A stretch of DNA of 64,000 bases, taken from the NCBI GenBank assembly GCA_015179125.1, contig WHVA01000077.1, positions 235,972 through 299,971 on the forward strand, written 5' to 3'. Source of the DNA: Gautieria morchelliformis. Its lineage: Eukaryota > Basidiomycota > Agaricomycetes > Gomphales > Gomphaceae. The notes beneath the pieces are model-generated. The model searched no databases. It was not told the DNA's origin and worked only from the letters and a program-made list of their open reading frames with translations. The position numbers were made by a program, and so were the translations under genes. Numbering within the stretch: position 1 is the first letter of the stretch; every line of letters begins with the position of its first letter. Of the stretch, positions 1 through 64,000 are shown piece after piece.

Positions 1-177
1 ACCATCGAGCCAATCAAGGGACGTCGATCGTGTTTTTATGGCATGGCTATGGAAAGTGATGCAAGTAGCGAAAATCGTTTGGCGAACTCGGTGAAGGGCG
101 ATCGAAGCGAACACAGAGGTGGAGTGATAAAGGGGAGGATAGAGCTACTTGGTATAGGAAATAAACGCGTCATGACA
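1..177 (-). mobile_element. Partial LTR truncating an older gypsy element
   Basis: Reading the minus strand from 177 leftwards, the sequence begins TGTCATGACG, a typical LTR start, exactly where the gypsy reading frame to its right stops making sense. The segment from about 60 to 177 is clearly related, in the same orientation, to 30555-30678, part of a solo LTR with its own target duplication. The left part of the repeat lies outside the window, so it cannot be said whether this is a solo LTR or one end of a full element. Confidence 0.6.
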
Positions 178-432
178 GAAGTGTCGGTTTCAAGTACAAG
201 TTGGGCATCAGGAATCCAGAAACCAAGGATAGGAGCCATAGTAAAAGCTGCCCTGAGGGTTTTGAATGCTGAGTGGCATTCCGGAGTGAAATTCCATGGA
301 GCACCCTTCCTGGTGAGACGCGTGAGCAGAACAGTAATGTCAGAAAAGTTATAAATGAAATGTTGGTAAAAGTTGGCGAAGCCAAGGAAAGACTGCACAT
401 CCTTAACACGTCGGGGTTCTGGCCATTCTTTA
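178..432 (-). pseudogene. Ty3/gypsy pol fragment 5 of 5 (RT thumb to RNase H start)
   Basis: The minus strand encodes a recognisable gypsy connection segment: EWPEPRRVKDVQSFLGFANF, then a short run ending in LETDTS, the start of the RNase H domain, where the LTR at 177 interrupts it. It continues the reverse transcriptase piece at 9884-10478: that piece ends in EDKVKAI and this one resumes at KEWPEP. The join is separated only by the 9.45-kb inverted-repeat element and its TA duplication. This is part of the oldest mobile layer in the window and is not functional. Confidence 0.85.
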
Positions 433-1150
433 CACCCGTTTGCAGTACCTAAGGCGCGTGTCGGATTTGCTTCCGTTTTAGCGCGCAAACTTCGAACAAC
501 GATATCTTGCTTAATATCCCTCCGATTCGCTTGAAATTTCATATCTGAAGCTATGTGGACCATAGCTAGGGCATAGAACTAAAAAATCCGAATAAAACAA
601 GCATTTTTTATTTTGCATTTTGGGTGCTGACAGGGGAACAATGTCAAGCTTAGCTTACTGTATGTAGTTCAATGCAGGTTTTAAGTTTGTTTGCTACTTT
701 GTACTAATGGTGAGAACCCACTACAGGAGAATCTCCAGAAGAGGGTGTCATAGGATTGGAGAGGAAGGGCTTAGCTTCTTCTGACATTGGATCAGTGAGA
801 TCTGACAGTAGGCGTTCATTCTCGATGTCGGATTTCCTCCTGTGTAGCATAAGCCCCGAAAATCTGAGAGATCATATAACGTGGAACATACGTGTCATCA
901 AAGTTCGTAATAGCATCTTTGATCCCTTCCGCACCGAGTGCCAATGCACCATAAGGCAACTTCGCCGATCCTGACACGTTCTTGAGCTCAGAAACCGCGG
1001 GGGCGCACACATATGCGGTGGGGTGAGGGGCGCGGAGGTGCTGGGGTGGGCAAGCTGGTGTAGGAGGACGGGGTGGTGGGGGAGCGGGCAGCGGCGGGTG
1101 CGGGTGCTGGTGCGGGTGCAGGTGCGGGTGCAGGTACAGGTGCAGGTACG
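433..1150. repeat. Left terminal inverted repeat
   Basis: This is near-identical, with scattered substitutions, to the reverse complement of about 9170-9883. The outer part is AT-rich non-coding DNA. From about 1010 inward it encodes, on the minus strand, an outward-reading frame ending in a shared peptide (ELKNVSGSAKLPYGALALGA and onward). The inner edge merges into a GC-rich minisatellite made of GTGCGG/GTGCAG hexamers at about 1085-1160. The exact inner border is blurred by the minisatellite. Confidence 0.8.
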
Positions 1151-1160
1151 GGTGCGATTG
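1085..1160. repeat. Hexamer-rich minisatellite at inner edge of left TIR
   Basis: The sequence is a run of GTGCGG and GTGCAG units with small variants. On the minus strand it reads as Pro/His-rich low-complexity peptide. The matching region near the right TIR is expanded and triplicated, so the copy number differs between the two arms. Coding in this stretch is probably incidental. Confidence 0.7.
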
Positions 1161-2838
1161 CAGCACGGACGACACAGAGCTCATCGTGAGGAGACTGGGC
1201 ATACGGTTAGCAGGGTGTGGGGGCGTCGACACACCTTGACACCCAGGGGACTCCACGCAGGGGACATGGGGGATACCAGCCCAAACGGCAGCCGGTAGAG
1301 GGACGGGAGCGCAGACGTGACACGACTGGGCTGGCGGCCCTCGAGGCATGCGAGGGTGTCGCCGCGGTTGGTGTTGCGGTAGCATGTGGAGGCGCGGGAC
1401 ATGGCAGTGGTCATTGCGAGGGTGTTGATGGTAGGAGTGATGGAGCCACGGTTGGTTGGGGTGCGGGTGGACGACAGGAAGGAACTGCTCGTGCTTGTAC
1501 GAGTAGAAGGGGCGCTTCAAGTCACAATGGTGGACTTGTAGTTGGGACGCATGACAGCCCTTTCAGCGAGGATGTAAAGTAAGCATAAGTAGCAAACTCA
1601 CCAATAAAAACAGGATAGTGGCCATTCGACACCTGAAAATTACACTTGAGTTGGGGTTCAGCATTGGGAGTAAGGGTGCAAATGCTGTCGCACGATTCAT
1701 GTCATAGAATTCTTTGTGTTTCGGGAACTTCCGTTCTCCTTGTATGTGTTGTGATAAACGCAACTATCCCATTTCAAATCATTTATATATAAAAGAAACT
1801 AATAAAGAAAGAAAACAAAAGAAAAAGATCAAAAAGAAACAGAAATGACATTTATGATAGACATTGGCCCAGACGACGATCACATGAATTTACGACATGC
1901 TATATTACCCATAGATCAGGTGATGTACAGAAGTTCGAGCATCGACCACGTGCGGTCAATCAGGGACGGCGCGCCTATCAAGTGATGGCATCGGCCATGA
2001 CGTCGACAGGCGCCAGGCCATAGGCACCGAGGGGTGCGGGCACCAAACGCCACAGAGGACAATAGACTGCGCAGGAATATAGGGTGCTGTGGAGCGACCT
2101 GAGAATGTCATCCGCAGTACACATACTCACTTAGCTGCCCCACAGAAAGGGCACAGAGACAGCGGCCCCATCTCCAAGCCCAGCATTTATGCTGGACAGG
2201 GTAAACTCAGCTCCATTTTTCTATTTGAACCCCATGACACGTCTGACTGACTACTATCTTAACATCATGTGGACAGGGGCTTTGTATACTAGGTACAGAT
2301 CTCTATTCCAAAGCCCAGACAATCCTAACACCATCCCCATCACCCCATGACTTTATGACTATAAATTAGTCACCCCTTAGCTACAAACAGCTTTTCGACC
2401 CATCTGTCTAATATCTTGAACACTAGTAGTTACTATCAACATAGTATAAATAGCTAGTACAAATGTATGAACGAAATCATCCAGAATCAATTATTCTGCC
2501 TCCTGAAATTACTGTAGTCTTGTTTGATAGCTACAGAGCTCAGATCTTGATAGTTTATTCCAAATCTTCGTCGAGGGTCTACTATCACTGTTTACTCTAT
2601 ACTACCTTAAAAGCGAACACTTTTGATTTGGTTATCCCTTGGATCGACACCATTCTTCTGTCGACACGGTCACGTGACTCTCATTCATCAGTGCTGGACG
2701 CGCCTCAAAAGGCTTAGTCAGCACACAGATGAGGGGCGAACACAGTGGTTCCAGTCACTGAGCAATAGATTCTATTCGTTGAAAGGCACTAATTAACATC
2801 TTAATCCAAAAGTATGTACTACCCACACCATCGCTCAT
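1160..2838. other. Interior of the TIR element without a recognisable gene
   Basis: The GC-rich part up to about 1560 has several overlapping low-complexity open frames on both strands, which look compositional. From about 1580 to 2840 the sequence is AT-rich and no open frame matches a family I recognise. An 84-codon plus-strand frame (2463-2717) has no identifiable domain. The stretch just before 2839 may contain the transposase promoter, but no specific signal can be supported. Confidence 0.5.
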
Positions 2839-4067
2839 ATGCCTCGCCCTGGCAACCCTAAACCTGTTCATCACATGTACAGCAAGGATCTGCGGGATCG
2901 CGTTATACACCAAAAATTCAAGCTCAACAAGAAATCAAGCGATATTGCAATTGACCTCGATATGTCACTACATGTAGTTCAACGCACAATCAAACTCTGG
3001 CGGGATGTTGGAGACGTTGTGGCAGAGCCAAAGCGGCTATCTCATGGGTCAAAAATGACCTCAGCTCAGAGTGAAGTAAGTAATTCATATCTGTGTTTAG
3101 CTGTAGCTTATTTTATTTTATAACAGTTTCTTCTTGTGCTTCTTGAATGCTCGCCCGATCTTTACCTTGATGAGCTTGTCGAAGAGCTAGAGGTGCAGCA
3201 TGGTATTTTAGTAAGTATATCAACTGTCTGGAGGACGCTTCGACATCTTGGCTTGCAAAGAAAGAAAGTGAGTCATTAAATCCTCGAAGAATGACAACCT
3301 TTATATTTGTCTCCAATACAGCTTTCACGGGCAGCCGCAGAGCGCTGTGAAGCCTCGCGGACTGCTTTCCAGTTTCGTATTGGTAGTGAACCACCGGACC
3401 GTTTGGTTTTCACAGATGAAAGCGCAATTGACCTTCGCACAACATATAGACTAATGGGATGGGCTACAAGGGATGTAGGCCTCGAGTGCGAGCACGTTTC
3501 CAAAGGGGCGAAAGGTAACGATTTGTGCATGGGCCTCCATTATTGTATCGCTAATATCCACTCAGATTTTCAATCCTTCTGGCGCTCTCACAAGATGGAA
3601 TCATCTATAACCATATCAAATTAGGGGCATACAACGGTCCAGAGTTCCTTGGGTTTCTGAAGGGCCTTTTAGAGGTAATGAACCCTTACCCGGCACCACA
3701 GAGTGTTCTTGTTATGAATAACTGCACCATTCACCACATACCTGAGGTCTCACTCTTATGTGCCCAAAGGTTTTTACCATTATAAACTGTTTTCACTAGT
3801 GTCTAATCTTGCATTTGCAGAGGAATCAAACTGATGTATCTTCCGCTGTACTTGCCCGATCTCAACCTGATCTCAGAATCATTCTCCTTCATCAAAGCTC
3901 ACCTCAGATGTCATGGTGCCGAGTTCCGTGCATGTGTTGCAAGTAAGGAGAGGGCTGAGCTATTCATGTTTCTCTACGAGGCACTGTATCGGATTACACA
4001 CAGACATGCGCGAGGGTGGATGAAGGACTGTGGCTATCTGGAGTGCAGCTGTACTACTGTAATGTAA
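2839..4067 (+). pseudogene. Tc1/mariner (IS630-like) transposase, degenerate
   Basis: The N-terminal part (YSKDLRDRVIHQKF ... KKSSDIA) is a helix-turn-helix like those of Tc1-type transposases. The first catalytic Asp lies in FTDESAID. The second block should read DNCxIHH but reads NNCTIHH (3717-3719), so the catalytic Asp is replaced by Asn. The third block, normally SPDLNPIE, reads LPDLNLIS, so the expected acidic residue is also lost. Coding is split by several short GT-AG introns (for example after 3075 and after about 3267). The junction near 3514-3566 leaves the frame off by one. The conserved C-terminal FRACVASKERAELFMFLYEA remains. Family membership is clear and the protein must be inactive. 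Confidence 0.85.
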
Positions 4068-4230
4068 TTTTTTTGTTGTCAGAATGTTGAAAATTATCTG
4101 CAATGTGATGGATGATATTGGTAACACTTAGTAGTGCAAAAAGTACTCATTGTAAGTGCCCGCTCTTCCTACAGTGGCTACAGGATCTCATAATATTATA
4201 TGTCATGCGTTACATGCGGTCTTTCCCAGC
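4068..4230. other. Short spacer between transposase and kinase relics
   Basis: This is AT-rich, non-coding sequence between the 3' end of the plus-strand transposase and the 3' end of the minus-strand kinase, so the two genes converge here. No terminal inverted repeat delimiting the transposase as a separate small transposon could be recognised. Confidence 0.4.
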
Positions 4231-6548
4231 TCATCCTCTCTCTTCACCTGTCATTTCCCCCTCCTCGACGCTCTCTTCACCTGTCATTTCCCCCTCATTA
4301 ACATAATCCCAACTCTCTGGCAGGTCTGAAAGAGATTCAAGCCCAATCGTTACATACTGCCTGTATGGCTTGGTGGCCTGTAAAGTGTACTCATCGGCAT
4401 CCGAAAATACGACCTTAACGAAGTCTGGTTTCAGCCATTCCAGAGCAGTCTCCCGAGAAAGTGTTAACCATTGAATCAAGAGTTTGGAGAATGGCTTCAA
4501 GCCCGTGGAGAAGTTTTTCGCGGCATCCTGTTGCTTTAACCTATCAAGGAAACTTCCCCTAGCTTGTAACACAGGTAACTCGTCAGAGAGCATCGTTTGA
4601 CGGTAATTCTGTTCTAGTAGTGCGAGTGCCCCCTTGGTCTCCAGAATCTCCAGAATCAACCAAAATAAAACCCATATAAACGACTCCAGGTCATCAATTA
4701 CTTGGTGCACAACTTGCGTTCCAGAGTCCCAAGCAACAATCAGCGCCTGAGACATGAAAGGCAGCATACCCTAGAACCATGTAAATCACAAGCCGCACAC
4801 AACAACTAAAGACCCACCGAGCGATGCTTTGCTAATTCCCGCTTCTGATCCATCCAACGAATCGCCTGGTCCCCATCGCATATGAATCCCACACATCTAG
4901 TAACTTCTCGAGTCACGGCAAAACTGAAGCAAACATAAAAAAACAAAAGGACTGATGTGAAAGACGGTATGTACTCTGCCACAGGCGGCCGCTCAGCTTC
5001 ATCCATCAGCATGACGTTCCTGACGCTTACGTCCGGTGCAACCAGCCATTCTTAAACAGCCCAAAATGCCCTGTCAATCACCATTATAGGTAAATCATGT
5101 CCGATGCCCTCTTCGTTCACATACCCAACATGGCGTGCACTATGCAATGCACGAGCAATCGAGGACTTTGTGCAGCTCACAGTGACATCCCTCGGGTCTC
5201 AAAAACAGATCGCATATGTATTCGTTCGTCAGGCCTAACCCCGGCGTATGGCTCTGCACACGGGCCAATACGTTGCGTCATCAGGTATGAGCTTATCCAT
5301 TCCGTCCTCGACAAGGTATGAGGCAAGGATGTCTGGCAGTCCAAATCTGCCCGATAACGCTCCAAACATTGTGCCTTCTTCGTTATGGATTTTCAATGGC
5401 CATGAATCTTTCAGAATGACAGTGTCCGGCAAGAGAAAAGATATGCCTCCCTTCAACCTCAAGGGTTCTCGACCGTCAGTCTCTTTTCCAGGCTGAGAAT
5501 ACGGGGGTTGGTGACTTCGTAAGTTATACCGGTGAGTGGACTGAGGTTGGGCGGGAGAACCATCGGTGGCGGTTGCACCTTCAAACCCAATTGTTAACTA
5601 CTGGCCCAGATCTCTAAATGTCAAAACACACCCTTCTTGACCAAAAGATACACACGCGTTGCTCGTCTGCGAACGCAACGTCGGTCACAAAGTGTTTCCA
5701 AAATCTTGAATATACCCCTCTCGGGAATCGCAATGTCTGTGATGGTACGAGTAGTATCGATTCCAGCATGGTTTGTGTCGGTCCAAGAATTAATCCAAAC
5801 CACTCCATGGACAAATCCTTTAAAGCCTCCCTCCTTCAAGAGGTCAAGTTCCGGCGTAACAACCAGACCCATGCGAGAATAAAATCCGAAGCGCACCCCC
5901 ATCGTTGCGTTGTTGAAATGGATAACAGTGACGAAGAGTCTATCCAATTGGTGTGTGAACATACAGCGCGCGTACGTGCTTGACTGCAGGATCAAACCAG
6001 GCCAGTTATTCTTCACCTCTACGCAAATTTCAGCCTCATTCCATGAGAGCTTCGGCTTCGAGCCTCGGCTCTCACCAACCGACTGACAACCAACAAGGTC
6101 TGGTTTTAGGGGGGAAGTCTGTGTCAAGGGCTTCAGCCATTTCCCGACCGTACACGTAAAACTGAAGACCTCGGTGGATATTGCCATTCGGCAGCTTTTG
6201 GGAGGAGATGGACAGAATCTGGTTGAGTAGCCACTCCACCGGCGCATAATGAGCGCCTTCTGGACCAGTGCGGCTGGCCCATTCCTTGAAAGTGTCGGTT
6301 GGGCTGTCCCAGAACATGCCAGGTTTCAGTTTGGATCGGACAGTGTCAACAATCTTTTGATCTGCCCAACAGCGCTCTTCAAGCAGAGAATTACTCTCGA
6401 ATATCGCACCGGAGAACTCGCCCTTCATCAGCTTTTTCAAATCATCCTGGGTCCGAATGTGTGATTCATGAGATTTACTGGAACTGACGCTATATGGTGT
6501 GCTCGTCATCAACGGAAGCTTGAGAGATTGGGGCGGTGTTGATGGCAT
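4231..6548 (-). pseudogene. FunK1-type fungal protein kinase, broken cargo gene
   Basis: The frame reads from about 6548 down to 4231 through several short introns. Recognisable FunK1 features are an N-terminal region with KPDLVGCQ and ARCMFTHQLDRLF, a kinase core around 5030-4860 (DVSVRNVMLMDEAE), and a C-terminal block MLPFMSQALI followed by IDDLESFIWVLFW, the hallmark of this family. Two lesions are visible. An extra base in a C-run near 6103 shifts the frame before KPDLVG. A missing base near 5033 destroys the catalytic HRD motif: His and Arg sit in one frame and DVSVRN in the next. FunK1 kinases are expanded in mushroom genomes and their substrates are largely unknown. The C-terminus carries a short tandem repeat (EGEMTGEE). 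Start choice (6548 or 6509) is uncertain. Confidence 0.8.
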
Positions 6549-6856
6549 CTGGAATAACAAATATCGAGAATTAGAGGCAGACAACAAGTAAAGAACTATG
6601 TTGTGCGAGTCTGAGAGGCAGAGATGTTGTCAACATGCGGACAAGTCACGTGACAAGTGAACCATCTACATTCTTGCGGTGTGTTGGTGGTAGCGGCCTC
6701 AAGGTTAAATACCAATAATGTGCCGTGCGCTGCCTCAGACGGTACTAAGGCCGCCAATCTCAAATATCCATAATTCTCTAAATTGTTCTTTTTGATGTAT
6801 ATAGTAAATCTAATTATTGTGTCCTACTGGCATAATTCTGCTTGCCTCCCTCCCTC
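6549..6856. other. Intergenic spacer between kinase and SAM-like cargo genes
   Basis: About 300 bp of non-coding sequence lie upstream of the kinase relic and downstream of the SAM-like gene. Both neighbours are on the minus strand. No specific regulatory site is recognisable. Confidence 0.4.
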
Positions 6857-8539
6857 TCACACCTTCTTAGCAAGCTTCCTTATAGCCTTTCTAGCCGCTT
6901 CTTTGATGAAATTCGCGTCACCCCATGACATCCCGATGTTGGCCATGAGCACATCAGCCGTCACCTCCTTCAGTTCATTTAGGAAGTAAACGTTGTTTGC
7001 TTCAAATTTACCTTTGAATTCGTCAATGTTCCGCCCCCTAGCCTCAGGCCAATTACGGACATCGTCAAGAAACTCTTCGATGCTTGGGTAAGCGATGTCA
7101 CCGGGAGTCGCAGGGGTCAACTGTTCCGGTCTCTTGTCAGGATTGACTGGAGTAACAGGGTGGTTCAGGACCATGTTCTGAGCAAACATTTGATAGTCAA
7201 TTGGTGGGAACATCATCATAGGAAATGATTCTTGAAGACCCAATGCAGCGCCAGGCAGGTTCGCCGTTGACCCTTAATCGGTCTTCTCTTTTTGAATGGA
7301 GTCTTTGCGATAATGGAAATCTTCGAAGTGAGCGTTGTTTGGAGGAACTTTCAGAGTGACCCCATGAATGTTAGAAACCTAAATTCGCATTATTAGCAGC
7401 GAGTAATACATATAAATGCAAAGGTTGTACTCACCAAGGCTGTTACCCAGGACTGGAGTTGGCACCATGATAAATGCGTGTGCTCTCCGTTCTTATTCAG
7501 TTTGCAGACTTTTGAAGCACATTCCGGTTTGCCACAGTTTGAATACTCTGCCTTCAACGCCTCCATGAAATCCCTTTCCCGTTTTGTCAGTAGGCCATGC
7601 TCTTCGATCTCAGATCCTTCAGTGTCAGAATCGGTGTTCAAGTCCTGAATACGAGCTTTCTTCTTTTTGCCCCTGCCAGCTGCATTTGTCACAGTTTTGT
7701 CCCTTTTCCTGGAAAGTGTATGCCGAAGTGATGTGATGTACTATAATTCTTATAATATTAGATGCGGCTGCCATGCGAAGTGACACGCACACGTACACTT
7801 TCATCCAGAACGATGTCTACTTCCATGCCACTGGCATCGCCCTTTTTCTTCCTTACCTGAGCGCCCTTCACATCATCCTTGAGGTTGTCCCAGTCCTCTT
7901 CTTTTGCCAGTTTCAAAAGGTGTTTATCTCGCACACCTTTGAGCCGGTAAGCTAGGTGCGGCATCTTTTTCACTGTTTGATAGCACCCTATCACTTTGAA
8001 GACACGTTCCTCGACCTTCTTGTAACTGACATTGGCAGGAAGCTTCACACGCTCAACAAACCCTTCGGCTTCAGTGCCGTCCGGAACACGCAAGATAATT
8101 ACTAGGCCATGAAATGAGCATCAAATTATAAATGAAAAATATGATGGCATACCAGGTTCATCAATATCCTTTACCTGTTTGGGAACTGCCACCTCTACTA
8201 ACTCTTCAGACTCTGAGTCTCGATTAGGGTCGTTGGGCTCGGCTTCGGACTCGGATGCACTTTGAGCCGGCTGGGTCTCTTCCTCATATGAAGACCCTGA
8301 CTCAGATTCTAAGTCTTCAAAAGTTACTTTTTTTGCCGCCTGATGTTTCGGTCGAAAAGTGCTAGTAGTTTGAACAGATTCTAAATAACTGGTGAGCTTG
8401 AAATAGCATCATTATATATAAACCGACCTTTGCCCTGAATTCCCGCTATGTCAGGTGACAGTTCCTCTGGAGGTTCTTTGACCTTTTTCGTTGCTCGTGT
8501 TGACTTGGTGGGCTGTCTTTTATTTTTGTTATTTCCCAT
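6857..8539 (-). pseudogene. Hypothetical cargo protein with C-terminal SAM-like helical domain
   Basis: A multi-exon minus-strand frame starts at ATG 8539 (MGNNKNKRQPTKSTRATKKV), a basic, lysine-rich start. An acidic segment follows (LESESGSSYEEE) and a middle domain with RVPDGTEAEGFVERVKLPA and RLKGVRDKHLLKLAKE. A cysteine-containing segment follows (NCGKPECASKVC). The C-terminus (YPSIEEFLDDVRNWPEAR ... IGMSWGDANFIKEAARKAIR) resembles the small SAM-like domain found at the end of many agaricomycete hypothetical proteins. Introns are 30-60 bp. One in-frame TAA at about 7273, before the C-terminal exon, suggests the gene is broken unless an intron was missed. Composition suggests a nuclear or nucleic-acid-associated protein, but no function can be assigned. 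Confidence 0.5.
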
Positions 8540-8884
8540 TGTTGGTAAGGCAAGTCGAACTTGGTCGGGTTATGCCAATTCATAATAGGCGGCTTGCCGC
8601 GCTGCACCATCGACAACACCACACACCACAGACACTTCAGCCTCTCTTGGTTCAGCACTCATCTTCCATATGAACTTGCCCCGGGGTTCAAAGGATCCGC
8701 TGACCCTGTTCTTCAATCGCGCCTTTTTGCTTAGCTCCACAGGCTCGCCGTCAAGTACCAGCAGCTCCCCTGTCAACTCCCCCATAACCCCAGTGGCCAA
8801 CTTGCGTGAGTATCCTGGCCCGTATTCATCATACCAGGGTGTCTGACGACTCGACTCCTGCAGAGCGCCACGGCCCAGGCACAT
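8540..8884 (-). other. Unidentified 104-codon open frame inside the TIR element
   Basis: A minus-strand frame (8884-8570) contains a non-repetitive peptide including GELTGELLVLDGEPVEL and SGSFEPRGKFIWKMSAEP, which looks protein-like. It may be an extra exon or a remnant of another cargo gene reading toward the SAM-like gene. No family is recognised and no splice sites were confirmed. Confidence 0.25.
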
Positions 8885-9300
8885 TCGTGTCCCAGGGCAC
8901 GCGTACCTGCACCCGCACCTGCCGCTGCCCGTTCCCTCACCACCCCGTCCTCCTGCACCAGCTCGCCCACCCGAGCACCTCCGTGCCCCTCACCCCACCG
9001 CGTACGTGTGCGCCCCCCATGTCCTTCGCGCCATCACCCAACCCGTCCCCACACCTGCGCCCGTACCTGCACCCGCACACACCGTCGCCCGCTTCCCCAC
9101 CACCCCGTCCTGCTACACCAGCTCGCCCACCTCCACCCCAGCGTCCTTCACATCGCCGCCCAACCCGCACCTGCACCCACACCTGCACCTGCATCTGCAC
9201 CTGCACCCGCACCCACACCCGCACCCGCACCTGCCGCCACCCGCTCCCCCACCACCCCGTCCTCCTACACCAGCTCGCCCACCCCAGCACCTCTGCCCCC
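8885..9300. repeat. Triplicated GC-rich repeat block next to the right TIR
   Basis: Three imperfect copies of a block containing CACCCCGTCCTCCT...CCAGCTCGCCCACC occur near 8938, 9100 and 9250, separated by runs of GCACCTGCACCC-type hexamers. The last copy belongs to the right TIR; the inner two have no counterpart in the left arm. The long open frames across this block encode only Pro/His/Thr low-complexity peptides and look compositional. Confidence 0.7.
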
Positions 9301-9883
9301 CTCACCCCACCGCATACGTGTGCGCCCCTGCGGTTTCCGAGCTCAAGAACGTGCCAGGATCGGCGAAGTTGCCTTATGGTGCATTGGCACTCGGTGCGGA
9401 AGGGATCAAAGATGCTATTATGAACTTTGATGACACGTATGTTCCATGTTATATGATCCCTCAGATTTTCAGGGCTTATGCTACACAGGAGGAAATCCGA
9501 CATCGAGAATGAACGCCTACTGTCAGATCTCACTGATCCAATGTCAGAAGAAGCTAAGCCCTTCCTCTCCAATCCTATGACACCCTCTTCTGGAGATTCT
9601 CCTGTAGTGGGTTCTTACCATTAGTACAAAGTAGCAAACAAAATTAAAACCTGCATTGAACTACAGACAGTAAGCCAAGCTTGCCCTCAGCACCCAAAAT
9701 GCAAAATAAAAAATGCTTGTTTTATTTGGATTTTTAGTTCTATGCCCTAGCTATGGTCCACATAGCTTCAGATATGAAATTTCAAGCGAATGGGAGCGAT
9801 ATCAAGCAAGATATCGTTGTTCGAAGTTTGCACGCTAAAACGGAAGCAAATCCCACGCGTGCCTTAGGTACTGCAAACGGGTG
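9170..9883. repeat. Right terminal inverted repeat
   Basis: This is the inverted partner of 433 to about 1150. It ends at 9883 with ...GGTACTGCAAACGGGTG followed by the TA duplication. On the plus strand it encodes the same outward-reading peptide as the left arm (ELKNVPGSAKLPYGALALGA ... EEIRHRE). Only a few residues differ between arms, suggesting arm homogenisation or a recent origin. Confidence 0.85.
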
Positions 9884-10478
9884 TAATTGCCTTGACTTTG
9901 TCCTCTGCCATGGTGAGACCTATTGGAGAGAGGATGTAGCCCAAGTATTTGACCGTGTCGCGATGCCATTCGCATTTGTCTGCTTTTGCATAGAGGAGGT
10001 GTTTGCGGAGACGACGGAGCACTTCTCGGACATGTTCCCGATGTTCTTCCGGTGTGTTGGAATAGATGAGGATGTTGTCAATGTAGACTAGGACGCATAC
10101 ATCGAGGAGGTCGGAAAATACGTCGTTCATAAAACGCTGAAATGCGGTGGGAGCATTGGTTAGAACAAAAGGCATGACAATGACAACCCACTCAAAAGCA
10201 CCGTAATGGGTGCGGAAGGTGGTTTTCCACTCATCACCTTCGCGGATGCGGACAAGGTGATAAGCGTGCTGGAGGTCGATTTTGGTGTAGATCTTCTATC
10301 TGCAGGGAGTGTCAAGGAGGTTGGAAATGTGCGGAAGCGGATATTTGTCCTTCTTAGTGAGGGCGTTGAGTCCACAGAAATTGACGCAGAGGCAGAGAGA
10401 TCCATCCTTCTTCTTGAGGAAAAGGACCAGAGCGCCATGCAGAGACAGCGAAGGGAAGATGAAGCCCATGTTGAGGTC
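9884..10478 (-). pseudogene. Ty3/gypsy pol fragment 4 of 5 (reverse transcriptase palm)
   Basis: The minus strand encodes a gypsy RT core. LFLKKKDGS and LCVDFRGLNALTKKD are followed by [13 protein letters not shown] and then [20 protein letters not shown]. The catalytic box reads [10 protein letters not shown] in place of the usual YLDDILIF-type box. The piece ends with [19 protein letters not shown] at the TA insertion site. A premature stop and small frame disturbances occur around 10310. The 10478 end joins the piece at 15737 once the copia element is removed. Confidence 0.9.
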
Positions 10479-10976
10479 TGTTGAGGACAGGAATTATAGG
10501 CAGTAGGTATGGACTTGTTATTCAAAAGAATAGACTAGAAATTAATTCACTCTCTCAGTGAATTTAGTGGTCACTCTAAATATATTATACACTACCTAGA
10601 AATTAATTCACTACAGAGGATTTCTAGGTCAATAAATCGAAAGAATGCTAGACTAATTTACTTGCCTCTCTCAGTGAATTTAGTGGTCACTGAGAGAGGG
10701 GGAAATGTGTTCCACTGCGCATGTACTACTACCCGGCCCTTTAGCGCCCAAGAGCTCGCGCGTCGAAGTCATTTCAGACTCCGCTGGGTGCAGCCGCTTG
10801 TGAAAGTAGGAATAACAAGATGAAATAGAGAGATAAGGAATGAGTGGAAAATTTCGAAAATAACCAGAGAAATGGATGCATAATACAAGAACAATGTGAG
10901 AAGAAATTGGAAGGCCACACAACAAATTGGATATATTATGCTTGATTTTGGTGCAGGAGCATAAATGCACCCAACA
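10479..10976 (-). repeat. Copia 3' LTR (element orientation)
   Basis: This is a 498-bp repeat with TG...CA ends. In element orientation it starts TGTTGGGTGCATTT and ends CCTGTCCTCAACA. It contains short palindromic CTCTCAGTGAATT segments. A 96-codon open frame inside the LTR is present in both LTRs but is not credible as a gene. Confidence 0.95.
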
Positions 10977-10989
10977 CGCCCCCTCAAGC
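10977..10989 (-). other. Copia polypurine tract
   Basis: In element orientation the bases just before the 3' LTR read GCTTGAGGGGGCG. This purine-rich stretch lies between the gag-pol stop codon (10990-10992) and the LTR, the expected position for the plus-strand primer. Confidence 0.75.
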
Positions 10990-13900
10990 TTAATATATTC
11001 CGATTTGCTCGTTGAGAATCTTTACTCTAGGACTAGGAAGTCCTTTAGTGAGGATATCTGCCAACATTTGTTCGGTTGGCAAATAAACGAGCTTGGCTTG
11101 TTGATTTTTGATTATATCTCGAAGGAAATATAATCGGATGTCGAAATGCTTGGTTCTCGTGTATTGTTGGGTGCCATACGTGATGGCAATGGCTGATTGA
11201 TTGTCTGAATAAACTTGGATGGGTCTGTTCAGTGGTTGGAATATTTCAGAAATAAAATGGCGCATCCAAAGAGCCTCTTTGCCCGCATGGATCAGGGCGA
11301 CGAATTCGGCTTCAGTTGATGAGAGGGCTACTATCGACTGTTTCTGGCAACTCCATGAAACAGTGCCTCCATCAATCTGAAATAAGTATGCCGAATACGA
11401 ACGCCTATGACTCTGTGAACCCCAATCCGCATCTGAATACCCCATCAAGCCGTCTTGATTTCTTCCAAGTGTGAGTTTGTAATGCTTCATGCCTTTCAAA
11501 TATTTGAAGACACGTTTGACTGCATTCCAGTGTGTGCCACCTGGATTTTCAAGGAATTGCGAGAGTAATGACACCGCAAATGCAATGTCAGGTCGAGTGG
11601 CTACAGCCGCCCACATCAGTGATCCTATAGCTTGCCTGTATGGAAACTTCGACATGGCTTTCTTGCCTCTCTCTGTAGAAGGACATTGGTCTTTAGATAA
11701 TTTTACGGCTGGATCAAGAGGCGTAGCATAAGTCTTTGCATCTTCGAGATTAAATTTTTGATGATCTTCTCGATGTATGCAGGTTGTGAAATTGCAATGG
11801 TCTTCTTCTGCCAGTCTCTTTCGATTTTGAGATTCAATAGCCAATGAATCTCACCTAGATCTTTCATACTGAAGACCTGAGCAAGATCTCGTTTGACTTC
11901 GTCCAGGACTGACTGATTCTCAGCTGTGATGGTAAGGTCGTCCACAGCTGTTGCAATGATCACATGCCCCTTTCCGCCACGTCTATAAAATACAGCCCCG
12001 TCTGTGGCTGACGTAGTGAATCCTAACTTGTGGAATTCACCACTTAGACGTTTGTACCATTCTCTTCCAGATTGCTTGAGGCCGTAGAGTGCTTTCTTCA
12101 AAAGTAGCACTTCGCCTTTGTCTCCTGACTCATATCCATACGGCTGCTTCATGTAAATAGGTTCGGGCAACGTAGCATTGAGGTATGCATAGTCCACGTC
12201 CATTTGATGAATAGGCCAGTCATTCCTAGCAGCAATGGCGCATATGATCCGTAGGGAGGATAACCGAGCAACAGGTGAGTATGTCTCATCATAGTCGATT
12301 CCAAACTTCTGCGTGAAGCCTTGGGCGACCATTCTCGATTTAGGTACTATTGGTTTCCCTTCTGGATTACGCTTCCAAAGGTAGACCCATTTGTTACCGA
12401 CAATATTGGCTCCAGGAGGTGGTTTGGCTCGTTCCCACACTCCCTTGTCGATTAGGGCCTCATACTCTTTGTCCATTGATTTCTTCCATATAGGATTATT
12501 CAGAGCTTCGTCTGCATTGCTAGGTTCAATTTGACTCAAATCCGGCGCCTTGTTATTGTTTTGACCGTCGGTTAGAAACGCACTGATGGCACACTCATAG
12601 CTACTGATGCCATCAATCTCGGAGGATAATTCTTGGTCGAATAAAACTTCTTTATGGTCCTCAACGTCCTCGTAAGCTAGCGTAGTCATATGTGCGCCAG
12701 TTTGTCTCTGAGTTTGAGATCTTGTCACGGGACCTGATGGGGCCGGCTGCACTTGTTGTTGACGGATCCTTTCGCTTCTCCTTATCGGTTCAGCTTCCCT
12801 AGGTCTGTCATCAACTCCCTGAATAGGTTGCAGCTTTTCAAGATATTCTTCCGGTGCACTTTCATCAATTTCTTCAATCTTTGCCTCTTCGCTGACTAAG
12901 CGACCGGGCACAGGCACTGATGCCGGAATGGCCTTCTTCTCTTCTTTAGACGTAGGTAGCTTGGATTCCTCAATAGAAATGATTGGGACCTTTCCCTTCT
13001 TCATTTCTGAATCAAAGACAATGTTCCGCTCGACAGAAACTTTGTGCGAGTCAGGCCAATAAACATAATGACCATGGCTCTGCGCAGAAATTCCTATCCA
13101 CCGAGCTCTCTTGGCACGAGCTGCCAATTTATCTCCCTGAGTGATTTTAACGTAAATTTCAGTTCCCCACGCGTGAATGTCTTTGAGATTCGGTTTTTCA
13201 TGGTGAATCATCTCGTAGGGCGTTTTATCTGGTAGAGCTCTTGTATGCGTCCTGTTCCTAAGATAATTGGCATGCTGTATCGCATAGCCCCATAATATCT
13301 TAGGAAGGCCTGATTCTAGCAGCATGGCACGAGTTCTCTCAGTGAGAGTTCGGTTCAGGCGTTCCGCAACACCATTGGACTCTGGTGTGTCGTGTACCGT
13401 CAACTGATGCTTCGTGCCTTGTTTGGCTAGATGCTGTTCGAATTCAGAGCTCATATACTCGCCCCCTCGATCAGAAACAAGTGCCTTGATGTGCACATTT
13501 CTCTGTCGAAGCATTAAAGCCTCGTAGAGCTTGTACTTTGAGAATGCTTCTGATTTGTTCGCCATGAGATAGATCACCGATTCTCTTGAGTAGTCATCGA
13601 TAAAGGAGACATAATATGACTTCTTATCGATCATGAGGTGTCTTGCAGGTCCCCAGACATCAGAATAAATTCTGTCACCGAATTTTGATGTTCGGTCTCT
13701 GGGTTCTCGAGGAAGAGGTTTGCGTGCAATCTTGGCCTGAATACACGCATCGCAGACAATTCTATCGCCTGTGGAGCTCAGTTCAATGCCCAATATCATG
13801 CCATGATTTAATAGATGTTGTAGGGACTTCTGTGAGATGTGCCCCATTTTTTGATGAATTTCCATGGCAGACAAACACATATGGGCTTGAGCACTTGGTG

Positions 13901-15233
13901 ACTGGAGGTCTAGTCGATATAAACCATTGACCTTCGGTGCTTGCATCAATACCTTTCCAGTAGTGTTAGATATTGTGCATTTCTGGCCACCGAGTCGAAT
14001 GTCGTAGCCAGCATCATCGCACCGACCGATCGAGACGAGGGTAGCAGCAATTTTTGGAGCATAATATGTATCTTGCAACGTGACTTCTACTGTTTTATCT
14101 CCAACCTTGTTGGATAATACAAGCAGTCCTGAACCGAAGGCATCAAAAGTGCCTTTGTTGGCTGCTCGGATAGTCCTCGGCTGTGAGAATTGACAGTAGT
14201 TCCTCAATAAATTTTTGTGAGGAGTCATATGCGATGTCGTTCCGGTGTCGAGTATGACTATAACTCCTGAGGATGTGCTCAAATTGAAATTAGAGCACTC
14301 GTCGAAATTGGTGAAGGCAAGATGCCCATCACCACTTTCCTCAGAAGTAGACTCTTCTTCGGCAACATTCGCTTTTGCTTTACCCTTCTTCTTCTTCTTG
14401 CCTTTGGCTTTCTTCTTCTGACGTGGTCCTTGACCTTCTTTACCACCTCCTTTAGCCCAGCAATTTTCGATGGAATGTCCAGGCTTTTTGCAGTTGGTGC
14501 ATACATGCGCCTTCTGCCCCTTCTGGTCCTTCTTAGTAGATGAACCAATAAACACCTGCTCTTCTTGCGGGAGTGTTTTCTTCCTGTCATACTGAGCCTT
14601 TAGTACCCTAATAATATTATCAGGGACCAATGGCATCCCGCATTCTTCAAGCGAAGTTGTAAGGGCATTCATGACTGCCTCATAGGATGGTGGAAGTGAC
14701 GCAAGGATTATGTCCATGAATTCTTCTTCAGAAACTCTAGCTCCCATCTCATTAAGACGAGCATATAGGTCTTGGGCCTTGTCCAAATGATCTCTCAAGT
14801 CTCCATCCTCAGGACATCTCATACTGCGGAGTTGTCTCTGCAGGCTGGTGAGGACCATCTTGGGCTTTTTGGTCATCTCATTGACCAGTGCATCCCAAGT
14901 CTCTTTTGCTGTCTTCTGCTTCTGTAGCATCAGGGCTAATGACTCTGACACTGAGACGATGATTTGGGTCTTGGCTTGTCCTTCTCTAGCAAGGTATCTC
15001 TCCAGCTTCTCCTCAGCCTTATCCATCTGAGTTTCCTCAGCTTCTGTAAGAATATGGCCTGGGGGCATAACTGGAGGATCAGGAGGTCGAGTGACTCTCC
15101 CTTCTACATGCTTGAGTAGATTTTTGGACTCGAAATAGCTGATGAGAGTAGCTCGCCACAATGGCCAATTACTTCCATCAGTAGCAAGCTTCTCAACACC
15201 CAATAGCTTCTCAGAAGTGTCTCCGGGGCCCAT
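10990..15233 (-). pseudogene. Copia gag-pol polyprotein with one frameshift
   Basis: The start is ATG 15233 (MGPGDTSEKLLGVEKL). Domains in order: a Gag region with a CCHC zinc knuckle (CTNCKKPGHSIENCW); protease with LDTGTTSHMT; integrase with an HH-CC finger (HQKMGHIS ... CDACIQAK) and core DVWGPA, FIDDYSR and PESNGVAERLNRTL; RT with FTQKFGIDYDETYSPVA, LYGLKQSGREW and catalytic VDDL; RNase H with DADWGS, STEAEF and TKHFDIR. The frame reads without stops for 1,176 codons to about 11755. There a one-base loss in a run of T (plus strand 11751-11759) shifts into the frame of the last ~260 codons. A sequencing error in the homopolymer is possible; otherwise the copy needs trans help. Confidence 0.95.
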
Positions 15234-15238
15234 AACCC
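15225..15238 (-). other. Copia primer-binding site overlapping the Gag start codon
   Basis: Directly abutting the 5' LTR, the element reads GGGTTATGGGCCCC. This complements the anticodon arm of eukaryotic initiator tRNA-Met (anticodon CAU flanked by G/C stem), the half-tRNA primer known for Drosophila copia. The Gag ATG (15233-15231) lies inside this site. Confidence 0.7.
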
Positions 15239-15736
15239 TGTTGAGGACAGGAATTATAGGCAGTAGGTATGGACTTGTTATTCAAAAGAATAGACTAGAA
15301 ATTAATTCACTCTCTCAGTGAATTTAGTGGTCACTCTAAATATATTATACACTACCTAGAAATTAATTCACTACAGAGGATTTCTAGGTCAATAAATCGA
15401 AAGAATGCTAGACTAATTTACTTGCCTCTCTCAGTGAATTTAGTGGTCACTGAGAGAGGGGGAAATGTGTTCCACTGCGCATGTACTACTACCCGGCCCT
15501 TTAGCGCCCAAGAGCTCGCGCGTCGAAGTCATTTCAGACTCCGCTGGGTGCAGCCGCTTGTGAAAGTAGGAATAACAAGATGAAATAGAGAGATAAGGAA
15601 TGAGTGGAAAATTTCGAAAATAACCAGAGAAATGGATGCATAATACAAGAACAATGTGAGAAGAAATTGGAAGGCCACACAACAAATTGGATATATTATG
15701 CTTGATTTTGGTGCAGGAGCATAAATGCACCCAACA
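15239..15736 (-). repeat. Copia 5' LTR (element orientation)
   Basis: This 498-bp LTR matches 10479-10976 base for base on reading. As the upstream LTR it would carry the promoter for the minus-strand genomic RNA. Its outer end is followed by AGGTG, the target duplication partner. Confidence 0.95.
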
Positions 15737-16707
15737 AGGTGTTCATCAATGAACTCGCGGAGAGTCTGGAGTTCACTTTGTGAAAGGGAGTAGATCGGTC
15801 CAAGGGGCGGAGATGCTCCTTCTTCCAAATCTATCTTTAAGTTGTAAGGTCGATGATCAGCGGGTCTATCGGCTTTGGCCTTATTGAACACGTCCAGGAA
15901 GTCGTGATATTCTTCCGGAACTAAGCTCATATCGACCGGAGCAGAAGTTGAGGTGGAATGAGCCTTGACTGCAGCCAAATCAGAGAGGTGAAGCTGAAAA
16001 ACAGTTGAATCTTCTTGTTGTTGCAACACGCGGAAAGCAGTAGTGGAAACAAGAGTAATTTGAGGAGCTTCAAGTGGAGGGGGGATGGAGTTGCTAATGC
16101 GGGACCGGAGTGCGGAACTGAATCCACGAGCGGAATTGCAGAAGAGGCTTGAGCCATCTTTGTGGACGAGGTCAGAATAGACGGAAGTTGGTATGGGGTA
16201 CGGAACTGTGTCTGACCCAAGGCCCAGTTAATCGATGGATTATAGCGGGTGAGCCAATTGTGTCCTAGTATAATGGAACAGCTAGCATCTAGCAGAGTAA
16301 CGTAAAACGTAACTTCATGGTTGTCCCCAGTAGCGAAATGGATAGATAGGTCTACTACTTGTGAGATTGCTGTATTGGATGACCCATCGAAAAGGCGGAG
16401 CAGAATTGTCAGAATGTTGCGGGCTTCAAAACAAAGTCAGAGTTGATCAATGCAGTAAACAGAGGTGCGGAAATTGTGTCAGAGGTGAGCAGAATTGAGA
16501 GGGAGTCAGAGGACGAAAGAGCAGATGCGTTGAGTTTAACCTCATTTGTTGCACGAACGGGGTCAACACAGCCCTCAGCTCGTGCGGAGGCCAGAGGACT
16601 GCTGACTATTTTTTTGCATCCATAGCGGGAGTCGCTTTGGATTTCTCTTCCGTCTTTGCTGTGTAGCTCTTGGCCTTAGCAGCGGAAACGGTAGCTCAGG
16701 TGCATTC
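15737..16707 (-). pseudogene. Ty3/gypsy fragment 3 of 5 (protease region to RT start)
   Basis: The minus strand encodes the end of the gypsy protease domain (SIILGHNWLTRYNPSINWAL). After a frame change near 16030-16040 comes VPEEYHDFLDVFNKAKADRP and IYSLSQSELQTLREFIDEHL, the segment just before RT fingers. The expected D-S/T-G protease motif is not found; the sequence jumps from LINSDFVL to LRLFDGSSN-like residues in another frame, so this part seems shortened. It joins 17197-17567 on one side and 9884-10478 on the other. Confidence 0.85.
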
Positions 16708-17196
16708 TGTTGGGTGCATTTATGCTCCTGCACCAAAATCAAGCATAATATGTTCAATTTATTGTGTGGTGTTTCCAATTGTTTCTCACATTGTTCTTGT
16801 ACCATGCATCCATTTCTCTGCTTATTTTCGAAATTTTTCAGTCACTCTCTATCTCTCCATTTCATTCTGTTATTTCTACTTTCACAGGCGGCTGCACCCA
16901 GCGGAGTTTGAAATGACTTCGACGCGCGAGCCCTTGGGCGCTAAAGGGCCGGGTGCAAGTATATGCCTTCTGAGACAGGATTACACTCCTCTCTCAGTGA
17001 CAATAAATTCACTGAGAGAGGCGAGTAGTATTCTTCATATTTACATAGCATGTTGACTGAAAATCATGTAGTATATTTGATTCTAGGTATTGTATTAATA
17101 CATTAGTGACAATAAATTCACTGAGAGAGTATATTTGATTCTAGCTTTCTAAGAACTCTACCGAACCTTCCCTGCCATAGCCCCTAGTTGCTAACA
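16708..17196 (+). mobile_element. Solo LTR of the copia family
   Basis: It begins TGTTGGGTGCATTTATGCTC, the same start as the LTR of the full copia element, and ends CTAACA. It is flanked by perfect CATTC duplications (16703-16707 and 17197-17201). Its orientation is opposite to the full copia element and it is clearly diverged from it, with altered 3' third, so it is older. It splits the gypsy gag-protease region. Confidence 0.9.
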
Positions 17197-17567
17197 CATT
17201 CGTGAGTGATGTGGCCTCCTTGGCCGCAGAAGAGGCAAACATTGTTGTCCATGTGACGCTGTCGTTCTGCAGGGGTTAGTTTTCCATCCTTCCCAAGGTT
17301 GTCGGAAAGCTCGGGAGTGGTTTTCTGGGTGTTGGTGTTGGAACCAGAGGCCTGGTTGTTGTGAGGTGTGGGAGTGGTGTTCTGGTTGCCGGAGTTGGAG
17401 CCGGAACTATTGTTGTTTCCAGAATTGGTCATCTTTTTGTCCTTACCAGACTTCTTGTCAGAAGACTTGTCGTGCTTGCTCTGGGTGGAAGTTTCGTGAG
17501 CGATTTCGGAATGTCTTTCCCAGCAGCATGCATCGATGGATTGGGCTGGTTAGAGTGGAAGGTTTTC
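17197..17567 (-). pseudogene. Ty3/gypsy gag fragment 2 of 5 (nucleocapsid)
   Basis: The minus strand encodes AQSIDACCWERHSEIAHE, a lysine-rich linker, an Asn/Gly/Thr-rich linker, and a CCHC knuckle VCLFCGQGGHITHECVSN. A stop codon just before PAQSID is consistent with decay. The GAGTGGAAGGTTTTC at 17553-17567 is the target duplication of the LINE to its right. Confidence 0.85.
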
Positions 17568-17998
17568 TTTTTTTTTTTTTTTTTTGTGCCAGGGAGGGGA
17601 TATCTGCTAACAGACGAACTCCCTAATGGGAGACAGTGTGGGGCTTTTACCCACTAAACCCCCCCCCTCCTCGTCGGCTGGGCTCTCTTGTCGCTGGCCC
17701 AGCTTTCGAGGTACGCCGCCCCGCACTCGCAGCCCGTAGGGGGTACAGTCAGGTTTGTTGTGGATCTGATCCCACGCAGCTCTTGGCTATTAGTATCAAT
17801 AATCGTGATGATTGTAAAGTATATATATATATATATATTTGTTTTCTGTTTTCACTATTCTCCCGTTTCTCCGCCTGGGTGCTCCTGGTCCCACCTTTTG
17901 ATGGTCAGGTTACCTTTTTGTAGTGTCACTGTGTAATCCGTGCATGCCCATTTTTCCTTGAAGCGCTTTATGTCCTGGCTTCTCTTTTGTTTATCTTT

Positions 17999-20722
17999 TC
18001 AAATCAGGGCCATGGAGTGTTCCCTTTGTATTTGGTGATTTATTTCTGCCACCCATCTCACCTTCACTTCTTTTCTTGTGAAGGTTTTTTCTCCGATTGT
18101 TGATTTGTTTCTTATCTTCCATAGGAGCCACGCCGTTTCTAGGACTAGGTCCTTGTATTTTTGCAGTGTTCGTGTTGAAGAGAAGTGTTCTGCCTTCTTT
18201 ACGGCTCCTAATCCTCTTATCAGGTGTTCATTTGGGTGTATCCATTCGTTTACCCCTTCTTTTATCTCTGTTGTCTTTTTCCAGAGCGTTTCTGCTGCAT
18301 CCCAAACCTCTGATCGGCCCAGGGTCTGACATTCGAACCAGATGTGGTCCATTGTTTCTAGGCCTCCGCATTTTTTACAGCTGGCCCTTTCCTCATAGCC
18401 TGGTATGTTTTTCCAGTATACCCCGACTCTTAATCTTCCATGTAGCAGTTTCCACAGGAAGTCTGCAATGTTTCTCCTTATGGTGGGTGACTTTAGTGTC
18501 TTCCATATTGCCCTTTCTGTTGGGCTTACACCCAGTGTTTCTTGTAGCTCTGCCTTTGTTTCGGCAAGCTTTTTCCTTCCGGTTTTCGTTACCGGATCAA
18601 TGTTTTTTCCTCTCATTATTAGCTCGTAGGCTAGTTTCTGAGTTAGGCTCTGCAGCCTCGCCCCTTTGAGTTCGTATTCCTCTGGGACGACTAGGTCTAT
18701 TTCATCGGCTTCGGCTTTATTTGCGCCTTCCGAGGCTAGTCTATCTGCCTCTTCATTGCCTTTTGTACCGGCATGTCCTTTCACCCATTCAAAGGTGGTG
18801 ACTGCGCCCCTTATCATCAATTCGTATTTTATTTTCTTGAAGATGTCAGCATTGTCTACGTTGAGCCAAGCCATGTCTTCCCATTTGTTTAATCCTTCGA
18901 TTATTTCGGCTGCTGCGTAAGTCGAGTCGGTCTTTATCTTCAGGGGGTCTCCTTTTGGTATCATTTCTAGGGCTTTCAAGATGGCCACTAGTTCTCCCCT
19001 TTGGTTCGTTTGCTTTTTTCCGGGCACTCTTATGGCCCTTGTGTAATTTTTGTTATCTTGGCAGTATATTCCTGCTCCTGTTCTGGCTGACTCCGTGTTT
19101 GGGTCGAGGCATGATGTAGACTTCCCATTCCTTTCCTGTTTTGTGGTGTTTTCTATAGGTTGGCTTTGCCTGCCACTCCTCTTTTTGTTCTTTGTCCAGG
19201 AATATCCTTGTTGCATTCTCTGGTATTCTCTTTCTGTTATATCTGGGTTCGCTACGTTTTCACCTGTGTTCGTGAAACATTTGTATTTTCGTTTCCTCCC
19301 TGTCGTGTGGTCTAGCCCATCCGCATAGGGGGTTCCTTTTTCGGGGTCCCATTTTTCTGGGTAACCTTTGTATAGGTACTTTTTGACCCAGGTGTTATTT
19401 TTCACTAGCAGCTTTTCAACTCTCTTTTGAAAGTCCTTTGCGTTTAGTGTCTGTTCGTCTAATTTCCACATGCCCTCTCCGCTGTACGGGAGATTGTCGG
19501 CCATTATTTTTGCCGTGATCAGGCTGTGATCGCTTAAGTTGAAGTTTGACTCTATCGTGGCGTTGTATGTCAGTTCCGCCATGTCGTCTGTCATATATAT
19601 TCTGTCTATTCTGGCCAGCAAGCTTGACCCTTTTTGTGTGAATGTGAAGGTGAGCTCGTTTTCGTTTAGTAGCCTCCACACGTCTTTTAGTTTTCTTGTT
19701 TTCGTCACCCCTTTAAGGGCTTCGGTAACTCTTTCTCTGTCTTTGTGGGCCGGGCTCCTGTCTATGTCTTTTTCGACACAGTTGAAGTCTCCCAACAGGC
19801 AGATTGTTTCTTTCTTGTTCTTATTCAGATACCTCTTTATAGTTTCAAAGAAGTCTATTTTCTCTTCGGTGTCATTCGGGGCATAGACGTTCAACAGGTT
19901 TAGCTGTTGGTTGTCTCCCCATTTCAATTTTAGTATCTGGGCTCTATTCGGCACCAGTGGTCTACGGTCTATAATGACTTCTGCCTCTTCGGCGTTTATC
20001 TTTGCCAAGTTTATGTCGAACAGCGTCCCTAGCTTGTTGGAGTGTTCTCCATTCACTAGAAACAGGATTCCTGGGTTTTGTCAGGGGACACCCTGTTTTC
20101 CATTTCCAGTTCCGACACCGCACCCAGTTCCGACTCCATTTCCGACTCTGGTTCCGGTTCCGATTCCATCTCCACCTCCGCTTTCGGAAATGATTCCGCT
20201 TCTGGGAGAACTTCCACCAGTTCTGTTCGCCTTGCCAGTTCCACTCCAATTTCTGACTTCCACTCTCGGAACAGTGTCGGAAATCAAGCGACTCGCATAA
20301 TAGGCGGCATCAAGTGTCGATCAAGGGTCCTGGAGGTGCAGGATTGATGGCGGGTGCCAAGTGTTGTCCCTGGCTGCGCAGCGTAGTATAATACGGGCTC
20401 GCTGACATTGGGGGTCCTTAGACTTTTCTCTTTGGATTTCCCCTTGTCAGGTGAGAATCCCCTCTCTTGTATACTCTGTTCATTTATACATACTTTGGAT
20501 TTCCCCTTGTCAGTTGTGTGGTAGTGTGATCTCCACAACCAGCCAGGGTTGCCCTTACAGGTTTGCTCTTGAGGTTTCTTCCGCCTCGTTTGTTTTCATT
20601 CTGGCTTCTTGGACCACCAACACTGCAATTCCCTTTAGCCTCATTATTCTTGTGATTGCATTCCACTTTGACTTGTGGTTGCTATCGTTCTTTCCTTTTG
20701 TATTCCACGAGGCGATAGTCAT
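17999..20722 (-). pseudogene. LINE ORF2: endonuclease and RNase H, RT domain missing
   Basis: The endonuclease begins at about 20722 (MTIASWNTKGK ... VLVVQEARM). After the solo LTR it continues with LNLLNVYAPNDTEE, LLGDFNCVEKDIDRSPAH and NLSDHSLITA, the usual exonuclease/endonuclease motifs. About 150 residues after the endonuclease, the same frame enters RNase H (TNQRGELVAILKAL, KTDSTYAAAEI, WVKGHAGTKGNEEADRLAS). A C-terminal finger follows (CKKCGGLETMDHIWFEC). No RT fingers/palm or FADD-type motif occurs between, and the first RNase H Asp motif (YTDGS) is not seen. The post-LTR part is one uninterrupted 685-codon frame to 17999, so the deletion kept the frame. This copy cannot reverse transcribe. 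Confidence 0.85.
20079..20559 (+). mobile_element. Solo LTR (family A) inside the LINE
   Basis: It starts TGTCAGGGGACACC and ends GGGTTGCCCTTACA. Perfect GGTTT duplications flank it (20074-20078 and 20560-20564). The same family occurs at 59688-60159 with its own duplication, and a diverged inverted relative at 30699-31052. The first third is a degenerate array of TTCCGACTCC-like decamers. No internal region is linked to it here, so it is a recombination product of an LTR element whose coding part is not in the window. Confidence 0.92.
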
Positions 20723-21920
20723 ACCTCTTTTCTTACCGACTCTAGTTTGTCGGTCTTTCATTCTTTGTTTCAGCCGTGGGTGGCCGTCTTCACCTGCTCC
20801 GTCCTCTTCTTCGGACGTTATCAGGTCTTCTGCATGCAGCTCTAGGAAGGGGTTTTCTTCGGGCTGTTCGTTTAACTGGTTATACGTAGGGGGGCTTTGC
20901 TCCCATCTTTCTTCCTCATCCGGCTCTCCTTGCGTCGGAGGCTGGGTGGGTTGTTCGTTTGTCTGGTTACGTGCGGGGGGGCTTTGCTCCCGTCTTTCTT
21001 CCTCGTCCGGCTCTCCTTGCGTCGGAGGCTGGATGTTTTGAGCGGTGGTTGTGTTTCTTACCTGGAAGTAGTCTTCCAGTTGTCATTGCCTCAACCCCTT
21101 GTTTTTGTCTTTGCCGGCCCCTCCCCTTCACGGGGTCGGGTCTGCCGAGCGGGCACCGCTCCTTTGCATGTTTGCCCTCAAGTCGTGTCTTTCTGAGTGA
21201 CCTTGCTTTTGCTGGTCACTCTTACGTTTTATCAGGCCTTTATTTCTTAGGGCTGAGTTTACACTTATTTTGTTGACGGTCGGTCCTTCTGTCTCAGAAC
21301 TGAGGGGTGGCTTCTCCGATTGCTCAGATGAAGGACCTCCCATCTGATTTTGTGCCACCCTGAACTGCCCACCGAGGGAGCCAGGTGGGGCTTTCGAGAG
21401 TGAAGAGCCAGATAATTCAGAGCCATGACCGGTGCAAGCAACCAAATTGTGTTTTATAAATTCGTTTGTAATTGAGTTAGTGGCGGTTGTTATTTTATAG
21501 CTATCTTCGTGACATGCCAGGCCACGTGTCAAGCTTCGGTGCCGTGGAGGCTTAAACGACAGCAGGGTTGCCTTGCAGTGAGTGAGACATCTGAGGTCGA
21601 GATGCAGGCCTCCCGCTCTACTTGGGCCTCGGGTGTCTTTGGCATCGGGTGACGTCGTCGTGTTTCGGTCCCGGTGAGAGGCTTGGTTGTCTCTTTGGGT
21701 ATTCTGGTTGTTGCGGGCATCTTGTTGTCCCTGTTGTAGTTCTTGTTGTTGAGTCCAGCGTTGTTGACTTACGTGCTGGTGATTGATGTCAGGTTATTGT
21801 GTTCCCGTCTTGATTTCTTGTCTTGATTTTTTCTTTCAGGACTTAGTTCACACAGTGTGGTTTGAGAGTTATACAAAAGATTATTATTGTTCATCTCGTA
21901 ACACTATTATAATTTTCACC
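20565..21920 (-). other. LINE region between ORF1 and endonuclease
   Basis: This contains the N-terminal endonuclease stretch (20722-20565) preceded by a segment with many stops. A recent direct duplication of about 80-90 bp (units starting near 20893 and 20978, each with CTTTGCTCCC...TCCGGCTCTCC) lies within it. An open frame 21532-21128 has no recognised domain. It probably represents a decayed ORF2 leader. Confidence 0.5.
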
Positions 21921-23084
21921 CTACTTCTTCTTTTTCGGGTATGCTTTTTGTCGCAGGTTGGCTTTGAGGTAGACCTCGATCGGCCAGTTGTCCGCTTCTT
22001 TGGGGAGTGAGTCGCCCGTCCACCCGTCTAGAGGGGCTATGTATGGTCGGAGGGGGCACTTGATTTCTACATGTCCAACTCCATGGCAGCCGGTGCAGTG
22101 GGTTCCTGGCCAAATCAGCCATTCTTCCTGTCCTACTTTCCACAGTCTGTCCGACTTTCCTAATGTGTCGACCACGGAATCTTTGCTGCCGTCATCCATC
22201 GTGACCAGTTTCCTTTTAAAGGTTAGTCTGACATTCCAGACTATTTGGCCACCTTTGTCTGCGGATTTTTGGACACTCAGGACTTCTGCTTGCCGCGAGC
22301 CAACATTGTCTTCTATTGCTTGACGGACGTCCATCTCTCTGGTTGTCGCAGGGGCTCTTCCTATTCTGAACCACTGTTCTGCTTGTTGCTCCCATGGGAA
22401 GGGGACCATCAGGATCGCCTCCTTGGGGTATTCCCCTGGTACACGGAAGGATCTGTATTCGAAAATGTTATAGCTTACGGACACTGCTTCCGGCAAGGTC
22501 ACCAGTGCCCATACCCTTGAGGTTGTTTCTGCCTCTCCAGGTCTTTTGTTCCCTCTCGTGTTTTTATACACTCCACCTTTGGAGAAGTGGGCCGGCATGT
22601 TGAGCTCCTCTACCGAGACCGGGTCACCCTCTTGGATGACTAAGTCCGGCCGTTCTTCAGCTAGGAGCTCTGTAACCACCCTCTGTATTTTGCCTGTTAT
22701 CCCTTTCCTTTCGGCTAGAGGTCCCAGGGTTTTGGCGCCGTATACTGTGGCCAGGCAAAGTCTGTGAGACATCTCCCACAGCCTGTCACCTCGATCTTTG
22801 TTTGTCATCATTATCCTGCCGAGGTGTTCGTAGATCCCATCCGGGCTTATGTGATAATCTGCGATGACATCTGCTGGGATGTGTGTTTCCCAGCCATCTG
22901 GCGCCTCCTTGGCGCGGCCCTTCCCTTTATTTTTGGGGGGGCGTAACATTGGCTCGTCTAGCCAGTCCAAGGCTGAGGCCTGGATGGCGGGTCGCTGCTT
23001 CTTCTGTAGAGGCAGGGGGGTGTTTTGTGTTGTGGTGACGTTGGATTCCAAGTCCATGTCTGTGATGGAACTAGGGGTTGTCAC
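21921..23084 (-). CDS. LINE ORF1, Gag-like zinc-knuckle protein
   Basis: An uninterrupted 387-codon frame runs from ATG 23084 (MTTPSSITDMDLESN) to a lysine-rich end. The middle (RIMMTNKDRGDRLWEMSHRL, VWALVTLPEAVSVSYNIFEY) follows the pattern of fungal Tad1-like ORF1 proteins. A CCHC knuckle is near the end (CTGCHGVGHVEIKC). ORF1 products bind the element RNA and form the particle with ORF2. The frame is intact although the downstream ORF2 is broken, so the protein could still be produced if transcribed. Confidence 0.85.
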   Translation of the reverse strand: MTTPSSITDMDLESNVTTTQNTPLPLQKKQRPAIQASALDWLDEPMLRPPKNKGKGRAKEAPDGWETHIPADVIADYHISPDGIYEHLGRIMMTNKDRGDRLWEMSHRLCLATVYGAKTLGPLAERKGITGKIQRVVTELLAEERPDLVIQEGDPVSVEELNMPAHFSKGGVYKNTRGNKRPGEAETTSRVWALVTLPEAVSVSYNIFEYRSFRVPGEYPKEAILMVPFPWEQQAEQWFRIGRAPATTREMDVRQAIEDNVGSRQAEVLSVQKSADKGGQIVWNVRLTFKRKLVTMDDGSKDSVVDTLGKSDRLWKVGQEEWLIWPGTHCTGCHGVGHVEIKCPLRPYIAPLDGWTGDSLPKEADNWPIEVYLKANLRQKAYPKKKK

Positions 23085-23854
23085 AATGCTTGAGCTAGAT
23101 TTTTTGGGCCAGGGCTTTTTGGGGCCGTCGGTTTGGGGCGTTTAGGTGTCTGTGCCTCTAAGATTTCGATGTCCAAACTTGGGCACTTTCTACCTTTCGA
23201 GGTGTGCATCTATACCCCTTTTTATCAGTTTCATTTCTTTTGTGGTGTTGGGGAACACTCACGTCTAGTTTGTCCATATTTTCTGATCTCTACTTCTGTT
23301 ATCTTTAAAATGTCTTTGTGCGAACACTTAAAAGAATAACAGGCCCCCCCGGCTAGTGAAGAAATCTGTTTATTTCATTTTATGTCTACTATTTACAGTA
23401 TTCTTTTCTTAGGTTGTTTCTTGCCGTGATCAAGTCCCTCACTCAAATTGTCTGATCTTGCTGGCCTGAACAACACGTGTTTCTTGACTTGTTAGGTCAG
23501 TTGTGTATTTTTCTTTAGTTTCCGCTCTTGGTTTTGCTGGGGTAGTACGGTGTGTCTCCACTTTGACCTCCCAGCGCCTACCAGCCGAGGCCTTGCATTT
23601 ATGGTGACTTCTACGGGCTCTTTATACTGTCCCTACGAAGTCTCGTTCTGTAGGTCCCCCGAAAGCTGGCCACGCAATGTTGGCACTGTTCAAGTTTCCC
23701 CTACCCGGCGGGCTATCTTCGTGGTCCCTGTGGGTGTCTTTTTGGTGTTTCGCAGGTTGGCCACCTCGGAGGTCATCCGTGGTGTTCACTCTCGGGCCAC
23801 GTTGAGGCCCTGCGAGGAGGCATGGCACTCTTTTGGCTACACCCCCGCCGAGAG

Positions 23855-24490
23855 GAGTGGAAGGTTTTCCGACATGGGAAATTTCATCCTTGATCCAGGA
23901 TGGCAAGGCCATGTAGGACTGTCATCGGAGTGCGGCTTCTCCTCATTGGACTCAAGGAGCAAGCTGCTGGAAAGTGACGATGTATTTAGCTATCTTATGA
24001 GTGTCTTTCATACGAAGCTTATCCAGTTCATTTTCTGCATCAGCTTCCAGGGCGAAAGGTCCGAAGTTGTTGCGGAGTTCGGAAATGAAGTTGGGGTAAT
24101 CGTCTGCCCAGTCGACAACGGTGTAGCGTCCATAAGGGCAGGTTCGAAGTAGTTGAGAGCCGTGCCCCTGAGGTAAGAAAGGGCATAGTTGACCTTTCGC
24201 TCGTCATCGGGAAAGGCATTGGGACGAGCGTAGAAGTTCAGTTGAAGCTGAACCAAAAAAGGCTGAAGCTTCTTGGGGTTGGAAGTGTTGAACTGATCTG
24301 GTTTGCAAACTTTTGTCTTGGGGCGTGGAACTTGGGCCAGACGCTGGAGTTGGCCGGCCAGCATGGCGATAGCCTGTGCAAGATCTGGAGCTGGGGCGGG
24401 CGGAACTGGGTTGGTGGGATTCGGAGGTGGAGGACCACCTGGGGGACCGCCGGGGGGCCGCCTGGAGGGCCACTAGTGGATTTGGCATCC
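23855..24490 (-). pseudogene. Ty3/gypsy gag fragment 1 of 5 (capsid)
   Basis: The minus strand begins near 24490 (DAKSTSGPPGG, Pro/Gly-rich), then encodes a capsid region: AIAMLAGQLQRLAQVP, KPDQFNTSNPKKL, YALSYLRGTALNYFEPA. In another frame it continues with NFISELRNNFGPFALEADAE and KIAKYIVTFQQLA. Three TGA codons follow within about 15 codons before MALPSWIKDEISHVGKP, at places where related elements usually have Trp or Arg. The gene is heavily decayed, consistent with its being the oldest layer. Confidence 0.85.
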
Positions 24491-24949
24491 AATGTTGAAA
24501 GTCGGGTCAGCAGGATTGCATACGCAGTGGGAGAATCGTAAGATCATAAAAGGATATAGAGATAACGAGATGAGAACACAACTTCGGTTGTATGTGCAAA
24601 CACCATGTGCAGTGACAACAACACTAGACATCGACTGATATATGGCCATCCAGTCACAAGCCTCATGGGCTAGAATAAGAACACAACGATGGAGATTAAC
24701 TGCCTGACGTTTGTTACATACACGACTAGCTACTTAACTAATGGAATAACGCTGTGAGGGTATGTAGAAGGGTCATGGGACAGTCAGGTGCCACCGGCGC
24801 ATTATCATGCGCCGGTGCTCACATCTCGATCAGGGACCCGAAGCGCAGCTTCGGATCTTGCTCTAGAATCATCCTCACCATTAATAACATCCAAGAGGGT
24901 CCAGTCCATGCAGTCTCAGAACTTGTTTACCTCCTTGAGCCGGGATTCA
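24491..24949. other. Probable gypsy leader/LTR remnant, no gene
   Basis: No open frame is convincing. The stretch lies just upstream of the gypsy gag in its orientation, where its 5' LTR should be. It contains two short hairpins (around 24793-24820 with CACCGGCGCA and 24839-24856 with GAAGCGCAGCTTC). LTR ends and a target duplication could not be fixed. Confidence 0.4.
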
Positions 24950-27817
24950 CATAGCGCAGCTTGAAGACCATCTGCAGGTGTTGTCCAGAATTGGCAGGCA
25001 GCTCCGAGGGCCATGATCATCATGTGTGTTGGAACAAAATGAGACACCTTGCTTACCGAGAAAGCTTCTTCTAGAATTTCTAGCACTGGTGGAGGTAAGT
25101 GGAACACCCACTGAACTGTGGAAGAAATACAGATATCTATTGCTTGATATGACCATACATTTCAGAACTGATATTTAAGAGTACCCTAGTATCTGATATG
25201 TGAAGAAAAACATTTACCATACAGTGTATACCATTACCACACTGTCTGATATGTAAGTTGATCATGAAACGAATTGATGAAAAACCTGTCATACTTCTCC
25301 AAACATGTGCAGTCATCAAAGTTCAACTGTCCTACATCACCTTGGGGATACCATGGAACAAGGGGGCATGGTTGTACAATTCATTCAATTGGAACTATCC
25401 CTCCTTGTTTCTCCCCATTCTTGTCTCACAGCCTTTTTACCTCAAACATGTCAATATATTTGGATGGCTCTAGAAGTGGCTTGGGGAACCATTCAACATA
25501 TGCAAATAGTTTGGGTACTGGAAGTCCTCCAGGAAACTCCTTTTTCTTGCCTGTAAGATCCTTTGAGGCTGAAAATATCAGCCTCACTTGTGCTACGCAA
25601 AGTCCTATAAAAACGAGTGTAAGAAATGAGTGAAAACATTTAAATAAATAAGGTATCTTTACCGGCCAATCCTACTTGTTCAGTTCCCTCCTCACCATGT
25701 GGATCAAGAAGCACAGTGTCAAAACAAGCTATATTACTCTTTCCGGTGTTGAGTCTTGCAAGAATTGCTTGTCTCTCCACAGTACCATCAGAAACTCCAA
25801 CCACTGGTAAGGCAATGGATATTTGAGTCCAGACTGCTCTATTCTGCCAAATGTCTGGTGATGGTGTAGTTTGAAGCAACTGATCAAGGTGTTGAATTGT
25901 AATATCAGGCATTTTCTGCTTAAGCAGGAACGTAACAAGTTCTTTTACAAGCTATGGGATTTTATACATGGTAGCAATAGCATATATATCATTCCGTGGA
26001 AATGGAGGATGAGGAGCAACTGCATGTGAAGGTTTGTTATGAGACATGTGACCCTTTGCTTTGAGTCGACGGACAGTAATGTCTGACATAGATTGAACTC
26101 CCTCAATATCTCCCACTACATCTGGTTGTATGATAGCCTCATCATCATCATCATCATCATCATCTGCATCATGATTTTCAACTTGTAGGCCTATTATGTT
26201 TCCAGTCTCAATATTGTTGTCAGACCAGTCATTGTCAATCCAATGGAAATAAAGTGACCGCTGTCGAATCTTGTCCTGACGTATTAACCAAAGGATCATT
26301 TGGGCAAGATATTCCTTCCGATTTGTATGTGATAACGCTCTGATATCTCAGTGTTATAATTGTTTGTTGCACCAGCCCATCATATATTATCAGCATAATG
26401 TTTTTGAATATGCTTTTTAGGTATTGCCCAATTATCCTCCCCTCTCTTGACTTGGTGGCCACCATGCCTGACAAAAGCTTCTCGATGGATATCATAGATT
26501 TGATCAAACTCTGAAAGATGCTGTAGGTCCCCTTCACTCAGGTGTTTCCATTGTGCAGTAAAAATGAAGTCCAGTTCAGCTCTGACTGCCTGGATGATAT
26601 CATTTTTAATAACTCCATAGATTACTGGGAGGAAGTTCCTTTCAAGATCTTTCCATTCTCTTCCTGACCACTGAGAAATCCAGGTTAAAATCGAAAGAAA
26701 TAACAACAGAAATGTTAGGTTTGGAGCCTGGTGCACATATGCACCCAACATTCTCATCCTTGTTTTTGTTTGGGAATTCAGTCTTTCCAAATTTGCAAAC
26801 AGGTATGAATCCAACTAGGATAAATGCACATTGGCTTGGCTGGTTACGTATTTTGTAACATGGGTGGCATCTGATGCCAGAATAGCAGGCAAGATAGTTA
26901 CACCTTCAGGTGGCATTTCCAGTATTGATGTCTCCATATACATGTGAAGCAGCACTGAGCTCTTCATCAGAGTACCATAGGACAGGCTCATAATTCATAA
27001 ATCCATCAAATGGAGGATTCTGTTCAAGGTATTTCAAGCATTCCACAATATCCCAATAGCAAAGAATTTGGGGCTCATTTGATGCCTCAGGCAAGATAAC
27101 CTCTTTGACATGCCAGGCAGGCCCAGCTTCAATATGATCATCAATTCACTTCCATATTTCTTTAGCTGACTTGAATGAAGGTGGATTATCCTGCATCTGT
27201 AATTGAAAGAATGGCATAACAATGTTAGTTCTATACTTTTGTTGCCATGAGCAACAAATTACCCATTTCGTTCTTAGCAAGCTATCAATCTGACTATTTG
27301 AAATCCCTGAGGTTCCAAGCCACTCTACCAAGCTCCATTCAGCTCAACTAGTAAATGGGTATTCAGGAATATCTGAATGTTCCCAGTTTTGCCTGATATG
27401 CTCAAAGGCAGTTTCTCCCTTCCCATAAGTAGTATATGCATTGGCAAATGGCCTGACTTCAACAATATCCATTCCAACATTTGTTGGTAGAACTATGTTT
27501 GTTGGATGCACCCTGTTTGAAGCTGAAGCAGTAGGCTCTGCATCAGACAATTCTTGGGGAATGGCAATTTGTTCCATGATAATGTCCTCATCTATAGAAC
27601 AAGTGGGAGAGATAAAATGGGGTCGCTTGGATTGACCAGGTCGGCTCCCGGCTAAGCACAGATGAAGACTCTGCAGCCTGAAATGCAGGCTGAGTATAAG
27701 TGGGTTGAGAGCCTGATGATCTGGCTCCATATTTGGAATAGAGTTCTGAGGCATAAATACTAGCCTGTTAAGCTCTGTGTTTATCTCCACACTGCTTTGA
27801 CTGTGCAAGATGGCCAT
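24950..27817 (-). pseudogene. Plavaka-type transposase (CACTA-like), degenerate
   Basis: Minus-strand blocks in order: an N-terminal segment (GKGETAFEHIRQNWEH), AEWSLVEWLGTSGISNSQID after an in-frame TGA (27329-27331), DIVECLKYLEQNPPFDGFM with YSDEELSAASHVYGDINTG, the core ILASDATHVTKY, then SGREWKDLERNFLPVI and AVRAELDFIFTAQWKHLS, ending with FDTVLLDPHGEEGTEQVGL and VAQVRLIFS-like residues. These are hallmarks of the Plavaka family abundant in Agaricomycetes. The core lacks the expected stretch between DATHVT and NQPSQCAFILVGFIPV and changes frame there. Introns are also present. An Asp-rich run comes from a GAT/ATC trinucleotide repeat near 26140-26170. Terminal repeats were not found. Confidence 0.75.
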
Positions 27818-28649
27818 TTAAACTGGTATAAAAGTAAGCACAGTGCTTGCACTGTTCAGTAGCTACTCCAGTAGCAAGCTTTGGGGGCATGAAGCTTGAG
27901 TCCTGTGGTGGTTAGTGGCAACATTGAATTGCAATTTGAGCTCCGCTCAAATCGTATGCCCTTTTCCCTTCTCCTGTAGCAGTAGTGGCCGAGTCACTAC
28001 AATAATATCACAACAGCTTGCAAACATGCTGTAATATTTTCCTTCGAGCTAGGTTATAGAATCCGCATCCGTGGCAACAGCCTTCCCGCTGCTCCTGCCC
28101 CCGACATGGCTTGTCCCCACGGGAGATGCAGGCACCAAATATATGAGGGCGCCAATGAGGCGGTGCGTGAGCACAGTGATGTGGGGGGGGGGGGGGGAGT
28201 CAGTATGGGCGATGTAGGTTAGCAGGCTGGAGTGGCAACGGCCAAGGTAGGTGAGTGGAGCGGTGTAGTGTTCATGACGTCCGCAAGACGCACGTGCATG
28301 TAGGTAGGCGATGTCGATTGCGGTGATGACATGCGATGGCGACGGGAGAGAGAGACCAATCAGGAAAGCATATATATCAGTAGTGTGCTAATGCCAAAGG
28401 GAGGCAGTGGAACAACATACATAATCACCAACTTTACCTTGCCTGTAGAGCCACTCCAGATGTCCCACATCTCCTATTCCATGAGTCATAACCAGTGACA
28501 TGGAGAGATAGTCCATGTGAACTCTATCAAGCGCAGCTATCATCTCACCCCAAAGTTTGGCAGTGCCAAAACACCGCAACCAGACATGGACGTCAGAAAA
28601 TGCCCTAGATGAATGCCACACATTCTTTTTGAACTCACAGCTTAGTATC
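27818..28649. other. Spacer after the Plavaka relic, with a 15-G run
   Basis: No supported gene. A homopolymer of 15 G lies at 28183-28197 in GC-rich sequence. A 77-codon minus-strand frame at 28388-28621 (HVWLRCFGTAKLWGEM) is unidentified; it may be the edge of another relic. Confidence 0.4.
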
Positions 28650-29760
28650 TATATGTTTCAGATGTGTGGCGGTGATTTTGTAGTAGAGAAAATTAGTTGC
28701 AGCGCCCTCTTATCCAGAAAACACTCCAGGCAAGTCCTATGTTATTTTTATGCAGTCAAGCCTCTTATTGATTTTATTTTTCAGTCACAGCACCCTCTTA
28801 ACCAGCAAACACCAAGCAATTACTGCTCTACTGTTCTTAATGATGCACTTGACACAGATATCAATGACAATCTTTTAAACGTAATGGCCTTCGGCGACCT
28901 CGAAACCTTTTCACTCGACCATAATTTCCCCCTCTCCTCCAATCTCAATCCCGATATGTTCTCTAACCATCCAGGTTTTCCATTGGATGATAGCCAGCCC
29001 AGGAATTATGCTGGTGTGACAGGTAACAACACCAAGGCCGACCATATTGACATTACTGTCAATGACAGTCAATGCCCGCCTTCTGCTGGTGAGTCGCAAA
29101 TTACGGCGTGACGTGCCACTTTTAGCTCTAGCATCCAACACGATCTTGAGGAACTCACTGTCCAGCACCACTCTGAGGTATGTACAGCACAGTTCATTTA
29201 TATTATCTGACCATTTTTCTGCTAGGCTCCCCAGCCTTCTGCTCGACCATCGGTTCCCACTGAATCCCAGCAGTCGGCCCCCGTCACTCGCAGTAAACCC
29301 ATGAAATGTTGTGGCGACCTTGCCACCAAGTTGAAAGCAGTTCGTGCCAGACTCAATCCTTCACCTCAGCCTTCGCAACGAACTCTCTCCCCTGCTCTAT
29401 CCACCACTTCGTCCTCACCAGCTATCTCCAGTATCACCCCTCCATCTTACCCTGCCAGTCCAGCACCCACCATCACCGATTCTCCTGATGAAAAAATTAC
29501 ATAGGATGGCAAAACATTGAGTTCTGCCCCTCCCCCCATGAGGAGTCGACTTGTAGCAGGCGACGTGATCTTCAAATCCAACCTAGTCCTCGAGCACATG
29601 TTTCCAGAGGTAGCTGGTATCACAACACAATAGACAGCCAATGTATGGTCCTGTGCACAGGAGATCTGCAACACCTCAACGATTATACCAGCTAATGAGC
29701 ATGTTGTCAAGATTGGTTTTCAGGCGTTAATATCGTGTATTAGTGAACACAGCAAATGCC
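28650..29760 (+). pseudogene. Remnant of an unidentified multi-exon protein gene
   Basis: Plus-strand frames look protein-like but are interrupted. The first includes NVMAFGDLETFSLDHNFPL to about 29111. The next is rich in Ser/Pro (29227-29504, ending DSPDEKIT). The last (VAGDVIFKSNLVLEHMFPEVAGITTQ ... WSCAQEICNTSTIIPANEHVVKI) has a stop inside it. The last block resembles the start of helical domains found in hypothetical agaricomycete proteins often carried with transposons; this is a weak impression. It lies next to the Plavaka relic and could be captured cargo. Confidence 0.35.
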
Positions 29761-30165
29761 CGAATAGTTTGTGCGAAGACGTGTGCCATTCGGTGAATAA
29801 GATGAAACAATAAATGTTCAGAAGGTAAGAGGGCTGCCCGAACGGAGCTCGCCCTATCTACAGTCATAGCAAAGTAGCCCATGACACTTGACGATGTAAT
29901 ATGCAAGGTCTCACAGAAAGGTTGTCAAGCAGTAACAATCCTTTCACCGGCGAAGGTGCTCCTTCGGAACCCTTCGCCGACAGCACTGATAATAGTACGA
30001 AGGCTAAGGTAATGAAGGTGAAGTACGAAAACTCACCAGTGGTGCTTAAGTCCTCCTCTGGTCGAAGATAGGAATCTATAGGAGAGGGCTCAAGACGATG
30101 GTCACAGTGAGGTCAAGTTTTTGCACAAGATAGACGTATGATAATTGAACTGGGGAATATACATG
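29761..30165. other. Non-coding spacer
   Basis: No gene or repeat could be supported. A short local inverted match (CACCGGCGAAGGTGCTCCTTCGG near 29945) suggests hairpin potential only. Confidence 0.35.
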
Positions 30166-30678
30166 TGAATGTAAACTATTTATACCAAATGCTCATATGA
30201 TATCAGCGAATAGGAAAGAGGCAATCATGAGTCAGGGTTGGATTAGGGTGTGCAGTCAGGATACAAGTAGGTGAAACACATATCCAATAGAAATAAGGAG
30301 GAGTGCGAATGTGAAAAGAGGAGGAAGGTACTTATGTACAAAAACACGCCTTAAGACCTGCATACAGGTTAGCCTGCACGGACTCTTCATCTGCTGGGTT
30401 GATCCCACACGATCTATGGGTAGGATGTCCCGCAAATGCATTCCAGCCATAGGAACACACAAAGGGGGTTGAGTCGAGAAGGTGATGAGACAAGTGATGA
30501 ACCATCAAGCCAGGTAAAGGATGTTGATTGTGTTTGATCACGTGGCTACTGGCGAATGACGCAAGTAGTGAATACCCGTTTGGCGAATTCGGCGAAGAGC
30601 GATCAGAGCGAACATAGACGTGGGGTGACGAAAGGGAAAATGGAGTTACTGGATACAAGAAATAAACAAGTCATGACA
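30166..30678 (-). mobile_element. Solo LTR (family B)
   Basis: In minus orientation it begins TGTCATGACTTGTTTATT and ends in TTTACATTCA. It is bracketed by CATG at 30162-30165 and 30679-30682, a possible 4-bp target duplication. Its 3' (plus-strand) portion matches the truncated LTR at 1-177. The open frame on the minus strand (30658-30332) is not credible as a gene. Confidence 0.7.
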
Positions 30679-30698
30679 CATGTTCAGCAATATGTAAG

Positions 30699-31052
30699 TG
30701 TAAGGGAAACCCTAGCTGGCTGTGGAGATCACACTACCACACAACTGACAAGGGGAAATCCAAAGAGAAAAGTCTAAGGACCCCCAATGTCAGCGAGCTC
30801 GTATTATATTATGCTCCACAGCCAGGGACAACACTTGGCACTCGCCATCAACCCTGCATCCCCCTGACCTCCCTGACCCTTGATTGACCCTTGATGTCAC
30901 CTATTACATGAGTCGCTTGACTTCTGACACTGTTATGAGAGTGGAAGTCGGAAAATGGAGTGGAATTGGCAAAGCAAACAGAACTAGTGCAAGTTCTGCC
31001 AGAAGTAGAATCATTTCCGAAAGCTTTATCAGAAATGGGCGCAGCTGGCACA
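30699..31052 (-). mobile_element. Diverged, shortened LTR related to family A
   Basis: Read on the minus strand, this matches the second part of the family A LTRs, including the segment TCTCCACAGCCAGC near its end and the AATGATTC/AGAACTTGCAC-like middle. It lacks the decamer array at the start. No target duplication is obvious. It sits 16 bp from the family B solo LTR, so one element landed next to the other. Confidence 0.7.
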
Positions 31053-31233
31053 GTGCACATGTGCAAAAGATTGGCCTCCGAATCATCCCTTCATTTCACC
31101 TTGAACAATACACAAGCCTACAGCTCAGGAAGACCATCACTGCGAACCTGGCAAAGAACAGCAATTTTCTCTATGGACAGGTTGGATTCTGCGCAGAGGG
31201 TGAGATAGTAGGTTCAATCACCCCTCTTTAGAG

Positions 31234-31748
31234 ATGGCCATCCTCCACATCACGTTCACTGGAACAACATCGCTTGCTGCTGCTTCACCTCGTTCATTCT
31301 GTCCTGTATCCCTTCCGGTCATTGGTTTTGCCTGTGTGGTGGTAAGTTGGTTATTTTATCTATATTTCGTGACTGAAGTTGAACTGCAATAGATACATTA
31401 TTCACTCGATGTAGAAGTTGCTACCCTAGATCCTTTCAGTCGTGGCAAGGCACCAACACTTGAAGCAAAGGCGTATGGATCACATTACACCACATATATG
31501 GACTCCCTTCGTGCGTTCTCATCGAGTCATCCAGATGACTGCATCGTTTGTGGGATAAGGGTCGGTAAGCCCATATACTATCTTACTATTTCAACATGAC
31601 TACTGACTCACAGTGATACTTTAGTGTAGCAGTGGGCATACCACTGAATGCTGTTGACAACTATGTTTCCTTTGATGATGAAGAAAGTTTGGAAGACTTC
31701 GCGCGCACCATGGCGGCTGTGCATACAACCGCTACTAGCTCTACATGA
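31234..31748 (+). CDS. Small hypothetical protein, three exons
   Basis: A consistent spliced model exists. Exon 1 starts at ATG 31234 (MAILHITFTGTTSLAAASPR) and ends before a GTAAGT donor. Exon 2 encodes IHYSLDVEVATLDPFSRGKA ... SSHPDDCIVCGIRV. Exon 3 begins with VGIPLNAVDNYVSFDDEESL and stops at TGA 31748. Together this gives roughly 130 residues. The first segment is hydrophobic and could be a signal peptide or membrane segment. I do not recognise the family. The codon-phase-consistent GT-AG junctions are the main support; expression is unproven. Confidence 0.4.
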
Positions 31749-32459
31749 GCGTGAATTAATCATTTGCTAGTATAAGCCAGTAGGGTAATCCGATACGGCT
31801 AGTACTACTCATACTAGCAATAATAACAATATCTTGGTCAAATGTTCACTTGAATTATTTAAAGTGATATTATTATTAAGATTGCTGTTCCATAGTATAC
31901 TGCTAGTATGCTGTCTATACGATATATGCACTATGTACACTGTAGTAATAATTTACAAGGTTTGGCATCTATGTATGCAATCCCAGATCAGCTATACTGT
32001 ACATACGATAGGGGGGTCTGCAGTGTCTCAGACCAGGGCTCATGTAGCCGTGGTATCAGACATATATATCATATGTACGGTATATACATGCTGTTCGGTT
32101 TTCCTGATGTACGTCAGATGAAGCCATCGTCCCCGACGCCGACGCAGCATACCGATGTCCAAAGCTGCTCGAGTACCGCTTTCCCGTGTGCGGGGAGGGG
32201 CAGGCCGTATGCGCGCCGCCGGCCACGTGCATGGATGACGATGTAGGGGACAGGAGGGGCCAGACGATAACACCCCGGCCGCCGCCGAGATGGGCCACCA
32301 CATGAAGGTAATCGCAGGCACAGCCCTAAGGCTACTCCCATCGATGTAGCCAGTTGCTCTGAGAATGTCCCTGTGAAAGTATGGAGCGGGACTGGGTGCG
32401 TACCTACTTCCACGCACGATCATTGTTGAATTAACCCTCAACCAAAATCCCTGTTCCAG
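31749..32459. other. Intergenic, no supported gene
   Basis: AT-rich sequence rich in ATAT/TACT words changes to GC-rich sequence from about 32120. GC-rich open frames on the minus strand (32040-32486) are low-complexity and look like shadows of the relic to the right. Confidence 0.4.
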
Positions 32460-32990
32460 CGCAGAGCGCAAGCGCGTACGTGCCATTCATCGAGGCGCTC
32501 CGCGCGCATGGAATCATCCAGCCTAGCATCTGCGGCCCCGAGGAAGCCCTTGCCGTCGTAAACGGCACAGGCCCCAGGTGCGCCGTAGCCCTCGCCCTTC
32601 ACGACGTCAACGTCCTCCTTCCCTCACAGGTCCTCGCTGCCCTCGCCGTAGAAACCCTCACTGGCACCCCACAAGTCCTTTGACCCTGTCATCCACGGCA
32701 CCGCGCGGCCTCGAAGTTGCGCGGAACGAACGCATACTCCTTGCGGGAAGCTAGCTCGCACGATGGCACAACGAAGCGGATCTACTCGCGGAGTACGTCC
32801 TGCGCCAGGACAGGTATGGCGCCGCAGTGGATTGGCAATTGAGGTAGAGATGTACTCGACCACGGATAACCCGATAATCGACCGTCAGGCAGCGAAGCGT
32901 TCATGGAGGAAATTTCCAGGTGCGGCACTTCTCATTTATTGGGGGTGTTTGTGTAGGAAGACGAGCGTCGGCGCGGCTCGGCACTTCGAC
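32460..32990 (+). pseudogene. Phenylalanine/histidine ammonia-lyase-like relic
   Basis: The plus strand encodes a run matching the aromatic amino-acid lyase family downstream of the MIO prosthetic-group loop: VPFIEALRAHGI, VVNGTGPRCAVALALHDV (family NGT block), VETLTGTPQ then SFDPVIHG, EVARNERILLAGS followed by a stop. EYVLRQDRYGAAV is in one frame and IEVEMYSTTDNPIID in another. These blocks are the core of the lyase active-site helices. At least one stop and two frame changes are present and the MIO Ala-Ser-Gly loop and N-terminus are missing, so this is a truncated remnant. Intact enzymes deaminate phenylalanine, tyrosine or histidine. Confidence 0.7.
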
Positions 32991-33362
32991 AAGAGGTCTG
33001 TGCTCAACTCCTTTGTCTGAGACACGCATATATGTATGCGCCTATGTATTATAGTGTCGTGTCTTCCCATGATGTTTGTAAACTTGGACATGAACGGCAA
33101 AGAGTCACGTGCCTGTAGTCAGACACGGAGTTGACTCGGAATTCGGATTGTGCATGTTTGTCACCGAGTGGGCCGTACATGACCAATTGACCATGTAAAC
33201 CATGGCAACTAGCACAAACGTTACTTATATTGGCATAAGTCGAGTTTGGTGCTGTGAGTGCCAGGCGTGCATGCAAGGGTATTAAAGACCGGGGGTAGCA
33301 AAGATGGGCAAACTTATATTTCCATTTTTTTCCTTCCCTCTCCTACTCCCTAGTATACTCCA
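32991..33362. promoter_or_regulatory. Upstream region of the potassium transporter gene
   Basis: About 370 bp contain no gene. A pyrimidine-rich tract (TTTTTTCCTTCCCTCTCCTAC near 33326-33347) lies just upstream of the ATG, as is common at fungal promoters. Assignment as promoter is by position only. Confidence 0.3.
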
Positions 33363-36300
33363 ATGACTATGGCTGTTGACGTCGGAATCGCCAGAAAACC
33401 CCCGCAGGTCGCCGGGTTGGGGCTTCTTGCGCTGAGCTTTCAGACGTTGGGTGAGGCTTTTCCGCACCGGGAATAAATGCGGCGGACGTCTGCTCATCAT
33501 CAGTGCATGGATTGCAGGCATCATCTACAGCGATATTGGCACGTCGCCGCTTTACGTTTTGAACGGGTTATGGTCGTCAAGCGGGCCTGTCCCGTCGAAA
33601 GAGGATGTGATAGGTGGCATAAGCTGTATCATCTGGGCACTGACGCTCCTTCCTATGTTGAAATATGTGAGCGTTCATCTTTTTTTTTTGTCTTTTTTTT
33701 TTGTCTTTTTTTTTTTTTGTGATCTTCTTTCTCGAGCCTCACAACTAACGTTTCCCTGTGTTAGGTTTTCATAGCCCTTCGTTTCGGTACAGATGAAGGC
33801 GAGGGTGGATGCTTCGCCCTCTACCATGGCCTCCTCCCGCCCAGACATACCTCCGCTGAAGACGACCGCTCTTTGACCGGTGAGTGGGGTCTCAAAGGGA
33901 AACCTACCCGGCAGGCAATCGACAACCTTATGCGCTTCAAATGGGTCCTTCTCCCTTGGGTAATCGGTGCTTTGGTTTAATTTCTCGGCGCGATGTCAAC
34001 CGTGACCTTGCCCCCGCAGACCCTCTTTGGCACGAGTCTCACCCTTGCGGACGGGGTTTTCACTCCGGCCGTATCGATCACCAGTGCTGTAGCCGGCATC
34101 GCTGTTGCTGTGCCATCTGTGGCAAATAAAATCACTGGGATATCCATCGCTTTCCTGGTTGTCTTGTTTGCGGTGCAGCGATTCGGCACGGCGAGCCTGT
34201 CTTTTGTATTCTCGCCGGGTACGTACACCACGCGCATTTTTCTGGGGACGCCACAGACGTCCCTCTTTAGTGACCCTGATCTGGCTGTTGCTCATTGCCG
34301 TCACTGGCATTGTTAACATAACCCACTTCCCTGGTATATTCCGAGCCTTCGATCCTTCCCGCGCCGTTATGTGTATGCCTTTCCACCGTTTGTCAACGGC
34401 TGGCAAATTACTACCCCTTCCTTGCAGTATTCGTCCGTACCAAAAACTTCGACCTCCTGGCTGGTGTCCTACTTGCAGTGACTGGGTGTGAAGCGCTTTT
34501 TGCCAAGTAAGGCGCTTAGAGTTTGCGTTGTCGCGTAAACTGTGCACCCACTCGTTGCTTTCTGGGTAACAGTCTCGGGCAGTTCAACATGCGGTCGATC
34601 CAACTGTCCTTTGGATGCGTCACCTACCCATCCTTGATACTGGCCTATCTCGGACAGGGCGCAAGACTCGTCTCTGATGGAGAGAACGTGATATCCAATG
34701 TGTTTTATCAGACCATCCCTGGGCCTCATAATGGGGTGCTGTTTTGGTGTGGTTTTATGACGACTAGGTGTATTATGTGCTGATTGGGGGCGACGATAGG
34801 ATCATGTATGTCTTTGCCATCCTGGCCACTGTATGTTTTTGCTCTCATCTGCCTCAGCTTTGTTTGTGATGACTACTGCCGTGTCTTCAGCTGGTTGCCT
34901 CCCAGGCAATGATCACGGCAACATTTTCATTGGTGAGCCGTCTGTCCTGTGAAAGAATTCCATCTCATCCTCCTGTAGATTCAACAAGTGATCCATTTGA
35001 AAAGTTTTCCACCGTACGTGTTAAAATTGTCTCCTTCCCTGACGTTGTTATATGCTACCTTATGTTCAGCTTGCGGATGATATACACATCGGAGACTACT
35101 CAGGGACACGTATACATTCCCGCGGTGAACTGGACCCGTATGTATTATATCGCTGCTTTAACTCGTCCCGCCGCAAACAAAATGACGCGCAGTTGCTCTT
35201 GTAACGCTTGTGGTGGTTGGCGCATTCAAGAGCTCTGTTTCTCTTAGTAACGCATACGGGTATAATTTAGCCCTTTGGTTTGCTGTCTCTATTGACGATC
35301 TAACTAACTTGGGTGCAGCTTCGCCGTCGCCACTGTCATGTTCGTTACCACGACATTGCTGGCTGTACAATGCCGCTACGTCAAACACTTGCCATGGGTG
35401 GTCAGCATCCTTCTCTTGGTTTTCCTTGGCTTTTTCGACGGTAGGTTGTTTCGTTGCGTCGACGTCCTCTTGGAATTTTACTTTGGAGAAAGGCTTGTTC
35501 TTTGGAGCGGCATTGAAGAAGGTTCCTCAGGGCGCTTGGGTACCTCTCATGATTGGGTGCATTCTGTAAGTGAGCTTGTCAGATTCATTTGGCTGCTGCA
35601 AGTAGCGCTGAACATGACTCCTAGCGTTGTTGTCATGGTCTTCTGGAGTTGGGCCAAGGTAAACCTCACTGATATCGGGCTCTCACTAAGTCATCTCATC
35701 GTGAATATCCAGGGTCTCGAAGATGACTTCGACGGTGCTAACAGAAAGAACTTGCGTCACTTCATCGTACCTTCGGGTAGCGAGAAGCTTGGGACACTTA
35801 GTGTGCAGAGCGACGGCGAGCTGGCATTAGCGAAAACCGACGTAGATGGAAGCGCGGAAGCACCAATTTCCAACACGGAAGGAGACGGCAAGACGTTATA
35901 TCTGGTTGCGGACAGCGAGAATGGGAAGCCGTCCCGAGAGCTCGCGAGAATCCCCACAATGGCTATTTTCCACAAGTTCGCGGGTGGTAAGGGCATTCCA
36001 CACACATTTGTTGGTTTCCTCAGGCAGTATCCGGCGCTCCCCCGCATCGTCGTGAGTGCATATATTGAGATTCATTGTCTCACCACTCACGCCTGTGCTG
36101 GAAGGTGTTCCTCTCGGTCCGTATTATGAATGTTTCCCGGATATCCCAGGAGAACAGGTTTGTGGTAGACAAAGTACGCTCTATGGATGGTGCGTATATA
36201 GAGGATTTTGAAACTGTATGGCCGACTGATCAACGAACAGGTTTCTACGGGGTTACCTATCAGATCGGGTACAAAGATGACTTCGATGTTGATACCGACG

Positions 36301-36754
36301 CCATTGTAAGCCATATCTGCAAGTTGGAGATGCAGGCAAAAGGCGTCGATTCGGACGTCGCTATTCACGAAATTAGAGAGGCGGCCAAACAGACGACGCA
36401 CATGTGAGTGTTCGTCTAGAGAACTCCAGTACTAGAGCGACGTCTCACTTAATGTCCAGTGTCCCGCACTACCGCGTCGTCAGTAGGGGTGTGAGCGATA
36501 CAACTGTTCTGTGGCCTGTCGTCAACTTCGTGCGGAGAGTCTTGATTGAAGACGTCTACTATCGCCTTGGTAAGCCTCCCCTATCTTTCTCCGAGAAGTC
36601 TCTTATATATCTAAAATTTCTTTAAGCGACAATGTTCCCTGAGACCGCAAACTGGCTGACCTCCGCAGACGAGTACGTACCACCCTACTGTTGTTCGTAG
36701 CCTGTCTCATACCCTGCCAGGATGTTACATGTTGGAATCACGGCTCGAATTTGA
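33363..36754 (+). CDS. HAK/KUP-family potassium transporter
   Basis: The start at ATG 33363 gives MTMAVDVGIARKPPQVAGLG. Splicing more than a dozen short GT-AG introns restores the conserved K_trans order: LALSFQTLG/IIYSDIGTSPLYVL (the family signature), FGTDEGEGGCFALYHGL, LFGTSLTLADGVFTPAVS, VTLIWLLLIAVTGIVNI, FVRTKNFDLLAGVLLAVTG, LGQGARLVSDGENVISNVFY, IYTSETTQGHVYIPAVNW, and a cytosolic C-terminal domain with HFIVPSG and FYGVTYQIGY. The end is ...HVGITARI at TGA 36754. No unavoidable stop or frameshift was found. For example, the TAA near 33978 falls in a well-formed intron (33961-34019). The product should be a plasma-membrane high-affinity potassium (H+-coupled) transporter with 10-14 membrane helices. 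A T-rich intron lies at 33667-33764. Confidence 0.92.
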
Positions 36755-37519
36755 GAAAAATTTTTGAAAGGCACTCACTATACATTTGTTACTGTTACAT
36801 ACCGGGTTCATGAACTGTCACTATGATGGCGTATATGCAGATCATCGCCGTGTATTGTCGCTGTTTCGCGTAACGTTTCATTGCCATATTATCAGTGGTT
36901 ACTTTACCCTTTATCCAGTACAGATGCTTGATGCTTCTTTGCATACACTACCGAACCCATGATAATATACCTTTTGATATGCAGAAGAAAATTTACCCAT
37001 GGTAAATTAAGGTGAGAATCCTACTTATAGTAGCATACTTATTTGAGTCAAGTATTGTGAGCCGCGACTTCTGGCACTGGATTTGAAACTGCTTCCGCAT
37101 ATATCCTAGCTACAAATCGAAGTTCATGAAAGCAGAGAAGACAACGCCGGAGGCAAAATAAATTATGTACTTATACTTAACTCACAGCCTCCATCTATTA
37201 ACACACAGCCTAGACCTATTAACACATACTTAGTGCACTTCATCCCTATTTATTTACATATGCATTCCTTGACCAAATCATTTAAATACACGATGCTTTC
37301 GTTGAGAGACAAAAAATTTCATTGCTTGTTGCTTGAACAAATACATGTTTCGAGGTATTCCACAAGACCTATGGCGAGGGTAGGGAAGCGCCCGCGGGAG
37401 ATGTCAAGGAAGGAGAGCCGCAATTGGTGCGATTGAAGAATAACTTGACGTTATTTCTGACCAGTCGAAAATGATGGGGACGAAAACAGAAGGTCAACGG
37501 AAGGTCGGGTACAGTACAC
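36755..37519. other. Intergenic between convergent genes
   Basis: The transporter (plus) and zinc-finger gene (minus) converge here. The sequence is AT-rich with no credible frame and likely holds both 3' UTRs. Repeated ACACACAGCCT-like words near 37185-37210 form a small local repeat. Confidence 0.5.
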
Positions 37520-38691
37520 CTACAGGTCCATCTCCATGTCCATCCCGTCCCATTCTCCGTCTTTCCCAATATCTTTCTCTTCGTCCGCCTCGTGACCGTT
37601 CGCTTCAACGACCACCACGTCTTCGTCACGTTCATTGTCGCTCTCTCCACCCCGGACGCTGCTCTTCGGCAGACTCCAGCCGCGCTCAGAGCTCGAGTAT
37701 GAGAGAGAAAGAGAGAAAGGCCCCGATGTCGACGAGTATGGTGTATGGACCCAGGACGTCTCGCGGGAATAGTCCTCCCAACCTGGCACGGACACGGGTG
37801 CCGATCGCGCCGACTGGGCGCTTGGAGTTGGATTAGGATGTCCGAGTAGCCCTGGCCGGAACTGGGTCAAGGTTGGCCTAGCCTCTTGCTCATCTTCACT
37901 CGTGCTCATATCATCGGCATCGACCGCAGCGTTACGCTGTCCTAAGGCTGGGGAGCTGTTTGGAAGGGGAAGAAGTCCGCCAGAGAGGTAGGAAGGCCAG
38001 AGAGAACGATCCTCGGGAAGAGAGGTGCCGCCTCCAGACTCGGTGGGGGAGAGGTGGGAGAGAATCGCGGCAGCCTAATGTACAAGGTATGTCAGGCTCG
38101 AGAGCAGAAATGCAGGACGTGACATGCCTCGAGAAGCTGGACCTGTTGGTGTTTGGACAGTAGGAACTTGCTGGCTTCCCGCCAATGAGGCGAATGCTCC
38201 CATCTGTGCTTAACAAGGCAGCTGGGATGCCTGTAAATCTGGACAAATTCAGGTAAATAATCCAGATTCGGCCAAGCGAATGGGAACACGGCGTGGTGAC
38301 TCACCTTTGAGCAACTCTCACACCTGAAGGTCGTCCCCTTCTTCTTTGTGCCATGTTGCAAAATCTCTTCTTTCATCCCGTCCATGGGTGCCGACTTGGA
38401 GACCAGGCCTTGGTTGACACCAGGAGGCGACAGCGACAAAGACGCTTGGAGACGGGACGACGCTACCCTGTCGCGGTCCTCGGAGTAGTTGAGTAGAGTA
38501 TCACGAGCATCACTGGGACGTCGCTTGCGGCTCTGACTAAATGAGCTGCGACGGCGTTGCTTGATGAGGATGGGCGCCGCAGGGGGGGCAGCTAAATGCT
38601 GTACTTGAATATGGTGCGCCGAGGCTGCTGCATCGGAGAGAGAGAGTAGAGAAAGAGGGGGTTGAGACATATGTGATGCAGAGGAGTTCAT
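37520..38691 (-). CDS. C2H2 zinc-finger protein
   Basis: Three exons: 38691-38305, 38238-38128, 38074-37520. Start ATG 38691 gives MNSSASHMSQPPLSLLSLSD; an upstream in-frame Met (38775) is possible but less likely. The N-terminal half is Ser/Ala/Arg-rich with a basic stretch (KQRRRSSFSQSRKRRPS), a likely nuclear signal. The finger spans the first intron: CESCSK in exon 1 and IYRHPSCLVKHRWEH in exon 2 (Cys-X2-Cys-X12-His-X4-His). A conserved KFLLSKHQQVQLLEAAAILS follows. The C-terminus is acidic (DEEKDIGKDGEWDG). Intron 2 starts GCATGT, a GC-AG intron. This is probably a transcription regulator; target genes unknown. Confidence 0.8.
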
Positions 38692-41269
38692 GATAGCTAA
38701 AGACAAGTGAAAGGAGAATAGAGGATCGTCAAAAAGGGGCGTGTAATTTAGCAGTCGCGCATCCGTCGCTTTCACAATGCTACAGGGACGTGTTGACGGC
38801 GGATGCAGCGCAGAGGGTACAGTGGGAGAGTACGGGAAGTATGGCGACTCAAAGGGCCATGATGGGTGGTGGTAGTTGAGACTCAGAGGACAAAGTTCGA
38901 ATTGGGAAAGAAAAGTGAGGCTGTAGAATTAAAGGTCCGCCCAAAAATATACTTAGCAGGAGACCCCTAACACGTTCCCGCAGCAATAGTCTATTTGGGT
39001 GATCGTGCCGAAGAGAGTGTGACCGGCACTTAGATCACCCAGCGACATAGTGACGCTAAGCTTCGAGTTGAGATGTAACAGGCTCCCATGGGTGGAATAT
39101 CACAGCTGTCTATTACTCCCAGGCTGCACTCCCAGGATCCTAGGTCCTCGGGGTCAACGGACAGTCCAGGTCATGTGACGCTAGGAGGGAGTTACAATGC
39201 GGGGGCGGGCAGGAACAGAAAAAACACCGACTGAATCGGTTATCTGAATACAGTTTCGTGCAACGGTTGGCAAGATAGGAACATAGGAACAGTGTTCGTT
39301 GTACGGCCGTAGCCGAGAGGAGAACTTCCAGCCATTCACCGTCAAGAAGCCTGGCCAAGCTTAATTCGGCTGGTCTTCCGTTGTCTTCCGAGGCTCATTG
39401 TGGGGCAGGAACAGAGGGCGCAGAGCCAGGTCCAAAGGCGTGATATGACGACACAACTCCATCTCAAATAACTGAAGTTGCTCAAGGACCTTCAAGTGCG
39501 GGGATCCTTGCACCAAGACCAGTTGAAACAATTCTTCGCAGCCGCATCGAAATAGCAAAAATAGGACATGCCTCGTAATTCATCACAAACTTCTCCGCCC
39601 ACTGTGCCGGGCCCGGGTGAAAGGACCATCGTCTTCCAGGGTCCATAGTGGCCACGGGAAAAAATTACTTCTCTAGAAGAGGAGAAATCAGCAGTTGGCT
39701 ACAATGTGGTGCATAAGCGACCATCCAATGATCTCTCATCCGGTTTCAAATATTTATCGTAGCGCAGTGCTTGTCATATCGCCATTGCTTCAAAGACGAG
39801 TGCCACCTTAGGCACGATTGTGGGACGCCGGACATAGGTACAGCTCAATGATCTTGACTATCGGCTGCAGTATCGTCTGACGATGGACACCATATACCAG
39901 TGTATTGATGAATTGGCAGAGGACCCTTCATGTATGTCTTGATTCGTGACGCCTCTGATAATCTTTTGTATAGTAGAATGGCTTTCTCGAAATTACTAGG
40001 CGGAGGCAGGAGAAAGAAGGAATTCGGAAGGAGAAAGCGACAAGACAGCCAAGTTGACGCCCTGAGGAAGCGCCCGGCGCTACCGGCTGGTACGTAAGGT
40101 CGTCAGGGACGACACGAAACAAATAGCTTCTGGTCATTCACGAACTTCGATGTGCGGTTGGCGCACTCGCGTATGAGGCTCACATTGTCTTTTCCGGTCA
40201 TGCTACTCTGCAGTAGATTATACTCGTAACGTGGTACTTGAAGCCGTTGTTAAGGATGACACGGACCACTCTGGTTACATAATGCACATCATATTAGACG
40301 TGGTCACGAGTCTAGTAGTCGTCCGCCCAACGTCATGCCTAGGCCCATCTCCAACACTCACCTCTTTTCATCACCAGCGTGAGCTTTCTGTTTCTGCACC
40401 CAATCCCCGCCAAATCAGATTGCGGGTATCATGATATCAACGGCATCTGGTTTGCATCCACGGATAAGTCCTGCTCGTACAGCCACCGCCATCAACAACA
40501 CGAAGCTTATTTAACCACCCCCTTTTCAAATTCCCACCTCTGTCGCCGGTGACAGCGAATGCAATTCAATCAGGCATTGTACTTCATCGATGCCCATATT
40601 TACAGTTTCGATTTTCGTCCGTCTAGTCAAGGGTCAACAAAGCTGTTAAAGGTGATTTGGGCATCTATGCACCCCGGGACCCGGCCAGCTGGTGTAACCC
40701 AACCAAAGAGCTCTTAGTAATATGAACTTTGAATGATCTTTCGGCAGCTGTATATGCGACTTCTTCACAACCTTGGGGACCTGGACCTTTCGGCTACAAT
40801 AGCGTTAACTCGAAAATACCTCGTTTGATCTGATTCGCTGGGCCCAGTCGTCTAGAAAGTTCATCGACATACCGACTACAGGTCTTTATTGATTATCCTG
40901 GTGAAAGCTTGGTAATTGAAATTCATCTAGATCAATCAGATTAATCACGGCCATGAATTTGTACCTTGCGACTCCAGGAATAATCTCAACTGAGCTCTGT
41001 GGCTGCCAGCTAACACGGCCTAGCTTGTGCTGTTTCTCTATTTGCACTCTCGTACTCTTGACATCCAAGCGCTGTAACCTCTCAACTAGCATAGGCGTTG
41101 AGTCAAGTTCATGAAGCTCCTGGGTGACACGGAGAATCCAAGTACACCCTGCCAGAGGGGATCAGGAAACACAGGTTTGAGCGGTGACGCTGCATCTATT
41201 CCGGAAACCTACTTGCTTTGTGCAAAAGGACTATGTGCCTATAAGATACACTTTCGCTGCAAGAGTTAA
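38692..41269. other. Long intergenic region, no firmly supported gene
   Basis: The zinc-finger promoter lies next to 38691. Between 39140 and 39646 on the minus strand there are protein-like frames: ATG 39646 (MDPGRRWSFHPGPAQWAEKF) and, in another frame, ELFQLVLVQGSPHLKVLEQL. No splice combination joining them kept the frame, so a gene is not called. From 39700 to 41270 only short unremarkable frames are present; one at 41092-40886 (minus) has no recognised domain. Confidence 0.4.
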
Positions 41270-42110
41270 TCTCGAACGATGTCAGACTCGGCCTTACCAG
41301 AAGGCCCGAATGAACTCTCGTTTTCCCAAGGGGAACTCTTGGATATTGTAGGTAAGAGGGGCAAATAGTAGAAGGCGAAGTTCTCCACAGGAAGTGAGTT
41401 TGTAATCTAGGTGGTAGTTCATCTAACTTATTGGACCCGCAGACAAGTCGTACGCGTCTCGGCTCATACTTATCAATTTGTTTTTAACAGAGTCCTTCCA
41501 GACTACTTCAGAGCTAGCGGCACATCTCTTCCCGGAACCTACTTGTATCGTACAGAAGCAAGGCTCAATTGTGAGTGATGTATTTTACTCTGACCGGGAG
41601 ATGCCAATTACACACCATGCTACACTCGGCCTCAGCGGATAATCCGAACGAGCTGTCGTTATCCGAGGGTAATCTCATGGATATTGTAAACGAGGCGGTA
41701 TATTGGTGGCAGGCCGAACGTTCTGATGACAGGACGGGAAATGAGTTTTCAACATCCCTGGCAGTTCGATTATTTACTGGCTCCTCAACTAAGTTGTACA
41801 ATCGAGTATGTTTCAGCGCATCCTTTTCAATCCAATTCTTTGTTAACAGGCTTCTAGATTACTTGAAATTTAAGGGATACGTGGATCCCCAGAAACCTGT
41901 TTATATCGTGCAAATGCATTGTATAATTGTGAGTGATGTATGTAAACACTCTGGCCTGGAGATGGTAATTTAGAACCATGTTAGACTCAACTGAACTAGA
42001 TGACCCGAACGAGAGCTCATTCTGTAAGGGAGAACCCCTGGATACTGTGGACAAGGGGGGAAGATGTTGGCCGGCAAAGCGTTCAAATGGCACAACAGGA
42101 GGCGAGTTTT
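41270..42110 (+). pseudogene. Tandemly triplicated SH3-domain gene fragment
   Basis: Three direct, diverged copies start near 41278, 41617 and 41976, about 340-360 bp apart. Each encodes the core of an SH3 domain: copy 1 PNELSFSQGELLDIV; copy 2 NPNELSLSEGNLMDIV then WWQAERSD; copy 3 DPNESSFCKGEPLDTV then WPAKRSNGTTG. These match the ALYDY-following region DPxELSF...GE...DI...WW.A...G..G of SH3 domains, most like Sho1-type or related fungal SH3 proteins. Flanking bases are also repeated (ATTGTGAGTGATGTAT in copies 2 and 3). Stops and gaps occur in all copies, so none is likely functional. Confidence 0.65.
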
Positions 42111-43174
42111 AAGTTCCGAGGTACTATCTCACCCATATACTTGACCCTCGACTTGACCCTCGACCTAGTTGTACCATCGAGTATGTGTCTCAGCTCATCC
42201 TTTTCAATTCGTTATAAAAAGTTTCTTTCCAGATTATCTTCAAATTCAAGTTATGCCCTGAAACAAGGGATGTTATGTAAACCATAATCGTGTTAAGCTG
42301 AGAGTGATCGAGACACGGGCAAAGAGATCCGAACTGGGTCTCGGTGGGGTCGCTATCTGACCTGTATTTTGGCCCTCTAGACTCGTGTTAGTAGAACAAC
42401 TATTCGTACTTCCAGGCCTGGCACCTCCAATAGACCAATATATAGAGCTCTAAATTATATACTCCCTCAGGCGTGAAGAACTATCCGACATATATGCCGC
42501 ACTGTAGCTTGCGGTTTCATCAGTTATGTAACTTATTCGCTCATGGGTAGGTACCTGAAGGAATTTTGATCATGCCGAAAGGCCGGTTTGATGTACTGTG
42601 TGTTGTATCACCGTATCGGCTGTTGTGAGCTTCCACGGTGCCTCTGTATTTAGACACTGGCAGGGAACTCTCCATTCGCCTGAAATTAATGGTATTATTT
42701 TCAGGCAAGTAATTCCCGCGATGTCTGTGGGGAGTTGCACAGCAATAATACGTCTGTTCTTCGGGTAGCCAGGTGGTCCGTGCGGGATGTATCTTTCCTC
42801 ATAAATCGGAGCTAGGTTCCCACAATTTTGATTTCCTTACCTTGAGGGCGTGGATGCCTTCAAGCCTTTGTGTTCACCCCCGGGGGCGCGGGAGCTGGCC
42901 ATAGCACGGTGACGCACTGTCCTCTGTTGGCTCCTACGGTTTGTATGAGGTTTATGCCTCGTGCACCGTCTAAATATTTTCCTGTCTTGGTTCGCTCCTG
43001 GGAGTGGCCGGGCTCCTTTTTTTTTTTTATCAATTAACCGGTGCTAACCCTAACCATAACGTATTTGGTAGTTAAGGCATATTACGTATTCTTAGCTCAG
43101 CGTCTAGTGAAGTGATGCTCCTCTGTTAGCGACCCTGCCAGCGGCCTCGCTGTCGACGTGACCTGTCCCTCCGC
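42111..43174. other. Intergenic region upstream of the BEACH gene
   Basis: No gene is supported. A T10 run lies near 43018-43028 and a two-unit telomere-like motif CTAACCCTAACC at about 43045-43056. The last 100-150 bp would include the promoter and leader of the BEACH gene. Confidence 0.4.
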
Positions 43175-50724
<7,550 letters not shown>

Positions 50725-51319
50725 GGCTGGACTGTGCTTTTACCATGTATTGTGTGCCGATATTATATTGCTAATGCTTATGCTATGTTGTACTTCATAC
50801 GGTATTTGGATTACCTGGCTGCAAGTTTACCAGCTCATTAATGTGAATGATCGTTTAAACCCACCCCTCCCTCCTGAACCCACTAGCTGGAAAAGCCACA
50901 TGCGACTGTTGTAGTGGAACATGCATCTCCGAACATCCGGGGCATAATGTTATGCTGGCCGGTCGGAGCGAGTGACTACTATGAAGACCTTGAAACTAGC
51001 AGCGGCCTAATAATACCGAGGTCAGCAGCGTTTGATCAAACCCGATTCTCTCCGAAGGAGAGGGTGTTTTATACGGCCTCGCTAGGCGCCGGCACACTAT
51101 ATCTTGCTCTAAGCCGACCCTGGCTCGGGCCCAAGGATTCGTACAGAGCTAGTGAGTCGTACTTTGAATTTTTACAAGCCGGTGTTTATCACCGCCGACC
51201 GATCTCGACCCACAAGTTAATGTCGACGCGCGTTACGTCCGGCCTTAGACACGGCGACTGAATTCATCCTTGTCTGTCTGTCTGTCTCCTTGTAGGCTTC
51301 TCCTTAGTTCGTCTGCAGA
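50725..51319. other. Intergenic between BEACH and DUF2855 genes
   Basis: No recognised gene. A 115-codon plus-strand frame (50914-51261) has no family resemblance. A short TGTC tetranucleotide repeat (CTTGTCTGTCTGTCTG near 51270-51290) precedes the DUF2855 start. Confidence 0.4.
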
Positions 51320-52682
51320 ATGTCGAGCGACTACAATGTCACGCTAGTTGTGCCTCGCCCATCATCTGGTCAAAACCCTCATAACCCTATATTGGCACAC
51401 TCCACCATTCCTAAATCACTTCCTCCATGCCATATCGTTATTCGCGTTGACAGGTTCGGTTTCTCTTCTAACAACATCACCTACCAAGCACTGGGAGAAG
51501 AGCCTCATTTCCGGTGAGACATGTTAACTGTGGATTACCAATTACTCATAGCGCTCGCCGCTCGCAGATACTTTGAATTTCACCCAGCTCCAGACGCTCC
51601 AGATGTGCATGGGGTGATTCCAGTCTGGGGATTTGGCACCGTCGTTGCATCCAACGTGTCCAAGATTCCAGTTAATGAACGTGTGTTTGGATATCTCGCC
51701 ATGGCGCGTTATCTCTTACTCCCGGTGGACACGTCCAACATCAATCAGTTCAACTTCTACGTTCCCAGGCCACATCTACCTCCCGGTACGAACATGGCAG
51801 TCGTTTCTTCTCATTTGGATGTCTCATCACTCCCCAGATCGTCGGCCTTATAACCAGATTACGCGTTGCTCGCGTGACAAGCTGTATCATCCCGCAGAGG
51901 AGGACCTCTCCATGCTCTACCGGCCACTCTTCTGGACATCCTTTTGGGCGGAAGACTGGCTTTTCACTGGACCTAAGAAGCCCTACAATGGCGCCTCGAC
52001 TATCCTTATTTCGAGTGCTAGTTCAAAGACCGCTTTTTGCCTAGCCTATCTCGTGCAGAAGCGCAGCTACCACAGTCTCAAAGTCATGGGACTCACCTCC
52101 AAAGGGAATCTTGCTTTCACGAAAGGTCTGGGGTTGTACCATACAGTCTTCACGTACGACGAGGTCGAGGCGTACGCTGGTAAATCCGATGGCACATGGA
52201 TCTATGTTGACGTCGCGGGAAACGACGCCCTCAACTCACGAATATGGAACAAACTTGGCTCACGTGTTGTGCGCAACATAAGCCTCGGTCTTACTAATCT
52301 CAGTCCATCAGTACAGAGCACCTATGCCATGCCTGTGAGCGGAGTTACCAACTCTTCCACTCTGAAGCCTGGGACAGCAAGCAGCCCTGTCGAATTCTTC
52401 TTCATGCCAGAGTGGCTAGCAGAGCGTCGTCACACCCTCACTGCATCCGACATTTCTAAGATGCAGTATACAGCTTGGGGTGCGCTCATGCGAGATTGTA
52501 AGGCGTGGGTGGCCTTGGAGAGGACTTGGGGGCCTGAGGAGGTGCGGCGTGGGTATTTGGAAATGGTCAAGGGTCGCGTAGGTCCTGATAAAGGCCTGAT
52601 ATGGAGTCTTTGGGACGAGCCGGACGGTTTGCTCTGGGAGCGGGAGCTGCTTAGACGCGGGTCAGTGTCTGGGAAGTTCTGA
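51320..52682 (+). CDS. DUF2855 family protein
   Basis: Three exons: 51320-51513, 51568-51785, 51838-52682, with phases that match. The start MSSDYNVTLVVPRPSSGQNP is the first ATG after the upstream spacer. Conserved DUF2855 blocks: VDRFGFSSNNITYQALGE, IPVWGFGTVVAS, ERVFGYLAMARYLLL, MLYRPLFWTSFWAEDWL, ILISSASSKTAFCLAYL, VMGLTSKGNLAFTKGLGLY and YVDVAGN, ending near WGPEEVRRGYLEMVKG. The SSASSKTA and LTSxxN blocks resemble the nucleotide-binding part of medium-chain dehydrogenases, so an oxidoreductase-like fold is plausible. No activity is established for the family. Length (about 418 residues) is normal. Confidence 0.9.
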
Positions 52683-54010
52683 AAACGTCTTGCTGTCTTG
52701 AACCACCTGGAGCGTTTGCACTGTTGCACTCATTTGGTCACATGCACGATGGCTTAGTTCCATGGTCTGTCTTTGAATAGGTGATGATGTTTGTGTGTAT
52801 ATTAGGCTTCAGCTATTGGCTAAGTATTGCCGGTCCGTGCAGTGTGAGGTAAGTACGCCCTTCCAATTTACCCCTTTCTTAAACTACGTGTAGCCTTTCC
52901 ACTTAGACCTATATCCCGCAACTCCCCTGGGCACATATAGTATCACTCAGCCCAGTGGGATGCCTTCTAATGTCGATGCAATCCCTGCTCGGTAGGTACA
53001 GAGCGCACCTACTGAAATTTCCCTCAGACCGATTGAGCTGGACATGGCTGAAGCTGGTTTCATGCTAAGACCCTAGACAACTCCAACTTCAATTGCTTCT
53101 TTCATATGGTAAGCAATTCAAGCACGCTGATACATCGACAATTTAGAAAATCTGGTATATACCGAGGCTTTTATACGATGTTCGTGTTACCTTCTTTTTC
53201 TCTCGCCTTAGCCTTCAAGCTTCGCCTCAGAACACGAAGGCAGTTCTTCGGGGACTCGTTCTAGCCTTCCCCTTCCATATCGCCGTCAGGGATTCTTAGA
53301 CTGCATGTCTATCTGCTGTGGCTACTAGTATACGAGAGAGGTGTTGAACATCTGCACGAGGCCTTACAGAAATACTCAACTCCTGGAATATCGGAAGATG
53401 CTCACGTTGCATTTGGAGTCATAGAGGTTGCATTTCTCTGCCTACTAGTGCTAGGATCCAAAGCCGATTTACTTGATTATTTGGCCACTTGCGAAGACAG
53501 GACAAAGCTGATCGGCCCAGCAACATGGACATAAGTATTTAGATGTCAAAGAGGCATCGATGCTTCGAGTTCTTGCACTGAAAGTTGAGCAATCTACGTC
53601 ATTCAGGTGGGCTCGCGCTTCGAAGAAGGGTGTGACGGATGAAAAGTTTGAACAGCTCAGTTGACTAATTGCTGCCAGTTTGCAAGGCCGATTCAGATGG
53701 TTTTTACTGTATTGTTTTTAGGGAGAAGGCTCGGGGCCTTGTTAGTGTAGTGATGTGTGTATTACGCGTCTCAGAAGTCAAGCCAGGTCCGAACGCGGTA
53801 CTACAAAATAAACACATCGGAGGATGTGTCAAGTTGTGTAGGTCTCATACAATGCTCTCGGTCAGATATGACTCTGTATCTGGGAACGCGTGGATCAGTG
53901 GTCTAGCCTCGCCAAACTCCCCAATGACGCTCGAAAAGGTGCTACTAGTACAGGGTGAGAACAACAGTTACAAGGTGAGGAAGACAAGGAAGAAGGAATT
54001 CTGTCAGCCT
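52683..54010. other. Intergenic, gene fragments not assignable
   Basis: Short protein-like frames occur (for example 53669-54085 plus, and about 53360-53535) but none shows a known domain or consistent splice structure. A mid-length frame overlaps the 3' end of the neighbouring minus-strand gene and is probably its shadow. Confidence 0.4.
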
Positions 54011-54896
54011 CTAACAGCACGACCCCCATATAGCAGCCCCTATCCCGAGCGAAACGCCAGCGGATCCCACGACTGTCTTGCATAACCCACGTTTGGACTT
54101 CATTCCAGCAGCTTGCAATCTTGCAAACCAACTGCCTTTAGAAACTGCGGCACCCCAGATCTCCCTTTGTAGCCAGGCGGCAGCGGATCCTAAACGCTGC
54201 GTAAAAGAAGAAATGAACGGTAAAAATTTACACACCTTTCACAGGCCCTGAAGGCCCAAAGCCGAACAGCCTTAGCAGTGGTCGAAGAAGCCAGGCCTCG
54301 GGGATGAGCAGCGTAGCCCCAGTGAAAAGGATGATCTCCATCAACACTGGATGTTCATCTATTAACTGACCTAAGGAGCGTCGTTCATTCACAAAGGTAG
54401 GATTCATGAGTGTCATGGGTAGCTGCTCACCTGAGACGAACAGGACATTTTTTACATGGGGTTCAAATTCTTGGAAATGCAGTCTAGAGGTCTCCTCTGG
54501 GACCCCCCACAAGCCAGTGGTGTTGACAATAACATTTTCTACCTTCGACAGGGCGCTTGAGATCACCTTGTCTCGCTGTGCCTGGCGAGGCGTTTCGTCC
54601 CCCGGAAGAGGATGGGAAAACTCGGTCTTTAGCTCGTCAAGGATGGCGTTGAGCTCAGTAGCGAAAAGTTCTTCAAAATCGAGTCCGTCGCGCCCCAAGC
54701 GGTCTCCAAACTCTCGCGTGCTAGAGACCACCTTTGCCATCGCCACCTTAAACTCCTCAATTTTCTCCTTGGCAGACGTATATGTCGCAGACGCGTTTTC
54801 AAGCTGTTCGTCTGTGTAACGCTTCAAGTTATTTCCCAGTTTTGTAGCTTCGTTCCAGAAGTCAAACGCTTCAGGCATAAAGTATTGCTGCGCCAC
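54011..54896 (-). CDS. IFI6/ISG12-like (interferon-induced 6-16 family) membrane protein
   Basis: Two exons: 54896-54236 and 54189-54011, with a 46-bp GT-AG intron. The N-terminal about 130 residues are helical and charged (YTSAKEKIEEFKVAMAKV), a probable coiled coil. A hydrophobic segment (LMEIILFTGATLLIPEAWLL) follows. The C-terminal part matches the 6-16 family motif: FGFGPSGPVKG/SAAAWLQR, WGAAVSKGSWFARLQAAGM, then a Gly-rich hydrophobic end (VVGSAGVSLGIGAAIW). The motif is split by the intron. Animal members act at mitochondrial membranes; the role in fungi is unknown. The start at 54896 (MAQQYFMPEAFDFW) is the first Met of the frame. Confidence 0.75.
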
Positions 54897-56099
54897 GACT
54901 AGATACTGGCTGGGGGCAAACAGTGCTGGTAGGTGGCGATGTCTTTCGGTAAGTAGCCCATGGGGAGCGTCAAAGAACGTCGAAGATGCTTACATGCATG
55001 TTCGCCAAAGACTGTGTTGGGGAGCCTTCGTCAGTACCATACCCAAGCCTAGGGAGTGAAAGGAAACGTGCGAGAAGGCAACGCATTCAACCCCTCACTC
55101 CATGGCCGCGTGGTCTGAGGCACCATGAGTGCCAGTGCAACAGGTGCCGCCATGACGAAGGACATGGGTAGATACATCGTCTTCATGGCTCTTACACTTG
55201 CCCAACGTTGTGAGATCCTGAGGACTGAACGTAAACCTTACTTACTATTAGCTAAGGCGTCACCTCCAGCCTGAGGCGTCTGATGGTGGCAGTAACTCAG
55301 GTGGGCAATTTTCACTCCATTTCTGGTCATCGACCTTGACGATGACTATGCGCATCTATCATATCATGACGGCATGCATCAGAATCGCACTGAGCACAAC
55401 TCTCATTACAGTAGTAATTGCATCCTATCCTATTTCTCATCCAATTGCCGGTTTTATTCAGGTTCCTCATCGTGACCAGTCGAACTTGCACTTGTAATAG
55501 TTGTAATAATATTTTACCTTTTCATGTACGGAAGGAAATGAGGATGATCCCACCAGGGATCTATTTCAATGCATCGAGAGATGGGGCCCCATCCAACCGC
55601 TGCTTGTTAGAAAATCACCGCCTGCTTACTTATGCCATCGTTCATCGCCGATTTCCACTCCACGTCCTTGCTCACTTCCCCTTTTTCGTAGCAAGTCTGA
55701 GCTCGGTACTTGAACTTTAGCTGGCGAGGCACCTTCTGCCCCCGCCTGTGCCGCCTGGGATCGTCACAACCGCCCAACCTGCGCAACCTGCAAAAAAAGC
55801 GAGTACAACGGCTATAGTCAACCCAAGCACCCTAACCGCCTCAACCATCCGAACCCCCACGCCCTGTGGACATCAGCGGTCGGTTGGCGGCGCTGGAGAA
55901 TTCGGGGACCGTTTCGCCATTTCGTCCGCCGTGGTGTCTTGGCATTATCGCAAATCACGATCTATCCACACCTCATGCTACATGTGAACGCCGTGCTCAC
56001 AATAATAAAAGCCCTGGGTAGGGGCGCTCGTAGTGGCACATGTCATGTCTTCTCATTCCCACGTTCTCATCTCAGCTCCTTCGCACTCCCCATACCACC
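54897..56099. other. Intergenic, includes upstream regions of divergent genes
   Basis: The IFI6-like gene reads left and the receptor gene reads right, so this 1.2 kb is a shared upstream region. No credible gene is seen. Several short open frames have no domain resemblance and no supporting splice sites. Confidence 0.4.
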
Positions 56100-59000
56100 A
56101 TGACCCCTAACTCCTCAATGGACCACAATGAGCAGGTCGCCAACGCTTTTCCTTCATCCGGGCATGACGAAACGCCGCCGATCGTAGAACCGTCTTTGGT
56201 ACCCTCGAAGGTAAGCAAGGTTTATTCCAGGAGGCTAAAGAATCAACGGGATTGACTATCTAACGAATCTTCATGAATAGTTCATATTGCTGTCTACTTC
56301 TGGTCTTGCTGCAGTGAGCCCGGGCATCGAATCTACCCCCACGACGCAAACCGATGAGCATCGAAGTGCCGGGCTCAGGTTACTTTCACTCGGTAATGCT
56401 TGATACTTGTTATATGACACCTTCTGACTCCCTCAGCAGATGGCGGCGGCATCCGTGGCTTGTCCGAACTTATCATTCTACAAGAAATCATGCAAAGAAT
56501 CCAGCGCCAAGAAGGACGACCCACGGTGCCCCTTCCTTGCGAATATTTCGACTTAATCTGCGGGACGAGTACAGGCGGGTAAGTTGCTTGCTTAACGATC
56601 ACCGCCGCTCTCTAACGCGGTCCATGCAGGCTCATAGCACTTATGCTGGGCCGCCTCCGCCTCCCCGTAGATAAAGCGATAGAAGCCTATGGCAATTTCT
56701 CCTCAAAAGTGTTCTCGGAGAAGAAACCATTTTGGAAGGATGGAATATTCAAGGCTAGCAATATGGAGAAAGCTATTAAGGCGATCATACAGGAATCGAT
56801 TGGCGACCCTAATGCACGAATGCTCGATCCAAGGCCGAGCAGCGAAGTGTGCAAAACGTATGTTCACGTTGCCGCTCTTTCTTGACCTGATACATATCTG
56901 ATCGTGGCCCAGTTTCGTCTGCGCGATGCCCGCAAATAATATAAGCACACCCCGCCTCTTTCGCACGTACACCGTGGAAAGGAATGAATCATTCGACTGC
57001 ACTATCTGGGAGGCCGCTCGTGCTACGTCTGCCGCTCCTACTTTCTTCAAACGCATTTTCATCGGTACACCACCTCTAGATGAAGAATTTGTCGATGCCG
57101 GTCTGGGTTGTAACAACCCTGTCAAGCAAATCCTCAGGGAGGCGGAGCACATGTTTCCGCACCAACATATTGGTTGCGTCATAAGTATCGGGACGGGTCA
57201 TGTCCCCACAACCGGCCTACCAGCACCCAGTCTGTTCAACAGGGTTGTTCCTTTAGATGTAGCTGAGGTATTGAAGAAGATCACGACCGAGTGTGAAGCC
57301 ACAGCGGAGGAAACTGAATTCCGCTTCAGGTCTATTGCAAATGGTTACTTCCGATTCAATGTTGAACAAGGAATGCAAAATGTGACATTAGCGCAGTGGG
57401 AAAGGCTGAGAGACGTGAAGACACACACATTGCAGTATCTGCTGCAGGACAAAGTAGACAAGATGCTCACAGCGGCTGTCAAAGCTCTGAGAGAGCGGCA
57501 GGAAGTGATACCTGCCACACACCTCAGTGCGTACAACCTGCATTGCCTCGCAACTGATGATATATGTTTTATAATAGACAGCATTGGTGTCAGCACTCTC
57601 AGCAGGGAACCTGATAGAAGAGCACATTTTAAGACTTGCCCTCCACCAACAAGCAGGTTTACCGGAAGAGCTGATACCCTTATGCAACTGGAGGGATACT
57701 TCTTTGCAGACTGGTCATCTGACGAGCCGGAACAGCGCATCTTTGTCTTGTATGGGCTTGGTGGGGCTGGAAAAACACAGATTGCATTGAAATTCATTGA
57801 AAAGTCTTATCAACGGTGGGGTAGCTTACCTAGGTCTGTTATGTTTGGACTAACTTGTGTTATGTCCAGTTTTTGGAGAGTCTATTATGTTGACGCAAGT
57901 AGTGTGATCACTATTGAGTCTGGCCTTGAAGATATTGCTCAGGAAGAGGGTGTTGGTGAGACTGCCAAAGATGCTCTGCTCTGGCTTTATGGACAACACC
58001 AAAGGTGGTTGCTCTTCTTGGACAATGCTGATGACCACAACATAAAACTTCGAACATACTTCCCAAAGTGCAAGCATGGAAATATCATTCTGACAAGTCG
58101 CGATGTGGGATGTCGTGGGCATGCACCCAGCTCCAACTGTCATGTGTCAAGTATGAATGCTAAAGAAGCTATTCATTTGTTCTTTGTGTTCTCAGCAGTC
58201 AAAGATTCTGGAAAGAACCTTGGCTTGGCATATAGGGTTGTAGAAGAGCTTGGCCATCTTCCCCTGGCCATTGTACAAGCAGGTGCTTATATCTCAAAGG
58301 GATGCAGTCTTGATGCATACCTGAACATTCTCCAGAAGGATCGGGCTCAACTGATGAACAACCACTCAGCACAAATGCTGGATGATTATCCATGGGCAGT
58401 ATACGTGACATGGGAAATTAGCTTTAAGAAGCTAAGTCACATTGCAGCAACCCTGCTACACCTGTGTGCATTTTTACATTATAGGGGGATTTCTATCAGC
58501 ATCTTCCAAAAGGCTTCTGTCGGGGATCTAGATGGACCATTTGAGGATGCAAAAGTATTTCTGCATAACTTTCAAACCACAGATGGTGGCTGGAGTGATT
58601 TTAAATTTCTGGAGATCATTCATGAATTAGCTTCATACTCATTAATTAGTACTGATGAAGAAGACAGTACATTTTTTTTTCATCCACTAGTACATGTCTG
58701 GGCTCATGATTGCCTGGAGGTGGGAGAGCAGGAGAATAAGCAGGGCTGCACAATGCAGATATTAGCACTTTCTATCTCATATGAAGAGAGTAGAGAGGAG
58801 TATTCTTTTAGGAGATCTCTTCTGTCTCATATAAATGAGCTACATACAAAAGCTACAGATTCAAACATGGCAGAAAAATTTGCCAAAGTGTTCTGTGAAG
58901 CAGGGCGATGGAAGGATGCTGAGGAGCTGGAGGTTCAAGTGATGGAGGCAAGGAAGAGGGTCCTTGGAGAGGCGCACCCTGCCACCCTGACCACCATGGG

Positions 59001-59687
59001 CAACCTTGCCTCAACCTATTGGAATCAGGGCCGGTGGAATGATGCTGAAAAGCTGGAGGTTCAAGTGATGGAGGCAAGCAAGAGGGTCATTGGTGAGGAG
59101 TACCCTGCCACCCTGAACATCATGGGAAACCTTGCCTCAACCTATTGCAATCAGGGCCGGTGGAATGATGCTGAGGAGCTGGAGGTTCAAGTGATGGAGG
59201 CAAGGAAGAGGGTCCTTGGAGAGGAGCACCCTGCCACCCTGGCCACCATGGGCAACCTTGCCTCAACCTATTGCAATCAGGGCCGGTGGAAGGATGCTGA
59301 GGAGCTGGAGGTTCAAGTGATGGAGGCAAGGAAGAGGTCCTTGGAGAGGAGCACCCTGCCACCCTGACCACAATGGGCAACCTTGCCTCAACCTATTGCA
59401 ATCAGGGCCAGTGGAATGATGCTGAGGAGCTGGAGGTTCAAGTGATGGAGGCAAAGAAGAGGGTGCTTGGTGAGGAGCACCCTGCCACCCTGGCCGCCAT
59501 GGGAAACCTTGCCTCAACCTATCACAATCAGGGGCGGTGGAAGGATGCTGAGGAGCTGGAGGTTCCAGTGATGGAGGCAAGCAAGAGGGTGCTTGGTGAG
59601 GAGCATCCTGATACCCTGATCACCATGAGCAACCGTGCTTTAACCTATGGGGATCAGGGCCAGTGGAAGGATGCTGAGGAGCTGCAG

Positions 59688-60159
59688 TGTCAGGGGACAC
59701 GCTGTTTTCCATTTCCAGTTCCGACTCCATTTCCGACTCCGCTTCCGGTTCCGATTCCATCTCCGCCTCCGCTTTCGGAAATGATTCCGCTTCTGGGAGA
59801 ACTTCCACCAGTTCTGTTCGCTTTGCCAGTTCCACTCCAATTTCCGACTTCCACTCTCGGAACAGTTTCGGAAATCAAGCGACTCGCATAATAGGTGGCA
59901 TCAAGGGTCGATAAAGGGTCAGGGAGGTCAGGGGGATGCAGGGTTGATGGCGGGTGCCAAGTGTTGTCCCTGGCTACGCAGCGTAGTATAATACGGGCTC
60001 GCTGACATTGGGGGTCCTTAGACTTTTCTCTTTGGATTTCCCCTTGTCAGGTGAGAATCCCCTCTCTTGTATACTCTATTCATTTATACATACTTTGGAT
60101 TTCCCCTTGTCAGTTGTGTGGTAGTGTGATCTCCACAACCAGCCAGGGTTGCCATTACA
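59688..60159 (+). mobile_element. Solo LTR (family A) inside the TPR array
   Basis: This 472-bp LTR starts TGTCAGGGGACACGC and ends GGTTGCCATTACA, with perfect TGCAG duplications at 59683-59687 and 60160-60164. It is close in sequence to the family A LTR at 20079-20559. LTR plus duplication is 477 bp, a multiple of three, but stops inside the LTR (for example TAA at 59889) end the reading frame. A plus-strand open frame enters the array again from within the LTR (60051). Confidence 0.95.
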
Positions 60160-60420
60160 TGCAGGCTCAAGTGATGGAGGCAAGGAAGAGGGTCCTTGGA
60201 GAGGAGCACCCTGCCACCCTGACCACAATGGGCCACCTTGCCTCAACCTATCGCAATCAGGGCAGGTGGAAGGATGCTGAGGAGCTGGAGGTTCCAGTGA
60301 TGGAGGCAAGCAAGAGGGTGCTTGGTGAGGAGCATCCTGATACCCTGATCACCATGAGCAACCGTGCTTTAACCTATGGGGATCAGGGCCAGTGGAAGGA
60401 TGCTAAGGAGCTGGAGGTTC

Positions 60421-61932
60421 AAGTGATGGAGGCAAGGAAGAGGGTCCTTGGAGAGGAGCACCCTGCCACCCTGACCACAATGGGCAACCTTGCCTCAACC
60501 TATTGCAATCAGGGCCGGTGGAATGACGCTGAGGAGCTGGAGGTTCAAGTGATGGAGGCAAGGAAGAGGGTCCTTGGAGAGGAGCACCCTGCCACCCTGG
60601 CCACCATGGGAAACCTTGCCTCAACCTATCGCAATCAGGGCCGGTGGAAGGATGCTGAGGAGCTGGAGGTTCAAGTGATGGAGGCAAGGAAGAGGGTCCT
60701 TGGAGAGGAGCACCCTGCCACCCTGACCACAATGGGCAACCTTGCCTCAACCTATTGCAATCAGGGCCGGTGGAATGATGCTGAGGAGCTGGAGGTTCAA
60801 GTGATGGAGGCAAGGAAGAGGGTCCTTGGAGAGGAGCACCCTGCCACCCTGACCACCATGGGCAACCTTGCTTTAACCTATGGGGATCAGGGCCAGTGGA
60901 AGGATGCTGAGGAGCTGCAGTTTCAAGTGATGGAGGCAGGGAAGAGGGTCCTTGGAGAGGAGCACCCTGCCACCCTGACCACAATGGGCAACCTTGCCTC
61001 AACCTATTGCAATCAGGGCCGGTGGAATGACGCTGAGGAGCTGGAGGTTCAAGTGATGGAGGCAAGGAAGAGGGTCCTTGGAGAGGAGCACCCTGCCACC
61101 CTGGCCACCATGGGAAACCTTGCCTCAACCTATCGCAATCAGGGCCGGTGGAAGGATGCTGAGGAGCTGGAGGTTCAAGTGATGGAGGCAAGGAAGAGGG
61201 TCCTTGGAGAGGAGCACCCTGCCACCCTGACCACAATGGGCAACCTTGCCTCAACCTATTGCAATCAGGGCCGGTGGAATGACGCTGAGGAGCTGGAGGT
61301 TCAAGTGATGGAGGCAAGGAAGAGGGTCCTTGGAGAGGAGCACCCTGCCACCCTGGCCACCATGGGAAACCTTGCCTCAACCTATCGCAATCAGGGCCGG
61401 TGGAAGGATGCTGAGGAGCTGGAGGTTCAAGTGATGGAGGCAAGGAAGAGGGTCCTTGGAGAGGAGCACCCTGCCACCCTGACCACAATGGGCAACCTTG
61501 CCTCAACCTATTGCAATCAGGGCCGGTGGAATGATGCTGAGGAGCTGGAGGTTCAAGTGATGGAGGCAAGGAAGAGGGTCCTTGGAGAGGAGCACCCTGC
61601 CACCCTGACCACCATGGGCAACCTTGCTTTAACCTATGGGGATCAGGGCCAGTGGAAGGATGCTGAGGAGCTGCAGTTTCAAGTGATGGAGGCAGGGAAG
61701 AGGGTCCTTGGAGAGGAGCACCCTGCCACCCTGACCACAATGGGCAACCTTGCCTCAACCTATTGCAATCAGGGCCAGTGGAATGATGCTGAGGAGCTTG
61801 AGGTTCAAGTGATAGAAGCAAGGAAGAGGCTGCTTGGTGAGGAGCACCCTGCCACCCTGGCCACCATGGGAAACCTTGCCTCAACCTATCGCAATCACAG
61901 CCGGTGGAAGGATGCTAAGGAGCTGGAGGTTC
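60421..61932 (+). repeat. 756-bp higher-order duplication in the TPR array
   Basis: The segment at 60421-61176 (six 126-bp units) is repeated at 61177-61932. The unit order repeats, including the rarer units ending ALTYGDQ and beginning GQWKDAEELQFQVMEAGKR. Their start markers (CTTTAACCTATGGGG) lie at 60871 and 61627, exactly 756 bp apart. The copies differ at few bases, so the duplication is recent. Confidence 0.85.
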
Positions 61933-61971
61933 CAGTGATGGAGGCAAACAAGAGGGTGCTTGGTGAGGAGC

Positions 61972-62269
61972 TGTCAGGGTTCATGCATTTCCTTCCACAA
62001 GTTTCTATTTCCTTCCATGAGTTTCCGTTACCTTCCATCAGTTTCCATAACCTTCCGTCACCTTCCATCACCTTCCGTCACATTCCGTCACCTTCCGTAA
62101 CCTTCTACAAGTTTCCGTCTCCCCTATTATGTAAGCCTTGCCAGCGCTATAAGACTGTAGCCCATGTGGTGGCGTTTTCTCAGCTTGATCTCTGAGGATA
62201 CCCACTACACAGGCAAGTCCCCATGTATCTATCGTTGGTAGAGTTATAAACTGAGGATACCCACTACAC
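61972..62269 (+). repeat. Gypsy 5' LTR
   Basis: It starts TGTCAGGGTTCATG. The first part is a degenerate array of CCTTCCGTCA-like decamers (about 61987-62120). A 21-bp direct repeat CTGAGGATACCCACTACACA(G) occurs at 62192 and 62251. The LTR probably ends ...ACTACA(CA) at 62268-62270, followed by TTGGTCATTGTC as a possible primer-binding site. The exact 3' border is uncertain by a few bases. Confidence 0.7.
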
Positions 62270-62409
62270 AGTTGGTCATTGTCCTAGTATCGGCTCTTAT
62301 CTCCTTGAGTATCTTTGGTTGTGGCTTCGTCATTAGTGTTGCCCTCACAGAAGATCAAGCTCATAAGACGACCCCACACACTTTTCTTAACCAGCCTTCA
62401 TCTCAGCCT

Positions 62410-63624
62410 ATGGCAGACCAACTCCCAGACACATACTGGGACACCCTGGGTGACCATGGGCCATTTCTTCGAGGCCTCCTTTCCAGCCAAGCACAGCAGC
62501 TGCAGCAACTTCAACTGCAGAATCAGGAACTGCACAGTCAGATTGTTAACATTCACGACCACTTAGCCAATGCTGCCGCCAACGCTGCTGTTGCTGCTGC
62601 TCAAGCCCTTGCGCCCTCAGTACCTCACAGTGTCCCTCCATCTACTCGCTCTATCAAAGCAGCGGAACCGGAGAAGTTCAATGGAGACCGTGCAGAGACT
62701 GAAGGGTTTATCAGGTCTATCAGATTGTCCATCGCTGTCCAGCCGGCATCCTTCCCAGATGAACGCACAAAGATCCTATACGCTCTTTCCTTCATGACGG
62801 GAGGCTCTGCGGAGATATGGGCACACAACGAGACACAGGCTGTCATTGATGGCACCTCCTCTATATCCACTCTGGAGGGGTTCATTAAACGTGCGGAGGA
62901 GGCCTTTGGTGACCCAGATCGTGCCAGAACGGCTCACACTAAACTGCATGACCTTAGGATGGCGTCAGGAATGTTGGCAGATGAATACACGGCTCAATTT
63001 GAGATCCTGGCAGGCAGGACAGGCTTTAATGATGAGGCACTCGAGGATGCCTATGCTCGTGGCCTTCCAGCAGGTATCCTTGATAAGATCCACGCCGAGC
63101 CCTTTCTTCCATCCAACCTCAAAGCCTGGAAGGAAGCAGCCTGTCGGATTGACCGCAATCATCGCCGTCTGTTAGAGGTCAGGAAGGCACAGACACCTCA
63201 TGTCCCTAATCGCCCTCCTCCTGCCCGTCCACTCCACACTCCTGCTACGGCTCCTGTTGTCACAGCACCACCCAGTAATGCAACACCTATGGACATTGAC
63301 TCATCCCGCCGCCGCACCGAAACACGGACCTGCTACAACTGTAAGAGACCTGGTCACATTTCACCAGACTGTCCTGAACCTCGCAAGCCACGAATCCGCG
63401 CAAACCTCACGGAGGCGGACATTGCAGCAATTGTCTCTAAATCTGTGCAGCGGCGATGGAGGAACGCAAACAGAAGGGGGAAGCCCCTGTCCAAGATGAA
63501 GGAAAGGGTTTTTAGGCCAGTCAGTGGTGAAAGACATGCCCCGCTCGACAAATCGGTTTTCAGTTCTCGAAACATGTACAATAGGGATCACAGGCGATAT
63601 GATGCATCCTTCTCCTATCCCTGA
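62410..63624 (+). CDS. Gypsy Gag polyprotein
   Basis: ATG 62410 (MADQLPDTYWDTLGDHG) is preferred over an upstream in-frame ATG at 62272, which lies at the LTR/leader. A Gln-rich coiled coil (LQQLQLQNQELHSQI) and an Ala-rich stretch precede the capsid domain (KAAEPEKFNGDRAETEGFIR, ILYALSFMTGGSAEIWA, FKRAEEAFGDPDRA-type block, MLADEYTAQFEILAGRTGF). A CCHC knuckle follows (CYNCKRPGHISPDCP). The frame ends at TGA 63624 and overlaps the start of the pol frame. Gag packages the element RNA; this copy's frame is intact. Confidence 0.9.
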   Translation: MADQLPDTYWDTLGDHGPFLRGLLSSQAQQLQQLQLQNQELHSQIVNIHDHLANAAANAAVAAAQALAPSVPHSVPPSTRSIKAAEPEKFNGDRAETEGFIRSIRLSIAVQPASFPDERTKILYALSFMTGGSAEIWAHNETQAVIDGTSSISTLEGFIKRAEEAFGDPDRARTAHTKLHDLRMASGMLADEYTAQFEILAGRTGFNDEALEDAYARGLPAGILDKIHAEPFLPSNLKAWKEAACRIDRNHRRLLEVRKAQTPHVPNRPPPARPLHTPATAPVVTAPPSNATPMDIDSSRRRTETRTCYNCKRPGHISPDCPEPRKPRIRANLTEADIAAIVSKSVQRRWRNANRRGKPLSKMKERVFRPVSGERHAPLDKSVFSSRNMYNRDHRRYDASFSYP

Positions 63625-64000
63625 TCGAACTGAAACCAAACCAGCCATGCCAAAAACCCAACCCATCGCTCCAGTTGCTAATGCAAACCTTCCAGTCCCT
63701 CTATATGTCTGTACTGCTGACCTCCGCCGATGCACCAAAGTACCTCTCAAGGTCTACTCCGTTGACACAGGGCATCCACTTGCAATTGACTCCCTCCTTG
63801 ACAGTGGTGCTACAGGGATGTTCATCGATGGGGAGTTTGTAAGGGAACACAGACTTCGACCCATCCCCTACCCCGTGCCATCCCCGTCTACAATATTGAT
63901 GGTACCCCAAATGAGGCTGGCTCAATCAAGGAAGAAGTTGACCTCATTTGCACCTTTGGGGATCATACGGAACGTGCCACATTCTCCGTCACGAGCCTTG
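63599..64000 (+). pseudogene. Gypsy pol start (protease), partial and frame-disturbed
   Basis: The frame from ATG 63599 (MMHPSPIPDRTETKPAM) overlaps the end of gag. The aspartic protease motif is IDSLLDSGATGMFIDGEFV. After REHRLRPIP near 63865 the expected continuation (IPVYNIDGTPNEAGSIKEE) is in another frame, so a small insertion or deletion has occurred there. The rest of pol is outside the window. Confidence 0.8.

What the first reader, a model, noticed from the sequence alone, without database searches (positions are those of the whole stretch)
58890..61971. NLR sensor repeats evolving in concert, with a recent 756-bp block duplication
About 20 TPR units of exactly 126 bp are almost identical, vary at a few residues (R/C/H/W/G at unit ends, N/K, T/A), and a six-unit block is duplicated (markers at 60871 and 61627). 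High internal conservation with hypervariable sites is the signature of fungal NLR sensors under diversifying selection (as in HET-type receptors), suggesting a fast-changing recognition surface.
Basis: partly seen in the sequence, partly recalled or inferred. Interest (0 to 1): 0.8.

Follow-up and report, generated by a model that had tools for sequence, protein, structure and literature searches.

The report
Broken fungal immune-receptor repeat array
This is the tandem-repeat sensor end of a fungal immune-type receptor gene, one of a family in this genome whose repeats vary mostly at two likely contact positions, but this particular copy has been cut up by jumping genes and is probably no longer working.

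Summary
The array is real. A patatin/NB-ARC/TPR gene of a 122-Mb fungal assembly carries 20 units plus one partial unit of a 126-bp (42-aa) TPR repeat at 58900-61971. The 756-bp offset is right, but the exact block is 615 bp (4.9 units).

In 199 clean units from 18 array segments of this genome, codons 31 and 41 (TPR positions 2 and 12, groove-facing by published mapping) show 1.8-3.0 times the expected amino-acid changes, while the other codons together show 0.6. The nearest paralogue (2.1% substitutions in the body) has 16 units in a largely different order, so arrays are re-dealt quickly. The NLR reading therefore holds for the family, but not significantly for this array alone, and this copy looks like a pseudogene. 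About half or more of the changes at codon 41 are CpG transitions. Such behaviour is known from fungal NLRs with high internal repeat conservation (PMC4986451). New member of a known kind.

The parts
56438..57545 (+). Patatin-like (PNPLA) effector region in exons 56438-56581, 56629-56860 and 56914-57545 (boundaries read by eye from GT-AG, not tested); motifs GGGIRG, GTSTGG and DAG present
   Evidence: Pfam Patatin on exon pieces 56439-56579 (profile 4-38, 26.8 bits, just under the 27.7 cut-off) and 56914-57543 (profile 133-189, 29.6 bits, over it); the middle piece 56631-56858 had no match; translations; motif names recalled
57721..58302 (+). NB-ARC nucleotide-binding domain
   Evidence: PF00931 36.1 bits over cut-off 23.5, residues 266-459 of ORF 56926-59367; genome search C859:293692-294279
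58420..58698 (+). DUF7779 match (weak)
   Evidence: PF25000 23.4 bits, below cut-off 27; 32.3 and 29.0 bits, over cut-off, in relatives L034 and L028
58900..59687 (+). TPR array part 1: units 1-6 and the first 33 bp of unit 7
59278..59402 (+). Unit 4, 125 bp: one G fewer in a GGG run, frameshift, stop at 59365-59367
59683..59687 (+). Left copy of target-site duplication TGCAG
59688..60159 (+). Solo LTR, 472 bp, TGTCAGGGGACA...TGCCATTACA; 40 scored genome matches including itself, the other 39 95-98% identical over all or nearly all of the query 59692-60159
60160..60164 (+). Right copy of target-site duplication TGCAG
60165..61971 (+). TPR array part 2: last 93 bp of unit 7, 13 full units, 76 bp of a last unit
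60406..61020 (+). First copy of the exact 615-bp duplicated block
61162..61776 (+). Second copy of the exact 615-bp duplicated block (offset 756)
61972..64000 (+). Second LTR family plus gag-like ORF (CCHC zinc knuckle) of a retrotransposon that runs off the contig end; starts TGTCAGGG; Ty3-type is a guess
   Evidence: a protease-like DSGATG motif in ORF 63524-64000 is read by eye, Pfam found nothing in that ORF

Best explanation
The locus is a degenerate member of a family of patatin/NB-ARC/TPR NLR-type receptor genes in an unnamed fungus. In intact members the 42-residue TPR units would stack into a kinesin-light-chain-like superhelix. A constant scaffold would present changeable residues, chiefly at TPR positions 2 and 12 of helix A, in the concave groove. 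Ligand capture would release NB-ARC and let the patatin phospholipase act. Units are duplicated, lost and reshuffled, most likely by unequal exchange, faster than the rest of the gene diverges, and selection keeps changes at the groove codons. In this copy that history is still legible, but a frameshift (real or an assembly error), a solo LTR and a truncating retroelement have broken the reading frame. Shown: domains, unit turnover, codon-specific excess in the family, insertions. Inferred: unequal exchange, ligand recognition, switching, cell-death output, loss of function.
For: Domains. Array and block duplication. Paralogues: 270 matches of one unit in the genome, a lower bound; 19 array-bearing loci examined including the window, one (L029) dropped because it is 99.6% identical to L031 over 9.1 kb. 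Codon 31: observed/expected replacements 3.01 (P 7e-8) and 1.90 (P 1e-4) in 65 and 88 matched pairs; codon 41: 1.75 (P 9e-4) and 1.82 (P 6e-6); the other codons together 0.62 and 0.58. Transversions alone: codon 31 3.16 (P 2e-5) and 2.19 (P 3e-4), codon 41 2.40 (P 0.0015) and 2.64 (P 1e-6). Sister gene L021: 60 of 2881 body sites differ, pN/pS 0.43, but 16 units against 21, none identical. Nearest neighbour of a unit lies in the same array in 54.8% of cases, 5.7% in shuffles. Fold: mean pLDDT 86.9, two helices per unit; PDB matches are led by kinesin light chain and include the P. anserina repeats 4Y6C/4Y6W. LTR with target duplication.
Against: The selection signal rests on the family; in the window array alone it fails correction. 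Matched pairs are not fully independent, because gene conversion can move variants between units. Of the four transversion-only results, codon 41 in close pairs (P 0.0015) does not survive correction for 42 codons. The synonymous CpG rate rests on few opportunities (14 and 24). Window and L021 units are hardly farther apart (11.6 differences) than units within either array (10.4 and 11.5), and a three-unit stretch is still collinear. The helical-wheel clustering of variability is borderline (P 0.05, on the 202-unit entropies). The single-G deletion lies in a short G run and may be an assembly error, as may the one in L021's body. No expression, strain or ligand data. The AlphaFold model is single-sequence (two of five models had pLDDT under 50) and no coordinates were inspected for the concave face.
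Confidence: 0.75

Rival explanations
1. Neutral birth and death of repeats with CpG mutation: units are homogenised by unequal exchange, and the apparent hypervariability is only CpG decay at arginine codons.
For: At codon 41 the first two bases are CG, TG or CA in 152 of 199 units, and 24.4 of its 39.0 (or 33.0 of 66.0) replacement changes are CpG transitions in one direction or the other. Codon 3 (R/Q/W, entropy 1.38 bits) shows the same series: CG, CA or TG in 192 of 199. 157 of 221 CpGs in the 199 units lie at codons 3 and 41. C-to-T type differences are more frequent at CpG than elsewhere in the TPR arrays (3.8-fold, 5.2-fold without codons 3 and 41), in two WD40 arrays (2.3 and 1.8), in the solo-LTR family (4.2) and in gene bodies (3.8 and 1.7), though not in the second LTR family (0.8).
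Against: Codon 31 has almost no CpG changes (1.0 of 31.7) and is the most variable codon. Transversions alone keep an excess at both codons, while codon 3 shows none (0.62 and 0.61).
Confidence: 0.12
2. Repeat-directed CpG methylation and mutation (RIP-like or premeiotic methylation) acts on tandem arrays in this fungus and supplies the diversity.
For: TPR arrays are CpG-starved: observed/expected 0.07-0.18 in 18 of 18 segments against 0.46-0.98 in the 2.5 kb upstream of the 17 measured. TpG is higher in the array than upstream in 17 of 17. Units hold 1.11 CpG on average against 3.77 expected from the codon usage of the gene body (202 units). A role of RIP in NLR repeats has been proposed for Podospora (PMC4986451, passages).
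Against: Three WD40 tandem arrays of the same genome, about 13-15 units each, have CpG o/e 1.01-1.10; six were asked for and three obtained. CpA is not consistently raised in the TPR arrays, and the regions downstream of 17 arrays vary from 0.05 (it holds a second repeat group) to 1.00 in CpG o/e. All TPR arrays share one ancestry, so a CpG-poor founder unit explains them; recoding the consensus unit gives as few CpGs in 26% of draws.
Confidence: 0.1
3. Broken arrays such as this one serve as silent donors of units to intact family members by ectopic conversion.
For: Several arrays are interrupted and the window and L021 share unit types.
Against: Nine sets of identical units exist among the 199 clean units and 0 of 9 span two arrays; the closest window-L021 units differ by 4 bases, in line with common descent.
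Confidence: 0.05
4. The breaks are assembly artefacts and the gene is intact.
For: Unit 4 lacks one G of a GGG run; L021 lacks one base at an AAA run (run read). The contig ends inside a retroelement.
Against: The solo LTR has an exact target duplication and the unit halves add up to 126 bp. An independent insertion of the same family, with identical LTRs and duplication CTGAG, sits in a paralogue's array.
Confidence: 0.08

Closest known systems
Fungal NLRs with high internal repeat conservation (Dyrka et al. 2014, PMC4986451; abstract, passages and section 17 read)
   Same: Nucleotide-binding domain plus near-identical repeats; variable sites of TPR repeats reported on the concave helices; array turnover between close copies here, repeat-number polymorphism between strains there.
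   Different: Patatin effector here; one genome only, so no strain polymorphism; this copy is interrupted by two LTR insertions.
Podospora anserina TPR-like repeats, PDB 4Y6C and 4Y6W (titles seen; the paper, Marold et al. 2015, seen only as a reference entry, not held)
   Same: Nearly identical TPR-like units; sequence match E 4.3e-29 and 3.5e-35, Foldseek TM 0.86 and 0.84 by target. The 42-residue length of those units is recalled.
   Different: 34% identity; other species.
Kinesin light chain TPR domain (KLC1/KLC2)
   Same: Best sequence and fold matches; the two best-scoring stretches of the first KLC1 chain align with no or one gap over the units.
   Different: Units there are more diverged and the protein is a cargo adaptor (recalled), not an NLR.
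HET-E/HET-D/HET-R (HNWD) incompatibility receptors of Podospora
   Same: Conserved repeats with variable codons at the binding interface (PMC4986451, passages).
   Different: HET effector, NACHT and WD40 there (PMC12222747, passages); patatin, NB-ARC and TPR here.

Membership tests
Fungal NLR / STAND receptor | Nucleotide-binding NB-ARC or NACHT domain | tested here: met
   NB-ARC over cut-off
Fungal NLR / STAND receptor | Recognised N-terminal effector domain | tested here: met
   Patatin over cut-off on exon piece 56914-57543, just under on 56439-56579, none on 56631-56858
Fungal NLR / STAND receptor | C-terminal superstructure-forming repeats in one reading frame with the rest | tested here: not met
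   In this copy only 3 full units precede the stop. The ORFs of relatives L034 and L028 run through 14 of 15 and 15 of 17 unit hits, so the family qualifies and this copy is best called a broken member
[quoted passage not shown]
   Mean amino-acid identity 85.7% over 18 clean units of 42 residues, only just over the mark; nucleotide 91.7%. The published detection program was not run
NLR repeats with high internal conservation | Positive selection at concave-face codons | tested here: met
   Family level: codons 31 and 41, TPR positions 2 and 12 (mapping in print). Window array alone: not significant after correction. The published codon methods were not run
NLR repeats with high internal conservation | Repeat-number polymorphism between strains | not testable with these tools
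   One genome only; between paralogues units differ in number and order
HET-type (HNWD) incompatibility receptor | HET effector domain, NACHT, WD40 | tested here: not met
   No HET, NACHT or WD40 match among the pieces scanned; patatin, NB-ARC and TPR instead
Heterokaryon-incompatibility gene | Allele-specific cell death on fusion | not testable with these tools
   Needs strains
42-residue TPR-like repeat class (4Y6C) | 42-residue near-identical TPR units with KLC-like fold | tested here: met
Solo LTR | TG...CA ends, short target duplication, no internal region, family elsewhere | tested here: met

The most novel reading that the evidence does not exclude
The TPR units are nearly free of CpG except at two arginine codons, one of which (codon 41) is expected to face the binding groove. 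A single CGG or CGC codon there gives Arg, Trp, Gln, Cys and His by CpG transitions, so the family may keep a built-in mutational switch at a contact residue while selection maintains the diversity.
Probability: 0.12. Interest if true: 0.65.

Novelty: new member of a known kind. Interest (0 to 1): 0.38.

Why it matters
It extends the repeat-diversifying NLR pattern, studied in Podospora (PMC4986451), to a patatin/NB-ARC/TPR family in another fungal genome, with one young pair of paralogues that shows how fast arrays are re-dealt relative to the gene body. It also shows retroelements landing inside such arrays in two family members, a plausible route by which these genes are lost, and it warns that counting intact sensors from repeat arrays alone can mislead.

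Tried and rejected
CpG/RIP-like hypermutation as a general mechanism for tandem arrays: rejected after three WD40 arrays of the same genome proved CpG-rich. CpG as full cause of the unit-end variation: rejected by the transversion-only test. Silent-donor reading: 0 of 9 sets of identical units span two arrays. Preferential LTR targeting of arrays: three insertions lie in the arrays of two genes (two in the window, one in C398), and a copy abuts the array of L031/L029 (its target duplication was not established); copies of the solo-LTR family also lie in the flanks of several fetched loci, so no excess is claimed and no formal test was run. L029/L031 carry two separated repeat groups and were not studied further.

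Own errors corrected: three of the 202 'clean' units held non-repeat or frameshifted sequence (window 60132, L025 5908, L023 5337). They were removed and the main tests repeated with 199 units; the matched-pair results did not change. CpG rates, the recoding control and the helical wheel were not repeated. Before that, 38 of 240 units were dropped for weak match or a stop, and L029 (14 unit hits) as 99.6% identical to L031. One search also showed that my first statement of no collinear units beyond unit 1 was too strong. The LTR starts used as queries were 4 and 3 bases too far right; one search has the right edges. In one search one WD40 array (L050) gave no in-register units, so its mutation rates were not obtained.
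Full report
WHAT IS THERE. The window is the right end of contig C859 of an unnamed 122-Mb assembly (the contig ends at window position 64000); that it is a fungus is inferred from gene content. TRF finds 126-bp tandem repeats at 58901-59684 and 60163-61971. Unit by unit there are six units (the fourth 125 bp), a unit split in two, thirteen more, and a last one cut after 76 bp: 20 units and a partial one. The exact duplicate at offset 756 is 60406-61020 = 61162-61776, 615 bp without a mismatch. Between 60258 and 61895 the unit order is A B C D E F C D C D E F G, so the 'six-unit block' is a 4.9-unit block with a nested two-unit duplication.

WHAT BREAKS IT. Unit 4 lacks one G, and the frame of unit 1 stops at 59365-59367 after three full units. 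At 59688-60159 lies a 472-bp sequence that begins TGTCAGGG and ends ATTACA, flanked by TGCAG on both sides; the unit halves are 33 and 93 bp, together 126. The 40 scored genome matches include the window copy; the other 39 are 95-98% identical, so it is a solo LTR. Translated as it stands, the insert carries stops. At 61972 a second LTR family starts (42 genome matches, 40 of them over all or nearly all of the query, its own included), followed by a gag-like ORF with a CCHC knuckle. Array and gene end there. In 7 of the 17 paralogous segments (L029 left aside) the array closes in a degenerate unit reading KRSW-stop (L021, L026, L031, L032, L037, L038, L039), which the window copy lacks.

THE GENE. 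ORF 56926-59367 has the end of a patatin domain, NB-ARC over cut-off and TPR_10/TPR_12. Upstream exon pieces carry the patatin start with GGGIRG and GTSTGG, and DAG follows (motif meaning recalled). Relatives L034 and L028 have the patatin end (24.8 and 26.5 bits, just below the 27.7 cut-off), NB-ARC, DUF7779 and TPR in single ORFs of 1283 and 1308 aa. The genome search gives 34 NB-ARC matches.

THE FAMILY. A 126-bp unit has 270 matches in the genome, a lower bound. Eighteen paralogous array loci were read besides the window, chosen from the top of that list; 13 more regions were asked for and not obtained. L029 was dropped as 99.6% identical to L031 over 9.1 kb. L024 and L025 are halves of one gene: an element of the same LTR family, spanning 6234 bp of C398, sits in its array, with identical LTRs (0 differences of 480), duplication CTGAG, and unit parts of 92 and 39 bp less 5, i.e. 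126. The internal part of that element was not read in full. Several arrays stop early in the frame of unit 1: window 3 of 22 unit hits, L023 4 of 11, L037 6 of 16, L038 7 of 18, L035 10 of 17; some breaks may be assembly errors.

TURNOVER. The sister gene L021, about 78 kb upstream, differs at 60 of 2881 body sites, yet has 16 units against 21 and no identical unit. At most 6 differences per unit, the longest collinear run is three units (window hits 12-14 and 18-20 against L021 units 10-12), besides pairs against L021 units 5-6 and unit 1. So most of the order has been re-dealt, not all. L021 also lacks one base near the end of its NB-ARC region, so both sisters are broken in this assembly. 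Nine sets of identical units exist among the clean units, 0 of 9 spanning arrays. A unit's nearest neighbour lies in its own array in 54.8% of cases, against 5.7% in shuffles. Mean differences are 10.4 within the window array, 11.5 within L021 and 11.6 between them, so the two have hardly been homogenised apart since they split. Over all arrays, mean distance within is below mean distance between in 17 of 18 segments, L035 being the exception (202 units).

VARIABLE CODONS. In 199 clean units codon 31 has entropy 3.05 bits (T, I, R, N, M, K, L, A and others) and codon 41 has 2.81 (Q, W, R, L, C, G, H and others). One or other is the most diverse codon in 15 of 17 segments, L031 left out. With rates for four mutation classes taken from synonymous changes, replacements at codon 31 are 3.01 and 1.90 times expectation and at codon 41 1.75 and 1.82 times (65 and 88 matched pairs); the remaining codons together give 0.62 and 0.58. 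After multiplication by 42 codons these four P values stay below 0.05 (worked out). Transversions alone give 3.16 and 2.19 at codon 31, and 2.40 and 2.64 at codon 41; three of these four survive the same correction. The window array alone, six pairs, is not significant. In canonical numbering, set by the alignment to the TPR consensus from memory and consistent with the KLC1 alignment, the codons are TPR positions 2 and 12; positions 2, 5, 9, 12, 13, 33 and 34 are reported as the most variable and concave-facing (PMC1261162, passages). Codons 38 and 42 (positions 9 and 13) rank high too, without surviving correction; so do codons 28, 18, 11 and 1, which are not on that list.

CPG. The arrays are poor in CpG (o/e 0.07-0.18; upstream 2.5 kb 0.46-0.98, downstream 0.05-1.00). 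Of 221 CpGs in 199 units, 122 lie at codon 3 and 35 at codon 41. Hence R/C/H/W/Q at the unit end is in good part a CpG series. CpG sites are also more changeable than others in several other sequences of this genome, with one exception. Three WD40 arrays of the same genome have o/e 1.01-1.10, so tandem repetition does not by itself remove CpG here; a CpG-poor founder is the simplest cause.

STRUCTURE. A model of eight units (window 60384-61391) has mean pLDDT 86.9 and two helices per unit, helix A at unit residues about 27-42. Both variable codons are in helix A. The clustering of variability on one side of helix A is borderline (P 0.05), none in helix B (P 0.61). PDB matches are led by kinesin light chain; the P. 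anserina repeats 4Y6C/4Y6W are among them.

VERDICT. The reading 'NLR sensor repeats evolving in concert' is right in kind and known in print for TPR repeats of fungal NLRs (PMC4986451, abstract, passages and section 17). Its interest lies in the family and in the young pair with re-dealt arrays. I make no claim that LTR insertion into such arrays is unreported; the literature searches did not address that question fully. The organism was not identified; a basidiomycete is a guess from recalled family distributions.

Noticed in passing
L025 and L024 (C398:67768-74001): An LTR element of the same family as the solo LTR, 6234 bp, lies inside the TPR array of a paralogue, with identical LTRs and target duplication CTGAG: a very recent insertion.
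   Followed up: yes
TPR arrays of 18 segments; contrast L048-L050: TPR arrays are CpG-starved (o/e 0.07-0.18), three WD40 arrays of the same genome are not (1.01-1.10).
   Followed up: partly
11703-15233 (-): Long ORF of a copia-type retroelement (RVT_2, rve, gag matches).
   Followed up: no
17999-20056 (-): ORF with an RNase H match and weak endonuclease/reverse-transcriptase type matches, perhaps LINE-like.
   Followed up: no
20079-20559 and 30699-31024: Further copies of the solo-LTR family in the window.
   Followed up: no
51633-52682 (+): ORF with a DUF2855 domain.
   Followed up: no
5621-6247 (-): ORF with a match to the fungal protein kinase family Pkinase_fungal.
   Followed up: no
L029 and L031 (C1068 and C133): Two loci 99.6% identical over 9.1 kb on different contigs, with copies of the solo-LTR family, one at the array edge; possibly haplotype copies.
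   Followed up: partly
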